From Neoscytalidium dimidiatum (Eukaryota > Ascomycota > Dothideomycetes > Botryosphaeriales > Botryosphaeriaceae), in the NCBI GenBank assembly GCA_037367355.1, contig CM074701.1, positions 1,116,001 to 1,180,000 of the forward strand: DNA of 64,000 bases. Reading direction: 5' to 3'. This document shows positions 1-64,000 of the stretch, one piece after another. The first letter of the stretch is position 1, and every line of letters begins with the position of its first letter. A model generated the notes under the pieces. That model saw only the letters and a list, made by a program, of their open reading frames with translations. It did no database searches and was not told the origin of the DNA. A program made the translations under genes and the position numbers.

Positions 1-1022
1 CCGGCAACCACTTTGCGCGCCTGCTGGTGACTAACCGAATGTAACAGTCAACACATACCTTTCTTCCTTTCCATTTACACCTCATTCTCCCTCAGCAGCT
101 GCAGCCCCAGGCAACAGTAAAAAGCCGAAAATATTTCTCCATCTCCCTCTTGGTTCAATCGAATCTCAGAACTAGACGTTTTGTTTGTCAGGTCCCCCCA
201 CTTCGTTGGCACCTGATTCCGCGATAAGACCTGTTCGCTAGGCAATAGCTCGACGTCGCCTAATATAGTACAAGTTTGTTCATCGCATTTTTTTCGTATC
301 CCACTAACACCTCCATCAGGCCTGGCGTACCGGTTCATGCCGTCCGCCCGCCGCCCGCCCGCCCGCCCGCCGCCCCTCGTCACCCCAAACCCCGCTCTGT
401 TCTCGCAGCTTCCGTTCCTACAACCAGAGCAGCCTCAAGAGAAAGACCAGCGCTTTTACCTGCAAGAACAACCGCAACTCATTCAGGCAAGCAGCCTACA
501 GAAGTATCCGGCCTCCCGACCATCGCCCCCCTACCGGGGGAGAACAAGAGTTTTCGACGCAGGGCTGCGGCGCAGCGCGCAGATCCTCGCATGAAAGAGT
601 GTAGGGCCAAGATTGGACCGCCGCAGCGGCTTCGTCAAAGCCAATGATTGATTCCCCGGAACCAATCCAATCCCGTTTCCGTAGCTGTCTCCGCGACGCT
701 CGTTCAATGAGAGAAACAGCCTTTTACTGGACTGACTCGTAGTTGCGCTCTCATCGACAGATGCTTAGTGTTCTGCAGAGGGCCAATACACATCAGGCAT
801 GGCTCACCACTACGGGCGTGAGAAGCACCGAAGATGATGATTCGGCCTACGACCTATAAAAGGAGTCTGCGATACCATCGTTTCTGTTGATACTCAAGAC
901 ACCATATTCGTGGATCTCTCACTCCTCCTATCCCGACCACCTGTCGCGGACTATTCCGGAAGAACATCCCGCACACGTACGGCGAGAGCAAATCCGCTCC
1001 CCCTCAGGACCCACCCGCCATC
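1..1022. other. Intergenic, no gene supported
   Basis: No reading frame here has family features or a credible intron structure. The open frames around 280-650 are GC-rich, proline/arginine-biased and overlap in several phases, as expected of noncoding GC-rich DNA. The right part is the promoter and leader of the dehydrogenase that starts at 1023. Confidence 0.5.
855..862 (+). promoter_or_regulatory. TATA box of the short-chain dehydrogenase
   Basis: TATAAAAG lies 161 nt before the ATG at 1023, which would leave a leader of roughly 130 nt. It is a consensus match only; the transcription start is not known. Confidence 0.4.
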
Positions 1023-2032
1023 ATGTCTCCCCCCTCAACTCCCCTCTCCGGCACCTCCTCCTCCTCCTCCACCTCTACCCTCCCCTTCGCCAACAAAGTC
1101 ATCGCCATCACCGGCGCCGCCTCCGGCATCGGCCTCGCAACCGCGCACCTCCTCGCCGCGCGCGGCGCCGCCCTCTCCCTCGCCGACATCAACTCCACTT
1201 CTCTCGCCGAAGCGCGCGCCGCCATCCTCGCGCGAACGCTCTCGGCCCGCGTCCTGGCCACCCCGCTCGACGTGCGCGACCGCGCCGCCGTGCGCGCCTG
1301 GATCCGCGCCACGGTCGAGGCGCTCGGCCCGCTCGCCGGCGCCGCGAACCTGGCGGGCGTGATCAACGAGGGCTTGAACGTGAAGGGCGTGGACGAGACG
1401 CCGGACGAGGAGTGGGAATACGTGGTCGGCGTGAACCTGACGGGAGCGATGGTGTGCGTGAGCGAGGAGGTGGCGGAGATGAAGAGGGCGAACAGGCGGG
1501 TGGAGGAGGGCGGGACGGGCGGCATGGCGATCGTGAACGCGTCGAGCATCGTCGGGCTGCGGGGCGCGCCGCGGTCGAGCGCGTACGCGGCGGCGAAGCA
1601 CGGGGTCGTGGGGTTGACGAAGAGTGTGGCGAGGGAGGTGGGCGAGTGGGGGGTGAGGGTTAATTGTGTTGCGCCGTGAGTTGTGACCCTCTTTTTTCTC
1701 CTGTTTCCTTCTCAGATTGTGGCTTCAATCCTTCTGCTCTTGGTTCTGCCTGGCTTTCATTACATGCTTGACTCGAGTTTCTTTTCTCCTTCGGTACCGC
1801 GGAGCTGGCTGACGCTGACAATTGGGATCCTTTCAGCGGTGTAATTCTGACTCCGATGACGCTGAACCGGCCTGGAGCAAAGGAAGGTCAAAAGGAATGG
1901 AACAAGCTTGCTCCGCTTGGTCGTGCAGGAGATCCTGAAGAGGTAGCGGAAGTGATCGCTTGGCTACTGAGCAGTAACAGTTCCTACATCACGGGTATCG
2001 TACACGAAGTTGATGGAGGGATCCTGGCGTGA
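1023..2032 (+). CDS. Short-chain dehydrogenase/reductase (SDR), NAD(P)-dependent
   Basis: Model: exons 1023-1675 and 1837-2032, 282 aa, one GT...AG intron of 161 nt. The join restores the SDR block VNCVAPGVILTPM across the splice. Motifs seen: TGAASGIG (residues 30-37, dinucleotide binding), NLAG in place of the usual NNAG, the catalytic serine in NASSIVG, YAAAK (Tyr188, Lys192), and the family C-terminus ending in a VDGG motif. A Ser/Thr/Pro-rich leader of about 20 residues precedes the Rossmann fold. This is a classical SDR that oxidises or reduces an alcohol/ketone, probably in the cytosol; the substrate cannot be read from sequence. It is convergent with the glycosyltransferase gene and may be unrelated to the clusters further right. 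Confidence 0.9.
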
Positions 2033-2456
2033 AGTGTTCAGCGTCCGGGTCGGACAGGAGGTGCACAGGCTTTTCTGGCCAAAAGCCAACAGAATAATGA
2101 AGAGGTGTGTCTTCCGAGCTCGTTTGAATTATTGGACCGTGATATCTGAGTCCAAGAGCAGGCTTATTGACAACCGTGTTTAGGCGCATATCACGGCACA
2201 CATACAATGCTCTAGCCATTTAACCCGACGATCAGTACAATTTAAGGCGCAGAATCGTCGAACCGTGTGTTTGAGTCTTGCTCATATTCCAGAACTTGGG
2301 CGATTTTCCGGCCGTTGTGGATTCTGGTCGCGACGACCAGTTGGTGTGCACTCACAGTTCCCAGGAATACCATCTCACCCAGAGAGCATGAGGAATTAAA
2401 AGTGAAATCTCAGGAATATGCTAATCTACCAACAGAAAACGTGGATATACAGTTTT

Positions 2457-4042
2457 TCAAAATAACCTGGCCTCGTCTATGCTGTTGCGAAGGCAAATGT
2501 TCTCTCTGGCAAATGCACTGTACCTGTCCAGGATGTCTGTCTTACTTATACCATCATGCTGCATATTGAATGAGTAATGGGCGACCAATCCTCTACCGTC
2601 GACTACAGCGTCTACTCCCGTAAGGCGTTGTTAGTCCTGTGTCTTCATTCGCAATAACCAATGCAGATACAATAAGTAAAAGGCTAAGGGATAACAGATT
2701 ACAGCAATCGTCAAAATACCTTTTCAAGGCTCGGGTACAATTGTATTGCCCTGGAACTGTGCAGATTTTGATGCGGTAGGGATAAGAGAAGCGCACTTAC
2801 GTCTGTTCGTCAAGAACGGCATGATCACGCTCAAATGCTGCTCATCATCCGCCGGTATTGGCTTGCTCGATATCAGGTCCAGACCCCAGATGGCGACGAA
2901 CTGGATGCCCAGTCTCAGGTATTCGTAGTCCCAAGTCCGGAACTTGTATCGCCAAAGACTGCGGTCCTCGACTCGAGACAGAAAGCTGTAGTGCAGTTGC
3001 GCACCAGCAGGCCACCACCACCACCCACGATTGTAGTCATAGTCGATTGCGTGTACGGGCGTCGTGTCAACGGACGGAGAGCCTTGCGTGCCGGGCGCCA
3101 GCGGGAGCCAGCGGTGACCCTCGAATGGCGGGGTGAAGCTGTCATCCGGTGTCCATCCATCCGCGCCGGCCCCCGGCGGGGGCACCCAATTTGGTAATTG
3201 TGAGGCGCGCCACTGGGGCTGGGTTAAGTTCTCGAAGGGATATGGCCTGGATAGTTCGGGAAGATATGGTCTTAAAGCGCCTAGGTGGCGATGCACCCAG
3301 GCGAGCGGAGATTGGTTGATCACGTTCGCGGAGACGAGGAAGTACTCGGGATGCTCGAGCTTCGTCTGGACGAGGGTGGGAATGGCTGTGTCTTCGATGA
3401 AGACTACGTCATCGTCCATTTTGATGTAAAGTGTTTGCGGCTCAATTTGCTCGTATGCACTTGAGTAGTCGTGGTACCCGAATGTGACGTTCTGTCGTCG
3501 ATATTGTGGCACAGCAGCCACCCGATAATCGAGCCATGCCAGGTCTGCTGTGTTGTTTGTGCGCGCTACGAAGACCACTTCGTCGAGAAGGCCGCCATTG
3601 GCCACAAGATTTCTCTGCGCAGCGGGCATCGTCAACCAAACCAGTCCATTACTTGTTCCTGCCTGTTACTTACCTGCAAATAACAGTCCAGTATTGAGAC
3701 TGTTTCTCTTCTGCCGTAGAAGACGAGCCCCACGATCTTGAGGCCCAGTGGCTTCTTAAAATCTGGAGGCGTGCCTTCGAGTGGTGAATCCTTGGCCAGA
3801 ACAGACCAATTCCGCTCCAAAACCTTGTGCTTTACCGACCCGATAAGTGGCGTCCCATTCGACAGTGCGCAACTTTGGAATATCACGATAATAATAAAGA
3901 ACACGATGCCCATGGGTATTAGGGCCTTTGTGGTGAATTGAGGCGACCGTAGCAATTCCATGTTGCTACTCCGAGTGTGAAACATCGCTGGGGTAATTGG
4001 AAGGAGCGAGAACTTCAAAAACAGAGAAAATGGGGACAGCAA
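2457..4042 (-). CDS. Type II membrane glycosyltransferase-like protein with DDD motif
   Basis: Model on the minus strand: exons 4042-3674, 3614-2801 and 2611-2457, 445 aa. A hydrophobic stretch near residues 43-60 is a signal anchor, so the enzyme should face the Golgi/ER lumen. A DDDV motif (residues 190-193) fits the DxD metal-nucleotide-sugar site. The third exon supplies the end (VVDGRGLVAHYSF) expected for this fungal family; it is reached only if the 189-nt intron 2800-2612 is removed. Introns: GTAAGT...GCAG (3673-3615) and GTAAGT...GTAG (2800-2612). The start could also be an internal Met near 3985. Family-level activity is likely; donor sugar and acceptor are unknown. It is divergent from the acyltransferase gene, 334 nt away, so surface-glycan modification by both is possible. 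Confidence 0.8.
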
Positions 4043-4376
4043 GCTAAGAGAGACAAGAAGTGAGTGAATCTTGGCTGATGCTTCTTTACTTCTTTACTTG
4101 CTGCAAACACCCTTTTTGCCCGGCTCGATGAGGCGAATCGCCGCGGCACTGGAATGGGAGGCTAAATCTGTTCTCTGGTCGTTCATTTGGTAGGCCTGCG
4201 TCCCTTCGAACGGCAAGTTGCGGCAACGCGACGCACTGGAATGAAGGGACGGATTCCCACCCGTCGTGTCGAGTTTTTATCCAAATTCCGTAGACCGATT
4301 CTTCGCTGCCCCAGCTGCATGATATGTCTCCCGCTCTCCTACAACAGCTGCTGTTCCTCGTTTCTTTCCAGACGAC
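4043..4376. promoter_or_regulatory. Shared promoter region, glycosyltransferase and acyltransferase
   Basis: This 334-nt stretch separates two head-to-head genes whose products are both membrane enzymes of possible surface-glycan modification. I see no convincing TATA box or regulator site. Confidence 0.45.
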
Positions 4377-5963
4377 ATGTTGCCACCACCATACCCAACG
4401 ATGGAACTCGCATCTTCAACCATTTCACAAGTAGCCAGAAGGGTCATGTGGGCCTGCATACCTAGTTTCCTACAGCCATACTTTTCAGCAAAAGCAGATC
4501 TACCAGATGGAACCCCAGCGATCAGGCTAAAAGCCAAAGCAGCACGCACGGCCTACCTGGACGGCCTCCGCGGCACCGCAGCGCTCTTCGTCTTCCTCGG
4601 ACACCTAATGTGGACCTACCATAGCTGGGTCGAGTACGGCTGGGGCGACGGGCCCACGAACCGGCGCATCCTCCAGCTCCCCCCGCTCCGCCTCATCTAC
4701 TCGGGCCACGCCATGGTATCCCTCTTCTTCGTCGTCGGCGGCTTCGTCTCGTCCGCGAAAGCCATCCGGCTCTCGCGCCAGAAACCGCACCAGCACGCAC
4801 AAGTCTACCTCGCCCTCACCTCCTCGCTCTTCCGCCGAGGCATCCGCCTCTACCTCCCGCCCCTCGCCTCCACCTTCGTCACCATGTGCACGATCCGCCT
4901 GGGGCTGTGGGAGCCGGCGAGGCAGTACGCGTCCATGCCGTACGTCTTCCAGGCCGACAACCACCACGTGCGGCTGCCGACGCTCGGCGCGCAGCTGCGG
5001 GATTGGTGGGCCCAGTTCCTCGGCCTGACGAACGTGTGGTCGTACTACAATCGCGTGTACTGGCAGCCGTACTACAACCAGTACGATCCGCACCTCTGGA
5101 CCGTGCCGATGGAGATGCGCGGGAGCCTGGTCGTCACGGTGGCGCTGCTGGCCTTGCTGAGGTGCCGCGTCGGGTGGCGGTTTGCACTCATGTCGGCGGT
5201 TGTGGCGTTCTGCGGGTACTGGGACCGGTGGGAGTGCATGGAGTTCGTCGTGGGCGCGATGTTGGCGGAGCTGTGCATGGTCGTGGCGGAGACGGGAGAG
5301 CTCAGGAACGGGATGGGCGACGTTGTCGAAAGGAGCAGTGATGAGGGCTTCCCTCGGTCGAGCGTCGAGGAAGAGATGGAGATGATGGGGCTGCTGCTGG
5401 AGAAGCCTGAATGGGCCAAATCGCTCGCCTTCTCCCCGGGCCAAACCCTGGTGAGATGGGCGAGGAGGCCTGCAGTCCGGCGGAGCTTGCGGATTGCGCT
5501 CTTTCTCGTTGCGATGTATCTCTTTGCCGCCCCGAACCACCGCTATGAGTCAGCAACCGGGTACTCCATCATACCCTATATTGTCCCCAGCAGCATCTCG
5601 GATCCTAAGCGGTTCGTTCATGGTGTTGGCGCTGCTCTGCTCATTCTTTCTGTCTGTTGGACACCTCTTCTCCAGAAGATTTTTAATCATCCTGTGCCGC
5701 AATATCTCGGGAGTATAAGCTATTCCTTATACATCTGCCACGGGCCGATGATTCACATGGTGGGCATGTACGTCACACCCACTATCTGGTCTGTAGTTGG
5801 TTACGAGACCATGGGCGCGTGGTTGTTTGGCTTCTGCGTTGGTAGCTGCATTGTCATTATGGTGGTATTTTGGGCTGCTGACCTGTTTTGGAGAGTTATT
5901 GACACGAATTGTGTGACTGTAGCGCGGTGGTTCGAGAACGTGTGCTTCGAGAAGGATGAGTAA
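4377..5963 (+). CDS. Acyltransferase family 3 membrane protein
   Basis: Single exon, 528 aa, with no intron needed. The N-terminal core YLDGLRGTAALFVFLGHL is the signature of acyltransferase-3 (OafA/NodX/PF01757) proteins; the following segments are about ten hydrophobic spans, and HLWTVPMEMRGSLVV is another conserved loop. A loop near residues 310-350 is acidic and probably cytosolic. Such proteins move an acyl group, often acetyl, from CoA onto a sugar or lipid in a membrane. Starts at residue 1 or at the second Met eight codons on are both possible. The head-to-head glycosyltransferase suggests joint action on a glycan, which is inference only. Confidence 0.88.
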   Translation: MLPPPYPTMELASSTISQVARRVMWACIPSFLQPYFSAKADLPDGTPAIRLKAKAARTAYLDGLRGTAALFVFLGHLMWTYHSWVEYGWGDGPTNRRILQLPPLRLIYSGHAMVSLFFVVGGFVSSAKAIRLSRQKPHQHAQVYLALTSSLFRRGIRLYLPPLASTFVTMCTIRLGLWEPARQYASMPYVFQADNHHVRLPTLGAQLRDWWAQFLGLTNVWSYYNRVYWQPYYNQYDPHLWTVPMEMRGSLVVTVALLALLRCRVGWRFALMSAVVAFCGYWDRWECMEFVVGAMLAELCMVVAETGELRNGMGDVVERSSDEGFPRSSVEEEMEMMGLLLEKPEWAKSLAFSPGQTLVRWARRPAVRRSLRIALFLVAMYLFAAPNHRYESATGYSIIPYIVPSSISDPKRFVHGVGAALLILSVCWTPLLQKIFNHPVPQYLGSISYSLYICHGPMIHMVGMYVTPTIWSVVGYETMGAWLFGFCVGSCIVIMVVFWAADLFWRVIDTNCVTVARWFENVCFEKDE

Positions 5964-7316
5964 GACTCTCTCACGTTTGAAAAAGAATTAGGATTTGTCG
6001 TTTCCACTCTCCTGGTTGATGCAACAGAGTAACGGTGAAGGTCCAACTGATAAAGGCTTCAAGTAGACGATAGCGGAGGAATGCACGTGGGCACCAATGA
6101 TAGACATTACTGTGGAGCTTCATCTAATGCAAAACCCCTTTCAACGTAAGATTTCAATCCTTGCGCAAGGGACTTGCCAGCCGTTCACAAGGGAAGGTCA
6201 ACAGAACGATAGGCTCGAAGGGATGACACGCGCCTGGGAATGCGAGCTCATCACTAAAGTGGAAACGGAAAGGAGAATGCTCCGCATGGCTGGATGCTAT
6301 GTTCCGGATATGGTCTCTTCTTTGGAAACGCAGCACACTCTTGTGTACTCTGATAGGCAAAATGCCGCTGCAGCAAGCGCTATAGCGATATATTTGCCAC
6401 TGATAAGTTCCAAGGATTGTGAAAGGAGCGCCAAGTAACGAGCGAAGCCTGCCGCGGTGCAACTGCTGTAGGGGTATGTGCGAGAGACGGAAAAAGCTGA
6501 TGGTCGGGTCAGTCGGTGACGCAGCAGGGAAAGTCGCCTCGGTTATTGACAGCCGATATGTCATGGCCGTTGCAATCTGACGCTATGGCGATGTGTGGGC
6601 GGTACTCTCGGCTGAAACCCCTGCTATTGAGATATTGGCGGTCCCCATCTTCCATGGTCTAATCGAGATTAGTTCTCTTGAATCCTTCTCAGCCTTGCCT
6701 CGAGGCGATGTCGAACTGCTTCCGAAAGCCTTGCAGATCGCGCGGCTGATGCGTTCAGCGGTGGCCACCTGGATGAACTTTAATTGGTCAAGCGCTCGAA
6801 GGATGAGGCTTTGACAATACGCGTATCCGCAAAGTCGATCATTGTACAAAACAAAAGTCCCACAATGCCGGTGGCATCAGCTCGCTAGGGTCCAAACAAT
6901 GTTCTCCACAAGCTGACAGCTGCCGATACGCGTGTTTTCCTACCCGTACGTAGTACATGGTCATCCTCGGCTAACCATGCATCGGCGTATCCTACAATCT
7001 TGTCTACTCACTGTTGAAGAGAGGCTATGTTCGTGGAGAAACATGTGATCTCATTCCCAGAAGTGCGGGGCAATTGACCAAATTTCAGGCAATAGCATCC
7101 GTTGACGCGGATCAAAGCTTTGCCTGTTCTTCCTCGTTCAGCAAGCGCGTACACACAATTTCAGATCGCTGCTTACTATGAGTGCAAGGCTTTGCGTTTG
7201 TGGCGAAGCCTCGATCTCCCTCTCGCAGTTCAGACAAAATGGTGTCATTCAGCATATATAAATGATCACCACAGCCAATTCCTATCGTCAACCGACAATC
7301 TCTGCCACCAACAAAC
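5964..7316. other. Intergenic, no gene supported
   Basis: About 1.35 kb. Open frames are short, lack family features and overlap on both strands. The last 60 nt contain the TATA box of the peptidase gene. Confidence 0.45.
7255..7262 (+). promoter_or_regulatory. TATA box of the TAP-type peptidase
   Basis: TATATAAA sits 55-62 nt before the ATG at 7317, a normal distance for a fungal promoter with a short leader. Confidence 0.55.
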
Positions 7317-9178
7317 ATGCCTTCTCGCCTTCACTATCTTCAACTTCTCTCAGCCCAGGCCATTTTAGCTCTTGCTGCGCCGCAACCTCCCTACCCGTCT
7401 TCGAACCAGAGTCAGGGCATTCAGTGGAGTCCATGTGGTTTCGAAGAGGAAACGCTACCGATGTTATGCGGGACTCTTCCTGTCCCCTTAGACTACTCGA
7501 CGCCAAACTCTACTGAAACACTCACTCTCGAGCTCTCAAAGGTCCCTGCAACAAAACAACCTTCTCTAGGAAGTATCCTATTGAACTTTGGCGGCCCTGG
7601 AGACGAAGCTCGTCATACTCTAGGCACGCTTGGTTCGAAATTGAACGTGTAAGATGACATTTCTGAAGGCTGCCAGTAGCCAAACGAACACAAGTTTTGA
7701 CCCTCATCTTATAGGTACACTGGCGGCCATTACGACCTTGTCTCATTTGATCCAAGGTACAAATCTCAATTCAGGAGATGATTCTACCAAGGATATACTG
7801 AGATTTCGTGACCTTACAGAGGAACCGGGAACACCCTTCCATTCTCATGTTACCGAGACGAAAGCGAGAAGCTCATTTCAAGTTTAAACAACCGCGTCGT
7901 ATCGGGTAACTCCTCCGATACAGCACATGGGGAACTCTGGGGCATCTCACAAGTCTACGTTGACACCTGTCGGAACAATCCCAACGCCACGAGAATCGGC
8001 GGTATTATCGGAACGGCTTTTACAGCTAAAGATTTGATCACTGTTATCGATGCTCTCGGCGAAGATGGGTTGCTGAGATATTGGGGTAGGAAAACACACC
8101 AAAACATCTCCTTGTTGTGATTTAGACTCACCAACAACTCAGGTTTCTCCTACGGCACTGCATTGGGAGCGACCGTTGCCGCCATGTTTCCTGACAGAGT
8201 CGAAAGGATAATCTTGGATGGGGTTCTGAACATTCATCAATACTGGCATGATCAGTAAGCTGTCTCACCCGCATCTGACATTAGTAAAGTCGTTGCTGAC
8301 TACTTCATTCTCTGTCTGAAGTGATATCGAAATGTATCACAGCACGGACGAGGCATTCTCTGGCTTTCTCGAAGCATGCTTCGAAGCAGGCGACCGGTGT
8401 GCCCTGGCTCGCCCGAACATGACAGCCTCAAGCTTCGAATCAGAATTCTACAGCTGGTTGAACTATCTCAAGTTCCATCCTATTCCCGCCCCTGGGGGAT
8501 ATCTTCTCGACTACAGTACCGTGAGAAGTTGGATGCTAGGCTCGCTCTACTCGCCCAGGAGCTTTCCTCTATTGGCTGAATACATCAACAGTGCTATGAC
8601 CGGAAATCTAACCGCATTTGATGAAAGCACGGCTCTCGCGAGCACGCCAGCAGAAGCCAGAATTGGCATACTGTGTGGCGACAAGATCTCACGGGCTTCT
8701 AGCATAGAAGACGTACTTCCCAAAGTCGAGGAGGTATCAGATTTGAGCAAACTCGCAGGTGACACAGCTGCATACATCGTCATGCAGTGCGCTCGGTGGC
8801 GGATGGATGCTAAAGAGCGGTACTTGGGAGATTACAACGTTGAGACGAGGCATCCTGTCCTCACAATTGGTAACACCTACGATCCGGTCACGCCTTTCGT
8901 CTCCGCTGTAAATGCAAGTGAGAGTTTCCCTCACAGCGTGGCTCTGCAACATAACGGCTTCGGGGTATGCCCACTCTGCTCTGCGCTTTACATGGAAGCT
9001 AATGAATACGCATCCACAGCACACCTCAATTGCTCAAGCTTCAGTTTGCACTGTCAAGGCTATTCAAGAATACCTTGTGAACGGGACGATGCCTGCACCT
9101 GGAACTGTGTGTGAAATAGACGAACCACTCTTCTCAGACTTGACATGGGAAGATGTTATCCCGAGCACTATCTCTTGA
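7317..9178 (+). CDS. Secreted TAP-type serine peptidase/hydrolase (alpha/beta fold)
   Basis: Model: exons 7317-7648, 7715-7756, 7820-8085, 8143-8254, 8322-8964, 9020-9178; 517 aa, phase intact across all five introns. Exon 2 is only 42 nt. A signal peptide spans about residues 1-20 (ends near LALAAPQ). Catalytic triad: nucleophile in GFSYGTALG, whose first Gly is split by intron 3; Asp in NTYDPVTPF; His in NGFGHTS, created only when the last intron is removed. LLNFGGPG is the oxyanion segment typical of tripeptidyl-aminopeptidase relatives, and the C-terminal segment matches the TAP-like domain (PF08386). It probably cleaves peptides or esters outside the cell. The 3' UTR has an 18-T run (9212-9229). 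Confidence 0.9.
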
Positions 9179-9211
9179 GCTAAGTATCGTCTCTGGTTCT
9201 TGGTTTCCATC

Positions 9212-9229
9212 TTTTTTTTTTTTTTTTTT
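9212..9229 (+). repeat. Poly(T) run, 18 nt
   Basis: Homopolymer just after the peptidase stop codon; likely in its 3' UTR. Confidence 0.9.
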
Positions 9230-9425
9230 CAATTATAAACAATGGTGTATTCATGGACTTTATACGATTCTCCAGCATGGCGCGTTGCTGTTAATCCATT
9301 TTGTTCCAATACTAATCGTCGTTATATTGAGTAATCTATATTTCATATATATGTTTCACATACATTGATTAGCCCTTTACGAGTCATCAGATTTTTCATG
9401 CAAGATATCTCCTTCAGCTAACTTA

Positions 9426-10780
9426 TCATTCTCCGTCTGCACTCATTTCCAAGATTTCGAAGCGGTATGGATAAACATCCTCTATCAGTGCAGGTAGTCC
9501 AACCTGCTGCCGAGCCCAGGACATCGCTTCCTGAAAGTTCGGTAAAGAGATGGATCTTGACCGCTTCAAGGTGTCGGAGATCTCTATGGCTAGCCTCTGT
9601 CCCAATGAGGTAGCCCACCAGGACTTCTTTCCGTGCCATTCGAGCAGTACTGCAAAGTACATGAGAATGAGTAAGGCCATTGGATCAGACATTCTGACAG
9701 CCTGAGTAAATTTTCGGCCCGCAAATATGGGAAAGGCTATCAAAAAGCCCTGAATCCACCCTCTGGCTTCCTCGGCGAAACAGCGCTCCAAATTATTGAT
9801 AATACTTTGGTACGAATCATGGAGAGAATCGGACCCGTCCGCAGCGGGTTCGTGTAACGAATCGTTGATGGATCTAAGCCGGGAAAATACTTCTCGCGTT
9901 TCGACATCTAAGACTTCAGGCGATGCGGCTTCCATGGCTGTTACAATGCGAATCGATTCTATGCTCTCCATGAGCCATTGGTAGCACCGTACGGCGACCA
10001 AAGTGGATCCTCTGAGCAAGTCAAAAATCACCGGGATTTGCGACAGCACGTTTGGAAGGCTGCCGTCGCCGTCATCCCGTGGGAATTGTAACGCGGCAAC
10101 GTTAATTATTCCAATAGCGACAGCGAGAAGGTAGAGGCTGTCGTGGTTCTCCCGGGTAATGTTGTTGATGTCTTCACGAAATGTCCGGATGCACTTATCG
10201 TAATACCCCATGGCCGCGTGATGATAAATCGCCGATTGTGTTCCTTCGGAAGTGGTGGCCATATCGAGCGCAGATAGAGCAAGTATTCCATTCAAGAGAC
10301 AGTCGTATTGAAGGCCCTTTCGCGGTACATCGTGTTGCATCAGCGAGTAGTCTTGAGGTATGCTGCAAACACCCAGGTAGGTTCTTGTAGACCATCGATG
10401 CATCAATTCCAGCTCAAGCATTCTGCTGGACCCCGAAGAGTCCGGGGAGAGGCGCGGAGTTATGTCACGGGAAATGCTCGGCTTGGAGACGGTTGATTGA
10501 CTGGACGAGCGGGCTTGTCGAGCTCTTGAACTCGGATAAGTGCAAGTTGATGAACGAGCTACGCAATTCGCGCATGGCGGACCCTGTTCGTCGCACTGCC
10601 GTTACAGTTAGTCAAGGGCCCAGGATAACATCTCAGAGGAATATGCGCTAGTATGGGAAGGGCTACATCATGAGCTGGACGTACCTTAATATGCTTCTGT
10701 TTGCAGCTTAGGCACCCTCGACGCGACTTCGTGTGAGACTTCCGTTTCTGCATAGCGCTGGTCTTCTGGCGTCTCTCCAC
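9426..10780 (-). CDS. Zn2Cys6 transcription factor, Upc2-like
   Basis: Model on the minus strand: exons 10780-10685 and 10595-9426, 421 aa. The first exon encodes HTKSRRGCLSCKQKHIK and the second resumes at CDEQGPPCANCVARSSTC; together they give CX2CX6CX5CX2CX6C, the fungal zinc cluster. The intron therefore splits the DNA-binding domain between Lys and the third Cys, a common position. The rest (LMHRWSTRTYLGV onward) matches the short fungal-specific domain of Upc2/sterol-uptake-type regulators rather than the longer Fungal_trans type. It is divergent from the transporter at 12388, 1.6 kb away, and could control that gene and the peptidase. Target genes are not shown by the sequence. Confidence 0.87.
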
Positions 10781-12387
10781 ACCGCAACTTGGGAGATGAA
10801 CTGTGGATCAAGTGCGGCTCTGTTCGGAAGTGGAGTTTTCTGTGCAGAAGTGGTCTGATGAAGACACCGCGGAGCAGTATCACGCCGCTCTTCAGCTCCC
10901 TTTGCGGGGTGTGACAGAGCCAAGCCAGCGCAGGATTTCAGCCCCACGGCGTCGCCGATACACAGCCACTCAGCTGATGCCAAGCCACAAGCCCCAATTA
11001 ACCAAAGATCCTTCGCTTCGCAAGATATTCTCCAATCAGGAATCTGCGTTGCTGGTTCCTCACAAATTGCCTGCGCCTTGCCGTAGTGGCCTTGAAATAT
11101 TCCAACCTCCGAGATCACCCTGTTTTTCGGGAGATTGCCGAAGTTCGCTCCGCCTGAACGTTCTTCTCAAAACTAACAGACGTGATCGGATTTCGAAAGA
11201 GGCTATGACGTCCCCATTTCTTTGTTGTGAGGTCGCATTAATACACAGGTGATGCCTTATCGATAGTCGAAACGGTTTCCTCATCGAGCCTTTCGCGGCC
11301 ACATTCATCCATGTCGACAGCCATTCGTATAACGTGACCTCACCTTATACTTGTCTAAGTACTAACCAAAACTGATCTTCGAGTGTTCCCGTGCTAAGTT
11401 TAAGCTATCTTAAGGGACATATTATTCCGCTATTTGGCTTGAAAACCATAAGGGCTCTCCGCATTCGCATGCGAAACACACGAACTCGAATGTTCTGCCC
11501 AATATACTCTCGATAATAGTACAGACTTCTCTTTTGTTTCATGGATGATCTGAGGACCGTTAGGGTTTTCCATATTTCTGAGCCTGAATGCACAGCTTTG
11601 TATTGTTGCAATAAAAAGTGATATTCAACAAGTCCAAAACATCGTTCGAGAGACTATCAGTAGAGATGCGAGCCTTTGCCGCCTTTGTCAGATCACGGAA
11701 ACCCGGGAAGAGCTTATGATCGAGGACGCAGGATAACTCTAGCCTGATCGTGCTCCTCCATGCTTTCTTTCTCAGCATCTGCAATCAACTTGTCATTATT
11801 ACCAGCAATAGGCTGTGCGCTGCAATGCGCCCAAAAAAAAAAAAAAAAAAAGGACGTCCCCGATGCTAATACAGGTCCCAATCATCAGCCATAACTCAAC
11901 AGTGTTCATATGCATTCAGGAATAGGATGCATCTCAAAGACCCCCACGCAACCCTCCTTGCGCGATAAGATGCATGTCATTACAACCTCAACGTCCTGCT
12001 GCTCCGGATGGAGAATCACCGTGCCAGTTCTAGTAACATGGGCGATGCGAGATCTCGGAAAACCTATGGATCCTTGCTGCTTCGGCCGCTGTGGCACCTT
12101 CTTCAAACATAATCCCGGTCGGGTGCTTCTCCGGTACGCACTTGTGGGGTGGCGGAAACACGGCGCCCCTTTCCCCACAGCTTTTCCGCCGACGCCGCTA
12201 ACATGGGCGTTCATCAAACCGGGGTAAGGTGCGGGGAAGCTTGTGCCGCCTTATCGAATTCAAGGCCAGATCTTATTTATTGACCAAGCCTTGGCTCCCG
12301 GCGCCACGGCAATCAAGCACTCTCTGCCTCCTTTTCTTCTGCTATTTTCGTTTGGGTCTCCAGCTCGCCTCCGACCGTTCGAGCAAG
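10781..12387. other. Intergenic region between the Upc2-like regulator and the transporter
   Basis: About 1.6 kb between two divergent genes. Open frames here have no family features. It holds an 18-A run (11833-11850). The final 200 nt are pyrimidine-rich, as in many fungal core promoters. Confidence 0.5.
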
Positions 12388-14241
12388 ATGGATGCCGAGA
12401 AGATCGAAGCCAGCCGCATCGAAGATGCCGAGACTGCGTCGTCCACGCAGGCCAAGACCAACGTCCCATTGCCGTCGCTGCTTCGCGATTTGTCCGAAGA
12501 GGAAAGGGAAAAGTTGAACCTCCACGTCAAGCGGAAGATTGACTACAGGCTGTTGCCTATGATGCTTTTGATGTACATCATGAATTACCTGGATCGAAAC
12601 AACATCGCAGCAGCAAAACTCGCCGGCCTCAGCGATGACCTCAACCTGAAGGGCAATCAATACCAGACTGCATTGAGCATCCTGTTCGTAGGATACCTGT
12701 TGATGCAAGGTAAGTGCACTGTTCCTTGAGATATGATCGGCAAGCGTTGAAGAAAGACAGTCCCATCGAATATGTTGCTGAACAAACTCGGCAAACCTTC
12801 CATCTACTTGCCCTGCTGTATGATTGTCTGGGGCATCATTTCGACCTGCACCGGTGCCGTGCAATCATTTGGAGGATTGGTTGCATGCCGTTTCTTTCTC
12901 GGATTTGTTGAAGCCGCATACTTTGTGAGTTCCGGTCGAGACACGATTCCGCGATGAAGTTGCTGATTTTCGAAGCCTGGCTGCCTCTACTATCTCTCAG
13001 CCTGGTACACAAGAAAGGAGTTGGTGCTGAGAACTGCCATTCTTTACTCTGGATCCCTCATCTCCGGTGCTTTCTCGGGGCTGATTGCTGCTGGAATCAC
13101 GAAGAACATGGATGGCGTGAGAGGCCTCAGCGCATGGCGCTGGCTTTTCATTATCGGTAAGTAACAGGCCGGAACCCAAAAAGCCCTCATGTGCAGTAGC
13201 TAACAAAGGTTTAGAGGGTGCTATCACAGTAAGTATTTCAAGATATGATATCGTTATTACTCACTGACACCTCCTAGGTTGTGATTGCACTTGCGGCATT
13301 CTTCATCATGCCAAACTTCCCACGTACAACGAGCTGGCTTACGGACCAGGAAAAACAGTTGGCGATATGGAGGTTGCAAGAGGATATTGGCGAAGATGAC
13401 TGGGTGAATTCCGAGGAACAGACATTCTTTCATGGCGCGAAATTGGCGGCCAAGGATCCTAAAGCTTGGTTACTTCTTGCCACCATCTATGGCTTCACTT
13501 CGTCCGGAACAGTTACGACGCTGTTCCCATCCGTGGTCAAAGGTCTGGGCTATGGGGATGTACAAACCCTGCTTCTGACTGTTCCGCCCTATGTAAGTGC
13601 TCTAGATCCACTGACTGTGATGTTGAAAAGCTTACCGGAAGCTCAGATCATCGGTGTGATTGCCATCCTCATCAACGCCTGGCATGCCGATCGAACACGA
13701 GAGCGGCACCTACACGTTGCTCTGCCTCCGGCCCTTGCTGTTGCGGCTTTTATTATTGCCGCAGCGACCGTCAAATTTGGGCCCCGTTATTTCGCCATGT
13801 GCCTTATGATCGGTGCGAACTACTCGGGCTATGTTGTCGCGCTAGCTTGGATTTCAAACACCCTGCCTCGTCCGCCGGCAAAGCGTGCGGCCGCTCTCGC
13901 TGGCATTAATGCCTTGTCTAACGTGTGTCAAATTTACGCACCATATATGTATCAAGGTTTGTGTATTGGAACAAACTTGAGTAATCTAGATTCACTAACT
14001 AAGTCTATCAGACTCTTACGCACCTCGCTACGTCGTTCCTATGATTGTTAACGCCATCACGTCTCTATGGGCTATTGTCTTCGCCACAATCCTTCGATTT
14101 GTTCTCGTCCGCTTGAACAAGAAGATAGAGAGAGGAATCAACATTCTTGAGCAAGCTAACGAAGATGAACGGAAACATGCTATTGAGGAAAATGGTCTTC
14201 CAGGAGAGGCTGTGGACAAGGGGTTCAGATTCCTTGTATAA
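12388..14241 (+). CDS. MFS transporter, allantoate permease (Dal5/ACS) family
   Basis: Model: exons 12388-12709, 12761-12924, 12976-13156, 13215-13228, 13278-13592, 13647-13956, 14012-14241; 511 aa, phase kept at every junction. Exon 4 is only 14 nt and encodes the EGAIT turn after helix 6. Seen: an acidic N-terminus of about 50 residues, LLPMMLLMYIMNYLDRNNIAAAK (helix 1 and the family loop), CRFFLGFVEAAYFPG (helices 4-5), WRWLFIIEGAIT, then a central loop, and six further spans. The DRxN-type loop and FPGCLYYLSAWY belong to the anion:cation symporter branch that imports small organic anions such as allantoate, nicotinate or related carboxylates. With the hydroxyacid dehydrogenase nearby, a hydroxy-carboxylate substrate is conceivable. 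Confidence 0.9.
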
Positions 14242-15172
14242 GGGAATGGCAATTTTTTTTTTTTTTCGAAACTCAAATCGATTTCTCCATTCTTATTGTC
14301 ATGCATTATCACTATTTTCGACGGAGCTGGCTATTTCGGATCCATGGGATGGAACGTAGTAGAGCTATAGAGAATATTACTGGAGTGATGACCATCTAAC
14401 GCTCATACGAAAGGTGATTGGCTTTTGGTTTTTTTATAAAAAAAAAAAGAAAACTGTGCCTATAGATGAATACATCCAGTTGCAGTTAAATGTTTCCGCA
14501 AAAGTTCAGAGCATCCGAGGAGACCAAAGTACTCCTCGAGTCATTTGTGTCCTTTTCCGTGCAACCGCTCTCTTCCGCACAACCCGTTCGGAGCGGATAC
14601 CCTTGTTCGGATCCGAATACACAAAAAATAGATTGTTTGCGATGCCTAAGCCCACATGACATATTCGTATTCCGCAGTGAGAGTGGGACCCACTGATTTT
14701 CACAGTCCTTGAACGCACCACTAAGCTGCAATAGATTTCCCATGCACACAGCAAGCCTTGCCAAGCGGCAAGCGCTTAATTGGCGGAAGCTTCACACAGT
14801 CTTGAGCGGAGCCTTTGTCGGACCTCGGTGGCGAGCAATGACGAATGCATTGCGGTCGATCGGCATGTTTGGGCGGCTTGCTTGGAACATGCCCCGGATA
14901 AATTTCCGCAACACGGCAGAATCCGTGGTGCGGACGGAAAAGACATTCTAAAGCTGCGGCATTGGAGAATTGTTTGGTTTTCCGGCTGAGACACAGCAGG
15001 ACACTGGCGTCGCAGATGTTCACCAGTGCGCCGACACGGTAGCGTCGGGATTGTCGACTCCGAAGCGGCTTTGCCGGTGCTCAGAGTGGCGGACAAGGTA
15101 ACGGAATAGCATCCGAATGCTCTCTTAGGTGGGTTGATTGCGTATATCTGTTTGCCGTATCCGCTTTGGCGA
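14242..15172. other. Intergenic, no gene supported
   Basis: About 0.93 kb between the transporter and the 3' end of the flavin dehydrogenase. No frame carries recognisable features. It has a T run near 14251-14263 and an A-rich run near 14441-14450. Confidence 0.45.
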
Positions 15173-16449
15173 CTACAGGCGGGCCAAGCCAAATCCGCCT
15201 GCCTTCTCCACCGCAAGTAAATTACTATCAATTTCATTGACACTTACGGTTCCAGCCAATGCCATAGTACGGCTCAGCTCCCGCTCCAAAATATGGTCAA
15301 TCGTCTCAACGCCGCGTTGTCCGTTGAAAGCAAGCCCCCACAACGCCGCTCGTCCGACCAAAACGAAATCCGCGCCCAAGGCTAGCGCTTTGAAAACATC
15401 ACTACCCCGATTGATGCCTCCGTCAAGAATCACAGGAACTCTTCCTTTTACAGCCTTAGCGATCTCAGGCAACGCCTCTATCGTAGAAGGTACGCAGTCC
15501 AGCTGTCTCCCACCATGGTTTGATACAATGATCGCGTCAGCGCCGTGGTGAACTGCAAGCGCTGCATCTTCAGGCGACATGATACCCTTTAGGATGACTT
15601 TGAGGCCCGTAGTCTTGCGAAGAAAAGGTACAGTCTTTTCCCAAGTCAGCGCAGCGCTGTACATAGAACCATCCGCAGAGGAAATAACATCACGAGCTTG
15701 TTCAGCAGTGCGCGCATCCATAAGAAGTCTGTTGAACGTCGGCTTTCTCATCTTTGGCGCAGTCTCTAACGTTTCGATGTTTGCGAGATGGAGCGTAGAT
15801 GGTAGTACCAGAGGCGTCTTCCGTTCGTTGATCCTGTTGCCGAGTACCGGCGTGTCTACCGTTATCACAAGAGCTTCGTATCCGGCAGCTTGAGACACGG
15901 TGATTAGAGCCAAATTTCATCCAGGTGGTATTTGGTACGCACCTTCTGCCCGCTTGATCAAAGGCACGCATTTCTCCAGATCTGTGGTGAGATAAATCTG
16001 CATCCATAATGGAGGAGGATTCTGCAAATGTTTTCTCGTCTGCATGACATCTTCTAAGCTCGTAGTCGATTGCGAGGATAGAGTCATGTTCAGGCCCAGG
16101 GCTGCAGCGGCGCGAGCCATGTCGATTTCACCCTCACCACCTACGAGCTTTTGCATGGCGCTCGGCGCAATACCCACAGGAAGCGAGTACTTGGTGCCGA
16201 ACAAGGATGTGCTTGTGTCAATTGTGGTCACATCTTTCATTACGCGGGGAAGCACTATGAGGCTTGAGTTGTCAGCGCGCGAGCATTACTCGGATAGCCG
16301 ATCACATACCGATTGAAGGCGTCCGCATTTCGCCTCACTGCCCTCTGCTCATCCGCACCACAGGCGTAAAAGTCCCAAACATTCTTCGGCAGCTTCCTTT
16401 TCGCAATTTCGCGCACCTCTTCTATTGTGATAGGGTCATCATTCGCCAT
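15173..16449 (-). CDS. FMN-dependent alpha-hydroxyacid dehydrogenase (lactate dehydrogenase/oxidase type)
   Basis: Model on the minus strand: exons 16449-16290, 16254-15943, 15888-15173; 395 aa. The fold is an FMN TIM barrel: LPVGIAPSAMQKL, SSQSTTSLEDV, WMQIYL, the KGI lysine, SNHGGRQLD with the catalytic His and the substrate Arg, and ILDGGINRGSDVFKALALGA for phosphate binding. There is no cytochrome b2 heme domain and no clear organelle signal, so a cytosolic lactate/glycolate-type oxidase or monooxygenase is likely. The first intron is a problem: the phase-consistent GTAATG donor gives only 35 nt and adds two residues relative to relatives, while a GC donor 13 nt earlier in the gene fits length better. 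The second intron (15942-15889) is normal. The C-terminus ends in GLARL, close to but not a canonical PTS1. Confidence 0.85.
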
Positions 16450-17710
16450 GCCCGAAATCTGAGAAAGCCCGGCTGAGTGATATTAAGTCCAAGATACGGT
16501 GCAATGGCCGTGGTCCATGACAATGCCCCGCTGCATTTGGAGTATCTTCTGTAATCTTATATATTTGATAGTGAGGGATTTGTGCAGTGTTCGATAATGG
16601 GCGGTAAGCAGCCGTGACTCACTTACCTCTCGGTTAGCCAATGGTGTTCTTGAGTTCGCAAGTGTTTCGGTGAAGCTGTAGCTTTCCCGATCCCGAAATG
16701 GCTAGGCAATAAGACCTCGGCTACCCCTCCCAATGGCTGAGCTTGTTCCTTGCGAGCCAAGTAGCACTATCGGGTATCGTAGGAGTTCTGTATGAAATAG
16801 CCGCTGCGATATCGCAATATGATGACGGAGCGCATCTATGCATCTGCAATGCAGTAGAAGGCGACAGAAAGAGTCCTGCATCTCGGCAGCATCTGACTGA
16901 TCGCCATTGATTGCATCATGCTGGCGTGCAGCCATCTAGGAAATGTTCGTTGGGCCGCAGATCGCGAACCTCTTCTTGAAAGCAAATCTGTCGAAATACC
17001 ACTCTACTTAACAAATTCTCATCCGATCAAGGTGCAGCCCATGCGATCAACATTTCGACTGAGCTGTTTGCATACGACCAAGGGAAGCAAAGCAATAGAA
17101 ACCGTGAAATAATATTTACTTAGCAAACGTCTGAGCACGCCCTTACTACGCAGCATCCAAGAACGATCTAGCCCTTTGAATCGGGGTCTCAGAGGTCGGC
17201 GACTCGTGCGGGTAGATCCGCTCTTCGCATCTCGGAGGGTCGAGTCATGCAATAGGCCAGGAGAGGGGACACATCCTACTCCAGACGCCAGAATGAGAAA
17301 AAGAATAGTATCATCTAAGTATATCGCTCTCTAGGTGTGAGCCCAAGATAGTGTAAGGAATGATCTTATCTCCTACAAAGTGGTGAAGGCGCTTGCGTAA
17401 TATTCTCTCCTTGTACTTGAATCAGAGCAGGGCCCGCATGTCTTGATCTCGACTCCTCCCTCTTTCACCGCAATTCCTTTTGGTAATGCATAGGAGTTGC
17501 ATCGGTCTCCAAGACCTTTACCATCCCCGATTGGACCGCCGAGGAATCTGAGTTTGACTTACGGACGCAGGAACTGACTCGTGCGGTGCCGTGTCGAGGA
17601 TCACCAGGTTACCTAACAGCCGCCTGTCAAAGCGTATTTAAGTCAACACGAAGAAGCTGGCGCTCGAGTAATTGTTCGCAGGAGAAAAGATTTTCACCCA
17701 AGTTCCGAAT
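16450..17710. other. Intergenic promoter region, flavin dehydrogenase and P450
   Basis: About 1.26 kb between two divergent genes. No credible gene is seen. Confidence 0.45.
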
Positions 17711-19364
17711 ATGTATATCATAACAGAGCTTATCTTGCCGCTGTTCAGCCGAGCGATTTGGTCCTGTTTCGCTCTGGTAAATCTTCTCCGTGCTTTGCAT
17801 GAAACGAAAGTTTGTTAACAAGGACGGCAGCTCTTGGTCTACTGCGCTTCTACTGCCATTTACAACCTGTACTTCCATCCGCTGCGAAAAATCCCTGGCC
17901 CGAGGCTCTACGCCGCTTTCCGGCTCCCCTACACCCTCGATTTCGCAAATGGGAACCTGGTAAAAACAGGAGTGCGACTACACCAAAAATACGGCGAAGT
18001 CGTACGTGTAGCTCCGGACGAACTTTCCTTCATCTCTGGCGAGACTGCTTGGAAAGATATCTACGGCTTCCGTGGCTCAAAGCGAGGTGATGAATTCGGC
18101 AAGGACCTGATTTGGTACCGGCCGGCTGCCAACGGCGTGCGATCGATGATCTCCGCCACTCGCGAGGACCACTCACGCCAACGTCGAGCTTTTGGCTACG
18201 CATTTTCGGAACGTGCTCTCAAAGAGCAGGAACCGTTGGTACAGCAGTATGTGGACCTCCTGCTTCTCAGGCTTCGAGAGAAATCGGGCCAAGTGGTTGA
18301 TCTTGTGCGGTACTACAACTACACGACTTTCGACATTATCGGAGACCTCACGTTCAACGAGCCCTTTGATTGCCTGAAGAACGACGACTACCACTCTTTC
18401 GTCTCGGGTGTTTTCGCGTCCGTTAAAGCTGTTAGTTTCCGCTCTGCGCTCGCCTACTACAAGTGGTTTGAGCGGCTCTACTTCTGGTGGAAGCCGAGCG
18501 GTATCCAGAAGGGGTCTGTCACCTTCTTTGACTTTACGTCCGACGTCGTGGACAAAAGACTGGGCGCTCAGATTCACCGGCCAGACGTGATGTCCTTTGT
18601 GGAGCGCCAACCCGAAAATAAAACCTTATCAACTGCGGAGCTCAAAGCAACATGTTTTACTATGCTGATCGCAGGGAGTGAAACCACAGCTACGTCCTTG
18701 TCAGGTACGACGTATCTGCTACTGAAACATCCCGCCCCCATGAAGAAGCTCGTGGAAGAGATCCGAAGCAGGTTCAGCTTTCAAGCCGAGATAACATTCG
18801 AATCAACAAGCAGGCTGCCATATCTGAGCGCCGTTATTAACGAGGGACTCAGGATGTATCCTCCCGTCCCGTCGGGATTTCCCCGGAGGGCACCAGCTGG
18901 CGGCAGCATGGTCAGCGGTTACTTTGTTCCGGCAAACGTATGTATTACCTCATCTGGAATTTCGAAGTTGTGGTGCTGATCATCTAAAGACGGCTGTTTA
19001 CATGGCTCAGTATCCCGCGTATCGGTCGGGGAGGAATTTTACGGAGCCTCATTCCTTCATTCCTGAACGGTGGCTGGGGAACGACTCACGATTCACCGAC
19101 GACAATTTTGACGTCTTCATGCCCTTTTCAAACGGCCCAAGAAATTGTATTGGGAAGAAGTAAGTGTGGAATTCACCTTAATTCGTGGTTAGGTTACTAA
19201 TACCGAATAGTCTTGCGTATGCCGAGTTGCGCGTTATTCTAGCAACGATGGTGTTGAACTTCGACCTTGAGCTTGTTGATCACATTACAGATTGGATGGA
19301 CCAGAAATGTTTCAATCTTTGGGACAAACCTCCGTTGAGTGTGAGGGTCAATCTTCGGCAATAG
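17711..19364 (+). CDS. Cytochrome P450 monooxygenase (first)
   Basis: Model: exons 17711-17776, 17831-18937, 18990-19159, 19211-19364; 498 aa. The short first exon encodes the start of the ER membrane anchor (MYIITELILPLF); it is needed because the main exon has no ATG before the proline-rich hinge PLRKIPGPRLYA. Motifs: I-helix AGSETTA, ExxR in NEGLRMYPP, PERW, and the heme loop FSNGPRNCIGK with Cys444; the next Asn is completed across the last intron. Class II microsomal P450, needing a CPR partner. It resembles the isotrichodermin C-15 hydroxylase-like/CYP65-type fungal P450s; the substrate is unknown. It is divergent from the flavin dehydrogenase. Confidence 0.9.
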
Positions 19365-19897
19365 CCGTGTGTTTTCGGTTGGGCATAACGGGCGGTTCAA
19401 CAAGCCATCTCTTGGATACCAATCAAGACGCCTTCAACTCTAGGTCCAACCTTACGGTATATTTCATGGCCAAACACCATGAATAGATTGCCTAATTGCC
19501 GGTAGCATCTACTTGGTGGCAGTAGTTAGGCTCGATGTCGGACTGAAAAAGTACGACGCCGCACTGATTTTCAGTGCTGGCTAGTGGCCTTAATATAGTC
19601 CTACACTCGACCAGGATCTCCGGGAAGATGCAGCGTGCAAAAGTTCTGATTGGTCGGCACACTTGCGTACACCAACATTGAAGAATCCAGACATAATAAA
19701 CCTTGATCGCGTTCATGAACAGGTCCAATCCCGGATCATTAACGTATATTGGAGACTAAAATTAGAGCACTCTCGATCCGACTTCTTGCATCACGTCGTA
19801 GAGCAGCAATGAGGTTGAGGAAGACCTAGAGAACAATTGAAATGAAGGCTCCTGTTCCACCGCGAGCTGCACTTCGCTTGCCCTTCCGGGGTTCACT
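19365..19897. other. Intergenic, no gene supported
   Basis: About 0.53 kb between the convergent P450 and Ser/Thr-rich protein genes; nothing recognisable. Confidence 0.4.
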
Positions 19898-21271
19898 TCA
19901 AGTTCTGGAGTAGCGCCTCCTCGCCTTCGAGAAGCTATCAACAAGCCCATCCCAAGCCCAGTTACCAACGACAGGCGTTCCAGCCCCGTTCGACACGGCG
20001 AAAATGACATCAGTATCTCCGGCCGTAGTGTAGAACTGGTTGACGTCCGTTCCGGTGCCGTTTCCGAGCAGGCAGTTACCTCCATCGACGTAATACGCGG
20101 ACGTCGTGCAGTTGGCTGTGATTTGACACTGTGCAGAAAGTCATTAGCTCAAGTGATGGCAAGCGAGGTGTGTGGGTACGAACGGTGATGCAGCATTCGA
20201 CGGCGTCTTCAGCTATCACTTCTGCCAGAAGATCCTGCACCCCGAAGATGATAGGGTTCCCGTTCACTCGGGTCACTGTGTTGTTCAAAGCGCACGCAGC
20301 GAACGCGGTCTCGGCAGGCGCGTTGATGGTGATGGTGTTCGTGAGGGTGGATGATACGGTAGACTACGATTGTCGGTCAGAGTTGTGGTACAACATCAAG
20401 ATAAGAAGTACGCGCTTACCACAACCGCAGTGGTAGACGTGATAGTGGTAGTCGTAGAAGAGGTAATAGTCGTCCTGCCACTGATGGGACGCGATCCGAT
20501 TGAAGAGACGCTGGTCGTCGTCGAGAATGCCGTAGCAGTCACTGTTGATGGTTGCGCAGTTACCGTCGAGGTGGTTGAGATAGTTTTCCAGAACATGCGA
20601 ATGGCCTCGATCCTCACTCGTCTATTGCAGAAGACGCCGGTAGGAGCCTGCGGGGGAAATAGCGCGAGGCCTTCTCCCTCTTCTCCTGGGCCAAACCTGC
20701 ATCTCGTAGAATTGGTGTTGTTTACCGGGATAAGAGTTTCGAAGTCTTGCAGGCCATAGAGAGGATAGTTGAAGTTATGCCAGCGCTTGCGCCGGCTTGG
20801 AATCCCACCTTGAGCAGCAACGTCGGCTGCCACTGGCGTGAAACCGGGCTGCGTAGGAATAGTTGTAGTAGCTGTGAGCGTCGTAGTAAAATTCTGCGCA
20901 ACCACACTGGTGAAAGTCGAGATGGATGAAACTATCGAAGATACGGTGAAAGTTGTTGTAGTGGTTACGATGTCTGTTTGTAGGGGCGGTTCCGAAAAAC
21001 TGACGGTAACCGTGCGTGTGATGATCGAAGTTGAGGTGGACGTGACCGGAGCTGGAGTCACGGTAACGAGTGGAGTGGAAGTGCCTCTAGCGAACCCTTG
21101 GCCTTGGCTGGTGGAGATGTTGTATGATGTGGGAACACTAGCAAGGCTGGCTGTCCGACCATAGCTCGTAAAGCAATTCTCTGAAGTGTAAGTCGATGTC
21201 AAAATCTGGGCTGCTCCGAGCCCTGCGGCGAAAAGCAGGGCGCCAAATTCGAGAGCCACCATCTTCGCCAA
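19898..21271 (-). CDS. Secreted Ser/Thr-rich (mucin-like) protein of unknown function
   Basis: Model on the minus strand: exons 21271-20420, 20363-20184, 20128-19898; about 420 aa. A signal peptide is visible (LEFGALLFAAGLGAAQ). Residues about 65-160 and 230-285 are dense in Ser/Thr/Val, as in O-mannosylated wall or secreted proteins. The more ordered parts hold cysteines: RCRFGPGEEGEGLAL with FCNRRVRIEAI, and a C-terminal block with ECCIT, ANCTTSAYYVDGGNC. The second intron uses a weak GTTCGT donor. The last 30 residues are uncertain because a competing frame runs on past the chosen stop. I do not recognise a named family; a cell-surface or matrix role is inferred. Confidence 0.72.
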
Positions 21272-21323
21272 TCAAATCAGAAAAATTGGCAGAGTTACTG
21301 AGCATTGTTGTCATCGCGGAACG

Positions 21324-21331
21324 TTTATATA
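21324..21331 (-). promoter_or_regulatory. TATA box of the Ser/Thr-rich secreted protein
   Basis: TATATAAA on the minus strand, 53-60 nt before the ATG at 21271. Confidence 0.5.
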
Positions 21332-23519
21332 TCTCTGACATGGGTGAACATCCGTTACGTTCTTTCCGGTACGTCTGGTACTGGACGGCGTTGCCTGCCC
21401 TCATGTGGAACCCACCTGATTGGTAGTCTTGTTGCACATACGCCCTCGGCGCTGGATATTCTGCCCGATTCGGCATCGGTGAAGGTCCTCTCGGCAAAAC
21501 ATCAACAGCCCAGGAATGCTGCTCAAAAATTTTCTTTCCAGGCATGCGGCACCCACCGCGCATACGAAGGGTACGAACAATCTCGCTGTATGGCTCAGCC
21601 ACGAAGTAGATGGTAACTGATGTGGAAACATCCGCTGCCCAATCTGGGCTTGTATCTGGAACTGATTGTTTGAACTTGTGTCACTTTACACACGACGCAA
21701 GGGCAGCAAACGCCTCTTTCGTATGTCGCCCTAGGGGAATGTGAGTTGAGAGTCAGATTTCGCCTACGACCGAATGCCATGCCTTAATCCCAAACATTAC
21801 ACTTCCATGGCTGCAGCCCTAGAGTGACTTTTTGAACGACGATTCTCTTGACAGGAAGTAGCGCACATCTCATTCTTGCATGAAACACTTGCCAGTACTC
21901 ACGAGTGTTCTCGATTCAGAGATATATTTTACTCGGAGAGAAAAATAGACTCCGTTTAGCAGCGTTAATTTTATCTGAAATTGAATTAGCCCTTTAGATA
22001 GAGCGCATCTCAAAGCGATGGTTGACTTCAAAAGTACACCAACGCAGCCGTAGTGATGACTAAAAAGAGCATGTGATGGTGTGAATCGTTTCATGCTACA
22101 GATGTGTCTCTTTTCTTTTCTTTTTTTTTTTCTTTGGTATGAGATCATCCGTATGTGCCTGACTTACCAGTAGAGCCCGTCCGAAGTTCAAGAATGTTTC
22201 ATCCTCATGACAACCGCATAAATCGATCGTTCCTCTCTCTCACCCACTTGATCGGGTAGCTGTATGCGCGACTTTTTGCGAGACTTCATTATGGAATTTG
22301 GTAACAAAATGGAAGGCCTACGTTGGGGCCGCATATTTGCCAGAGCGAGGCAGGTGAGCTGTGGCTCTCACAATGCTTTTTAAGTCGAGTACGTCACTCA
22401 CGCTGGCCAGTGGCCCAAACGTGGAGGCGCAGAACCTTACCCAAGCGCACAGACCGCAAGCAACCCGTAATCATTTCCAAAACAGAGCCGAGACTACGAT
22501 AGGGTCAATGTGCCGGGGCTTTCAGCCTTGCGCATATTTCGCGTTACGGCGGGCCGCTTAGTCGTTGCCGCTTTGAGACATGCGCTCCACATCCCGAGGC
22601 TTCATTGAAGTCTTCGTGTACAACGGCCCTTGAGAGAGTGAGAGGCAGTTGCGGACGCGAAGCGCCATTTAGCAGAAATCTAACGACTACATAGTGTTAG
22701 GGGAAAAACTAAAATCGGTCCCGAGCATTGGCAGGGGCTCCAGGTTCTGGGCAGCTGTAGCTGAGTCCAATAACGGCAAAACCAGTGTTCAGAGGTGCTT
22801 TTTCTCAATACCGCGGAAAGCCCTGTACGATAAACGGTCTGCGGCGTACGGTAGCACTTCTAGGCGCGCGGAATTGGACGCGTCACTGTGGCGCAGTTGC
22901 CGTTGATACTGTTGCTCAAGGCGTCGGTGGCACGCCCATACGCTTCATCGGCAGTAATACGAGAGGGGTGTTTGTCTTGGGAAGTTTCACGTTTCTCGTC
23001 GCGTTCGGGAAGTCTTTCGTTCCCAAGATGCGGCAGTGGCGGATCAGCCGGTAAAAGGTTAGATGTAGGCTTAGTCGCCAGGGGAAAAGACGCTTGTGAT
23101 GGCCAAGACTCGGTTCACAGGCGGTTCACAGGCACAGGCACTCAGCTGTCTCGGCTCGTCTGTTCGGGCCGGGAGAGCTGGACATCCGGAGAGGTATAAC
23201 TACAACAAGCTTGCAGTCCAGCACCTTCGAAAGGGAACGCCTTGAAAACGCTCTTTACAATCATTTTCTTTTCTCACTTAAAAGCTCTGGAGCCCACTTG
23301 TCGCTCTCTTGAATCAAAGCCCGAATACTTTCAGCGTCGACCAAATCCATTCGCTCAGCCTAAACGCATCGGCCTTGGGATAGTACAACTGAGACCTTAC
23401 CTTGCTTTTTACATCTTTTTGGTATGTCCGAGAGCTGAACCCTTGTTATCATGCGAATCATTATTAATATAGAGTAGAAATCACTCGCAATGGACACGCC
23501 AAGTACTGTACATTCCTGA
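21332..23519. other. Gene-poor region
   Basis: About 2.2 kb in which I find no gene. Open frames are short, mutually overlapping and featureless. No terminal repeats or transposase motifs are visible. Confidence 0.4.
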
Positions 23520-23636
23520 TGATCATCTTAATCTTCCTCATTCTGGTAATCACATTATTTGGCGGAGTGGCCATTGCTAAAGGCTGCCGCGTCGTGCGCA
23601 AAGAAGAGGTCGGAAGTGCCAAAATGCCTGTATGAT
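23520..23636 (+). CDS. Predicted single-span membrane microprotein A (38 aa)
   Basis: A 38-codon frame: a hydrophobic span (MIILIFLILVITLFGGVAIA) followed by KGCRVVRKEE and a short polar tail. It is related without gaps to microprotein B, 655 nt downstream, at about 15 of 27 positions, including the KGC and RKE of the juxtamembrane segment. The juxtamembrane Cys could be acylated. The ATG has a poor context, and a ten-codon upstream frame (23491-23520) ends in a TGA that overlaps this ATG as TGATG; this would be either a reinitiation arrangement or the trace of a one-base shift near the start. No known family is recognised. Conservation between the two copies is the main evidence that it is a gene. 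Confidence 0.5.
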
Positions 23637-23995
23637 GTGGCAGACTTTGAAGGAAGAAGACACAAAGATTCAGCGTTCGATAAATTGGACGGACGGCGGG
23701 AGGCGATCGATCGCGATACCCATGCGTATAAACATGGATATATACCCTGCCCTTGAAGGGGCGCTGCAACTTTCTCGGTTCATAGTTGGAGGAGCTCGAG
23801 ATTACAGATGAATAACATTTGAAATTGCCGTTTGGTACGTCAGCCTGTGTCAGTCGTGATTGGGCTGATCTCGGGGTCAGAATGCGCGGATAGGTACGGA
23901 ATCCCAGTCCGAAATTTTGGACGACCCGTGCACGACGAACCACGTGCACGTTATCCCAGTTTTCTCGGGTAGAGGCGGAGCTCTTGGACAAGTCC

Positions 23996-24016
23996 TATAT
24001 ATATATATATATATAT
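23996..24016. repeat. (TA)n microsatellite, 21 nt
   Basis: Uninterrupted TA dinucleotides between the two microprotein frames. Confidence 0.9.
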
Positions 24017-24174
24017 TCTTATCCTTCGGACTCTGGCATACAGCTATCCGTCAAAGCAAATTAAAGGTCATAATAAAACCTGTGCTGTTGAAGTTCATGA
24101 ATTAAACATTCGTACGTTGCCTGACTCTCATTCACTTACCTGGAGAGTGCTGATGAAACCAGAAAACGTTTACC

Positions 24175-24297
24175 ATGGCCACTATTTGGGAGGTTCTTTT
24201 AGCCTTTCTAGTGCTGTCCATCGTCTTGGGCGCCGGTGTTTTAATCTGGAAAGGCTGCCAGATTGGGCGTAAAGAAAAGTATGCCAGTCAAGTGTAA
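24175..24297 (+). CDS. Predicted single-span membrane microprotein B (40 aa)
   Basis: A 40-codon frame with a good start context (ACCATGG). After MATIWEVLLA comes a hydrophobic span ending VLIW, then KGCQIGRKEKYASQV. Positive residues after the span predict an outside/lumen N-terminus and a cytosolic C-terminus. It is the paralogue of microprotein A on the same strand. A Lys-Gly-Cys directly at the membrane edge is shared by both. Nothing in the sequence gives a function; small subunits or regulators of larger membrane proteins look like this, but so do unrelated tail anchors. A spliced longer form cannot be excluded. Confidence 0.55.
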   Translation: MATIWEVLLAFLVLSIVLGAGVLIWKGCQIGRKEKYASQV

Positions 24298-25465
24298 GCA
24301 AGGGCTTGGTAATTGGTAAGTGAAGCCTCTCCCAGCAGTCTCTGGACTACCGTTCAAAGTAAATGATGATAGAGCAACATCCAAACTGACGTCTCCAGGA
24401 CGGAATACTTGCACAAACAAACCGCACACAAGAGATACCCCTTCGAATGTTAGCCCGCACAAAGGCCTATTATTACAATTTGAATCCAGCCTGCCTTCTT
24501 TGTATGCTGTGAATTCTTTTTAACCAGGGAACCAGCTGATAATATGGCAAGACATTCGTACGATTGAGCTATCTAAGCCACTAGAAATTATAGGTCTCGC
24601 GAACTCAGTATCATCCCGAACATGGATAATACCTCAAAACCGATCCGCATTACTGAGTGCGCCCTGGCACCACTTTGGCATGATCGGTCCTCATATCACG
24701 CCAGGCTCAAGACAAGACCATCTTTTGCCATAACAAGGAGCTCCACATGCCGGAATGATAACTTGGCGTGGCTGTGCAAAAGCACTGCTCTATGAATCGA
24801 CTTGTTCCAATGTTTCATTCGACGGGGAGAAGGCGGAACGAGAGCGGGTCATGACCCGGCCGTCGTAATGCGAGGACGTTGCACGATGTAATAAGATGGT
24901 AAAACAGGAGATAGCGTGAAATTGAGCGAGTGGGTTATTCGGTTTCTCATTCATGTTCGCTTGGTACGATATTCGCTGTCGCCTCCACGAAGTCTGTAAA
25001 ATGGTCGTTTAACTCATTGGGGTATTGCTGAACAACATTATCAGGAATAGACATTTCAGACGCTCTCAGAATGCGGACTTAAGTCATTCGGAGCCTTGAT
25101 GAGTCCCGCGTGTGGCATCCTACCACTTGGCATATGGTAGTGCATATGGCGGCAGGCCAAAGCAAGTCACATGGGAGAGCAGATTGCTAAGTTTGAAGCG
25201 AGTGCCGAGATGTCTTCCAATGCACAGAAGGATAAGACACACGGTGGTTTCGATTGGACTTGCCGTTCACTATTCGAGACATGCTGCTGTTCGTCCATTG
25301 CGGTCGGGTTGACTCACAGTTGTCGGCATTATCCGCTTCAAGCGCTGTCTCAGCAGACATGTATGCAAGGACAATCTACCTTTGGGAGTAGCCGGCCCAC
25401 AAGTAGCAACAGGTTCAGAACACAAGCAAGGACAATTCCGATTAGCTATCCTAAACAGGACTTAC
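24298..25465. other. Gene-poor region
   Basis: About 1.2 kb with no supported gene. A 103-codon frame at 25171-25482 runs into the coiled-coil gene on the other strand and has no recognisable features. Confidence 0.4.
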
Positions 25466-26754
25466 CTATCGAGGGCCAGTAAAACGTATAACAACGCCCC
25501 CATTCTCAAGATCATCTCGTATCCTATCCTCTGCATCCTTAATCTCTTCGGTGACATAGTCCCTCATTTCATCCTTGATGTTCATAATGTGTTCGTCAAT
25601 GCGAACATCGACAATGTCACTCGTTTCGTCCGCAACCTCTTCGATTTGCTCGTGAAGATCTTCACGGAGCTCCTCGATGCGCTTCTCGAGGAGACGCTCG
25701 AGCTCCTGTAACTTGTTCGAATGCTGATTTTGTAGGCGTTGTAACTCGGACCGCAACTGCTGCGCCATTTCCTCTTTGATCTGTTCCCGCATTGACTTCA
25801 TCCTTTCTTGCCACAGCTCATCTGACTTGCGAAGCTCCTCCTGCATCTGTTGGCGCATTTCTTCCTTGAGATGGACCCGTATGTCTTGTAGTTCCTGCTT
25901 CCATTGAATCTTTACTGCAGGGCTTGGTAATGGGCTTCGGATTCTGGAACGTTTCCTCGGCGGCTCGACTGATTCTACAAGTAGCTAAGCATGACTTCAA
26001 GAGTAATATTGATAAGTAACGTACCAGTGTCTCGGTGTTGTTTGGCTTGGGATACTGTCGGTGGGCCGACTAGTTCATCATAAGACGGTGGACTCTCCGG
26101 GGGAGCGTCGACATCAAAGGGGAACACGAGCTCTGATCCCGAGAGCTCTTTTGCTCCTGCGCCTCCGTACATGGTCTCCAGACGCAGCTCAGTAGGATCT
26201 GCTCTCAGCTTGCCACCGCAGGCCATGTCGCAAAGACTACTTATTGACAGCATCGTCTGGCCTTTGTCCGCAATATATACAGTGAACTGCGTAGTAAGAG
26301 CAAGGGAGCGTAGCAATCGAAGTAAGTTCACAGTCGCAGTGGACCTTGGCACGAGCGGAACATCGGCGGGGATGACGGCAGTAGCAGGTTTAGATAGAGC
26401 GAAGCGAAGTTGTAGAATAGCATTGTTTGGCAATAACGGGAAGGCGGTGCGCACCGCACCGGGAGCCTCTTCCAAAGTATGATGTTGCAGTGTGGAGATG
26501 CGCTCGGGATGAATATACAGGAAAATGTTGGTTTTCCGGGCCTGGCCTTTCAGCGCGATCGGCACTCGGAGCTTGAAGAATGCGGCACTGGTGTGCTCAT
26601 CAACGCGCATGCTGAAAGCGACATGACAAGAAGGCTCAGGATAGCGATGGCCCAAATAGACGGGCCGCGCTTGCTCGGGACAGATCCACTCAACCATTGT
26701 AGCGACATATGGAGCGGATGCCGGGGTGGCCGGTGTGACCGAAGAGGACGCCAT
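25466..26754 (-). CDS. Orphan protein with C-terminal coiled coil
   Basis: Model on the minus strand: exons 26754-26025 and 25974-25466, 412 aa, one 50-nt intron. The first 230 residues contain a beta-rich domain of a fungal type I do not recognise (FKLRVPIALKGQARKTNIFLYIHPERI), followed by a PPSYDEL segment that resembles a PY motif (PPxY), which can bind WW-domain ubiquitin ligases such as Rsp5. After a basic patch (PPRKRSRIRSP, a likely nuclear signal) comes an unbroken coiled coil of about 120 residues rich in Glu, Gln, Arg and Leu. A scaffold or nuclear role is possible. Lineage-restricted proteins with this layout are common in ascomycetes, often without known function. Confidence 0.78.
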
Positions 26755-27610
26755 TTGAGGAAGCTAATCTGCGGCTTGTCAGTGGGAAAAAAACCAGTAA
26801 AAAATTGACCCCTGTGAAACTGCACAGGATCCCGCCCGCCCAGGCTTTGAGTAGAGTAGCCTTGACTCCACCGAGGAGAGCGCGGCACGAGGAGGGTGGC
26901 GACAGCGGGACTGCGCCCAACTGAGAAACAGAGACGCAGACGGTGGCCGGAGCCCCTGGCAGCCCCCAGCTCTTTCGTCGAAGGGACCCTTACGGACGTT
27001 CGACGAGTGGAGACTGGACAAATGGGTTGCATACGAACATCTGAATCCCAAGGGTTTCCGTCTCGCGCGTCGCCGTACACCAAGTGCTCAACCTCCAGTC
27101 GGTCGTATATTAAGTGAGTGAGAATAAAGTCGTAGATTTGGCGATGCGATGACGCGATAGAGCGAATGTCGGTAGTGGTGATGATGGTGGTTGTTGTGTG
27201 GAGAGAGGGTGGCTGGGCTGCCGGGCTGACCTCCTCGCTGCGACCGGCGCTCGCGGATCAATGTCGGCCCGGCCTCAAGCCCTAACACCCGGGCTGCCGG
27301 ACCGGTCCATTCTGCTTTGCGGATGGCTTGGGTCTGCTTTCTCTATCACCGTGTCTAGTCCGCATGCCCGCCGTCATCCCATCGACTTGCGTTCTCATCG
27401 CTAGTCAATCTCCGGACCTAATATACTACGCCCCACACAGTCCGGCGATGTGGCTGATGATGCCTCAAGCTATGCCGCGCTGGGCGGTGTTGCCTGACTG
27501 CGGCCTGCGCTAACCTGCGATGGTAGCGCCACGGCTTTGCACTGGCCTTCACAGAGAATGCTATATAATATCGCAACGGCGAATGTGCATTGAGACGCAC
27601 TCAAGATCCA
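26755..27610. other. Intergenic promoter region of two divergent genes
   Basis: About 0.86 kb between the coiled-coil gene and the 2EXR-like gene. No gene supported; several GC-rich open frames look random. Confidence 0.45.
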
Positions 27611-28775
27611 ATGCGAAGATTCAGGATGTCGTTCACCGCAACTACCAGCTCTCTTTTCAATTCTGTCACGGCTTCGGTGGTTCGCCTTGTTCCTCCCGCA
27701 ACCACCACAGCCGCAACAACCACAGCCACAACCACCGCCCAGAGTGAATCTACGAGTCCTGCGAACGCAACCACGACAAGGAAGAGAAAGACGCACGATA
27801 CGCCTGTCTCTCGGAATCACCCCAAACGCCAGAGACAGGCTGTTTCCTACGCCGAGATTGACTCGGATGACGAACTGATCAATCAGTCGGATTCTGACGA
27901 GGAATATGGCAAACCTGCCGTGATTTCCCAGAAGGTACTCGACGCTGTGCACAACCAATAAGCCCTTTTCAAGGTCTCACGTTTGTCAGAAATCCAAGAA
28001 AGGGAGGCCACTCCCCAAGCGCAAAATATTCCCCTTCCTTTCTCTACCACGTGAGCTCCGGGACATAATCTACGAGCACTGTCTTGTCGACCCCATCGGC
28101 GGCGTCTACCTCGAAGAACGCACCGTCCACTACCGACGCATCGCCGTCCGCGTCCCGAAAGGACCGCAGGTCTACATGAACAACCACGGCACGTGTGCAT
28201 GGATGCCGCAGTGGCCGCATATCAGTACATCCCCAATGGACGACCCTCAGCCCGATCCGCACACTGCATCTTTGGTCCCCGCCCTCCTCAGTGTATGCAA
28301 GCAAATCCGTTCCGAAGCCACATCAATCTTGTACGCCCAGCCACTTTTCTTCGAAGACACCTGCGCACTGCACGGCTTCTTGAGCGGCCTGACGCGTGAG
28401 ACGAGGGGCCTGCTGCGCCACATCACCGTCCTGAGCGACTATCACTCACGCAGCATGAAGCTCAACTTTGACATCGCCTCGCTCACCCTGCTCGCGGAGG
28501 GGGGCCACAACCTCAAATCCTTCAACTTCCTCGACTTTTGCTACCGTTATCGATATGAGAAGGATCTGCCCACGCAGGCGGCTAGAAAGTTCTACCGGAG
28601 AGCTTTTAAGTTCTTGGAGGTGATGGTGGGGCAAAGGGGCATCGACGAGGCAATTGAAGTGCCGCAACTGATTGGAAGAGAGTACGACGATTTTATTGAT
28701 TATAACCCTGATAGGGAGGGTGACTTCAAGAAGGAGCTGAGAAAGCTGATCATGCATAACATGCGCAGGCCTTAG
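27611..28775 (+). CDS. 2EXR/F-box-like domain protein with acidic, Thr-rich N-terminus
   Basis: Model: exons 27611-27934 and 27990-28775, 369 aa. Exon 1 encodes a Thr-rich then basic (TRKRKTHD, HPKRQRQ) and acidic (DSDDELINQSDSDEEY) leader. The intron of 55 nt joins ISQK to KSKKGRPLPKRK, giving a second basic patch. The domain begins at FPFLSLPRELRDIIYEHCL, the signature of fungal 2EXR/F-box-related proteins, and continues through LLSVCKQIRSEATSILYAQPLFFE. Such proteins may act as adaptors in ubiquitination, but most are uncharacterised. The basic patches suggest nuclear location. Confidence 0.8.
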
Positions 28776-30606
28776 CGGGCTAAGCTGAGATATGCTTGCT
28801 ATAGTACCGGAACTCGCAACTGAGTCTAGATTTAATGCAGCATGCGTCATATCCCACGGTTGTTAGTTTATTGTCTTATCCGCGAGTGGCGTCTGTACAT
28901 CCGGAGCTAGCTTGTCCAGGGACTGATAAGTGATAGCCCAGCCGGTTGTGCTGAGCGTAAGATAGGCTGCTGCACCTTGGTCATTGAATGCATACCGGAG
29001 CCTCTAAGTTTAGGAGGGCTAATATAATGGCAGAATCGGTGAAAATACTCATAGTGCCCATGGCTGGATTCCTTAGTGTATCCGCTGGTGCGTTAGATCC
29101 GCCGCGGCGACGGGAGAGCAGATCCGACTCACGATTGTGAAACCGAAAGGGCTGACTCCCAAGATCGACACGAGGTATGAAGGGTGAGCTTAATGACCTA
29201 CTTGGGACGGCCCGAGGAATGCAGGCACCGGCAGAGATTCGCCACTGAAGTAATAGCTCAGAGGATCTATAAGACGCGAGAGTGCCTCTGACGACCCGGT
29301 GTCTGGTAGCGACAAGGCCGGACACTGCAGCCAACAAAGCATTGCCACCTTGCTTTCATCGGATCACCAATTTATATTCAGTTTTCGCTTGGCTGAATTC
29401 CAACAGTTTCATGATCGTCCAGATTACGCAAGGGAAAGCGGGAAATGCTCCAGTAGGATTGTAGCGGCTAAATCCGATCCGATGGGGATGTGGCGACGCC
29501 GCCGCCTCCACTTACTTTAGAAGCATCACCAGCTGAACTGTAAGTGGCTCAAATTTCTGAGTTCCAACGATGCGCCCAAGACACCTTCCCCAGATTGCCA
29601 AGCGTTCAGGGGAATCGGGATACATGGATCGACTGTAAGGTCTTACCGTGATTATGGGTAGATGGAAGCTGCACTCGGGCCCGACGGCCTTGGCACAAGA
29701 CGGCAGAAAAGACAGTGACCCAGCAGTTTGGGTGCGGACGGTCTAGATGTCGCGATCATGCTGCCCTCTCGCTATTCGCACGCTAGGAAACCTCCGCATC
29801 CCGCGGGCTCTACACAGCCTCCTCGACACATGCCAAAAGCAACCACCGCACGTGCTGGTATAGTCGAGATCCACGCCGAATACGCCTCTACTGGCACTAT
29901 TTCTCCACGATCTCTCGCGACAGACTATCAGGAACAGATGGCGCTGTTCGCTGAACTTGGCCACCTCGCTCCCGCTCTTCGGATGTTGTGCAGAAAGTCC
30001 CGAATCCTTAGCGCTTCGACTGGCGCGAGGATAGTGCGCCATGCAGAGGATTGGCTTTTCACGCGGACCCGTTCCTGAGCCTTCCTACAATTAGCGACGG
30101 GACACTGCCGTCCGTCTGCGTGCCGCGGTTCCTGTCCTGGTATGGCTGGGAAATGATCTGTAAGCGGGTTGCTCCTCACAAGCTAGCACGGCCCGGAATC
30201 ACAGCCGCGTCTGTAGCAGTCGCTAGTATCGACGGCATCCCGCCCCACGCTTACGTTTTGCTAGCCTTTGCCCGCGGTATGACTTACCTTTCAAAGGATT
30301 CTCCGGTTCCAGCCATGCTATTCGCAGCCTTATGTGCAATGTTTCCCTTGGCTCTATTTACTTGATGCTTTCAGACGCTTGTCTCCTCTCTGCTGTCTCC
30401 TTTCTGTCCTCACTCCGCCCTCATTCCTTTCTTTTCAATTCTCTGGCTGGCCCTTGATCCGCAAAGCGCACTTTAAGGGTTGCCGCAGCACCAATTCATT
30501 TTTTTCTGGGCTCAAAAACGCATTGCAAGTTTAAACAGGCAGCAGGGTCACCCGGATGTCCTGAGCCGCACCCGTCTCTGAGCGCGTATTCATACCAAAA
30601 GTAGTC
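28776..30606. other. Gene-poor region
   Basis: About 1.8 kb. A frame at 30051-30365 has a hydrophobic C-terminal half but lacks an ATG and any family feature. I see no repeat or mobile element ends. Confidence 0.4.
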
Positions 30607-32012
30607 ATGGCCTCGGACAACAGGGGGCCGGAATACCTCGTCATCCTGGTGGTTATGATAAGTATGGCCCTCACAGCGACTCTGCTCCGGATTTTCGTTC
30701 GGACAAGAATTGTAAAGGCGTTCGGCCGTGACGACTGGTTCATGATGCTCGCGATGGTACGTTCGTTGATGGAGCCGGCTTTTGAGACAGAGACTAAAAA
30801 TATTGTCATGAACAGCTTACATACATAATGTACACAATATGTGCTGTCGGCGGCATAGCTTATGGAACTGGTCGACGAAATGATGTATTGACCCCAGAGA
30901 ATACAATGAAGGCCATGAGAGTAAGCTCAAAGCAGACACCAACCTCTCTGGAACCCTCACTAATCAACTCCAAAGTTTTGGTGGTGCTGCTACGTCGCCT
31001 ACACGACCACAATGTGGTTCGTAAAAGTGTCAATCGGCTTCTTCCTCCTACGCCTGACCGTCTCCCGCGTCCACATCCGGATCATCTGGACCGCGATGGC
31101 TGCCACAGCCATAACAGGCATCGTCTTCACTTTCGTTACGCTCTTTCAATGCCACCCCGTCTCCTACTTTTGGACACGCTTCCTCGGCGCCAAGGGGCAA
31201 TGCATGGACATCTTCATCATTATCAACCTTACCTACTTCTACAGCGCCGTTAACGCGCTATGCGACTTCACCTTCGGACTCCTCCCTATCTTCCTGCTCT
31301 GGAACCTCAACATGTCGCTGCGGATGAAGCTTGCCATCGCGCCCATCCTGAGCATGGCCTGCATCGCCTCGTGCGCTATCCTAGTCCGCACGGCCTACTG
31401 CCGGGACTACCTGAAGCCGGATTTCCTCTGTGAGTAATTTGTGTTTCCTCTCCCACGCCCTTCCATCTCTCTCTCCCAGTCTCCCCAACGCGCCCGTCTT
31501 TATCCCCGCTCCATCGCACGACGTGATCTACTAACGCCCTCCCAGATGCAACCGTCGACATCGCCATCTGGACCACCATCGAATGCGGCCTCGCCATCAC
31601 CGCCGGCTCGCTCGCCACCCTGCGCCCGCTCTTCCGCGTCATCAGCAACAAGCTGCGCTCGCACGCTACCGGCGGCGGCCCAAGCAGCAGCGGCGCGAAC
31701 AACAACAACAACAACAACTCCGGCTCCAACAAGCGGCCCAACACGGTGTGGCCGAGCAGCACGCGCAGCCGGGACCGCGTGCGCGGCGGGCCGTGGAGCC
31801 TGCTGCGGACGGAGCATGGCGTCGGGTACGAGATGACGGCGAAGGAGGCGGACGCGAAGGTCGACGAGGAGAGCGTGCGGACGGCAAGCGCGTCGGAGCG
31901 GGGGCTGGTGATCGAGCGGGAGATACAGGTCGACGTGGAGAGGTCGGAGAGGAGGGTGGGCGACGACGCGGTGGGCGGGCAGAGGAGGAGCTGGTTGCAG
32001 TTTAAGACGTGA
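30607..32012 (+). CDS. Fungal rhodopsin-fold (PTH11-related) integral membrane protein
   Basis: Model: exons 30607-30756, 30816-30920, 30976-31429, 31546-32012; 391 aa. Seven hydrophobic spans are recognisable; GRDDWFMMLAM, the FWWCCYVAYTTTMWFVKVSIGFFLLRLT stretch split over parts of two helices, FQCHPV, and WNLNMSLRMKLAIA match the fungal rhodopsin-like domain (PF20684). There is no retinal lysine motif, and no CFEM domain. The cytosolic tail of about 140 residues has an Asn run and is charged. Proteins of this group include putative receptors related to PTH11. Only the domain, not the ligand, can be inferred. Confidence 0.88.
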
Positions 32013-32193
32013 GGAGAAAGGGGGGGGGCGTTGCATTGGTTGCTTGTTTATTTGCATTTTAGCCTTGCATGGTGGACTCGGTTTGGCTTACGGAGCCCCC
32101 TTCGGGGATGTCTATTTTGTATATGTACAGCTGTATGATATTCTTGTTATGTTCATGATTAACGTCGCTATGCTTCATCTCCCGTAAAAGTCT

Positions 32194-33469
32194 TCACTGG
32201 TACAAGTAATCGTACTCCTTCTTCAGGCGGCCAAAGCCGATCTTGGGCTGATACTCCTCAACCTTGTTTCCTCCAAAGTCGAAAACGGAGTAGTGCCTCC
32301 TCAGGAACGCGGCGCCAATCAGGGCGAACTGATTACCGCCGCTATTGTCGACCGGCGGCATGCACTGGTCGCCCGGCCTGACGAACTCGTCGCCGCGAAT
32401 CGTGAACGAGACGTCGTCCTCCTCAGCGCCCTCGCCCAGCGTGAAGGACAGCGCCCACGTTGCATTCAGATGCTGGCAGTCCATGCGCTCCTCGCCGTTC
32501 ATCAGCTTGGTCACGTTCCAGCCCAGGTTGAAGTACACCGCGTCGATGATCTCGTCCGGCACGGAAATGCGGCCGGCGCCGGTGTCGAAGACAGCCCTGC
32601 CTACTCCATACATAGACCACGTCACGTTAGCGTGGGGCCAGGTGCCCGCCGGGTCGGTGGTGGTCGGCAGCTGGCCGTTGCGGATGGTGACGGAGGAGTT
32701 GGCGCCCTGCGCGACGAGCACGTTGACGGACCGCAACGGTGCGCGCCACAGCTGGTACGGGTCCTCCTTGCGCAGCGGTGCGTAGGCCACCTCGCCGTCG
32801 ACGTACTTGTCCTCGTGGCTGCCGCCAATGGTCAGCACGCCGTCCTGCGTACCGTTGTCCAGGAGGTTGGTGCCGTAGAAGAGGGAGAACCGCGACGCGT
32901 CGAGCTTGCCGTCCCAGAGCAGCGTTTCCACGAGGGAGGAGGTTGCATTCTCGGCGATGGACGAGAAGCCCAGGCCCAGGAAGCCGTCGGCCGTGATGAA
33001 GCGCCAGCTGCTCTCGTTGGCGGACAAGAACGTCTGGTTCCATTCGACGGCCGGCGAGACGCCCTCGGGTGTGGTGAAAACATCCTGGATGGCCCAGCCG
33101 GCCACACCATCGCCGTCGATATAAGGAATGCGGGAGAAGGACTCCAGATCAACGGCAGTGGACGAAGCGGAGGTGTTCCATCCCTTGCGATCATAACCGC
33201 TTAGGTTTGGGCAGGAGGTCTCGGTGCAGTCGGTGCTGGTGATCCATGCAGATGATGAGCCGGTGTCGAACAGGAAGCGGTAAGGTTTGGCGGGTGTTCC
33301 GATTTGGAATTCGACAGAGGACTGGGAATGACGTCAATTGAGCTGATTAAGGTTATCTGGACGATAAACCAACGTAGGTGTTTTGGATGTGGACTGGCAA
33401 GTCGATCACAGATGCTGAGACAGCTGTAGCGGCAGCCAAAAGGCCCGCGCTCTTCGTACCGACGACCAT
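32194..33469 (-). CDS. Pepsin-like aspartic protease, secreted
   Basis: Model on the minus strand: exons 33469-33374 and 33321-32194, 407 aa. The signal peptide is in MVVGTKSAGLLAAATAVSASV. Both catalytic aspartates are present: FDTGSSSAWI in the N-lobe and FDTGAGRISVP in the C-lobe; the flap region and the final FALIGAAFLRRHYSVFDF block match family A1. There are many N-glycosylation sequons. The propeptide is short or missing compared with secreted aspergillopepsins, so it may belong to the yapsin/Ctse-like or SA76-like branch. The intron donor GTTGGT is weak. No GPI-anchor signal is evident at the C-terminus (KEYDYLYQ). Confidence 0.9.
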
Positions 33470-33704
33470 TGTGAACGAACGACTGAGAAACGAGTTTTGA
33501 GTTGTATGGTCGGCATCCCACCGGTAGAGCGCTGATCGGGCATTTAAGCACTTCGAGAGCGCCACTGCGTCCCGGAAGAATAGGCACAGGGGCTTCTGGA
33601 AAAAGAATCGGTGGTGCTGGAAATACGAGGGATTCAGGAGATGCATTACTACGTTAGGGAAAGCAGAAGACAGTGCGTAGCCTGAGCGTCTCGAACTGCT
33701 CGTA

Positions 33705-33712
33705 TATTTATA
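33705..33712 (-). promoter_or_regulatory. Possible TATA box of the aspartic protease
   Basis: TATAAATA on the minus strand, 236 nt before the ATG at 33469. The distance is large, so assignment is tentative. Confidence 0.3.
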
Positions 33713-33856
33713 GCCGAAGACGCTGTGACCAAGACGAAAAAGCCGATGTAACTGAACACTCGTTCGGTAGCAAACCTCATGCGCCCCTCAAGTTCAGATT
33801 GTCGGTTCCAACTAAGAGCCTTTCTCCATGCTATAATACCTTCTTATTCCCAACTT

Positions 33857-35270
33857 CTAATGGATGCCATTGGTCCCGTTGGTCCCATTTGCGACCGCGT
33901 ATGTGCGCTTTACTCCTCGTTGTGGCCGGGGAAGAATTCCAGCATTCTCGAAAGAGCGGAAAGTCTCTACCCAAGTCTCGTAGGTATCATCGTATCTCTG
34001 CCAGCCCATCTTCCGCGCCTTGTTGACGCTGCTGATGGTCGGCCACGACTTTCCGACCGCCCAGTCCATGAACCACCAGGTACCCCAGTCAAAAGCCTCC
34101 TGGTTGCCTCCGTACTGCTTGCAAATGCTCTCCCAGACAGGCTTTTTGTCCTTTGCCCAATCGCCCATCTTGAAGTCGTTCTCCATGACGTCGCTTTCCC
34201 CCACCTTCTCAATGGCGTTTTCTCCAAGCACCTATCCCGACAAGTTAATAGTTGAATGGGTGCGCGGATCGGAAGAGATCATTACCTCGACACCATAGTA
34301 ATCGCCGAGTTTCGGCAACAGGAATTTCCAGAAAAATACATCGCCATTCTGATGGTTGAATGCCTCATTTTTGGTATGCTCGTGTGTCGTCGCCCATACG
34401 GACATGTCCGCCAGACTCGGGGCGTATGAGTTGTCGTCCACGCAGTGCCAAAAATACTTATTACCCGAGAATCGGGCCTTTGTCCCAACTTCTCTGCAGA
34501 TGAGTAGGTAGAGAGCCAGCGTCAGGGCCTCCGACATGCCGTTCCCTGATGTCTGTCAGATCCTTGTCTCTCTTGGCAGATTGGCTGTACCTACGCCCTG
34601 GGGTGTATCCAACGATCGCATTTGGCCTGATGATATTGTATGACCAGCTTCGTTCCTTCTGCATGTTCATCAAATAATCCTCCTGGGCGTAGTAGAAGTT
34701 GAGCCCGTTATCTTCGTACCGAGGCTCGTCTTCAACCAGCGGCGCTCGCACAGGCCCGAGATGGACTCCGTAATACTGCAATTTATCCTGGTAAATAATG
34801 CTTTCATATGTCTCGTATAGCAGGAATGTATACCTTGCCACCCGTTTGTAGACAGACGCGTTGCAAAGACTTGCCGGCAACAGTGTCGATGGCGTTCAGA
34901 AAGTTCTCGAAGAGAGGGATATTCGTCTCCTTCAGGGCTTGGAAGTCATCCACGTGGACGTATGACGTGAAGTACGCATGAGTGACTCCAGAGCAATGAG
35001 GCTCCATGATGCTAATGATTTCTTCTAAGGGAGCCAGGAAATCGATCGCAACGAACTCGACACGCGGATCTTGCCAATGTGTCTTTGGCGGCGTCCGCGA
35101 AGTGATGATAATACGTTCCCTAAATTGCATGTCAGCTCTGATGTCCTGTGTCATTTTGGGGAGACTTGCCATTCTGATTTGGGCTCACGAATGAGGTGCT
35201 CGACGATCGCGTTCCCGCTGATGCCATTTGCTCCCGTAACTAAGGCCGTTTTCTTCGGAACTACAACCAT
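33857..35270 (-). CDS. PRISE-type short-chain reductase (progesterone 5-beta-reductase/iridoid synthase-like)
   Basis: Model on the minus strand: exons 35270-35170, 35119-34834, 34775-34595, 34545-34286, 34231-33857; 400 aa. An N-terminal TGANGISG (residues 11-18) binds NAD(P). NFYYAQED near residue 155 is the diagnostic PRISE motif, with the second Tyr acting in enone reduction; WDTS-like elements of the family are only partly kept. These enzymes reduce activated C=C bonds by 1,4-addition, as on enals and enones. The first intron uses a GC donor (GCAAGT). The gene is head-to-head with the ligase gene, so joint regulation is likely. It ends in an Asn/Gly/Thr repeat (ANGTNGTNGIH). Confidence 0.87.
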
Positions 35271-35702
35271 TGTATGGATAGGATGATGTTGTACAGGATG
35301 TAAAGGTATAATTAACGTAGCCGTGAGTGGTCTGGAGGTCGATTAAAAGTCCAGATATCTGGAGCCAACTTCAACTACTGACCTCCTTCCCCGCATTCCT
35401 TACGACGCGGCAGAAGCCAGCCCCGAGCGCCGCAAGGAATTTGCGATGCATTACCCCGGACCCCGGATCTCGGTTTGATTAGCCCAATCTTGCGCGGCTC
35501 GAGTCTTCCGACGAGGATGCGATAAGCGCTTGTCGGAATGGCTGATGCGGGGGCGGGATTTCGGGCGAGACGGCGGAAAGACGGAAATACCTACCCCAGA
35601 TCTGCAACTGTTCCGCCCTATCTAGCCGACTTGCTGTTAAACACCAGGGCTACGATCAAGCTGCATTGGGACATTCCTCGAACGACATCGAATTGCCCCA
35701 AC
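35271..35702. promoter_or_regulatory. Shared promoter region, PRISE reductase and CoA ligase
   Basis: This 432-nt stretch contains two half sites resembling the cluster element: CGGAAAG at 35574-35580 and CGGAAAT at 35582-35588. An ATG at 35538 is in frame with the ligase, but the extension it would add is unlike relatives, so I treat it as leader. Confidence 0.5.
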
Positions 35703-37631
35703 ATGATACACTGTAGCAACAAGGTCCTGGAGTATCCCCAGGATGCGACCCTGTCAGATATTCTGCTACACTACAACTTCAATAATACTCCTCCCGAAAA
35801 GCCTGCGATAATAGACGGCCCAACAGGAGAAGTAGTATTCACCTACGCGAGCTTGCGTGAAGCCATCAAGAAGTTTGCCTCGTACCTACAAACTCATCTT
35901 GGCGTTCGACCAGGAGATGTAGTTGCCATACTGTCAACTACGAAGGTATTACGTCGATCCCAGCAGATACAGAATTGTGAATCTGACACTGCAGATACAG
36001 CATTACTTCCCTGTTGCCGTCCATGGCATCCTGGCAGTCGGTGGCGTCGTCTCCGCCTTCAATCCACTCTACCAGCCAAACGTATGCCCACCAACACCCA
36101 GCAATCATCCACCAAACTCTCTAACCTCAATCAGGAAATTGCACACGCCCTGCACCTCTCCAAGCCCGCCCACATAATTGCCGAAGACACACTGCTGGGA
36201 CCCCTCCTCCAAGGCCTCACGCTGACCACGCACCTCCCCACCAAGCCCACCATCCACGCCTGGAGCGACACTCCCCTGCCACCCTCCCCCCATCCTGCCG
36301 ACCCCTCCCCATCACCACCATCATCACCACCCCCATCACGAACTCGCACTTCACGCCGCACACCCTCCCCGCCGGCGCCACCCCGGCCACGACCCCGGCC
36401 TTCCTCTCCTTCAGCTCCGGCACCTCTGGCCTCGTCAAGGGCGTGCTCCTCACGCACGCCAACGTCGTCGCCAACATCCACCAGCAGAGCGCCGCGCTGC
36501 GCGGCATGTTCGGGCCGGCCACGACGCTCGTGCTCGTCGTGCCCTTCTTCCACATCCTCGGGCTCGCCGGCTTCTGCTGCCAGTACGTCGCGCAGGGCGC
36601 GCCCGTCGTCGTCTTCCGCAAGTTCGACGTCGCGGCCCTGCTGGACGCGGTGCAGCGCGACCGCATCACGCACGTCAACGTCGTCCCGCCCATCGCGCTG
36701 GCGATGCTGCGGTTCGCGCGCGAGGGGAGGGGCGCCGCCGCCGCCCGGGATCTGTCGAGTTTGAGGTGTTTGGTCAACGCGGCGGCGCCGTTGAAGGAGA
36801 GCGTCGCGGGCGCGTTGGCGAGGGAGTACGGGTGCGTTGTTACGCAGTGGTACGGGATGACGGAGGCGAGTCCGAGTCTTGCGAGTCAGCGGGAGGATGA
36901 GGTCGTGGGGAGGGGCAGGGGGAGTGTTGGGCGGTTGTTGCCCGGAGTTGAGGCGAGGGTGGTGGATGAGGAGGGGGGAGAGTGTGGGGTGGGTGAATCG
37001 GGGGAGCTGTTGATTCGGGGTCCGAATTTGATGTTGGGGTATATCAAAGATGGTGGGGTGGAGGGAGATAGGGATACGGATGGATGGTTTAGGACGGGCG
37101 ATGTCGGGTATTTTGATGACGAGGGGTACTTATTCTTGGTGGACCGCGCGAAGGAGATGATCAAGGTGAAGGGGTGAGTTGATTGAAGTATTCATGGCTG
37201 AGTTCTAAGCAAGCTAACGCGAGGTGAACAGACACCAAGTGGCGCCTGCGGAGCTGGAAGCTGTCCTTCTTGGACACCCGAAGGTCAGCGATGCGGCCGT
37301 TTGCGGCTTTCATGTCGATGAAGAAGCGACGGAGTATCCGATTGCGTATATCGCATTGAACTCTACGGAAAGAGAGCTTTCCAAACAGCAAGTAAAAGCC
37401 GTCGAACAAGAAATCCGTGGGTATGTAGATGGGCAAGTGGCGCACTACAAAAAGCTGAAAGGTGGCGTCCATGTCCTAGAAGCTATACCAAGGAAGTAAG
37501 TTGTAACCGCAGGATCCTCTTTTCATGTGCTAACTCATTCCAGTCCATCAGGCAAGGTGTTGCGTCGCCTACTGCCTGCAAACTTAGAGAAGGCAGCGGC
37601 AGCCAAGAATTCTCGTGCCTCAAAGCTGTAA
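35703..37631 (+). pseudogene. 4-coumarate-CoA ligase-like enzyme with PTS1; frameshifted
   Basis: Model: exons 35703-35945, 35995-36081, 36135-37173, 37232-37495, 37544-37631. Adenylate-forming motifs are all present: SFSSGTSGLVKGVLLTH (P-loop), YGMTEASP, and DGWFRTGDVGYFDDEGY, then IKVKGHQVAPAELE and the catalytic Lys in NPSGKVLRR. The C-terminus ASKL is a peroxisomal PTS1. Exon 3 is out of phase: the frame entering it (EIAHALHLSKPAHII) and the frame that carries the P-loop differ, and no GT donor exists between them. The switch falls in a C-rich stretch around 36280-36330, where one base appears to be missing. It is therefore a pseudogene or a sequence error. Role if intact: CoA activation of an aromatic or fatty acid in the peroxisome. 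Confidence 0.82.
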
Positions 37632-37667
37632 CTTCACCATAGAATATTGCATTGATATTGTTTTTTC

Positions 37668-40417
37668 TTAGAGTAGTGCAAGGTGATCCGAGTCAAGCCT
37701 GCCTCCGAATAGAGCGTTGAACCAATCAGTGTTGAAGACGTCTTTTGCCGGGTCCTTGCTACCATTTTCCTTGGCCGTATCGGAGCGGAATGGCGTCGTT
37801 CCGTTCACGGCTCGATGTAGCATCTCTTCAAAATCATAGTCAGTCATGACCAAGTCTGCCAAATCTGGAGAAGTGGTTGCGTCATCCTGAGCTTGCTCGC
37901 CGTTCAAAGTTGTTGATGCAATCGCGCTGTCGTCCGCGACTTGTTGCTGCCAATCGAAGGTGCTGCCATTGGTGGAATATACTCGTGGTTGACTGGGACC
38001 TGACGTGGTTTGTCCGAGGTATGAGAAGGGTCCGCCGAGAGCTGGATCTGTCGTATTTTCGGTCGCATGTGCTAAGCTTGCATTGTCGACAGTGTCAACC
38101 GTAGGTTGCAAGAAAGTGGAGGTATTATCGCCTACTACTGCAGACACCATGCGGTTAAGCCGTAGCACAGTCCGTAAAAGCTTCCCAGATACCCATGTCT
38201 TAGTACAGTAGTTCCGGAGAGTTTGGGCAGCCAGGATGGTGGGTGCGCCATAATTATTCCGGAATAAAGGCTCCTTCATTAGTAGTGCGACGGATATTGT
38301 TGTTGCATTCAGGAGGTAGTGGATGAAGGGAAACATGAATTTGGGATAATCGTCTGGTATTTGGCTGAACTGGCTGATGATGCTATGCGCAAGCTGTATG
38401 CACATTACTTCATTACCAATGTAATTTTGTTCTTGTGTGGGCGCAGAGGCAGTCTGCTGAAGAAGCGGTTTTCGGATGAGTAGCCGGAGGCTAGCAGTTC
38501 GCTTTGATGTTTGTGAGTAAAGCGTGCACATTTATGCTGCAGGAGACTCACCATTCGTATTAACATCTTTTGCTTGATCTGCCACCACGGCATGTTTTGG
38601 AACTGTGCCTCAAACGTCTCGCTTGAGCTGTACAAAAATTCCGATGGAAGTTCGGTTTCGAATTTGGAGAGGAGTGTTTCCAGATATTCATTGAGGAAGA
38701 AGCCTGGCACAACTTCGGTCTCCCTGGCACCATACAGCGCTTCCCATACTTTGCCGACAATACGTGAGTAGTTTGCCATGACACATAGATACGGTATTGG
38801 CGTCCTTTGGCTTCCTGCCAGATGGTGCTTTATCTTATCTTCCATCTGTCGTGACGTACGCGGATCATTTCTGTACACATCCAGCCAGTCATCGCTGATG
38901 TTGCGTGGCATTGCGGCGTCCACGTTAAAATCCTGTGTCAGGAAAGGCCGTCCTGTCTCAAGCGCATATCTACGATCCAGAATATAGATACACCACCACA
39001 TCCTTCGATAGAGTTCGTCGTCAGAAAAGGGCATCCGCTCGAGAACCTTTTGTCGATGGATGCCAAGTTGGTGGGAATAGGAGACGGCCAGGGAAATTAC
39101 TTTCTCTCCTCGCTCCAGAGCATCCATGCGGAACAGATAGATGACCTATCAAACCTATTCTCAACACTAGGTCTTACATTCCCGCAATGGGTATCAGTGA
39201 AAACTTACAATAAGAGCTAGAGTTTGCAAGGCCTCCATCGGGCTATCGCTCTCACAAAGTTCGAACAAGTCCCCGATCACGTCCATAGCCGCGCTATACA
39301 AGGTCCAACCCGAAGCATGCTTGCCGTCATCCACGCTCACTCGGGTTGAGCCAGTGCATGTGCCAGTCGCAAGGCACAGGAATATCTGCGCGACACGTAT
39401 GCGATACCGGTATGATGATGGGCCGGACGGCAGCAAAAACCAGTCTTCCCACATCTGTGAGTAGAAGGCTTTCACGTCTGGGAGATGCAGCATGGGGTAT
39501 AAAATGTGAATCTCTTCGAAGAAAATGTCCATGCAGCTGTCCCAGCGGGTCCGATCGACGGCGATCTCGTTGGAGAGGAGTACTTGGCGAATGAAGTTAT
39601 CTTTTTGGACTCCTGTGCTGTCTATTGAGTGCAGTCGGGGAAGCGACTGGGGCGCCTCCTCTTCGGTTGGGGAGCTTTTGTCCGGGCAGGAGACGCCAAA
39701 AGCGCCTAATCGATCCTCCACCTGGCTCAGTGTATGGGCAAGAGAAGTCTCGCCGGCAAAAGATGGCACTTGCGGCTTGGGGATGCTCTCCGGACTCGGA
39801 GATTCTCTTGGCGGCTGGCGAATGTCACTCGAAGCGCGGCGGTGAGGAGCAGGCCGTGGTACTGACGGACGGAGCTCAATTGAAGACTCGGGTGATCCAT
39901 TGGACTGGGAGCTGGCGTGGCCTTGGCCCATCAACGTATCAAGCTGACGCTCTACCTGTGCCAGCCGATCAATAAGTTCGACATTGCGCCCTCTGAGTGA
40001 AGGGTCCGGTCAGCATGAACAGGCCAAGTGGGCAGGATACGGTAGCTACGGACGGTAGCGAAACGAGCGTTTCAACAGAACATTTCAGCCTCCGAGCTGA
40101 ACAGGCACTACAAGGGATTCCTCCGGCACACTGTACGGCAGTTAGCTTCGTTGGGAGGTGATGAACGATGCTGCAAAGGGAAGGGACCTTTATCTTCCTC
40201 CTCTGACAGTACTCGCTACGTGTCGTTAGCGGATCTCCCGAAGCGGAGCTCAAAGGCCATCAACGGATGCGCACCATGCTCGAGAGACATATTTTCCGCG
40301 CTTGGCTCTCCTCTGCGGTTGATTCGATGATTGGGCGGAGGACGCATTCCCTTCACTGACTGGGCCGGGGCCATCCGCTATGGAACCGGATGCATCGGTA
40401 GGTTCAACAGCGGGCAT
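37668..40417 (-). CDS. Zn2Cys6 transcription factor with Fungal_trans domain, cluster regulator candidate
   Basis: Model on the minus strand: exons 40417-40275, 40215-40188, 40130-40054, 39992-39209, 39145-38552, 38501-37668; 819 aa. The zinc cluster is assembled from three exons: a Cys codon split at the first junction, CEYCQRRKIK in a 28-nt exon, then CAGGIPCSACSARRLKC; the result is CX2CX6CX5CX2CX6C after a basic leader. A linker (NVELIDRLAQVERQLDTLM) is a likely dimerisation coiled coil. The middle part (PMLHLPDVKAFY onward, with LFRMDALERGEKVISLAVSYSHQLGIHR and WWCIYILDRRYALETGRP) is the Fungal_trans domain. It sits inside the catabolic-type cluster, so it is the natural regulator. The third intron donor GTCCGT is weak. 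Confidence 0.86.
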
Positions 40418-41286
40418 ACTACGATGGGCAAGATGTCGGTCGGGAGGGATAGACGAGGAAATTCAATTCACGGTCTGAGTTGAACGGTCACTAGGGCGCG
40501 GTTGCGTGAATGGCAGATAGCAAGGCCGGAGCTGCGGGACGGACGGACAAGCTGGGTGCGGAGGATTGCGGGGAGCAAATTGTGGGGGATCACCGCGCCG
40601 TACTGCCACACTAGATTAGCTTTAGGAAATCCGGCTCGCTGCCCATACCGACTGCCCCACAACCTGCCGCGGCCCGCGTCCAGAGCCGCAGGACCCTATC
40701 AATCATCCTGGGGCAACGGCGGGATAGGCAGCTTGGGAATGGCGAACTGTCCACGTCTATTGGTCAATCTATCTAGTCTACGTGGAGTATACACGTGTTC
40801 AAGTAGCCAAGCTGCGGAACAGAGCAATCTTCAGGTTGGCCCGAGTGACGGAATTTCCGCTCCATTTCCGCATCCTTACAGCTTTGCGCTCCCCAGAGAC
40901 CCGACGACTTCCATCAGAATCCTTGCAAGTTCGTCCGCGAGGAGATGCGGATGCGTCATGGGAATCTATCACACTTGAATTAGCAGCCGTGTAGTTCGAA
41001 GCGTGAAAATGCGGGCCGCATACCAGATGACCCACGCCTGTAAGCGTCTTCACTCGTTCCGGGCTCTTCACGATCGCCTTGATTTCAGCCTGGCGCTCAG
41101 GCTTACTACCGTGTCCGTTAGGTTAGCTGTGTCAAAGCCTTTTCCAAGAATATGGCTTACAGGACGAAGCTCTCCTGCCCAAGTATAAAGTAATGGCGCT
41201 GGCGAGAGTTTTCTAGGAGGTCGAGGAGACTTGGGGACGGCGCAGCCAGGTACGAAGCCTACAGAAGAATTAACAAAGTGAAGCGC
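40418..41286. other. Intergenic region upstream of the cluster regulator
   Basis: About 0.87 kb between the regulator start and the hydrolase 3' end. It contains the perfect CGGAATTTCCG element at 40849-40859. No gene supported. Confidence 0.5.
40849..40859. promoter_or_regulatory. CGG-N5-CCG element, copy 1
   Basis: CGGAATTTCCG, the exact reverse complement of the copy at 47326-47336. It lies 432 nt upstream of the regulator start codon. CGG inverted triplets with fixed spacing are typical Zn2Cys6 dimer sites. Confidence 0.5.
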
Positions 41287-42274
41287 CTAAATGACGGAGA
41301 TGTTGTCTACCGCTTCTTGTTCCTTTGTCGTTTTCAGAGTCCAGTAGCTGTTGCCTTGAGATTTCACCTCGCGAATTCCGGTATCCTACTCGGAGAGCAT
41401 GAATAAGCAAAGAGAACAGGGATGAGCTGCACCGTCCACTCACGATGTACTTTTGGAGCTGCTCAGGATGCCATTCAGACATTGCTCGGCTTCTCTTGAA
41501 CGCTTTGCTGGCTTCTTCGCGTGTATTCCATCTATCTCGCCTTCTCAAAGCTTGGTCTGCCATGGCCTGGACCATCCCTCGAAATTCGAAAATGATCGGA
41601 TCTACAAAGACGGTGGCAACGAAAGCTGATGGGGCCGTCATTGCCGCGTAGGAGCTATAAGCTTGTTATTCGAACCGCCGGCTAGTATCTTCCGCTGCCA
41701 AACACTCACAGTGTTCCACCTCCGTATGAATGGCCAATCCCAACCACAGGCGCTTCAACACGGAAGTGCTCTAAAACTTTCAAGATGTCTCGACAGTGAT
41801 CCGGCCAGAAGGCTTGCTCCATGTCAGCGAGCTTAGGGAAGCCGGTCAAGTACGAGTCGACATACATTGATCAGATGCCAGCTTCCCGATATTCGCGACC
41901 GCGCTGTCTCCGTGGTTCGCAGCATCAAGCGCAAGAACGCGCTTGATCCGGGAAGAAAGAGTAGGTTTTTCAAGAAGTTCTTTAATTATCATTTCCCAGA
42001 GGCCTTTGTTGAACGAGTTGCCATGTGTGAACAGAAGGGTCAATCCATGAGGAGAAGCGGCGGGAATGATGTATTCTTCGACTACCAACTGAAGCTTGAT
42101 ATCGGGCGAAACCACGGTAGATGGATGGCGGGGATAGCTGGCAGGTACCGTATGAGTCGTCTTCACATATCGTGGATCCATGGCGAACCTCGTGGAGGTA
42201 GAAAGAGGTGAAATGGAGAGCAGATACCGGATATTCTGGTGCAGCTGACGTGGAGAATTTATCAAGACATTCAC
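41287..42274 (-). CDS. Alpha/beta hydrolase (LPX1/AKT2-like)
   Basis: Model on the minus strand: exons 42274 (or 42181)-41866, 41812-41710, 41654-41444, 41385-41287; 273 aa from the first ATG or 242 aa from the second. The fold markers are LTLLFTHGNSFNKGLWE (oxyanion HG), ALDAANHGDSA, nucleophile elbow GIGHSYGG and FVDPIIF. Its layout fits the small fungal hydrolases related to yeast LPX1, which includes hydrolases found with acyl-CoA ligases in peroxisomal pathways; here no C-terminal PTS1 is present (ends ISVI). If the first ATG is used, a leader rich in Arg, Leu and Ser precedes it and might be a mitochondrial signal. Substrate unknown; a CoA-thioester or ester product of the cluster is a reasonable guess. 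Confidence 0.83.
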
Positions 42275-42735
42275 GAGGCCGCCGCACGAGAAATTGTGCC
42301 GCGGTCGGCTACCATTACCGAATCTACCGCTGGTTCGGCGGAAGAAAGCGGACAGCTTGCGACTAGGATCCTTCGCAGCTTAGTCGTGCGTTGGAAATAT
42401 GCGCAAGCGCCAGCTCCTGCCTAGCATGTCACTTCAGAATCTGTACTTCGTGGCGCCTTTCGAAAAATGCGATTACGCGTCTTGCTTCGCTTTTACGTGA
42501 GATAATCTGGGGCTCGTAGGAGGATGAGCGAGCTACGTGCAATTTTTTTTTCTTTCTTTTCTTTGTTGCTCGTTCATGTCCAGAAACACTCAACTCCTCC
42601 AAACTCAAAAATTGCACTAACTTAAACCGGAGGTAGTATCGCGCTTTCTCCACCCCGCCACTATTCAAAGTTTCGGCGGAAAGTTTAAGCTGTTCAGATA
42701 TGAGCTACTTCACATCACCTCTTATCAGATTGAAC

Positions 42736-44502
42736 TTACTTTATGTGGACAGTCTTTGGCTCCAGGTATTCGTAAAGGCCATATTTTCCAAGCTCCCTGC
42801 CACTTCCGCTTTGCTTCGTACCTCCAAAAGCCGTGTTCAATTCAGGCAAATGTGGTGAGTTGATCGATACGCCGCCGCTTTCGAGTTTGCTGGATATTCG
42901 CAGGGCTCGGCTCAAGTCATTCGTGTATACAGTAGCTGCAAAAAAAAAAAAAAAAAACCGTCAGTTTCCGGTTCATACAATTAAAGACCGAAGTTTCCAT
43001 ACCCGCGAGCCCATATGCGCTATCATTAGCCAACTCTATTGCCTCCTCTTCTGTGCTGAACGTCTGAATAGTCAACACGGGACCAAATATCTCCTCCCGC
43101 ACTATCCGACTGTCGCTCTCGGGTTTGAGGAAGATAGTGGGCTCGATGAACTGGCCTTTCCGGCCCTTCCGGCAGCCTCCGGTCAAAAGAGTTGCACTGC
43201 GCTTTCCGATCTCCACGTATGACATGATGCGATCAAATTGACCCTTGTCCACCACTGGCCCCAGCTCAGTAGACTGATCAAGCGGATTCGATCCTAGTGA
43301 TTTACTCGCTGACTCAAAAACACCTCTCACAGCAGCAGTGAATTTCTCCGCGATGCTCTCCTGCACCAGGACCCTGGATGCAGCTGCGAACTGTTAGCAT
43401 CCCTTCCCTTGAATGAAATGCTGACGGTTTCTTACCGACACAGATCTGTCCGGAGTTCGCGAGGAAACCTCCGCCTACGCTATTGCGTTATCAGCCTTGA
43501 AATGCGCTATGGCTCATCACGTGCGGATCGACTTACCTTTGCACAGTCGCATCGAACGAAGCATCATCGAAGACGATGGCCGGTGACTTTCCACCCAGTT
43601 CCAGCGTGACTCGTTTCAAGTTGCTCTTCAGAGCCAGCTCTTGGATGGCTCTACCAGCATTGATTGAGCCAGTAAAGCTTATTTTCGCGATATCCGGATG
43701 GGACGCAAGCGCCTCTCCTGTCGCCCGAGCGCCTGAAACGAACTGAACAACGCCGGGAGGGAAACCAGCCTCCGCAAAGAGCGGTCCAAGGGCCAGTGCG
43801 CCCAGAGGCGACTTTTCCGATGCCTTGAAAATGAACTGTATTGCGACCGTCAATAAATCACTCTCTCGTTGGACGCATGGCCTGGCCACATGGCGACTTA
43901 CGCAATTGCCAGCTGCCAAAGCCGGAGCAATCTTCCAACCAACGTACATGAAAGTCGCATTCCAGGATGCAATGCCAGCGCAGACGCCAAGAGGCTCGTA
44001 CCTCACGATCTTATAAACGCCATTTTCCTCTGGGTATGAATCGCCATTGATCTTATCGGCGAAGCCAGCATAGTATCTATAAACCTGGACCATGTGGGCA
44101 ATGTCGAACATCTTGAGAGCAGTCACGGGCTTCCCGGAGGGCAGAGATTCCAGTGTCGCCAGTCGATCCGCATTCTGCTCGACCAGGTCGGCAAATCTGA
44201 GAAGACACGCCTGTCGCTGGGCTCCTGAAAACTTGCTCCACGGCCCTTCTCTTCGCGCACGATGAGCTGCTGCTACCGCGACATCTACATCCCCTCTCCC
44301 TGCCGTCTGAATTTTCGTGGAAATCGTGGAGTCATCGAAAGGATTCACGAGGGTCAGAGTCTCAGTACTCGATGCGTCTACGTACTGTTTCAAACCTGGT
44401 TTAGCTCTGGTGTCGTCTTGTTGATGGTATCGCCCCAATTACCTCATTGTTGATGAACAGCTTTGACGGAATGTCAATACCTTGGTACTTCGACGCGGCC
44501 AT
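42736..44502 (-). CDS. Aldehyde dehydrogenase, NAD(P)-dependent
   Basis: Model on the minus strand: exons 44502-44443, 44384-43902, 43835-43537, 43479-43436, 43383-43003, 42935-42736; 488 aa. Motifs: VDASSTETLTLVNPFD after the first intron, LAAGNCFIFKASEKSPLGAL, KISFTGSINAG (cofactor), VTLELGGKSP with the general-base Glu, FLANSGQICV with the nucleophilic Cys, carried by a 44-nt exon, and EEIFGPVLTIQTF. The last intron has an 18-nt poly(T) tract before its TGCAG acceptor. It oxidises an aldehyde to the acid; within the cluster it would feed acids to the CoA ligase or remove aldehydes formed by oxygenases. No targeting signal is evident. Confidence 0.92.
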
Positions 44503-44781
44503 TTCGAACAGCAAAAGAATACTAGAGGCGGAAATTCAATGCTCAACGGCTGGATGCCTCAAGAATCTGCATCTAATTTGAAGATGCGAACACTGGTGGG
44601 GCCAGTGCGGAACAGGTCCGCGGCATGAAGAAGTGGTAGCTCGGCCCTCGCGATACCCCGGATTGTGGAGCCCCGGCGCGGCATTTCGGAAGCAATCCGA
44701 TCTCCACAGCGGTACATATTGTCATCATGATGCTTCGGATGTAGCATGAGCTGGTGATCCAAAGCTATCCGATCTGACCCA
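44503..44781. promoter_or_regulatory. Shared promoter region, ALDH and ABM protein
   Basis: This 279-nt head-to-head spacer has a CGGAAATTC half site at 44529-44537, matching nine bases of the cluster element, and other CGG/CCG triplets near 44687-44701. Confidence 0.5.
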
Positions 44782-45457
44782 ATGGCGTCGGCTGTGGTCG
44801 CGGAGTTAGTCGAGGTGCCGCTGTCGGTTGCCTTCAACGATTTCCTCAAGGAGCACAATTCCGCGTTCCTACCGGTCCTTCTCAAACAGCCAGGCATCAT
44901 CTCCGTAAAGACCGGTGCGTGTCTTGTGCTCGATTACTCTCCGGCCGCGAACCCTTTGTTTTTGACTAATCAGGAACCGGTGGTGAGCAGGCAAGAAGCT
45001 GAACGGTTCGAGCAGGCCATCGGCGGTTTCGCTTACGCTGTGGCAGAGCTTAGAGGACCATGAACGCTTCGTCAATAGCCCGGCTGCTGGCCCGTTCTTT
45101 GAGAAACTGGCCACCTTCACAACCGGTCCGCCAACGATAGGGCATTACCGCTTCAATATCAGCTCGGATGCATACGCAAACATACCGTTCACGGATTTCC
45201 GCAAGTACAAGCTTAGAGCGGCGGCTGCTTCAGCGCGCGACTCATTGGTTTCTTGGTCAGTAAAAGGTGGAGGGCTGAATGTGATTTCCGCATCTCTAGA
45301 AGACAGCCAGATTGTCGCTGTGGCACTATTTGGAGACAGTGCAGAGAATGTGCGAGGCAAGAAGGTAGTACCGCATGGAGATGGTGTCCTGGTTGGATTA
45401 TTCACCGTTGAATGGGCAAGCTTTGGGAGTGCGAAACCCGCAAGTCCTTCGCTATGA
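44782..45457 (+). CDS. ABM-type dimeric alpha/beta-barrel protein
   Basis: Model: exons 44782-44982 and 45047-45457, 203 aa. The intron (GTGAGC...GGCAG, 64 nt) links NQEPV to SLEDHERFVNS; this gives the 'ESLEDHERF' core of antibiotic-biosynthesis-monooxygenase (PF03992) proteins. FNDFLKEHNSAFLPVLLKQPGIISVKTG is the first helix and strand, and FEKLATFTTGPPTIGHYRF the end of the domain. About 90 further residues (from NISSDAYANIPFTDF) form a second half that may be another barrel of the same fold. Small ABM proteins can be cofactor-free oxygenases or sensors. It is head-to-head with the ALDH. Confidence 0.75.
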
Positions 45458-45740
45458 ACAGAACGGGAAGATATCTCCAATCTCAATAGATAAAAGCTGT
45501 TCCAGTAAAATTCTTGAAGCAGCATGATACCGCTGTCAAGCTAGCCTGTGGCTTTCACGGTACAATGATTTCTCCACTCAACCCTATGTATGACAACCTT
45601 TCAGTAACGAGCACGGCAACCAATCGGGATCGATGCACGCCGCAAGTATCCGAGATAGACATAACCAGTCCCAAACTAATCATCAAGTACACTGGCTTTC
45701 TCTTGAGCTCTCCGAGAAGAAGGAATGTCTGCGCATGATT

Positions 45741-47192
45741 TCAAAGCTTGAAGGAAGCTTGTACCGTCTCCCACCGTGCCTTCGTCGCCTCCGTTGAGTC
45801 ATGCCCATAAAGCCACTGTTGGAATAAGGTATTGCCCATGAGATTCGGGCTTCCAGGATAATCTCCCGCCCCAAAGATCTCCTCACGCATATCCAGCATC
45901 GGACCCTCGCCCATGTGAATGAAGAACCTGTTGGTCCACGAACCTCGCTGGATCGTGTGCACTCTCTCAACTCTGGCTTCGTAGAAGAATTTAAGAAGCT
46001 TTGGTAGGTCCGATACACGATTCAGCTTTGACAAGGTCACACCCAGGGCTGCGGCATCTTCAATCGCCATTGCTGCACCTTGGGCGAGGTATGGCAATGT
46101 TGCATGTGATGCGTCTCCGATGACGACCATCTTGCCCGACGGATGAATCCAGTCCGTGAATGGTTTTAGGTCGATCAATCGCCACTTTTCCACATCGTCA
46201 GGTAAGAAAGAGAGGAGCTTCTGCACACTGAACATATATTTTGTCAGTATTGCAGAGCGGGATTCAAGGAAAATGTGGGGAAATTCTTACATCGGAGCCC
46301 AACCTGCATATGCTTTGCGTACTTCCTGTGCATTTGCTGGAGCCTTGTATCCCTTCATCGTCCGATCATCCGGAATGACCATGAGCAAGTTAAAGCATTT
46401 TTCTCGCTGCATGTTGTACCTGGAATGAACTATCAGGTTCCATCGGGAATTCTTGTGATAGGAAGTATCACTTACCCAATGATGTGGTGGTCGGGTCCAA
46501 GGAACTGTTCAAAACCTGGCGTGCGCACCAAAGGCGCGAGATCTGGATCTGCAAGCAGCTTCTCGCCAGGAACGACTACTCGAAAACAAGTGTCTCCAGT
46601 CTCGTGGGGCTCCACGCTCTTTGCCAAATACTGTCTGGCCAAGCTCTTGACACCATCCGCTGCAACGATCAGATCCCCTTTGACGACCTCTCCATTTTCT
46701 AGAACAACGGTTCCTGATTCTGGACGGTATTCAGTCACTAAGCAGCCTTTCCGCACCTCTATCCCTCTCTTCAGAGCCGCATTAAGGAGCACGGTATGGT
46801 AGTCCGGCCGGTAAACTTGCCAGTACGGTGCACCGTACTTCAGAGGCATCTTGCTCATGTCAGTGAAACCCTGTGGCTTCCCAGTCTTCCAGCTGCGGTA
46901 GTTGATCCGGCTTGGCTTCGACGAGATTGCTTCCATGTCCTCCTTCAGGCCCCACCGTATCAACTCCCGTGCGGCATTCGGAGGCACCTGCACTCCGGCT
47001 CCGATCTACAACCGCCATAATTCGTAAGTCCAATCTTCTGTCATCGAGCAATCACATACTCACTTCCACAAAACCAGGAGCCTGTTCGAGCACGACAACA
47101 TCGTGGCCGGCTTCTCGTACAGCAATCGCCGTACCAAGCCCACCCATACCCGCGCCCACGACAATCACCTTGATGCTCTGCCTTACGTTCAT
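45741..47192 (-). CDS. FAD-dependent monooxygenase (salicylate-hydroxylase-like), first
   Basis: Model on the minus strand: exons 47192-47064, 47005-46476, 46419-46291, 46227-45741; 424 aa. FAD fingerprints: VIVVGAGMGGLGTAIAVREAGHDVVVLEQ (GxGxxG then the Glu), GDLIVAADGVKSLAR (DG motif) and MVVIGDASHATLPYLAQGAAMAIEDAAALG (GD motif). The class A flavoprotein hydroxylases with this shape hydroxylate aromatic acids using NAD(P)H, for example decarboxylating salicylate to catechol. A perfect CGGAAATTCCG element lies 134 nt upstream. The start is placed at the Met just before the FAD motif; an earlier in-frame extension (to about 47255) would add 21 residues. Cytosolic; no signal. Confidence 0.9.
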
Positions 47193-47325
47193 GTTCGTCC
47201 GAAAAATGAAATGAATAGAAACAAACGGGGTACTGCGTTGCTTGGTTTGCCTCAAACGGACATATGTTTATACCTTGGTGGTCGTGCAGGTCTGGAGAAT
47301 CGTACGTGTGGGGTCTCCGCGACGA

Positions 47326-47336
47326 CGGAAATTCCG
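47326..47336. promoter_or_regulatory. CGG-N5-CCG element, copy 2
   Basis: CGGAAATTCCG, 134 nt upstream of the flavoprotein monooxygenase start. Exact reverse complement of the copy at 40849-40859. Confidence 0.55.
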
Positions 47337-47576
47337 CCGCTCTCGTCCGAGCCCCATTTTTCAGGGCCGATTGACCAGTAATATTAGCCGCCTTCCGCAG
47401 GATGCATTCAAAAAGTCATGTTTCCGCTTACAAGCAAGCTGCAATACAATCTCGGGGGTTATGATGTATTCTTGAAGAGTCATGCCGGGATTACAGATTT
47501 GGATGCGCCGCAATTGTGATGGTGAAATGGTATGTACGTTGGTACAGTACATACGAATGAAATTAAATATCCACAG

Positions 47577-49217
47577 CTACAGCTTACTTTGTCTCTCTTG
47601 CGAGAGCACGTCCTTGACTTTTAGCGCTCTACGCACCGCCAGATCAAGCAGGATTTCTTCACTTCCCCCTGGAACAGTGATTGCCTTGACGTCGCGCCAG
47701 ATGCGCTCTACACGCTCTCCACGCCCCCCTCTCGTCAACCCGATTCCACCCATGATTTGAATTGCATCCCGTACTACATGCTCCAATACAATACCTGAAT
47801 GCGCTTTTAATTGAGCGGTTGGACCAGCAAGATGCAGATTAGCGTCTTCTGGAGACAAGGCTCCGATTTGGAAAATCGTGCTCTACGCTGAATTAGGAGA
47901 GAATGATTATGAGAGAAAGGTTTTCCTCACCTCTATCCAAGCTTGTAGAGCCTCGGTCTCTCTGCTCATGTGTGCAAATTTGAACCGGATGACTGGATGA
48001 TCCACAAGTTTCTTGCCGAAGGTTTCTCTGCTGAGAGCATAGTTCATAGAATCTTCGAGGCAGACTCTGGCAGACCTCAAGGATTGGAAAGCAATAAACA
48101 GCCGCTGCTGAGCGTCAACCATGATCCCAGAACCGAGAGATAAAGTTCCTCACCTCGTGGTTGAAGTTGGACACGATGTACTTGAAAGCTTTGCCACGTT
48201 CACCAACAACATTTCCGACAGGGACGCGGACTTCGTTAAACTCAACAAAAGCAGTCCCCGCTGACCCTGAACCGGACATTTTCATATGTCGGGTCTCCAC
48301 TCCTTCCGTCCTGGGGATGACTAACAGTGTCTGGCCACCTGCTGCATCTTTTACAAGTGTCAGGAAGTAATCTGCGTACATTCCAGACGTAATCCACTAA
48401 TTCCTCGTTAGCCTGTATCTATCCCAATCGACGCTCTATAGAGATGTACCTTCTTCTGGCCGTCCACAACGAAGAAATTTCCATCCTCAGAGAGCTTGGC
48501 CTCAGTAGATATGCCCTGCACGTCCGACCCCGCATTAGGCTCTGTGATGGCCAGGCATAATCTCTTCTTCCCCGACAAGATCTCAGTAATCACCCTACAG
48601 AAGATTAGTCTTCTATAAAACGAAGTGCAATGCCGACATACCTCTCTTTCAGCTCCTGGCTGCCAAACTTCTGGATGGGAGGGATTCCTAGCGTCTACAA
48701 CAAAGCATCAGTACTCGTCCCGACCACAAATCTCTAGAACACACGTACCACACCCCCGATCAGCCCGTTCGGCACTCTAAGGAAACCCCACAGATCAGCA
48801 CCGCGCTCGCCCATCCACCCTCAACACACAAACAACTCACCCGATCCCCCCGACCCTCATCAACTCGTCATGCACGACGAAATCATGGAAGCCATCCCAC
48901 TCCTCCGGCCGCACGTCCCCGATGACGGGGAACTTGCCCCACCACTCCCCGGGGATCCTGCTCCCGCCCGCCATCGGCATGAGCACGCCCGCCTTCGCCG
49001 CCGCCTCGTAGGCCGAGTGCGGAATGACGGTGGCCTCTTCCCACTCGTGCGCGAAGGGGACAATGTGCTTCTCGACCCACGTGCGCATGGCGTGGCGCAG
49101 GCGGCGGTGCGACGGCTTGATGTAGGGCGAGGGGATGCCGCGCGACCAGGGGGGCTCGGCGTAGGGGGTGCGGGAGCCGTAGAGCCACGTGCTTTCGGTG
49201 GTGCCCTTGTCTGCCAT
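47577..49217 (-). CDS. Acyl-CoA dehydrogenase with peroxisomal PTS1
   Basis: Model on the minus strand: exons 49217-48841, 48776-48749, 48694-48642, 48594-48450, 48396-48154, 48107-47931, 47882-47577; 442 aa. Exons 2 and 3 are only 28 and 53 nt. Signature motifs: LCLAITEPNAGSDVQGI, DGQKKWITSGMYADYF, RETFGKKLVDHPVIRFKFA, and QIMGGIGLTRGG near the C-terminus. The last three residues are SKL, so import into the peroxisome is expected; in fungi such enzymes pass electrons to an unknown acceptor or to O2. An N-terminal extension of 60 residues precedes the usual start of the fold. It would desaturate the CoA thioester made by the ligase. It shares a promoter with the second P450. Confidence 0.92.
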
Positions 49218-49644
49218 GGTGTGTTGGAAGTGCGCGGGCGCGTGTGCAACGGGGTTCGAATAATTTCCGGGGTGGTTTAAAATCGATGGTGGTGGCTGCT
49301 GTTGCGTGCACCGACGCCTTGATCGATCCCCGAGCCAATCTTATCTTTTGCGGTTTTGCATTCTGCGGGAGCCGAATCTGGTGACGGGGGGTTATTGCGG
49401 GGGAGCTGTGTGGGGGAGGGCGGTGGTCGGCCGACGCTCGTTTCCCGCTTGCGGAAAGGTTGCGGAAATCCCGGGGGCGCGAGGAGCCGGAGCCTTCAAA
49501 ACCTCGCAAGCGGGGCGTGCCGAGGAAACTGCTTGCCGCATGAGAGATGCTGCGAAGCGGCTCAAAAGTGTCGCAGCTGGAGAAAGGACGAATCGAGATG
49601 GAGTAGTTTCCGAATTGCATAACACCCGAAAACGATACGTTGTC
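49218..49644. promoter_or_regulatory. Shared promoter region, acyl-CoA dehydrogenase and second P450
   Basis: A 427-nt head-to-head spacer. It has a CGGAAATCCCG element (49463-49473, one change from the cluster element), CGGAAAGG at 49452-49459 and ATTTCCG at 49263-49269. An in-frame open frame reaches upstream from the P450, but no earlier ATG gives a better membrane anchor. Confidence 0.55.
49463..49473. promoter_or_regulatory. CGG-N5-CCG element, copy 3 (one mismatch)
   Basis: CGGAAATCCCG, 172 nt before the P450 ATG and 246 nt from the acyl-CoA dehydrogenase ATG. Confidence 0.5.
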
Positions 49645-51426
49645 ATGTTGCTACAACAAATTTTTGGACTGCTGTCTCTACGAACAATACTTGGACTTTG
49701 CGTCTTCGGGACGATATCTCGTCTTTTGTTTAATAAATATGGTACCGGCATAAACCACATTCCAGGGCCCTTCTGGGCAGGTTTTACGGACGTTTGGCGG
49801 CTCTGGGTGGTCTGGGGTCGCCGACCAGAGCTGGTGCATATCAGACTGCACGAGAAATACGGCAAACTCGTGCGCCTAGGGCCACGCACTGTGTTGGTTT
49901 CCGACAATGCAGCGGCAAAGACTATATACGCCCTCAATGCTGGATTCGTGAAGGTAAGCCATCACCCCAACATCGAGGCCCAGCGCTGAAGCGTTTTCCA
50001 GTCAGACTTTTATCCCGTCCAGCAAACCTTAGCCAAGGGTCGGCCACTTCAATCCCTCTTCAACACCACGGATGAGGTCTTCCACGCAAAGCTGCGGCGC
50101 GCTGTCTCCAATGCCTACGCAATGAGCACCATCGTTCAGTACGAGCCACTGGTGGACTCGACGACGACGGCCTTCCTAACCCAACTCACCGAGCGCTACG
50201 CGGACCGAGACAACTCTTCTGGCATCTGCGACTTCGGCGCCTGGCTCCAATTCTACGCCTTCGATGTAATTGGCGAGCTCACCTATTCGAAGCGCCTGGG
50301 CTTTGTCGACCGCGGCGAGGACGTCGACAGCATCATCTCCAACTTAGAATGGCTGCTCAACTACGTATCAGTGGTAAGCTTGGACTCCACAAATGTAGCA
50401 TGAAAGAGCCCCCCCCTAATTTACTAACTCTCACCAGGTCGGCCAAATGCCCATCCTCGACCGTCTCTTCCTCAAAAACCCGTTGCGCCTGTGGCAGAGC
50501 GCGCACGGCCTCACCAACAACAACACCGCGGTCGTCGAATTCGCCCGCAAGCGGATGGCCGACCGCAAAACCAGTGACGGGGACGACACACCACCCTCCT
50601 CCGCCGCCGCCAGCCCCGACGGGCGGCCACGCCGCGACTTCCTCTCCCGCTTCAAGGAAGCGCACAGGAAAGACCCCTCCTTCATCAGCCAGGAGCGCGT
50701 GCTCGCGCTGACCGTGGCCAACATGTTCGCCGGGTCGGACACGACCGCCATCTCGCTGCGCGCCATCTTCTACCACCTGCTGCGGCAGCCGGCGACGCTG
50801 GCCAAGCTGCTCGCCGAGCTCGACGCCGTGGAGGCGCGCGGCGCGGGGGCGGCCGGCGACGCGCTCGTGCGCTGGGCCGACGTGCGCGACCTGCCGTACC
50901 TGAGCGCCGTCATCACGGAGGCGCTGCGCGTGCACCCGGCCGCGGGCCTGCCGCTGGAGAGGGTGGCGCCCGCGAAGGGCGTCGAGGTGTGCGGCACGCA
51001 CGTGCCCGGCGGCACGATCGTCGGGTGTACGGCGTGGACGCTGCACCGGGACGAGGCGGTCTGGGGGCCCGACGTCGACGCGTTCCGCCCGGAGAGGTGG
51101 CTCGACGCGAGCGACGAGCGCAAGGCGGAGATGAAGAACAGCCTGTTTGCGTTTGGCGCCGGGGCTCGGACGTGCATCGGGAAGAACATCAGCTTGCTGG
51201 AGATGTACAAATTGGTCCCTGCGGTGTTGAGGAGCTTCGAGGTGAGTTCGCATTTTGTTTCCCCCCCCCCTTAGACCTGTTGATTGGAGCAGGTTTGTTG
51301 ATTCGTATTGTGCAGCTCGAGCTGGTCAGCCCGGAGAAGGATTGGACTATCCATAACGCGTGGTTCGTAAAGCAGAGCAACTTCCATATCAGAATCAGGC
51401 GAAGAGTCAAGAAGACAGCTTCGTAG
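49645..51426 (+). CDS. Cytochrome P450, pisatin-demethylase-like (second)
   Basis: Model: exons 49645-49953, 50002-50373, 50438-51241, 51316-51426; 531 aa. An N-terminal membrane anchor (LRTILGLCVFGTI) is followed by HIPGPFWAGFTDVWRLW, close to the pisatin demethylase/benzoate hydroxylase-type group of fungal P450s. Motifs: I-helix AGSDTTA, ExxR in TEALRVHPAAG, PERW, heme loop FAFGAGARTCIGK (Cys473). The loop between the two middle exons is rich in Pro/Ala (about residues 270-290). Members of this group demethylate or hydroxylate plant phenolics, but the group is large, so this is inference. Head-to-head with the acyl-CoA dehydrogenase. Confidence 0.92.
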
Positions 51427-53225
51427 CTGCCTGAAGCTTGTCCGTATGGGCCGCCCGAGGTTTGGTTGAGTCAATATTCAATTTACTCAGATATGGAGTA
51501 TGATGTCGACGACGAAGAGCAAGGCAGGATCAGCTGTGTTCATAATCATGGGGAATGATTGATTTCGAAGAAGGCTCAAGCAGTAGCCAGCTTCCCCACT
51601 GCGAGAGTGGTGCTCAAATGGGCGCCTAAAGGTTGAGCTGAGTCAGGGAGGAGTTCGATATTAACACCAGAGAGTGAGGCAGGATCATCACGATCCGCTA
51701 TCACCGTGAACAAGAGATTCCGATACTTTCCGTGTCAACTATCGTGACTGATCCTGTAAATTTCCATCAGCTGAAAATCCGCCCATGTACGATTTCGCCG
51801 TCATGACTGAACGCAAGCCGATGAAGTATGTGAAAGCATCATTCTCATGTCAAGGGGGCTCAAGTGCAAAGATAACGGCATGAACGTTCTAGTGGGTTGA
51901 GGCTATGGGACAATAATTCGGCCGCGGCGGTGCACGCCCCCTATATCCGGTACAACTGAGCTGATCCGCCCCGTCTCCTGCATATTCCCGACCCGAGACT
52001 CCACGAGCGCCCATTTCCGCCCCGTCCGCAGATTTGCCGATTGGACCCCACACCCTCGATATGATCAGACATCCCAACTGCAGCGGTAAACGAAACGGAG
52101 GCGCAACTGCTGCGACACGGTTGGTTTGGCAACCTGCGAACATAGAACGAAGTTATCTCGACCTTTGTGTCAGGTGTATCAGGATTGAGCATGCTTGCTT
52201 CTGACAAGCAATACCAGAAAGGCGGCAGAGACATGGATGCACCTGGAAGAGATCAGACCGTTCCCACAGTGCACAGACTGACTGCTGTTTGTTTTTGGAA
52301 GAGAACATCTCGGGGTTTGTCCGTCTGTAGATGTTTCGCCAAACAATGCCTGAAGAGTGAAACGTCAGGAGAACGGTCGAGATCTCAGAGCCAAACATCG
52401 GGCAATGATCGTCGATCCAAGCGCAAGCGCAAGCGCAAGTCCCTGGCGGAAGCGGTCGAACTCGAGGCGAGACCATGCCTGACAATCGCTTCACCAAACC
52501 AATGCTCTCTCTGACAATGGCATTATCCGTCAGATGGGCGGACAGGATCATCGGACCGAAGCTGCGAGGCTTGGCTGACAGTGCGCGTTTCAAACACCTT
52601 CGCCGCCGCCTGCCAAGAAAGCCAAGCCTGTATCTGCAGACTCTTAGCGGTCTGCCAAGAGCAATCTCTCCTGCCTGCCGCTCCCTGCCAATTTGAACCC
52701 CTCGGTGTTCCTCGGGCTGCTCAGGCCCCCCGTGGTCTCACCACAGGGCTCGGCTAAGGCTGTCTTCACGCTTCTTCGCCTCGTGGAAAACCTCGAAGGC
52801 TTGGAGAAGTTAGCAGACTTGGCGGCATCAACACCACTTTATGGCGCCATACAGATCGTAAAAGCACTATATGCTAGTTGCGGGGACCCCAGATTAACGG
52901 AAGTGGCGTTGAAAGTACTTTGGCGCTATAATTGAGCGTCAGCGGCGCAGTTTGTGACCCATATCCATATCCAGATTGCAACACGGAAGTTTCAAAGTAC
53001 GAGCTCCACACTTACCCCTTCTAGATTGTTTTCGGACGGACAACTTGAGCCTCCTCTCCGATGTGAGCTGTCGACGCTGATATATAAGCCTCTGTCCAAC
53101 TACTCCAACATGCTTCTCAACACCAACAGTCTCTCCCTTCCTTCCTCCCCTCTCACCTTCGTTCTTTCAAACACTCACCGGATAGATCTGTGATCATCCC
53201 CTACTTTCATTCATCAACATACAAG
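51427..53225. other. Intergenic, no gene supported
   Basis: About 1.8 kb. An open frame (52693-52935) encodes a helical, Leu/Ala-rich stretch but lacks an ATG and any upstream exon I can join. The right end is the promoter of the pectate lyase. Confidence 0.4.
53081..53088 (+). promoter_or_regulatory. TATA box of the pectate lyase
   Basis: TATATAAG about 138-145 nt before the ATG at 53226, leaving a leader of about 110 nt. Confidence 0.5.
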
Positions 53226-54079
53226 ATGCAGTCCAAGATCGCTCTCGGCCTTTCTCTCCTCGCCGCCACCGGCATGGCGGCTCCTTCTGAGCCTCTCCGC
53301 GTTCGCGCCTCCTTCCCCATCCCCTCCTCCAAGGGTACCGTTACCTACGACGAGGCCAAGTCCATCTCTGGCACCTTTGATGGTGGCCTGAAGACCTACG
53401 GCCGTGGTGTCTCCTGCACTGGCCAGGCTGAGGGTGGCAACAAGGACGCTGTCTTCCTCCTTGAGGACGGCGCTACTCTCAAGAACGTCATCATTGGCGA
53501 GGACCAGATTGAGGGTATCCACTGCCTGGGCAGCTGCACCCTCGAGAACGTCTGGTGGTCTGCTGTCTGCGAGGGTAGGTCTACTCCATACCATTTGATC
53601 ACTTCGGCGCTAATGTTAGATCAGACGCTCTGACCTTCAAGGGCGATGGTGACGCCACTGTCACTGGCGGTGGTGCTCAGGGTGCTGAAGACAAGGTCAT
53701 CCAGCACAACGGTGTTGGTTCCGTTACCATCGACGGTTTCACCGTCAGCGACTTCGGCAAGCTTTATCGCTCTTGCGGCAGTAAGTTCCCTCGGTTTCTC
53801 CGCAGCCACAACCCCTTACTCACACATCATGCAGACTGCAAGCAGAACGGCGGCCAGCGCAACGTCAACATCTCCAACGTCAAGGCCTACAACGGCAAGC
53901 TTCTTGCCGGTATCAACTCCAACTACGGCGATGTGGCCACCATCAAGGACACCTGCGCCTCCTCGGTCAAGGAGATCTGCACCGAGTACAAGGGCACCAA
54001 CAACAACGACGAGGAGCCTTCCAAGGTTTCCTCTGGTCCTTCCGACAACTGCGTCTACGAAACCGTCTCCTCTTGCTAA
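53226..54079 (+). CDS. Secreted pectate lyase, PL3 family
   Basis: Model: exons 53226-53574, 53625-53780, 53835-54079; 249 aa. Signal peptide about residues 1-18 ([18 protein letters not shown]). The PL3 parallel beta-helix is recognisable by [29 protein letters not shown] and [17 protein letters not shown], with paired cysteines in RSCGNCKQNGG. The length is normal for PL3. It cuts demethylated pectin in plant cell walls by beta-elimination. Codon use is strongly C-biased at third positions, as for highly expressed secreted proteins. It is unlikely to belong to the metabolic cluster functionally, but the position indicates a plant-associated fungus. Confidence 0.95.
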
Positions 54080-54385
54080 ACGCTTGACAACAACCGCTCT
54101 GCTGGGCTGGCTTTTGCAGCAGCCTTCTTGTGAATAATCCGCCTGTTTCTTGTATGTACATTTTACAAAAGCAAAATATTTAAATAGAGACTCGAGGCTA
54201 GGCCTCCCCACCTGCATTACCTATGCTTCCTAGTACTGTAGTACTGTTTTGAGGTGATCTCGATTGTGTTCCATTCGTGCGACGCCCAGGCATCCATACA
54301 GCTTGCTTCCAATTTCAGGTATCAAAGAACATTATGTACAGAATTTCCACTACACTCTGATCAGCCGAACGTCTGAATTCCAACT

Positions 54386-56016
54386 TTATGCCGCCGCTCC
54401 AACGACAACTCCGCCAGCCAGCTGCAGACCAAAAGGCAGTCCCTTTGTCCACTGCTCATCAAAGGAAACTCCTCTTCGTTGCGCTATAACTTCTTCAATG
54501 TCCTTGTACATGTCGTAACTAGCAGCAACATTTAGTTGAACTATCATACGACTTCGTTGTCGGAGCTACACTTACGCATTCATCTCTTCGATAGTCAGTT
54601 TCTGCTTCTCGTCCTCGACCTTGTAAGTGCCGATGTTGGTGTTGCTCGAGAATCCTGAGAACTATCAGTAATGGGTATCCATCTCGTACTTTCATATCAG
54701 CTCACCGATGCGCTCGTTGATGTTGTACGCCGCCTTCGCCGCCGCAGATTGAACCCTGGTGGCGCGAGGCAGGCGCACAGTCTCGTATATGGACAGGGTG
54801 TCGGCAACATCTCCGTCGAAGTACTTCTGGTTGAACAAGATTCCCAGAGCAGCAGCATCTTCGATGGCCATGCAGGCTCCTTGACTCTGGTGAGGCATCA
54901 TCTATTTGAAGTCCCGTCAGTCTCCGAGTCATGGTACAAACCGGAATCTCACGTACCGGATGACCTGCGTCTCCGAGAAGACAGACCATGTTCTTTGCAA
55001 TATACGGATAAGGGTCACTACAGCAAAATATCAGACAAAACAATCTCAGCACCGTAAGCAAGTCACTTACTGCACCCACAACCGCCACGGTTGGATATCC
55101 TTCCCGATAGCGAGGTGCGCGCGGACCTGGGCGTCCAACTCTGGGTACGGTGCCAACAACTCCTCGACCGGCCTGTCCTCCACACCCCAAGCCTGGTTGG
55201 TGTAGTCGCCCTTGTCACGGGGGAAGAAGCAGTAGTACGACAGCAGCTTGCCACCGTTGCAAGGAGAGAGGACGATCTTATCCCACTTGCCCTCCTGGCC
55301 GCCCCAATACTCGAGCGCACTGTCTCGAGAGTAGTCGACGAGGCCGAGCTTGACAGCGTCTTCGGTTAGCACATTGGCGTGCAGGCAGCTGGAATCTGCG
55401 GGCCGCTTCTCTGGCCGAATGCCGATGAGGCCGCGGACGGCGGAGCCGATGCCGTCGGCGCCGACGATGAGGTCGTGGTGCGCGGAATTTCCGTTCTCGA
55501 AGTCTATCCGGCCGGTGGCCACGTCGATATCTTTGCACTGTTCACCATCAGTGGCCGGTCCTGGAAATGTTGGTGGATGGTCGGAATTACCTTGTGATGA
55601 ACAAACAGCTTCGCGGGCGCGCCCTTGCCCTCCTCGCCCAGCGCCGAGTCCTTCAGCATGGCGTGCATGTACTGGCGGTGGAACATGTTGTAGACGTAGC
55701 CCCAGCGCTCCTCGTAGTCGTCCAGGTCGTACACGCTGACGGGCTCGCCGGTCTTCCAGTCGCGGTTGATGAGCTTCTTCAGCACGACGGGGTCGCCCTT
55801 CTCGACGTCGACCTCCCACTCGTGCAGCCACCGCGTGCCGTTGGCGGCGCACGACACCGACGCGCCCACCTCGCCGGCGAAGTCGTTGCGCTCGTAGATG
55901 GATACCTTGTGGCCCGCGCGCCGCAGCGCAATGGCGACGGACATGCCGCCGATGCCGCCCCCGATGACGCCGACGTCGAGCTGTCTCCAGCCTCCGGTGG
56001 TGGGGAGGGAGCCCAT
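54386..56016 (-). CDS. FAD-dependent monooxygenase (salicylate-hydroxylase-like), second
   Basis: Model on the minus strand: exons 56016-55591, 55537-55071, 55017-54957, 54901-54706, 54654-54576, 54518-54386; 453 aa. FAD fingerprints: VGVIGGGIGGMSVAIALRRAGHKVSIYER, HDLIVGADGIGSAVRG, and [30 protein letters not shown]; the GD motif is split by intron 3. Same class as the monooxygenase at 45741-47192 but clearly different in sequence, so the two probably act at different steps on aromatic substrates. A half site AAATTCCG lies 0.5 kb upstream (56548-56555). It is convergent with the pectate lyase. No organelle signal. Confidence 0.92.
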
Positions 56017-56946
56017 TATTGATTATCCGTGCTGCTTCCGAATTGCGTATGAGGAAGTTTAGGCTGTTGGCTTGCTGGTGGCCGTAGCGGGTCTCTTTTT
56101 GTCACGCTCTTTTTTGATTCAGGTCGAAATTTGAAGCGTGGATGCAGGAAAGACGCAATCATCCAAATGCTGTATATCTATACGCCATTCGCTATCGTCG
56201 CGTTCCCCCCTCTTGTCAGACTGGTGACGGTCCGCACAGACGCGGACCGATCCGCATCCGCCGGACCTCCGTCTCTCCGTCTCGCAGCAGCGTCCGTTCC
56301 CGTGCCGAGTCCGAGGAGCTAGCCGTAATTAGACTCTCGTGATAAGCGTCCGCGAAGCCTTATTGGAGGTGTAGCGAATAGAGTTGATAGCCATATCAGC
56401 GCATGATCGGACTTGACGGCTCTGTTTTGCGTGTCTGGTTCGTGCTCTTTCTGCTCCACAGCTGCTTGTGGCGTGGCGCGCTCTGATCATTCTCTTACAG
56501 AGAGATGCAGAAAAAGATAAGGTGTGATAAGATATTTGCAGGTTGAGAAATTCCGATAACCAAATAGATAGCACAGCCAAATGCTTCCGCCCTGGCCGGT
56601 CACCTGACCGGATACGGAAGACAGTTTCTCTGGACAGTGCTCTCTCGGATTCCCCGGGTTCTCTGTCGTGGCTCGATAGTTCGAGGTGCGAAGCTTACTG
56701 ACCCCGCACTCCCGCTTCCAGATATGGAAAGTAGCTGCCGCACCCGCCGACGCTTATGACGTCATTTCTGACGGCTTACCCCTTCCCGACGTAACTCTCG
56801 GGTACGTCCACCATTCCTGATGATCAACAATGACTTCGGCTTCTCCTGACACGACTATGTGAAGTCCTTCATGAAATATACAGCCTAGCTACTTGCTGCG
56901 CCAGCAAACAATCATATGCCACAGTAACCGAATTCAGTCCAGCGGA
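56017..56946. other. Intergenic, no gene supported
   Basis: About 0.93 kb between the second flavoprotein monooxygenase and the polytopic membrane protein. Only the AAATTCCG half site at 56548-56555 stands out. Confidence 0.4.
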
Positions 56947-58638
56947 TCACGCCCTTAACACCGCCTCCCGAAATCTCTGGCGGATATGCCGCGTATACCA
57001 CCAGCCAAGATAGCAGCAAAAGCCCATGAACGCCGTCGCAAACGATCCCATGACGATCCAGTTATTGCTGGAGTTTCTTTGCTCCCGGGTGTCCGATGCA
57101 ACATTGATCTTCCCCCGAGATATGTCTAGCCAGAATTGCGCGTTCACGTAGCAGATGCAGTTACGAAAGACACCGACGATCTGCATGAGCGTGCCTCCGA
57201 CTGCGGAAACAAGGGAGCAAAACATGAGGCATGACTTGAGAGCGAACAGCAGCCAGCGACCCCAGCTCCTACTATTCGAGCGCGTTCGTACGTCAGTCCT
57301 GTGTTGGACCATGGTGTCGATGACCGCTATAAGCGCCAGAACGATTTGCGATGCCGCGTAGACCATGAACGTCAAGGACCGGCACCCCCATCCGATGGGT
57401 GGAGTCCCGTACGCGACGAACGCGCCCGCCAACGCAGGAAGCGAGATGAGGCCGAACGTGGGTATCACGATGCAAAGCCCCCACTGCCACCACTGGATAT
57501 CGAAATGCTTCTTGCACTCATCGTCCTCCTTCCAGCTGCTGCAGGACTTTACCCAACGCATCTTGTTTTGGCCTCGGTTCCACATGTAGACGGTCTGGTA
57601 GCGAGTATCGTAGACGTTACCCCATCCCATTACCTCGTGGTACCATTTTTCCGATCTCGGGTCTGGGGGAATGCCGACGATTGCTGCTGCGGTACTGGGG
57701 TTGTTGCTGGCAAGAAGGCAGCCGGCGACAATGGCGACGTGGGGGATGATCATCCACTCGACCCCAAAGGCTAACGATATCGCGGCGTCTTGGTCGCTGG
57801 GATCGTTCCGCAGATCGAGGATCGTGTAGACGAATGCTCCAAGGTAGAAGAGGACAGGCGCTCCCACAATCGACCCGAAGCCCATCTGCGAGCCCATGCA
57901 GTCTCGTAATTTCTCTTGTCGTTGAGGCTGTGGTGTATTTGAAAGTTCGTTGGTAAGTTCATCCAAAGGCTCGAGTCCTGCGCCGTGGTGTGGAGCACGT
58001 TCGGGGTGAATATTGCCGCACACGACGGTGACCAGAAGTTCGAGAAAATCTCTCTTCGCCTGCTGCAGCCCTTGCTTTTCGAGCCAGCTCAGGACACGAC
58101 AGTCAAGGAGGCCCTCATACAACCCGGAAACCGTCATCGGTGTAGCGCAGACGATTATCGCGCAGATCCATATCGTCGTGTCCAGGAGCAGCAGGACCAC
58201 AGCCCAGAGCTGTTTGAGCAGAGATATTGGGATGCGTCCATGGGGTAGATTGGGATTACCGATGAAGTCAAAGTCCACGTGTTGCGCTCGAGGAATGGTC
58301 ATGCTGAAGATCACGGACGGCAAGATGAATTGTACGAGAGGCGCTGCCCATTCACCCGGCTGTTTTGCGCGTGAGAGGCCGATGCCGCGGCAATTACTTT
58401 TGCAAAAGTCGTAACTGACGGGGGCATTCGGAGCTGGTGGCTTGGATGCATCGTATTTCTGTCCGCAGTTCAGAGGAGCAAGGATGGGTTCAGCAAAGGC
58501 CGATTGATTCTGTGCTGTCAGGCAGCAGGTGTTTTGGTTATACGCAAGCGTTGTTTCTCCGAAGAGTAAAATGATTGGTAGAAGCAGTTGGGGGCTGTAG
58601 TAGCACAAGCGTCGCAGTTGCGCCATTTCTCGAAGCAA
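56947..58638 (-). CDS. Orphan polytopic membrane protein, intronless
   Basis: Single exon, 563 aa; the second Met (58626) may be the true start. A signal peptide (LLLPIILLFGETTLAY) precedes a Cys-rich outer segment (NTCCLTAQNQ, LNCGQKYD, FCKSNCRGIG). Then follow about eight hydrophobic spans and a conserved-looking central loop with GIPPDPRSEKWYHEVMGWGNVYDTRYQTVYMWNRGQ. The Cys-rich extracellular part and the spans are like uncharacterised fungal membrane proteins; I do not recognise a named family. It is intronless in a region where most genes have 1-6 introns. Confidence 0.8.
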   Translation of the reverse strand: MLREMAQLRRLCYYSPQLLLPIILLFGETTLAYNQNTCCLTAQNQSAFAEPILAPLNCGQKYDASKPPAPNAPVSYDFCKSNCRGIGLSRAKQPGEWAAPLVQFILPSVIFSMTIPRAQHVDFDFIGNPNLPHGRIPISLLKQLWAVVLLLLDTTIWICAIIVCATPMTVSGLYEGLLDCRVLSWLEKQGLQQAKRDFLELLVTVVCGNIHPERAPHHGAGLEPLDELTNELSNTPQPQRQEKLRDCMGSQMGFGSIVGAPVLFYLGAFVYTILDLRNDPSDQDAAISLAFGVEWMIIPHVAIVAGCLLASNNPSTAAAIVGIPPDPRSEKWYHEVMGWGNVYDTRYQTVYMWNRGQNKMRWVKSCSSWKEDDECKKHFDIQWWQWGLCIVIPTFGLISLPALAGAFVAYGTPPIGWGCRSLTFMVYAASQIVLALIAVIDTMVQHRTDVRTRSNSRSWGRWLLFALKSCLMFCSLVSAVGGTLMQIVGVFRNCICYVNAQFWLDISRGKINVASDTREQRNSSNNWIVMGSFATAFMGFCCYLGWWYTRHIRQRFREAVLRA

Positions 58639-60392
58639 AATTCACTGAAAGGTAATTATCAAGATCGACGAAGGTCATTTTAAGAGCCGAACCCTTGGGA
58701 AGCGAGATACTAACGCATTTATACAATGCCACTGTTCAGAGAACGCGCGGCCGTAGGCAAACAACTCTCAAAGAGGGAGCTCTGAATCGCAGTCGATCAG
58801 CATTGCCTGTGCTCCATTTTCGCAGCGTGAGCTTATATGGACGCATGGGCTGCGCCTCTGAATCGACGAGAACTTGGTTTCAAAAATGCTTTCCAGAGCG
58901 CATTGACCAAGCCAGCGACGCCACTATGCTACAAGATGCTTTCGCGTACTCATATTTCGGGCTTGCATTCAGCTATATTATCCACAAATCACGCCTTATC
59001 AGTGTGGCTTACCAGCGGCGTCATCCGTCGAATGAAACAATGGCCTCGACTGACCTCTGTGGTCGGGCTATGCTCACTGCCCCGGCTAGCAGATTTGATA
59101 GGCCTAGTTTCTCAGCCTCGTAAGAAGGATTCAAGCGCAGGCTGGCTGAGTAGCTGAGCGAGATACGAATGGGATCGGTAAGCTACACTTAGCTAGGAAA
59201 GCAGTCCGTGAAGGTGAAACGATTGCTACGGCTTTCCCCTGCATGCTGACCATACCTTGCACAATCACAAGTCCCATATCTCTTTCACAAGGCATAATTT
59301 CTGCCACAGTCATGCTCAGCCTCAACCAGAAGTGCCAGGAAAGGAAGAACAGATGGAATCCCTTGGTTGCGGGAATATGATGTAACTGTTGCATGGCCGA
59401 GAAAGGATCGACGGATATCGCGATTTTTATTTTTCTTGCTATACATGAACGCTTATGTGGAATCAACAGAGACTGCGTGGAAGGATCATGGTTTCTCTCA
59501 GAACCTCCAGAAACAGAAAACTTTAATATCAGTTGCAGAGCGCCCATGTTGAGAGATGATGCAGTAATTACTCGGACTTCAAAATTCCTTCCCGACGTGT
59601 AAATCCGCGCCTAGACCTCCATCGTCATTACTCGTGACTATCCACTCAAATTTGCTCTCTGTCACAAGTATAGAGGAGTAGAAGTATGATGATGGCCGCT
59701 CAACGACTTAGATTCGTCTGACGTTCGCCCGTCTCTCTGCGATCGTGGCCGACGGGGTTTGCCGCGTGCTTGCCGGGCAGAAGGCCAGGCTCAGAACTAT
59801 GTCAAGCCAGACAGCTTAATCTAGATACTGTGGGGGACCAGAAGCGGCCTCCCTGATCCCTTTGAACACCGAGGGGCTGAGACGACTGGTGGTGGCAGTG
59901 TGCAAGGAGGCCGCACCAGCGAGCGCGCTTGCAGTCAGCCGCCCATTCGCAGACAGCCAGCGCCACAGTTACACCGTCCACGGCCAAACATAACGGGACG
60001 ATAAGCGAGTATCCGACTATTTGACCCGATGAACGCGTGTACCTCATGCCAGATGTCTCTCACCCAACGCCACGCGGGCGAACGGACGGACGCCCACCAG
60101 AAACCGGCCGGAGCCACAGACCCAAGCCCCCACACTCTCCCACTCAAAAACTCATCACCTCCACCTTCCTCCGCCACACCCACCCCGCGGCAGCCGGCGT
60201 GCCGGGACTAACGTCCAGCTCGACCGGCTCCCTCACCGCGCTCAACTCTGCCCTCCTCCTCACCCCCCCCCCCTCCTCTCGTCTCCCTCCGCCTCGGCCA
60301 CGGCCCCTCCGCCATCCACCTCCGCCACCGCCTGCCCCCTCGCCTCCAACTCCCTGACCGAGCCCCCTCCCCCACCCCCGTCTCCCTCCAGC
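58639..60392. other. Intergenic, no gene supported
   Basis: About 1.75 kb. The right third is C-rich low complexity with proline-coding frames by composition only. Confidence 0.4.
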
Positions 60393-60921
60393 TCAGCCGC
60401 AGGGCTTCGACGACGACGACGACGACGACGCCGCCGCTGCTGCCAACGTTTTCCGCCCGTGGTACCGCAGCTCGCCGGCGCGGCCGTGCCGACCGATCGC
60501 GTAGCTCCAGATCATGAGCGAGCCGGTCGGGACGAGCAGGACGGGGGCGGTGATGCCGACGGCGAGGATGACGGTTTGCTTAGGGATGACGGCCGGCTCC
60601 GCCTCCGCTGGTGGTGGGGTTGGTATTCCCACCACCGCTGCCGTCGCTGTCCCCCACGCTGGTCGTGCGTTTGGTGAGCGCGGGGAGGGAAGGAGGGGGC
60701 GGTAGTGGTGGTGGTGGTGGTGGGGAGGATAGACGAGGCTGTGGAGAACGGGGATGGTGGTGTTGGCGGTTTGGTGCTGGGAACGTACCTGCGGACGAGG
60801 CGGCTGCTCTTGTTGCTGATGCTGATGCTGATGCTGATGCGGACGCTGCTGCTGCTCGAACGTTGTGCAGCGTTGCGGCGCTAGCGATGGCGAGAACGCT
60901 GACCACGGCGGAGGCCAGCAT
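60393..60921 (-). CDS. Possible small single-span membrane protein with Ser-Ala repeats
   Basis: Tentative model on the minus strand: exons 60921-60789 and 60658-60393. Exon 1: a signal-peptide-like start (LASAVVSVLAIASAA) and a Ser-Ala repeat encoded by a CTGATG hexanucleotide run. Exon 2: a span QTVILAVGITAPVLLVPTGS, then GRHGRAGELRYHGRK and a Ser run encoded by a CGA-type trinucleotide repeat (60407-60432). Three successive AG acceptors (60658, 60646, 60637) all keep the phase, so the linker length is uncertain. The layout resembles small wall-stress-sensor-like proteins only in general form. Low-complexity DNA makes this call weak. Confidence 0.4.
60811..60850. repeat. CTGATG hexanucleotide and CTG trinucleotide run
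   Basis: About five CTGATG units, then CTG triplets; on the minus strand they would encode Ser-Ala and Ala runs. Confidence 0.8.
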
Positions 60922-61587
60922 AGCTCTGCGGGCCGGGTCGGGCCGGGGCTGCTGTGGAGTTTAGCGGGTCGGAGCCTATTTTGCGGTTTTGGCGCCACAC
61001 GTGATGCGGGTGGGCGGGCGTTATAGCAGGCGGGGCCCTTGGCTCGGCGCGAGGCCAGTCAGTAAGACCGGGGGGGCGGGAGCGCACGAGACAATTGTTT
61101 GATTTAGTGGTTGGGGGCCATATGCGTGTTGCCCCGCTGTGCGGCGTGGGCGTCGGTACGGCGAAGGCACTTTGCTGTAGTGAGTACGGTTGACTGATAG
61201 ATCGGATATGGGGAGATGGCGTAAGACGGATCTCATTCGCGTGGAAGTATGCATGTTGGATCGCCATGGCTGGCGGCTATTTCGTACCCCGAAGGCACGG
61301 TTGGTTGGTGAGAAACAGAGAAAGTGAACTGCCGGTTTCCATACAGTGCGCGAACAGGCATGTTGTGAGGGAATAACAAATGCGCAAGAGGTGTCGATGC
61401 TACTGCGGCTATTCCGAGTAATCGACTGACTTGTTGCGGTCGATACCCCTCATTGACAAGCTAATGCAACGATTCTTGCTTCATTGGGGACGGCTGTTCA
61501 CAATGACAGGCTACATAGCCGGTGATGAGAACCGTGTAGTCTATCTATCCAATCGATACTGTACTGTGTCGTACGATTGCTCGCCGA

Positions 61588-61621
<34 letters not shown>

Positions 61622-62090
61622 GGCCCCGGCGCAGCAGGGCGCCAGCTTTAGTCAGGGCCGAGCCGCGCAGGCTGTGCTGTGCGTGCATAAGCGCCCCCCG
61701 CGTGTTCAGACCACCTTTTGCCAAGACAAGGGCGCCGAGCGACCGTATCGCCTCCACCGCTGCGTCTCTTCCAAGTCCCGCAGCGCTCCATAAAAGCGCC
61801 GCCCATCCAACCTTTTGTCGCCATGGCTCGTTCCCGCCGAGCTCTTGATCAGGCCTGCCGTTCGACGTCGCTGCCACGCGGTACGCCATTACGGAAGCTC
61901 CTCTGTGCCGTGCCCGCGCTGACCTGCAATAAGGAATCACCAAAGCAAGGCCGACCCGAAGGAGTGCGCGTCTTCAGCAGCAACGGGCCTGCTGGTCTCT
62001 TGCTCAACGCGATAGCAACAACTGCAACACTCAGGTGAACCCGCTGTCTGTGTTACGGTTACGGCCTACTTGCGGCTGACAGGGCAGTAG
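60922..62090. other. Intergenic with GGCT repeat; possible upstream exon
   Basis: About 1.2 kb. It contains a 33-nt GGCT tandem (61588-61620). A frame starting at ATG 61823 (MARSRRALDQ...) resembles the basic leaders of the downstream family, but I found no phase-consistent intron that joins it to the frame opening at 62091. Confidence 0.45.
61588..61620. repeat. (GGCT)n tetranucleotide repeat, 33 nt
   Basis: Eight GGCT units in tandem, noncoding as far as can be seen. Confidence 0.9.
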
Positions 62091-63488
62091 GTGGCATTAC
62101 CGACAGCACAGCCCTCGACCCAGAAGCGTAAACGAGATACGTCGGATCAACCTGAACGCAAACGCCAGCGATCGCCTTCGGCCACAGCTGGAGCTGCCCA
62201 CGAGGAAAAAACGAGCGACAGCACCGAGTGCAGTAACCCTATCGATTTCTGGCGGACCCACCAACGCTGGCCACGAAGCTTCTTTGAGCCTGGTAGTAAC
62301 ATGAGTCAACAACATGCTGGGAGAAGCTCTTCGGGTACCCCTCGTCGGAAGGCATCAGCGCCATCCGTCACATCCAGCGAGGCCTCGGGGGATCGGAAGA
62401 GCACACCCTATCACAAGCCAACGTTCACCCTCCTGCTGGAGACCACGGGCAGCTTCTTGGGTAAATACGTGAGGAGCGATGGACTGGAAAGGGGTCCCTT
62501 GAAGACCAGTAGCGATCTCTGTCGGGACCTACTAGAGATGGAGCAGGACCTTCCCCAAGACTCATTGTTCTCCGACGACTTTTTTGAGGACACTTGCGAA
62601 ATGATACAGGAGCGGAATGAGGCAAAGGTAATTCAAGACATTGCTCGGCTGATAGTTCCCTCTGCCCAGACTCTTTCTGTCCGTGGCTCGAGACATCTCC
62701 GAATCCTCGTTGAGTCTGTCAACGAGGCCTGGGCCAAAGCTATCCCCTCGCACCGCGATTTCCCTCATCCGAAACCGGACTATTCTGTCGGCTTCAAATG
62801 GTCCTCTTTCACGAAAGAGCAGTTTGAGAAGCTAAAAATCCTGGTCGGCGATATTGTGGATAGATCCGAGTCGCGATTCGCAGCCACATACTTTATGTAC
62901 TTCCCCTTCCTTACCTGTGAGGTCAAGTGTGGCGCGGCTGCCCTCGACATTGCCGACCGGCAAAATGCACACAGCGCGACGATTGCAGTACGGGCCGTGG
63001 TGGAGCTATTCAGGCTGGTCAAGCGTGAGAAGGAGCTTCATCGTAAGATACTGGCTTTCTCGGTCTCCCACGACCACAACACTGTCAGAATTTATGGCCA
63101 CTATCCTGTCATCGACGGCAAGGAGACGACGTATTATCGTCACAGTATCCGAAATTTCAGCTTCACGGAACAAGACGGGAAGGACAAGTGGACAGCTTAT
63201 AGGTTTACGAAGAACGTCTACGACAATTGGATGCCTGACCACTTCAAGTGGATTTGCTCCGCCATAGATGAGATCCCGCCCGACATCAACTTCGATGTTT
63301 CTCAAGAGTCGGAATTGCACTTCTCTACCGGCCTTGCGCCAGAGCAGGAAAGCCTTCACCGCCCGCGATCGGAAAGCTCAATGTCAGTCGTTCGCCCCGA
63401 TGACGGATCAAGTGTTGCGGAGACTGGGCACACGACACCCGACACGTCTGTTTCTCAGACATGCAAGAAACCAAGACGAAGGCGGTAA
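62091..63488 (+). CDS. Nuclease-like fungal family protein (probably DUF7924)
   Basis: Open from 62091 (no ATG there) with a first in-frame ATG at 62301; up to 465 aa. The N-terminus is basic (QKRKRDTSD, ERKRQRSPS), a likely nuclear signal. The core starts near YHKPTFTLLLE and reaches FPFLTCEVKCGAAALDIADRQNAHSATIAVRAVVELFRLV; EVKCG with conserved acidic residues before it is a PD-(D/E)XK nuclease-like arrangement. AFSVSHDHNTVRIYGHYPVIDG and DKWTAYRFTKNVYDNWMPDHFKWICSAID complete the family block. I believe this is the family catalogued as DUF7924, often found as lineage-expanded fungal genes. A missing first exon near 61823 is likely. Function is not established; nucleic-acid cleavage is inference. 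Confidence 0.75.
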   Translation: MALPTAQPSTQKRKRDTSDQPERKRQRSPSATAGAAHEEKTSDSTECSNPIDFWRTHQRWPRSFFEPGSNMSQQHAGRSSSGTPRRKASAPSVTSSEASGDRKSTPYHKPTFTLLLETTGSFLGKYVRSDGLERGPLKTSSDLCRDLLEMEQDLPQDSLFSDDFFEDTCEMIQERNEAKVIQDIARLIVPSAQTLSVRGSRHLRILVESVNEAWAKAIPSHRDFPHPKPDYSVGFKWSSFTKEQFEKLKILVGDIVDRSESRFAATYFMYFPFLTCEVKCGAAALDIADRQNAHSATIAVRAVVELFRLVKREKELHRKILAFSVSHDHNTVRIYGHYPVIDGKETTYYRHSIRNFSFTEQDGKDKWTAYRFTKNVYDNWMPDHFKWICSAIDEIPPDINFDVSQESELHFSTGLAPEQESLHRPRSESSMSVVRPDDGSSVAETGHTTPDTSVSQTCKKPRRRR

Positions 63489-63916
63489 AAACGCACTTGC
63501 TCAGTACTCTTTTCGGCCCGTTTGAAGGATTTGACTCGAGTCAAGGAGGAAATGTGACGAATGTGGGCGTCACAGTCAAGGATATTCCTCTGATGAACGT
63601 AAGCTTCTGCCGTCTCTTTCGCAGGGTGAAGCCTCGCTCTTGCCGTAACCGGCCTCTCCCTTGAAAAGAAATAATTTTCTGGGGACTTGTTCGGCGCGTA
63701 TTCGAGAAGAATGCCATCTTCATGCCAGCCCTTGAATTCAATGATGCGAGGATGCCTTCTAGACCTCTGAAAGATGCTTGATTCAACCTTGAGCGAATCC
63801 AATGATCCTCTAAAGTATGGGTACTTCAAAACGGTTGGATGTTGCACAAGGCCGCGGCCGAGAGCAACACCGACACCACGTTCACAATCGTTGAAGAAAA
63901 CTCTTCCCCGGCGCAT
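63455..63916 (-). pseudogene. Truncated protein kinase with degenerate catalytic loop
   Basis: Frame of 153 aa. VLKYPY matches the beta-3 lysine strand, SIFQRSRRHPRIIEF the helix C/beta-4 region, GILLEYAPNKSPENYF the hinge. The catalytic loop is NILDCDAHIRHI: the Asp is kept, but His of HxD and the Asn five residues on are lost, and nothing remains of DFG or the C-lobe. The 3' end overlaps the nuclease-like gene by 34 nt. I read it as a kinase relic or a short pseudokinase; unseen sequence right of the window could hold its true start. Confidence 0.6.
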
Positions 63917-64000
63917 ATATTCTGCGAGGATTAGATACTATTCGGCCAGTGGTGGCCCCGTCTTTATACAGATGGAGGGGCGAAATCATTAGCAAATCGC

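Follow-up and report, generated by a model that had tools for sequence, protein, structure and literature searches.

Two short frames lying side by side on one strand of the 64,000-nt stretch of Neoscytalidium dimidiatum DNA analysed here (the window, G000:C7:1116001-1180000), together with a third frame on another contig, very probably belong to a real microprotein family that is old and has at least three genes. The three copies are designated A, B and C. The status of this family as undescribed rests on one genome. The whole explanation that we propose is that of an old family of single-span membrane proteins of ~40 residues, which assist or regulate a larger membrane protein as its subunits, whose genes have leader introns, and in which A is a derived copy. 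We judge this complete picture to be somewhat on the probable side.

Two adjacent frames are best read as paralogues

Frame A occupies positions 23519..23635 on the plus strand of the window and consists of 38 codons for 38 residues (MIILIFLILVITLFGGVAIAKGCRVVRKEEVGSAKMPV), with one hydrophobic span and a basic tail after it. Frame B lies on the same strand at 24175..24297, consists of 40 codons for 40 residues (MATIWEVLLAFLVLSIVLGAGVLIWKGCQIGRKEKYASQV) and has its ATG in the context ACCATGG. Both frames are present on one strand as the original prediction had it, with a gap of 539 nt between them. That prediction had also claimed an ungapped core in which about 15 of 27 positions match, and counting on the alignment gave identity in 15 of 27 columns (B residues 8-34). 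When A is read from position 23504, 17 of 40 columns are identical with B. The A-B comparison has a BLOSUM62 score of 75 in register, and a score of at most 14 in the other registers within +/-15.

In agreement with the further remark that the flanking DNA does not look duplicated, the 200-nt flanks were no more alike than shuffled sequence. A search of the genome with a 901-bp stretch covering A and B returned the stretch itself and a TA run, and nothing else. This TA run (23996-24015), which was its own inverted match, is found ~95 nt 5' of the predicted leader intron of B. A recent segmental duplication or a repeat element was ruled out, the DNA being single-copy and the flanks unlike. Likewise, A and B are not two exons of one gene, because B and C are each complete 40-codon frames from ATG to stop and C is located on another contig. 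Genome searches, shuffles, the codon-position pattern, the third 40-residue paralogue and an intron-like motif all support paralogous single-span microproteins as the best reading of A and B at the level of sequence.

Genome searches and shuffles argue against chance similarity

Six-frame searches of the whole genome (43.76 Mb, 40 contigs) were run at E<=10. Scoring was restricted to loose first-look candidates (3, 2, 3 and 3 for the four queries), which means that the family may be larger. Query B recovered A at E 0.0013 and C at E 1.46, and query C recovered A at E 0.0175 and B at E 1.6. As a 38-residue query, A recovered B (E 0.0024) and not C, while A read from 23504 recovered both B (E 0.0010) and C (E 0.011). 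No further genome match at E<=10 was obtained with these four queries. The three copies are thus connected by reciprocal genome-wide matches, with B and C matching each other only at E 1.5-1.6, which is a weak link when taken alone.

Hydrophobic spans have a common composition, and the similarity of these frames might accordingly have arisen by chance, in which case none of the three would be a gene. A second point in favour of this reading is that two bacterial proteins match the family over 23 residues, even though they were judged to be non-relatives. These matches (L011:2935-5220 and L012:887-2263) fall in the first hydrophobic stretch of frames of 761 and 458 residues, respectively, which we take to be nitric-oxide-reductase-like; it is the B helix that they resemble, and they were themselves taken as chance. 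They account for the 2 of 56 in a search of a collection of genome contigs, both judged unrelated; on viral contigs, 75 stretches fit a pattern and none of them was a relative.

Several observations speak against a chance likeness. In segment-preserving shuffles at a fixed register, none of 100000 reached the observed score for any of the three pairs, and when 13 registers were allowed the counts per 20000 were 0 for A-B, 1 for A-C and 0 for B-C. Shuffled genome queries (B twice and A once, shuffled within span and tail) gave 0 candidates in 3 of 3 cases, although an empty first look shows nothing by itself. When the 342 ATG-started frames of 30-60 residues in 84 kb of DNA (the window and 20 kb around the third copy) are ranked by hydrophobicity, A, B and C take the first three places. 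The 26 hydrophobic ones among these frames form 325 pairs, of which those within A/B/C have scores of 78, 64 and 59; the best score of any other pair is 33. Together with the third full-length copy, the codon-position bias and the leader motif, these data leave the chance reading with hardly any credibility.

Codon positions suggest that the protein sequence was kept

The numbers of identical nucleotides at codon positions 1, 2 and 3 (per 40 codons) were 21, 23 and 15 for A-B, 19, 27 and 14 for A-C, and 16, 25 and 13 for B-C; part of the second-position excess would be expected from any two hydrophobic frames. Different codons are used in 8 of the 17 same-residue columns of A-B, in 12 of 17 for A-C and in 10 of 12 for B-C. 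A comparison of the dN/dS type between the copies, which had been proposed as a check on the original prediction, gave pN below pS in all three pairs (pN 0.43, 0.42 and 0.46 versus pS 0.77, 0.77 and 0.87). The bootstrap 95% ranges of pS-pN were all above 0. Since pS is saturated, the ratio of pN to pS is to be read qualitatively only. In this qualitative sense, the codon positions and the relation pN<pS suggest that the duplications are old and that the protein sequence has been kept. Three diverged paralogues in one genome thereby provide an internal test for coding constraint without a second genome. B and C are likely to be translated.

A third copy reveals the family-wide residues

Paralogue C (MSTFLQIAALFVIFVVLMGSGIAIAKFYSSHRNEEYGSKV; 40 residues) is encoded outside the window, on the minus strand of another contig (G000:C11:2137555-2137674, L003). 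It has its ATG and its stop in the same columns as B, and A, B and C align without gaps over 40 columns. Eight of these columns are common to all three copies; A shares 9 more with B alone and 9 more with C alone, 4 are shared only between B and C, and in 10 no two copies agree. The invariant residues are T3, F11, G21, I24, K26, R32, E34 and S38 (numbered as in B; A is read from 23504). The Lys-Gly-Cys that had been noted at the membrane edge is indeed common to A and B, but it is absent from C, which has Lys-Phe-Tyr at this place. As Lys-Gly-Cys is not among the invariant columns, the membrane-edge cysteine is no family feature.

A candidate leader intron precedes each copy

Inspection of the DNA upstream of the three copies revealed intron-like motifs, recognised by their sequence. 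The motif before A (23422..23477, plus strand, 56 nt; GTATGT ... TTAAT ... TAG) ends 12 nt 5' of an ATG at 23490, and its excision would remove both ATGs in the preceding 120 nt. The motif before B (24112..24162, plus strand, 51 nt; GTACGT ... CTGAT ... CAG) likewise ends 12 nt 5' of the ATG. Its excision would remove an out-of-frame ATG at 24153, and another ATG, 78 nt 5' of the start, lies outside it. For C, the motif is 51 nt long (GTACGT, branch TTGAC, TAG) and ends 17 nt 5' of the ATG; excision would remove the sole ATG in the preceding 120 nt, which belongs to a two-codon upstream frame.

On both strands of the 84 kb, such a motif was found 5-30 nt upstream of 14 of 2723 ATGs, including those of A (23490), B and C, and a looser version of the motif gave a background of 30 of 2723. 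Because the motif was defined after B and C had been inspected, this rate serves as a guide and not as a test. The motif is present in 3 of 3 genes, in A only before ATG 23490. The intron-like sequence of A is unlike those of B and C, and the B-C comparison was borderline (P 0.06). A leader intron of 51-56 nt directly 5' of the start is predicted from sequence as a probable part of each gene.

A is probably a derived copy with a displaced start

The upstream frame of A (MDTPSTVHS; 23490..23519, plus strand; 9 codons and TGA) had been predicted to have ten codons and a stop that overlaps the ATG of A. This is what we found, except that the frame starts at 23490 and not at 23491. The homology of A extends 5' of ATG 23519 in in-frame codons, from 23507 in comparison with C and from 23510 in comparison with B, and the residues T-F-L of C match in-frame codons 5' of this ATG. 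The upstream frame starts with M-D-T, while B starts with M-A-T and C with M-S-T. Given this M-x-T beginning and the leader motif at a like distance, ATG 23490 was probably the original start of A and no longer shares a reading frame with the body. This would make A, probably, a derived copy. Any protein that A may give rise to would have to begin at ATG 23519, perhaps via reinitiation at the overlapping stop and start; alternatively, splicing may skip 23490, or the gene may have been lost recently.

A serious competitor, to which we give somewhat less than an even chance, holds that B and C are working genes and that A is a recently broken copy making no protein. The start that has the motif (23490) is in another frame than the body, ATG 23519 is in a weak context (C at -3), and the frame of A continues beyond the stop column common to B and C, all of which fit a broken gene. 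What does not fit is that no other copy has a body as well conserved as that of A, with 9 of the 40 columns shared only with B and 9 only with C, versus 4 shared only by B and C. Since this body is conserved and its frame open, any break would be recent. Moreover, as far as the DNA alone can indicate, splicing to a 3' site at 23503 would likewise drop the upstream ATG and so make 23519 the first ATG; the branch-like motif nearest to this candidate site is ~35 nt away.

Genomic surroundings of the three copies

The A/B pair is flanked by opposite-strand frames at 20396-21271 and 25466-25858, and mechanical ORFs of at least 100 codons are also present between these two. By eye, the start of the frame at 20396-21271 resembles that of a secreted, threonine-rich protein, and no Pfam family was found for this frame. 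The frame at 25466-25858 gave coiled-coil-like Pfam rows, all of them below cut-off. A TTG-started frame of 175 codons (23464-23991, minus strand), which the original prediction did not mention, runs antisense over A; it had no Pfam match at E<=1 and is probably a chance frame. Rfam and tRNA scans of the window found nothing.

Elsewhere in the window there are frames for a cytochrome P450, an acyltransferase-3 and a DUF7924 protein. The latter (62091-63488) has at least 2655 relatives at E<=0.001 among 7998 scored candidates. The best relatives among the matches listed are from Macrophomina phaseolina and Diaporthe helianthi (69% identity), followed by named ascomycetes, and the named rows among the 120 matches listed are all fungal.

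Two frames neighbour C. One is fungal transcription-factor-like (Fungal_trans_2, E 1e-06); the other is small, threonine-rich and secreted-looking, and no Pfam family was found for it. The threonine-rich neighbours of A/B and of C are alike only in short stretches (at best 8 of 13 residues, E 0.036 in a single comparison), and were therefore not counted as a shared neighbourhood; this too speaks against a recent segmental duplication. A Ty3/gypsy-type retrotransposon (L014:4299-9044) begins ~4.2 kb from C. Its first frame contains gag and zinc-knuckle domains, while the later frames resemble, by eye only, pieces of reverse transcriptase, integrase and chromodomain.

Build of the proteins and their proposed role

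Each protein starts with a short N-terminus that is uncharged or acidic, continues with a hydrophobic helix of ~19 residues and a membrane-edge lysine, and ends in a short C-terminal tail that is charged and for the most part basic. B has no positive residue before the span, and K26, R32, K33 and K35 after it. An AlphaFold2 model of B, made from the two-sequence alignment of A and B, consists of one helix (residues 4-39) with a mean pLDDT of 79.5, the last ten residues having 61. According to the positive-inside rule, positive residues lie on the cytosolic side of a membrane span, so that the basic tail, as read from the sequence, most likely faces the cytosol.

Small single-span proteins of such build commonly bind a larger membrane protein, and a role as accessory or regulatory subunit of such a protein is therefore what we hold to be most likely. 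The sequences themselves establish the homology, the frames, the amino-acid constraint and the presence of the motif upstream of the starts; that the genes are spliced and translated, how the proteins lie in the membrane, and what they bind and do, we infer. In the proposed arrangement, the helix, with F11, G21 and I24, would pack against the larger membrane protein, and the tail, with K26, R32, E34 and S38, would contact the cytosolic side of this partner.

Two other roles were weighed. A short hydrophobic segment at the N-terminus with a short tail behind it would also suit a signal peptide, in which case a tail of ~15 residues would be released as a secreted peptide. The charges are, however, the reverse of those expected, with a neutral or acidic N-terminus and the positive residues after the span, and we consider this role very improbable. 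Less improbable, though still unlikely, is that the proteins are structural subunits, and not regulators, of a mitochondrial or ER complex of the respiratory, translocase or glycosyltransferase type. Many mitochondrial and ER complexes contain single-span subunits of 35-70 residues, and a span of ~19 residues tends to be short for a plasma-membrane helix. Also, the sole and insignificant PDB row for the A/B profile was the small subunit of succinate dehydrogenase (6lum_E, E 3.6). Yet a search of 177635 distinct PDB sequences with the three-sequence profile found nothing at E<=10, and three diverged paralogues would be unusual for a subunit at fixed stoichiometry.

Relation to known families and comparable systems

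No Pfam or NCBIfam family reached its curated cut-off for A, B or C. The Pfam rows stn_TNFRSF12A, Hexapep, OAD_gamma and DUF4405 and the NCBIfam rows DLW-39, PilV, SecE and YtzI were all below their cut-offs; DUF4405 was the best Pfam match of C (E 0.0034, 18.3 bits versus a cut-off of 26.7). No homologue was found in a protein database that includes many fungal proteins, in a search that needs shared 5-residue words and is weak for a 40-residue query. A keyword search of the open-access literature returned no paper on the A/B/C family by title or abstract start.

The closest likeness by description is to the yeast PMP1/PMP2 proteolipids, regulators of the plasma-membrane proton pump, which are also 40-residue, single-span proteins with a basic C-terminal tail and paralogous copies. 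A, B and C might accordingly be their filamentous-fungal counterpart, but we regard this as improbable. None of the three gave a row for PF08114 at E<=10 (cut-off 22.3 bits), while the yeast PMP1 sequence, used as positive control, scored 100.5 bits against this family. A genome-wide PF08114 search gave nothing over the cut-off, and no match at A, B or C. A profile comparison with PMP1 aligned one column, with a probability of 0.6%. None of these three approaches placed A, B or C in PF08114. Judged by eye, PMP1 lacks the K26, R32-x-E34 and S38 pattern in ungapped register, and it had no significant sequence match in the PDB. Sub-cut-off PF08114 (PMP1_2) matches of 18.9 and 15 bits occur at C2:1131396-1131482 (L015) and C11:1565561-1565605 (L016), where they overlap longer frames. 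In Saccharomyces cerevisiae, the specific activity of the pump falls by 50% when PMP1 and PMP2 are both lost, and a Candida albicans PMP1 null mutant was unchanged in growth, filamentation and biofilm formation, as stated in PMC6521590. Even true PMP1 members may accordingly lack a visible phenotype.

Gene callers have difficulty with proteins of ~40 residues whose genes carry a leader intron, and ordinary homology searches need longer queries, so that fungal families of this kind are probably under-counted. A survey of small ORFs of up to 80 residues in 31 fungal genomes, which used clustering at 70% identity (PMC7394265), deals with a similar kind of object and reasons in a similar way. With identities of 12-17 of 40 residues, A, B and C would not cluster together at this threshold. 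Should the family prove widespread among filamentous fungi, it would offer a small and tractable set of possible membrane regulators.

Animals have single-span microproteins of the regulin type, among them phospholamban, sarcolipin and DWORF, which regulate a P-type ATPase. The most specific version of our proposal is that A, B and C form an undescribed, intron-bearing family of 40-residue proteins that regulates a fungal transporter or complex, comparable to PMP1 and phospholamban yet unrelated to them, with A being start-switched and dependent on reinitiation; put in this form, we hold the proposal to be possible but rather doubtful. The regulins resemble A, B and C in being single-span microproteins and differ from them in being animal proteins, the likeness being one of description only.
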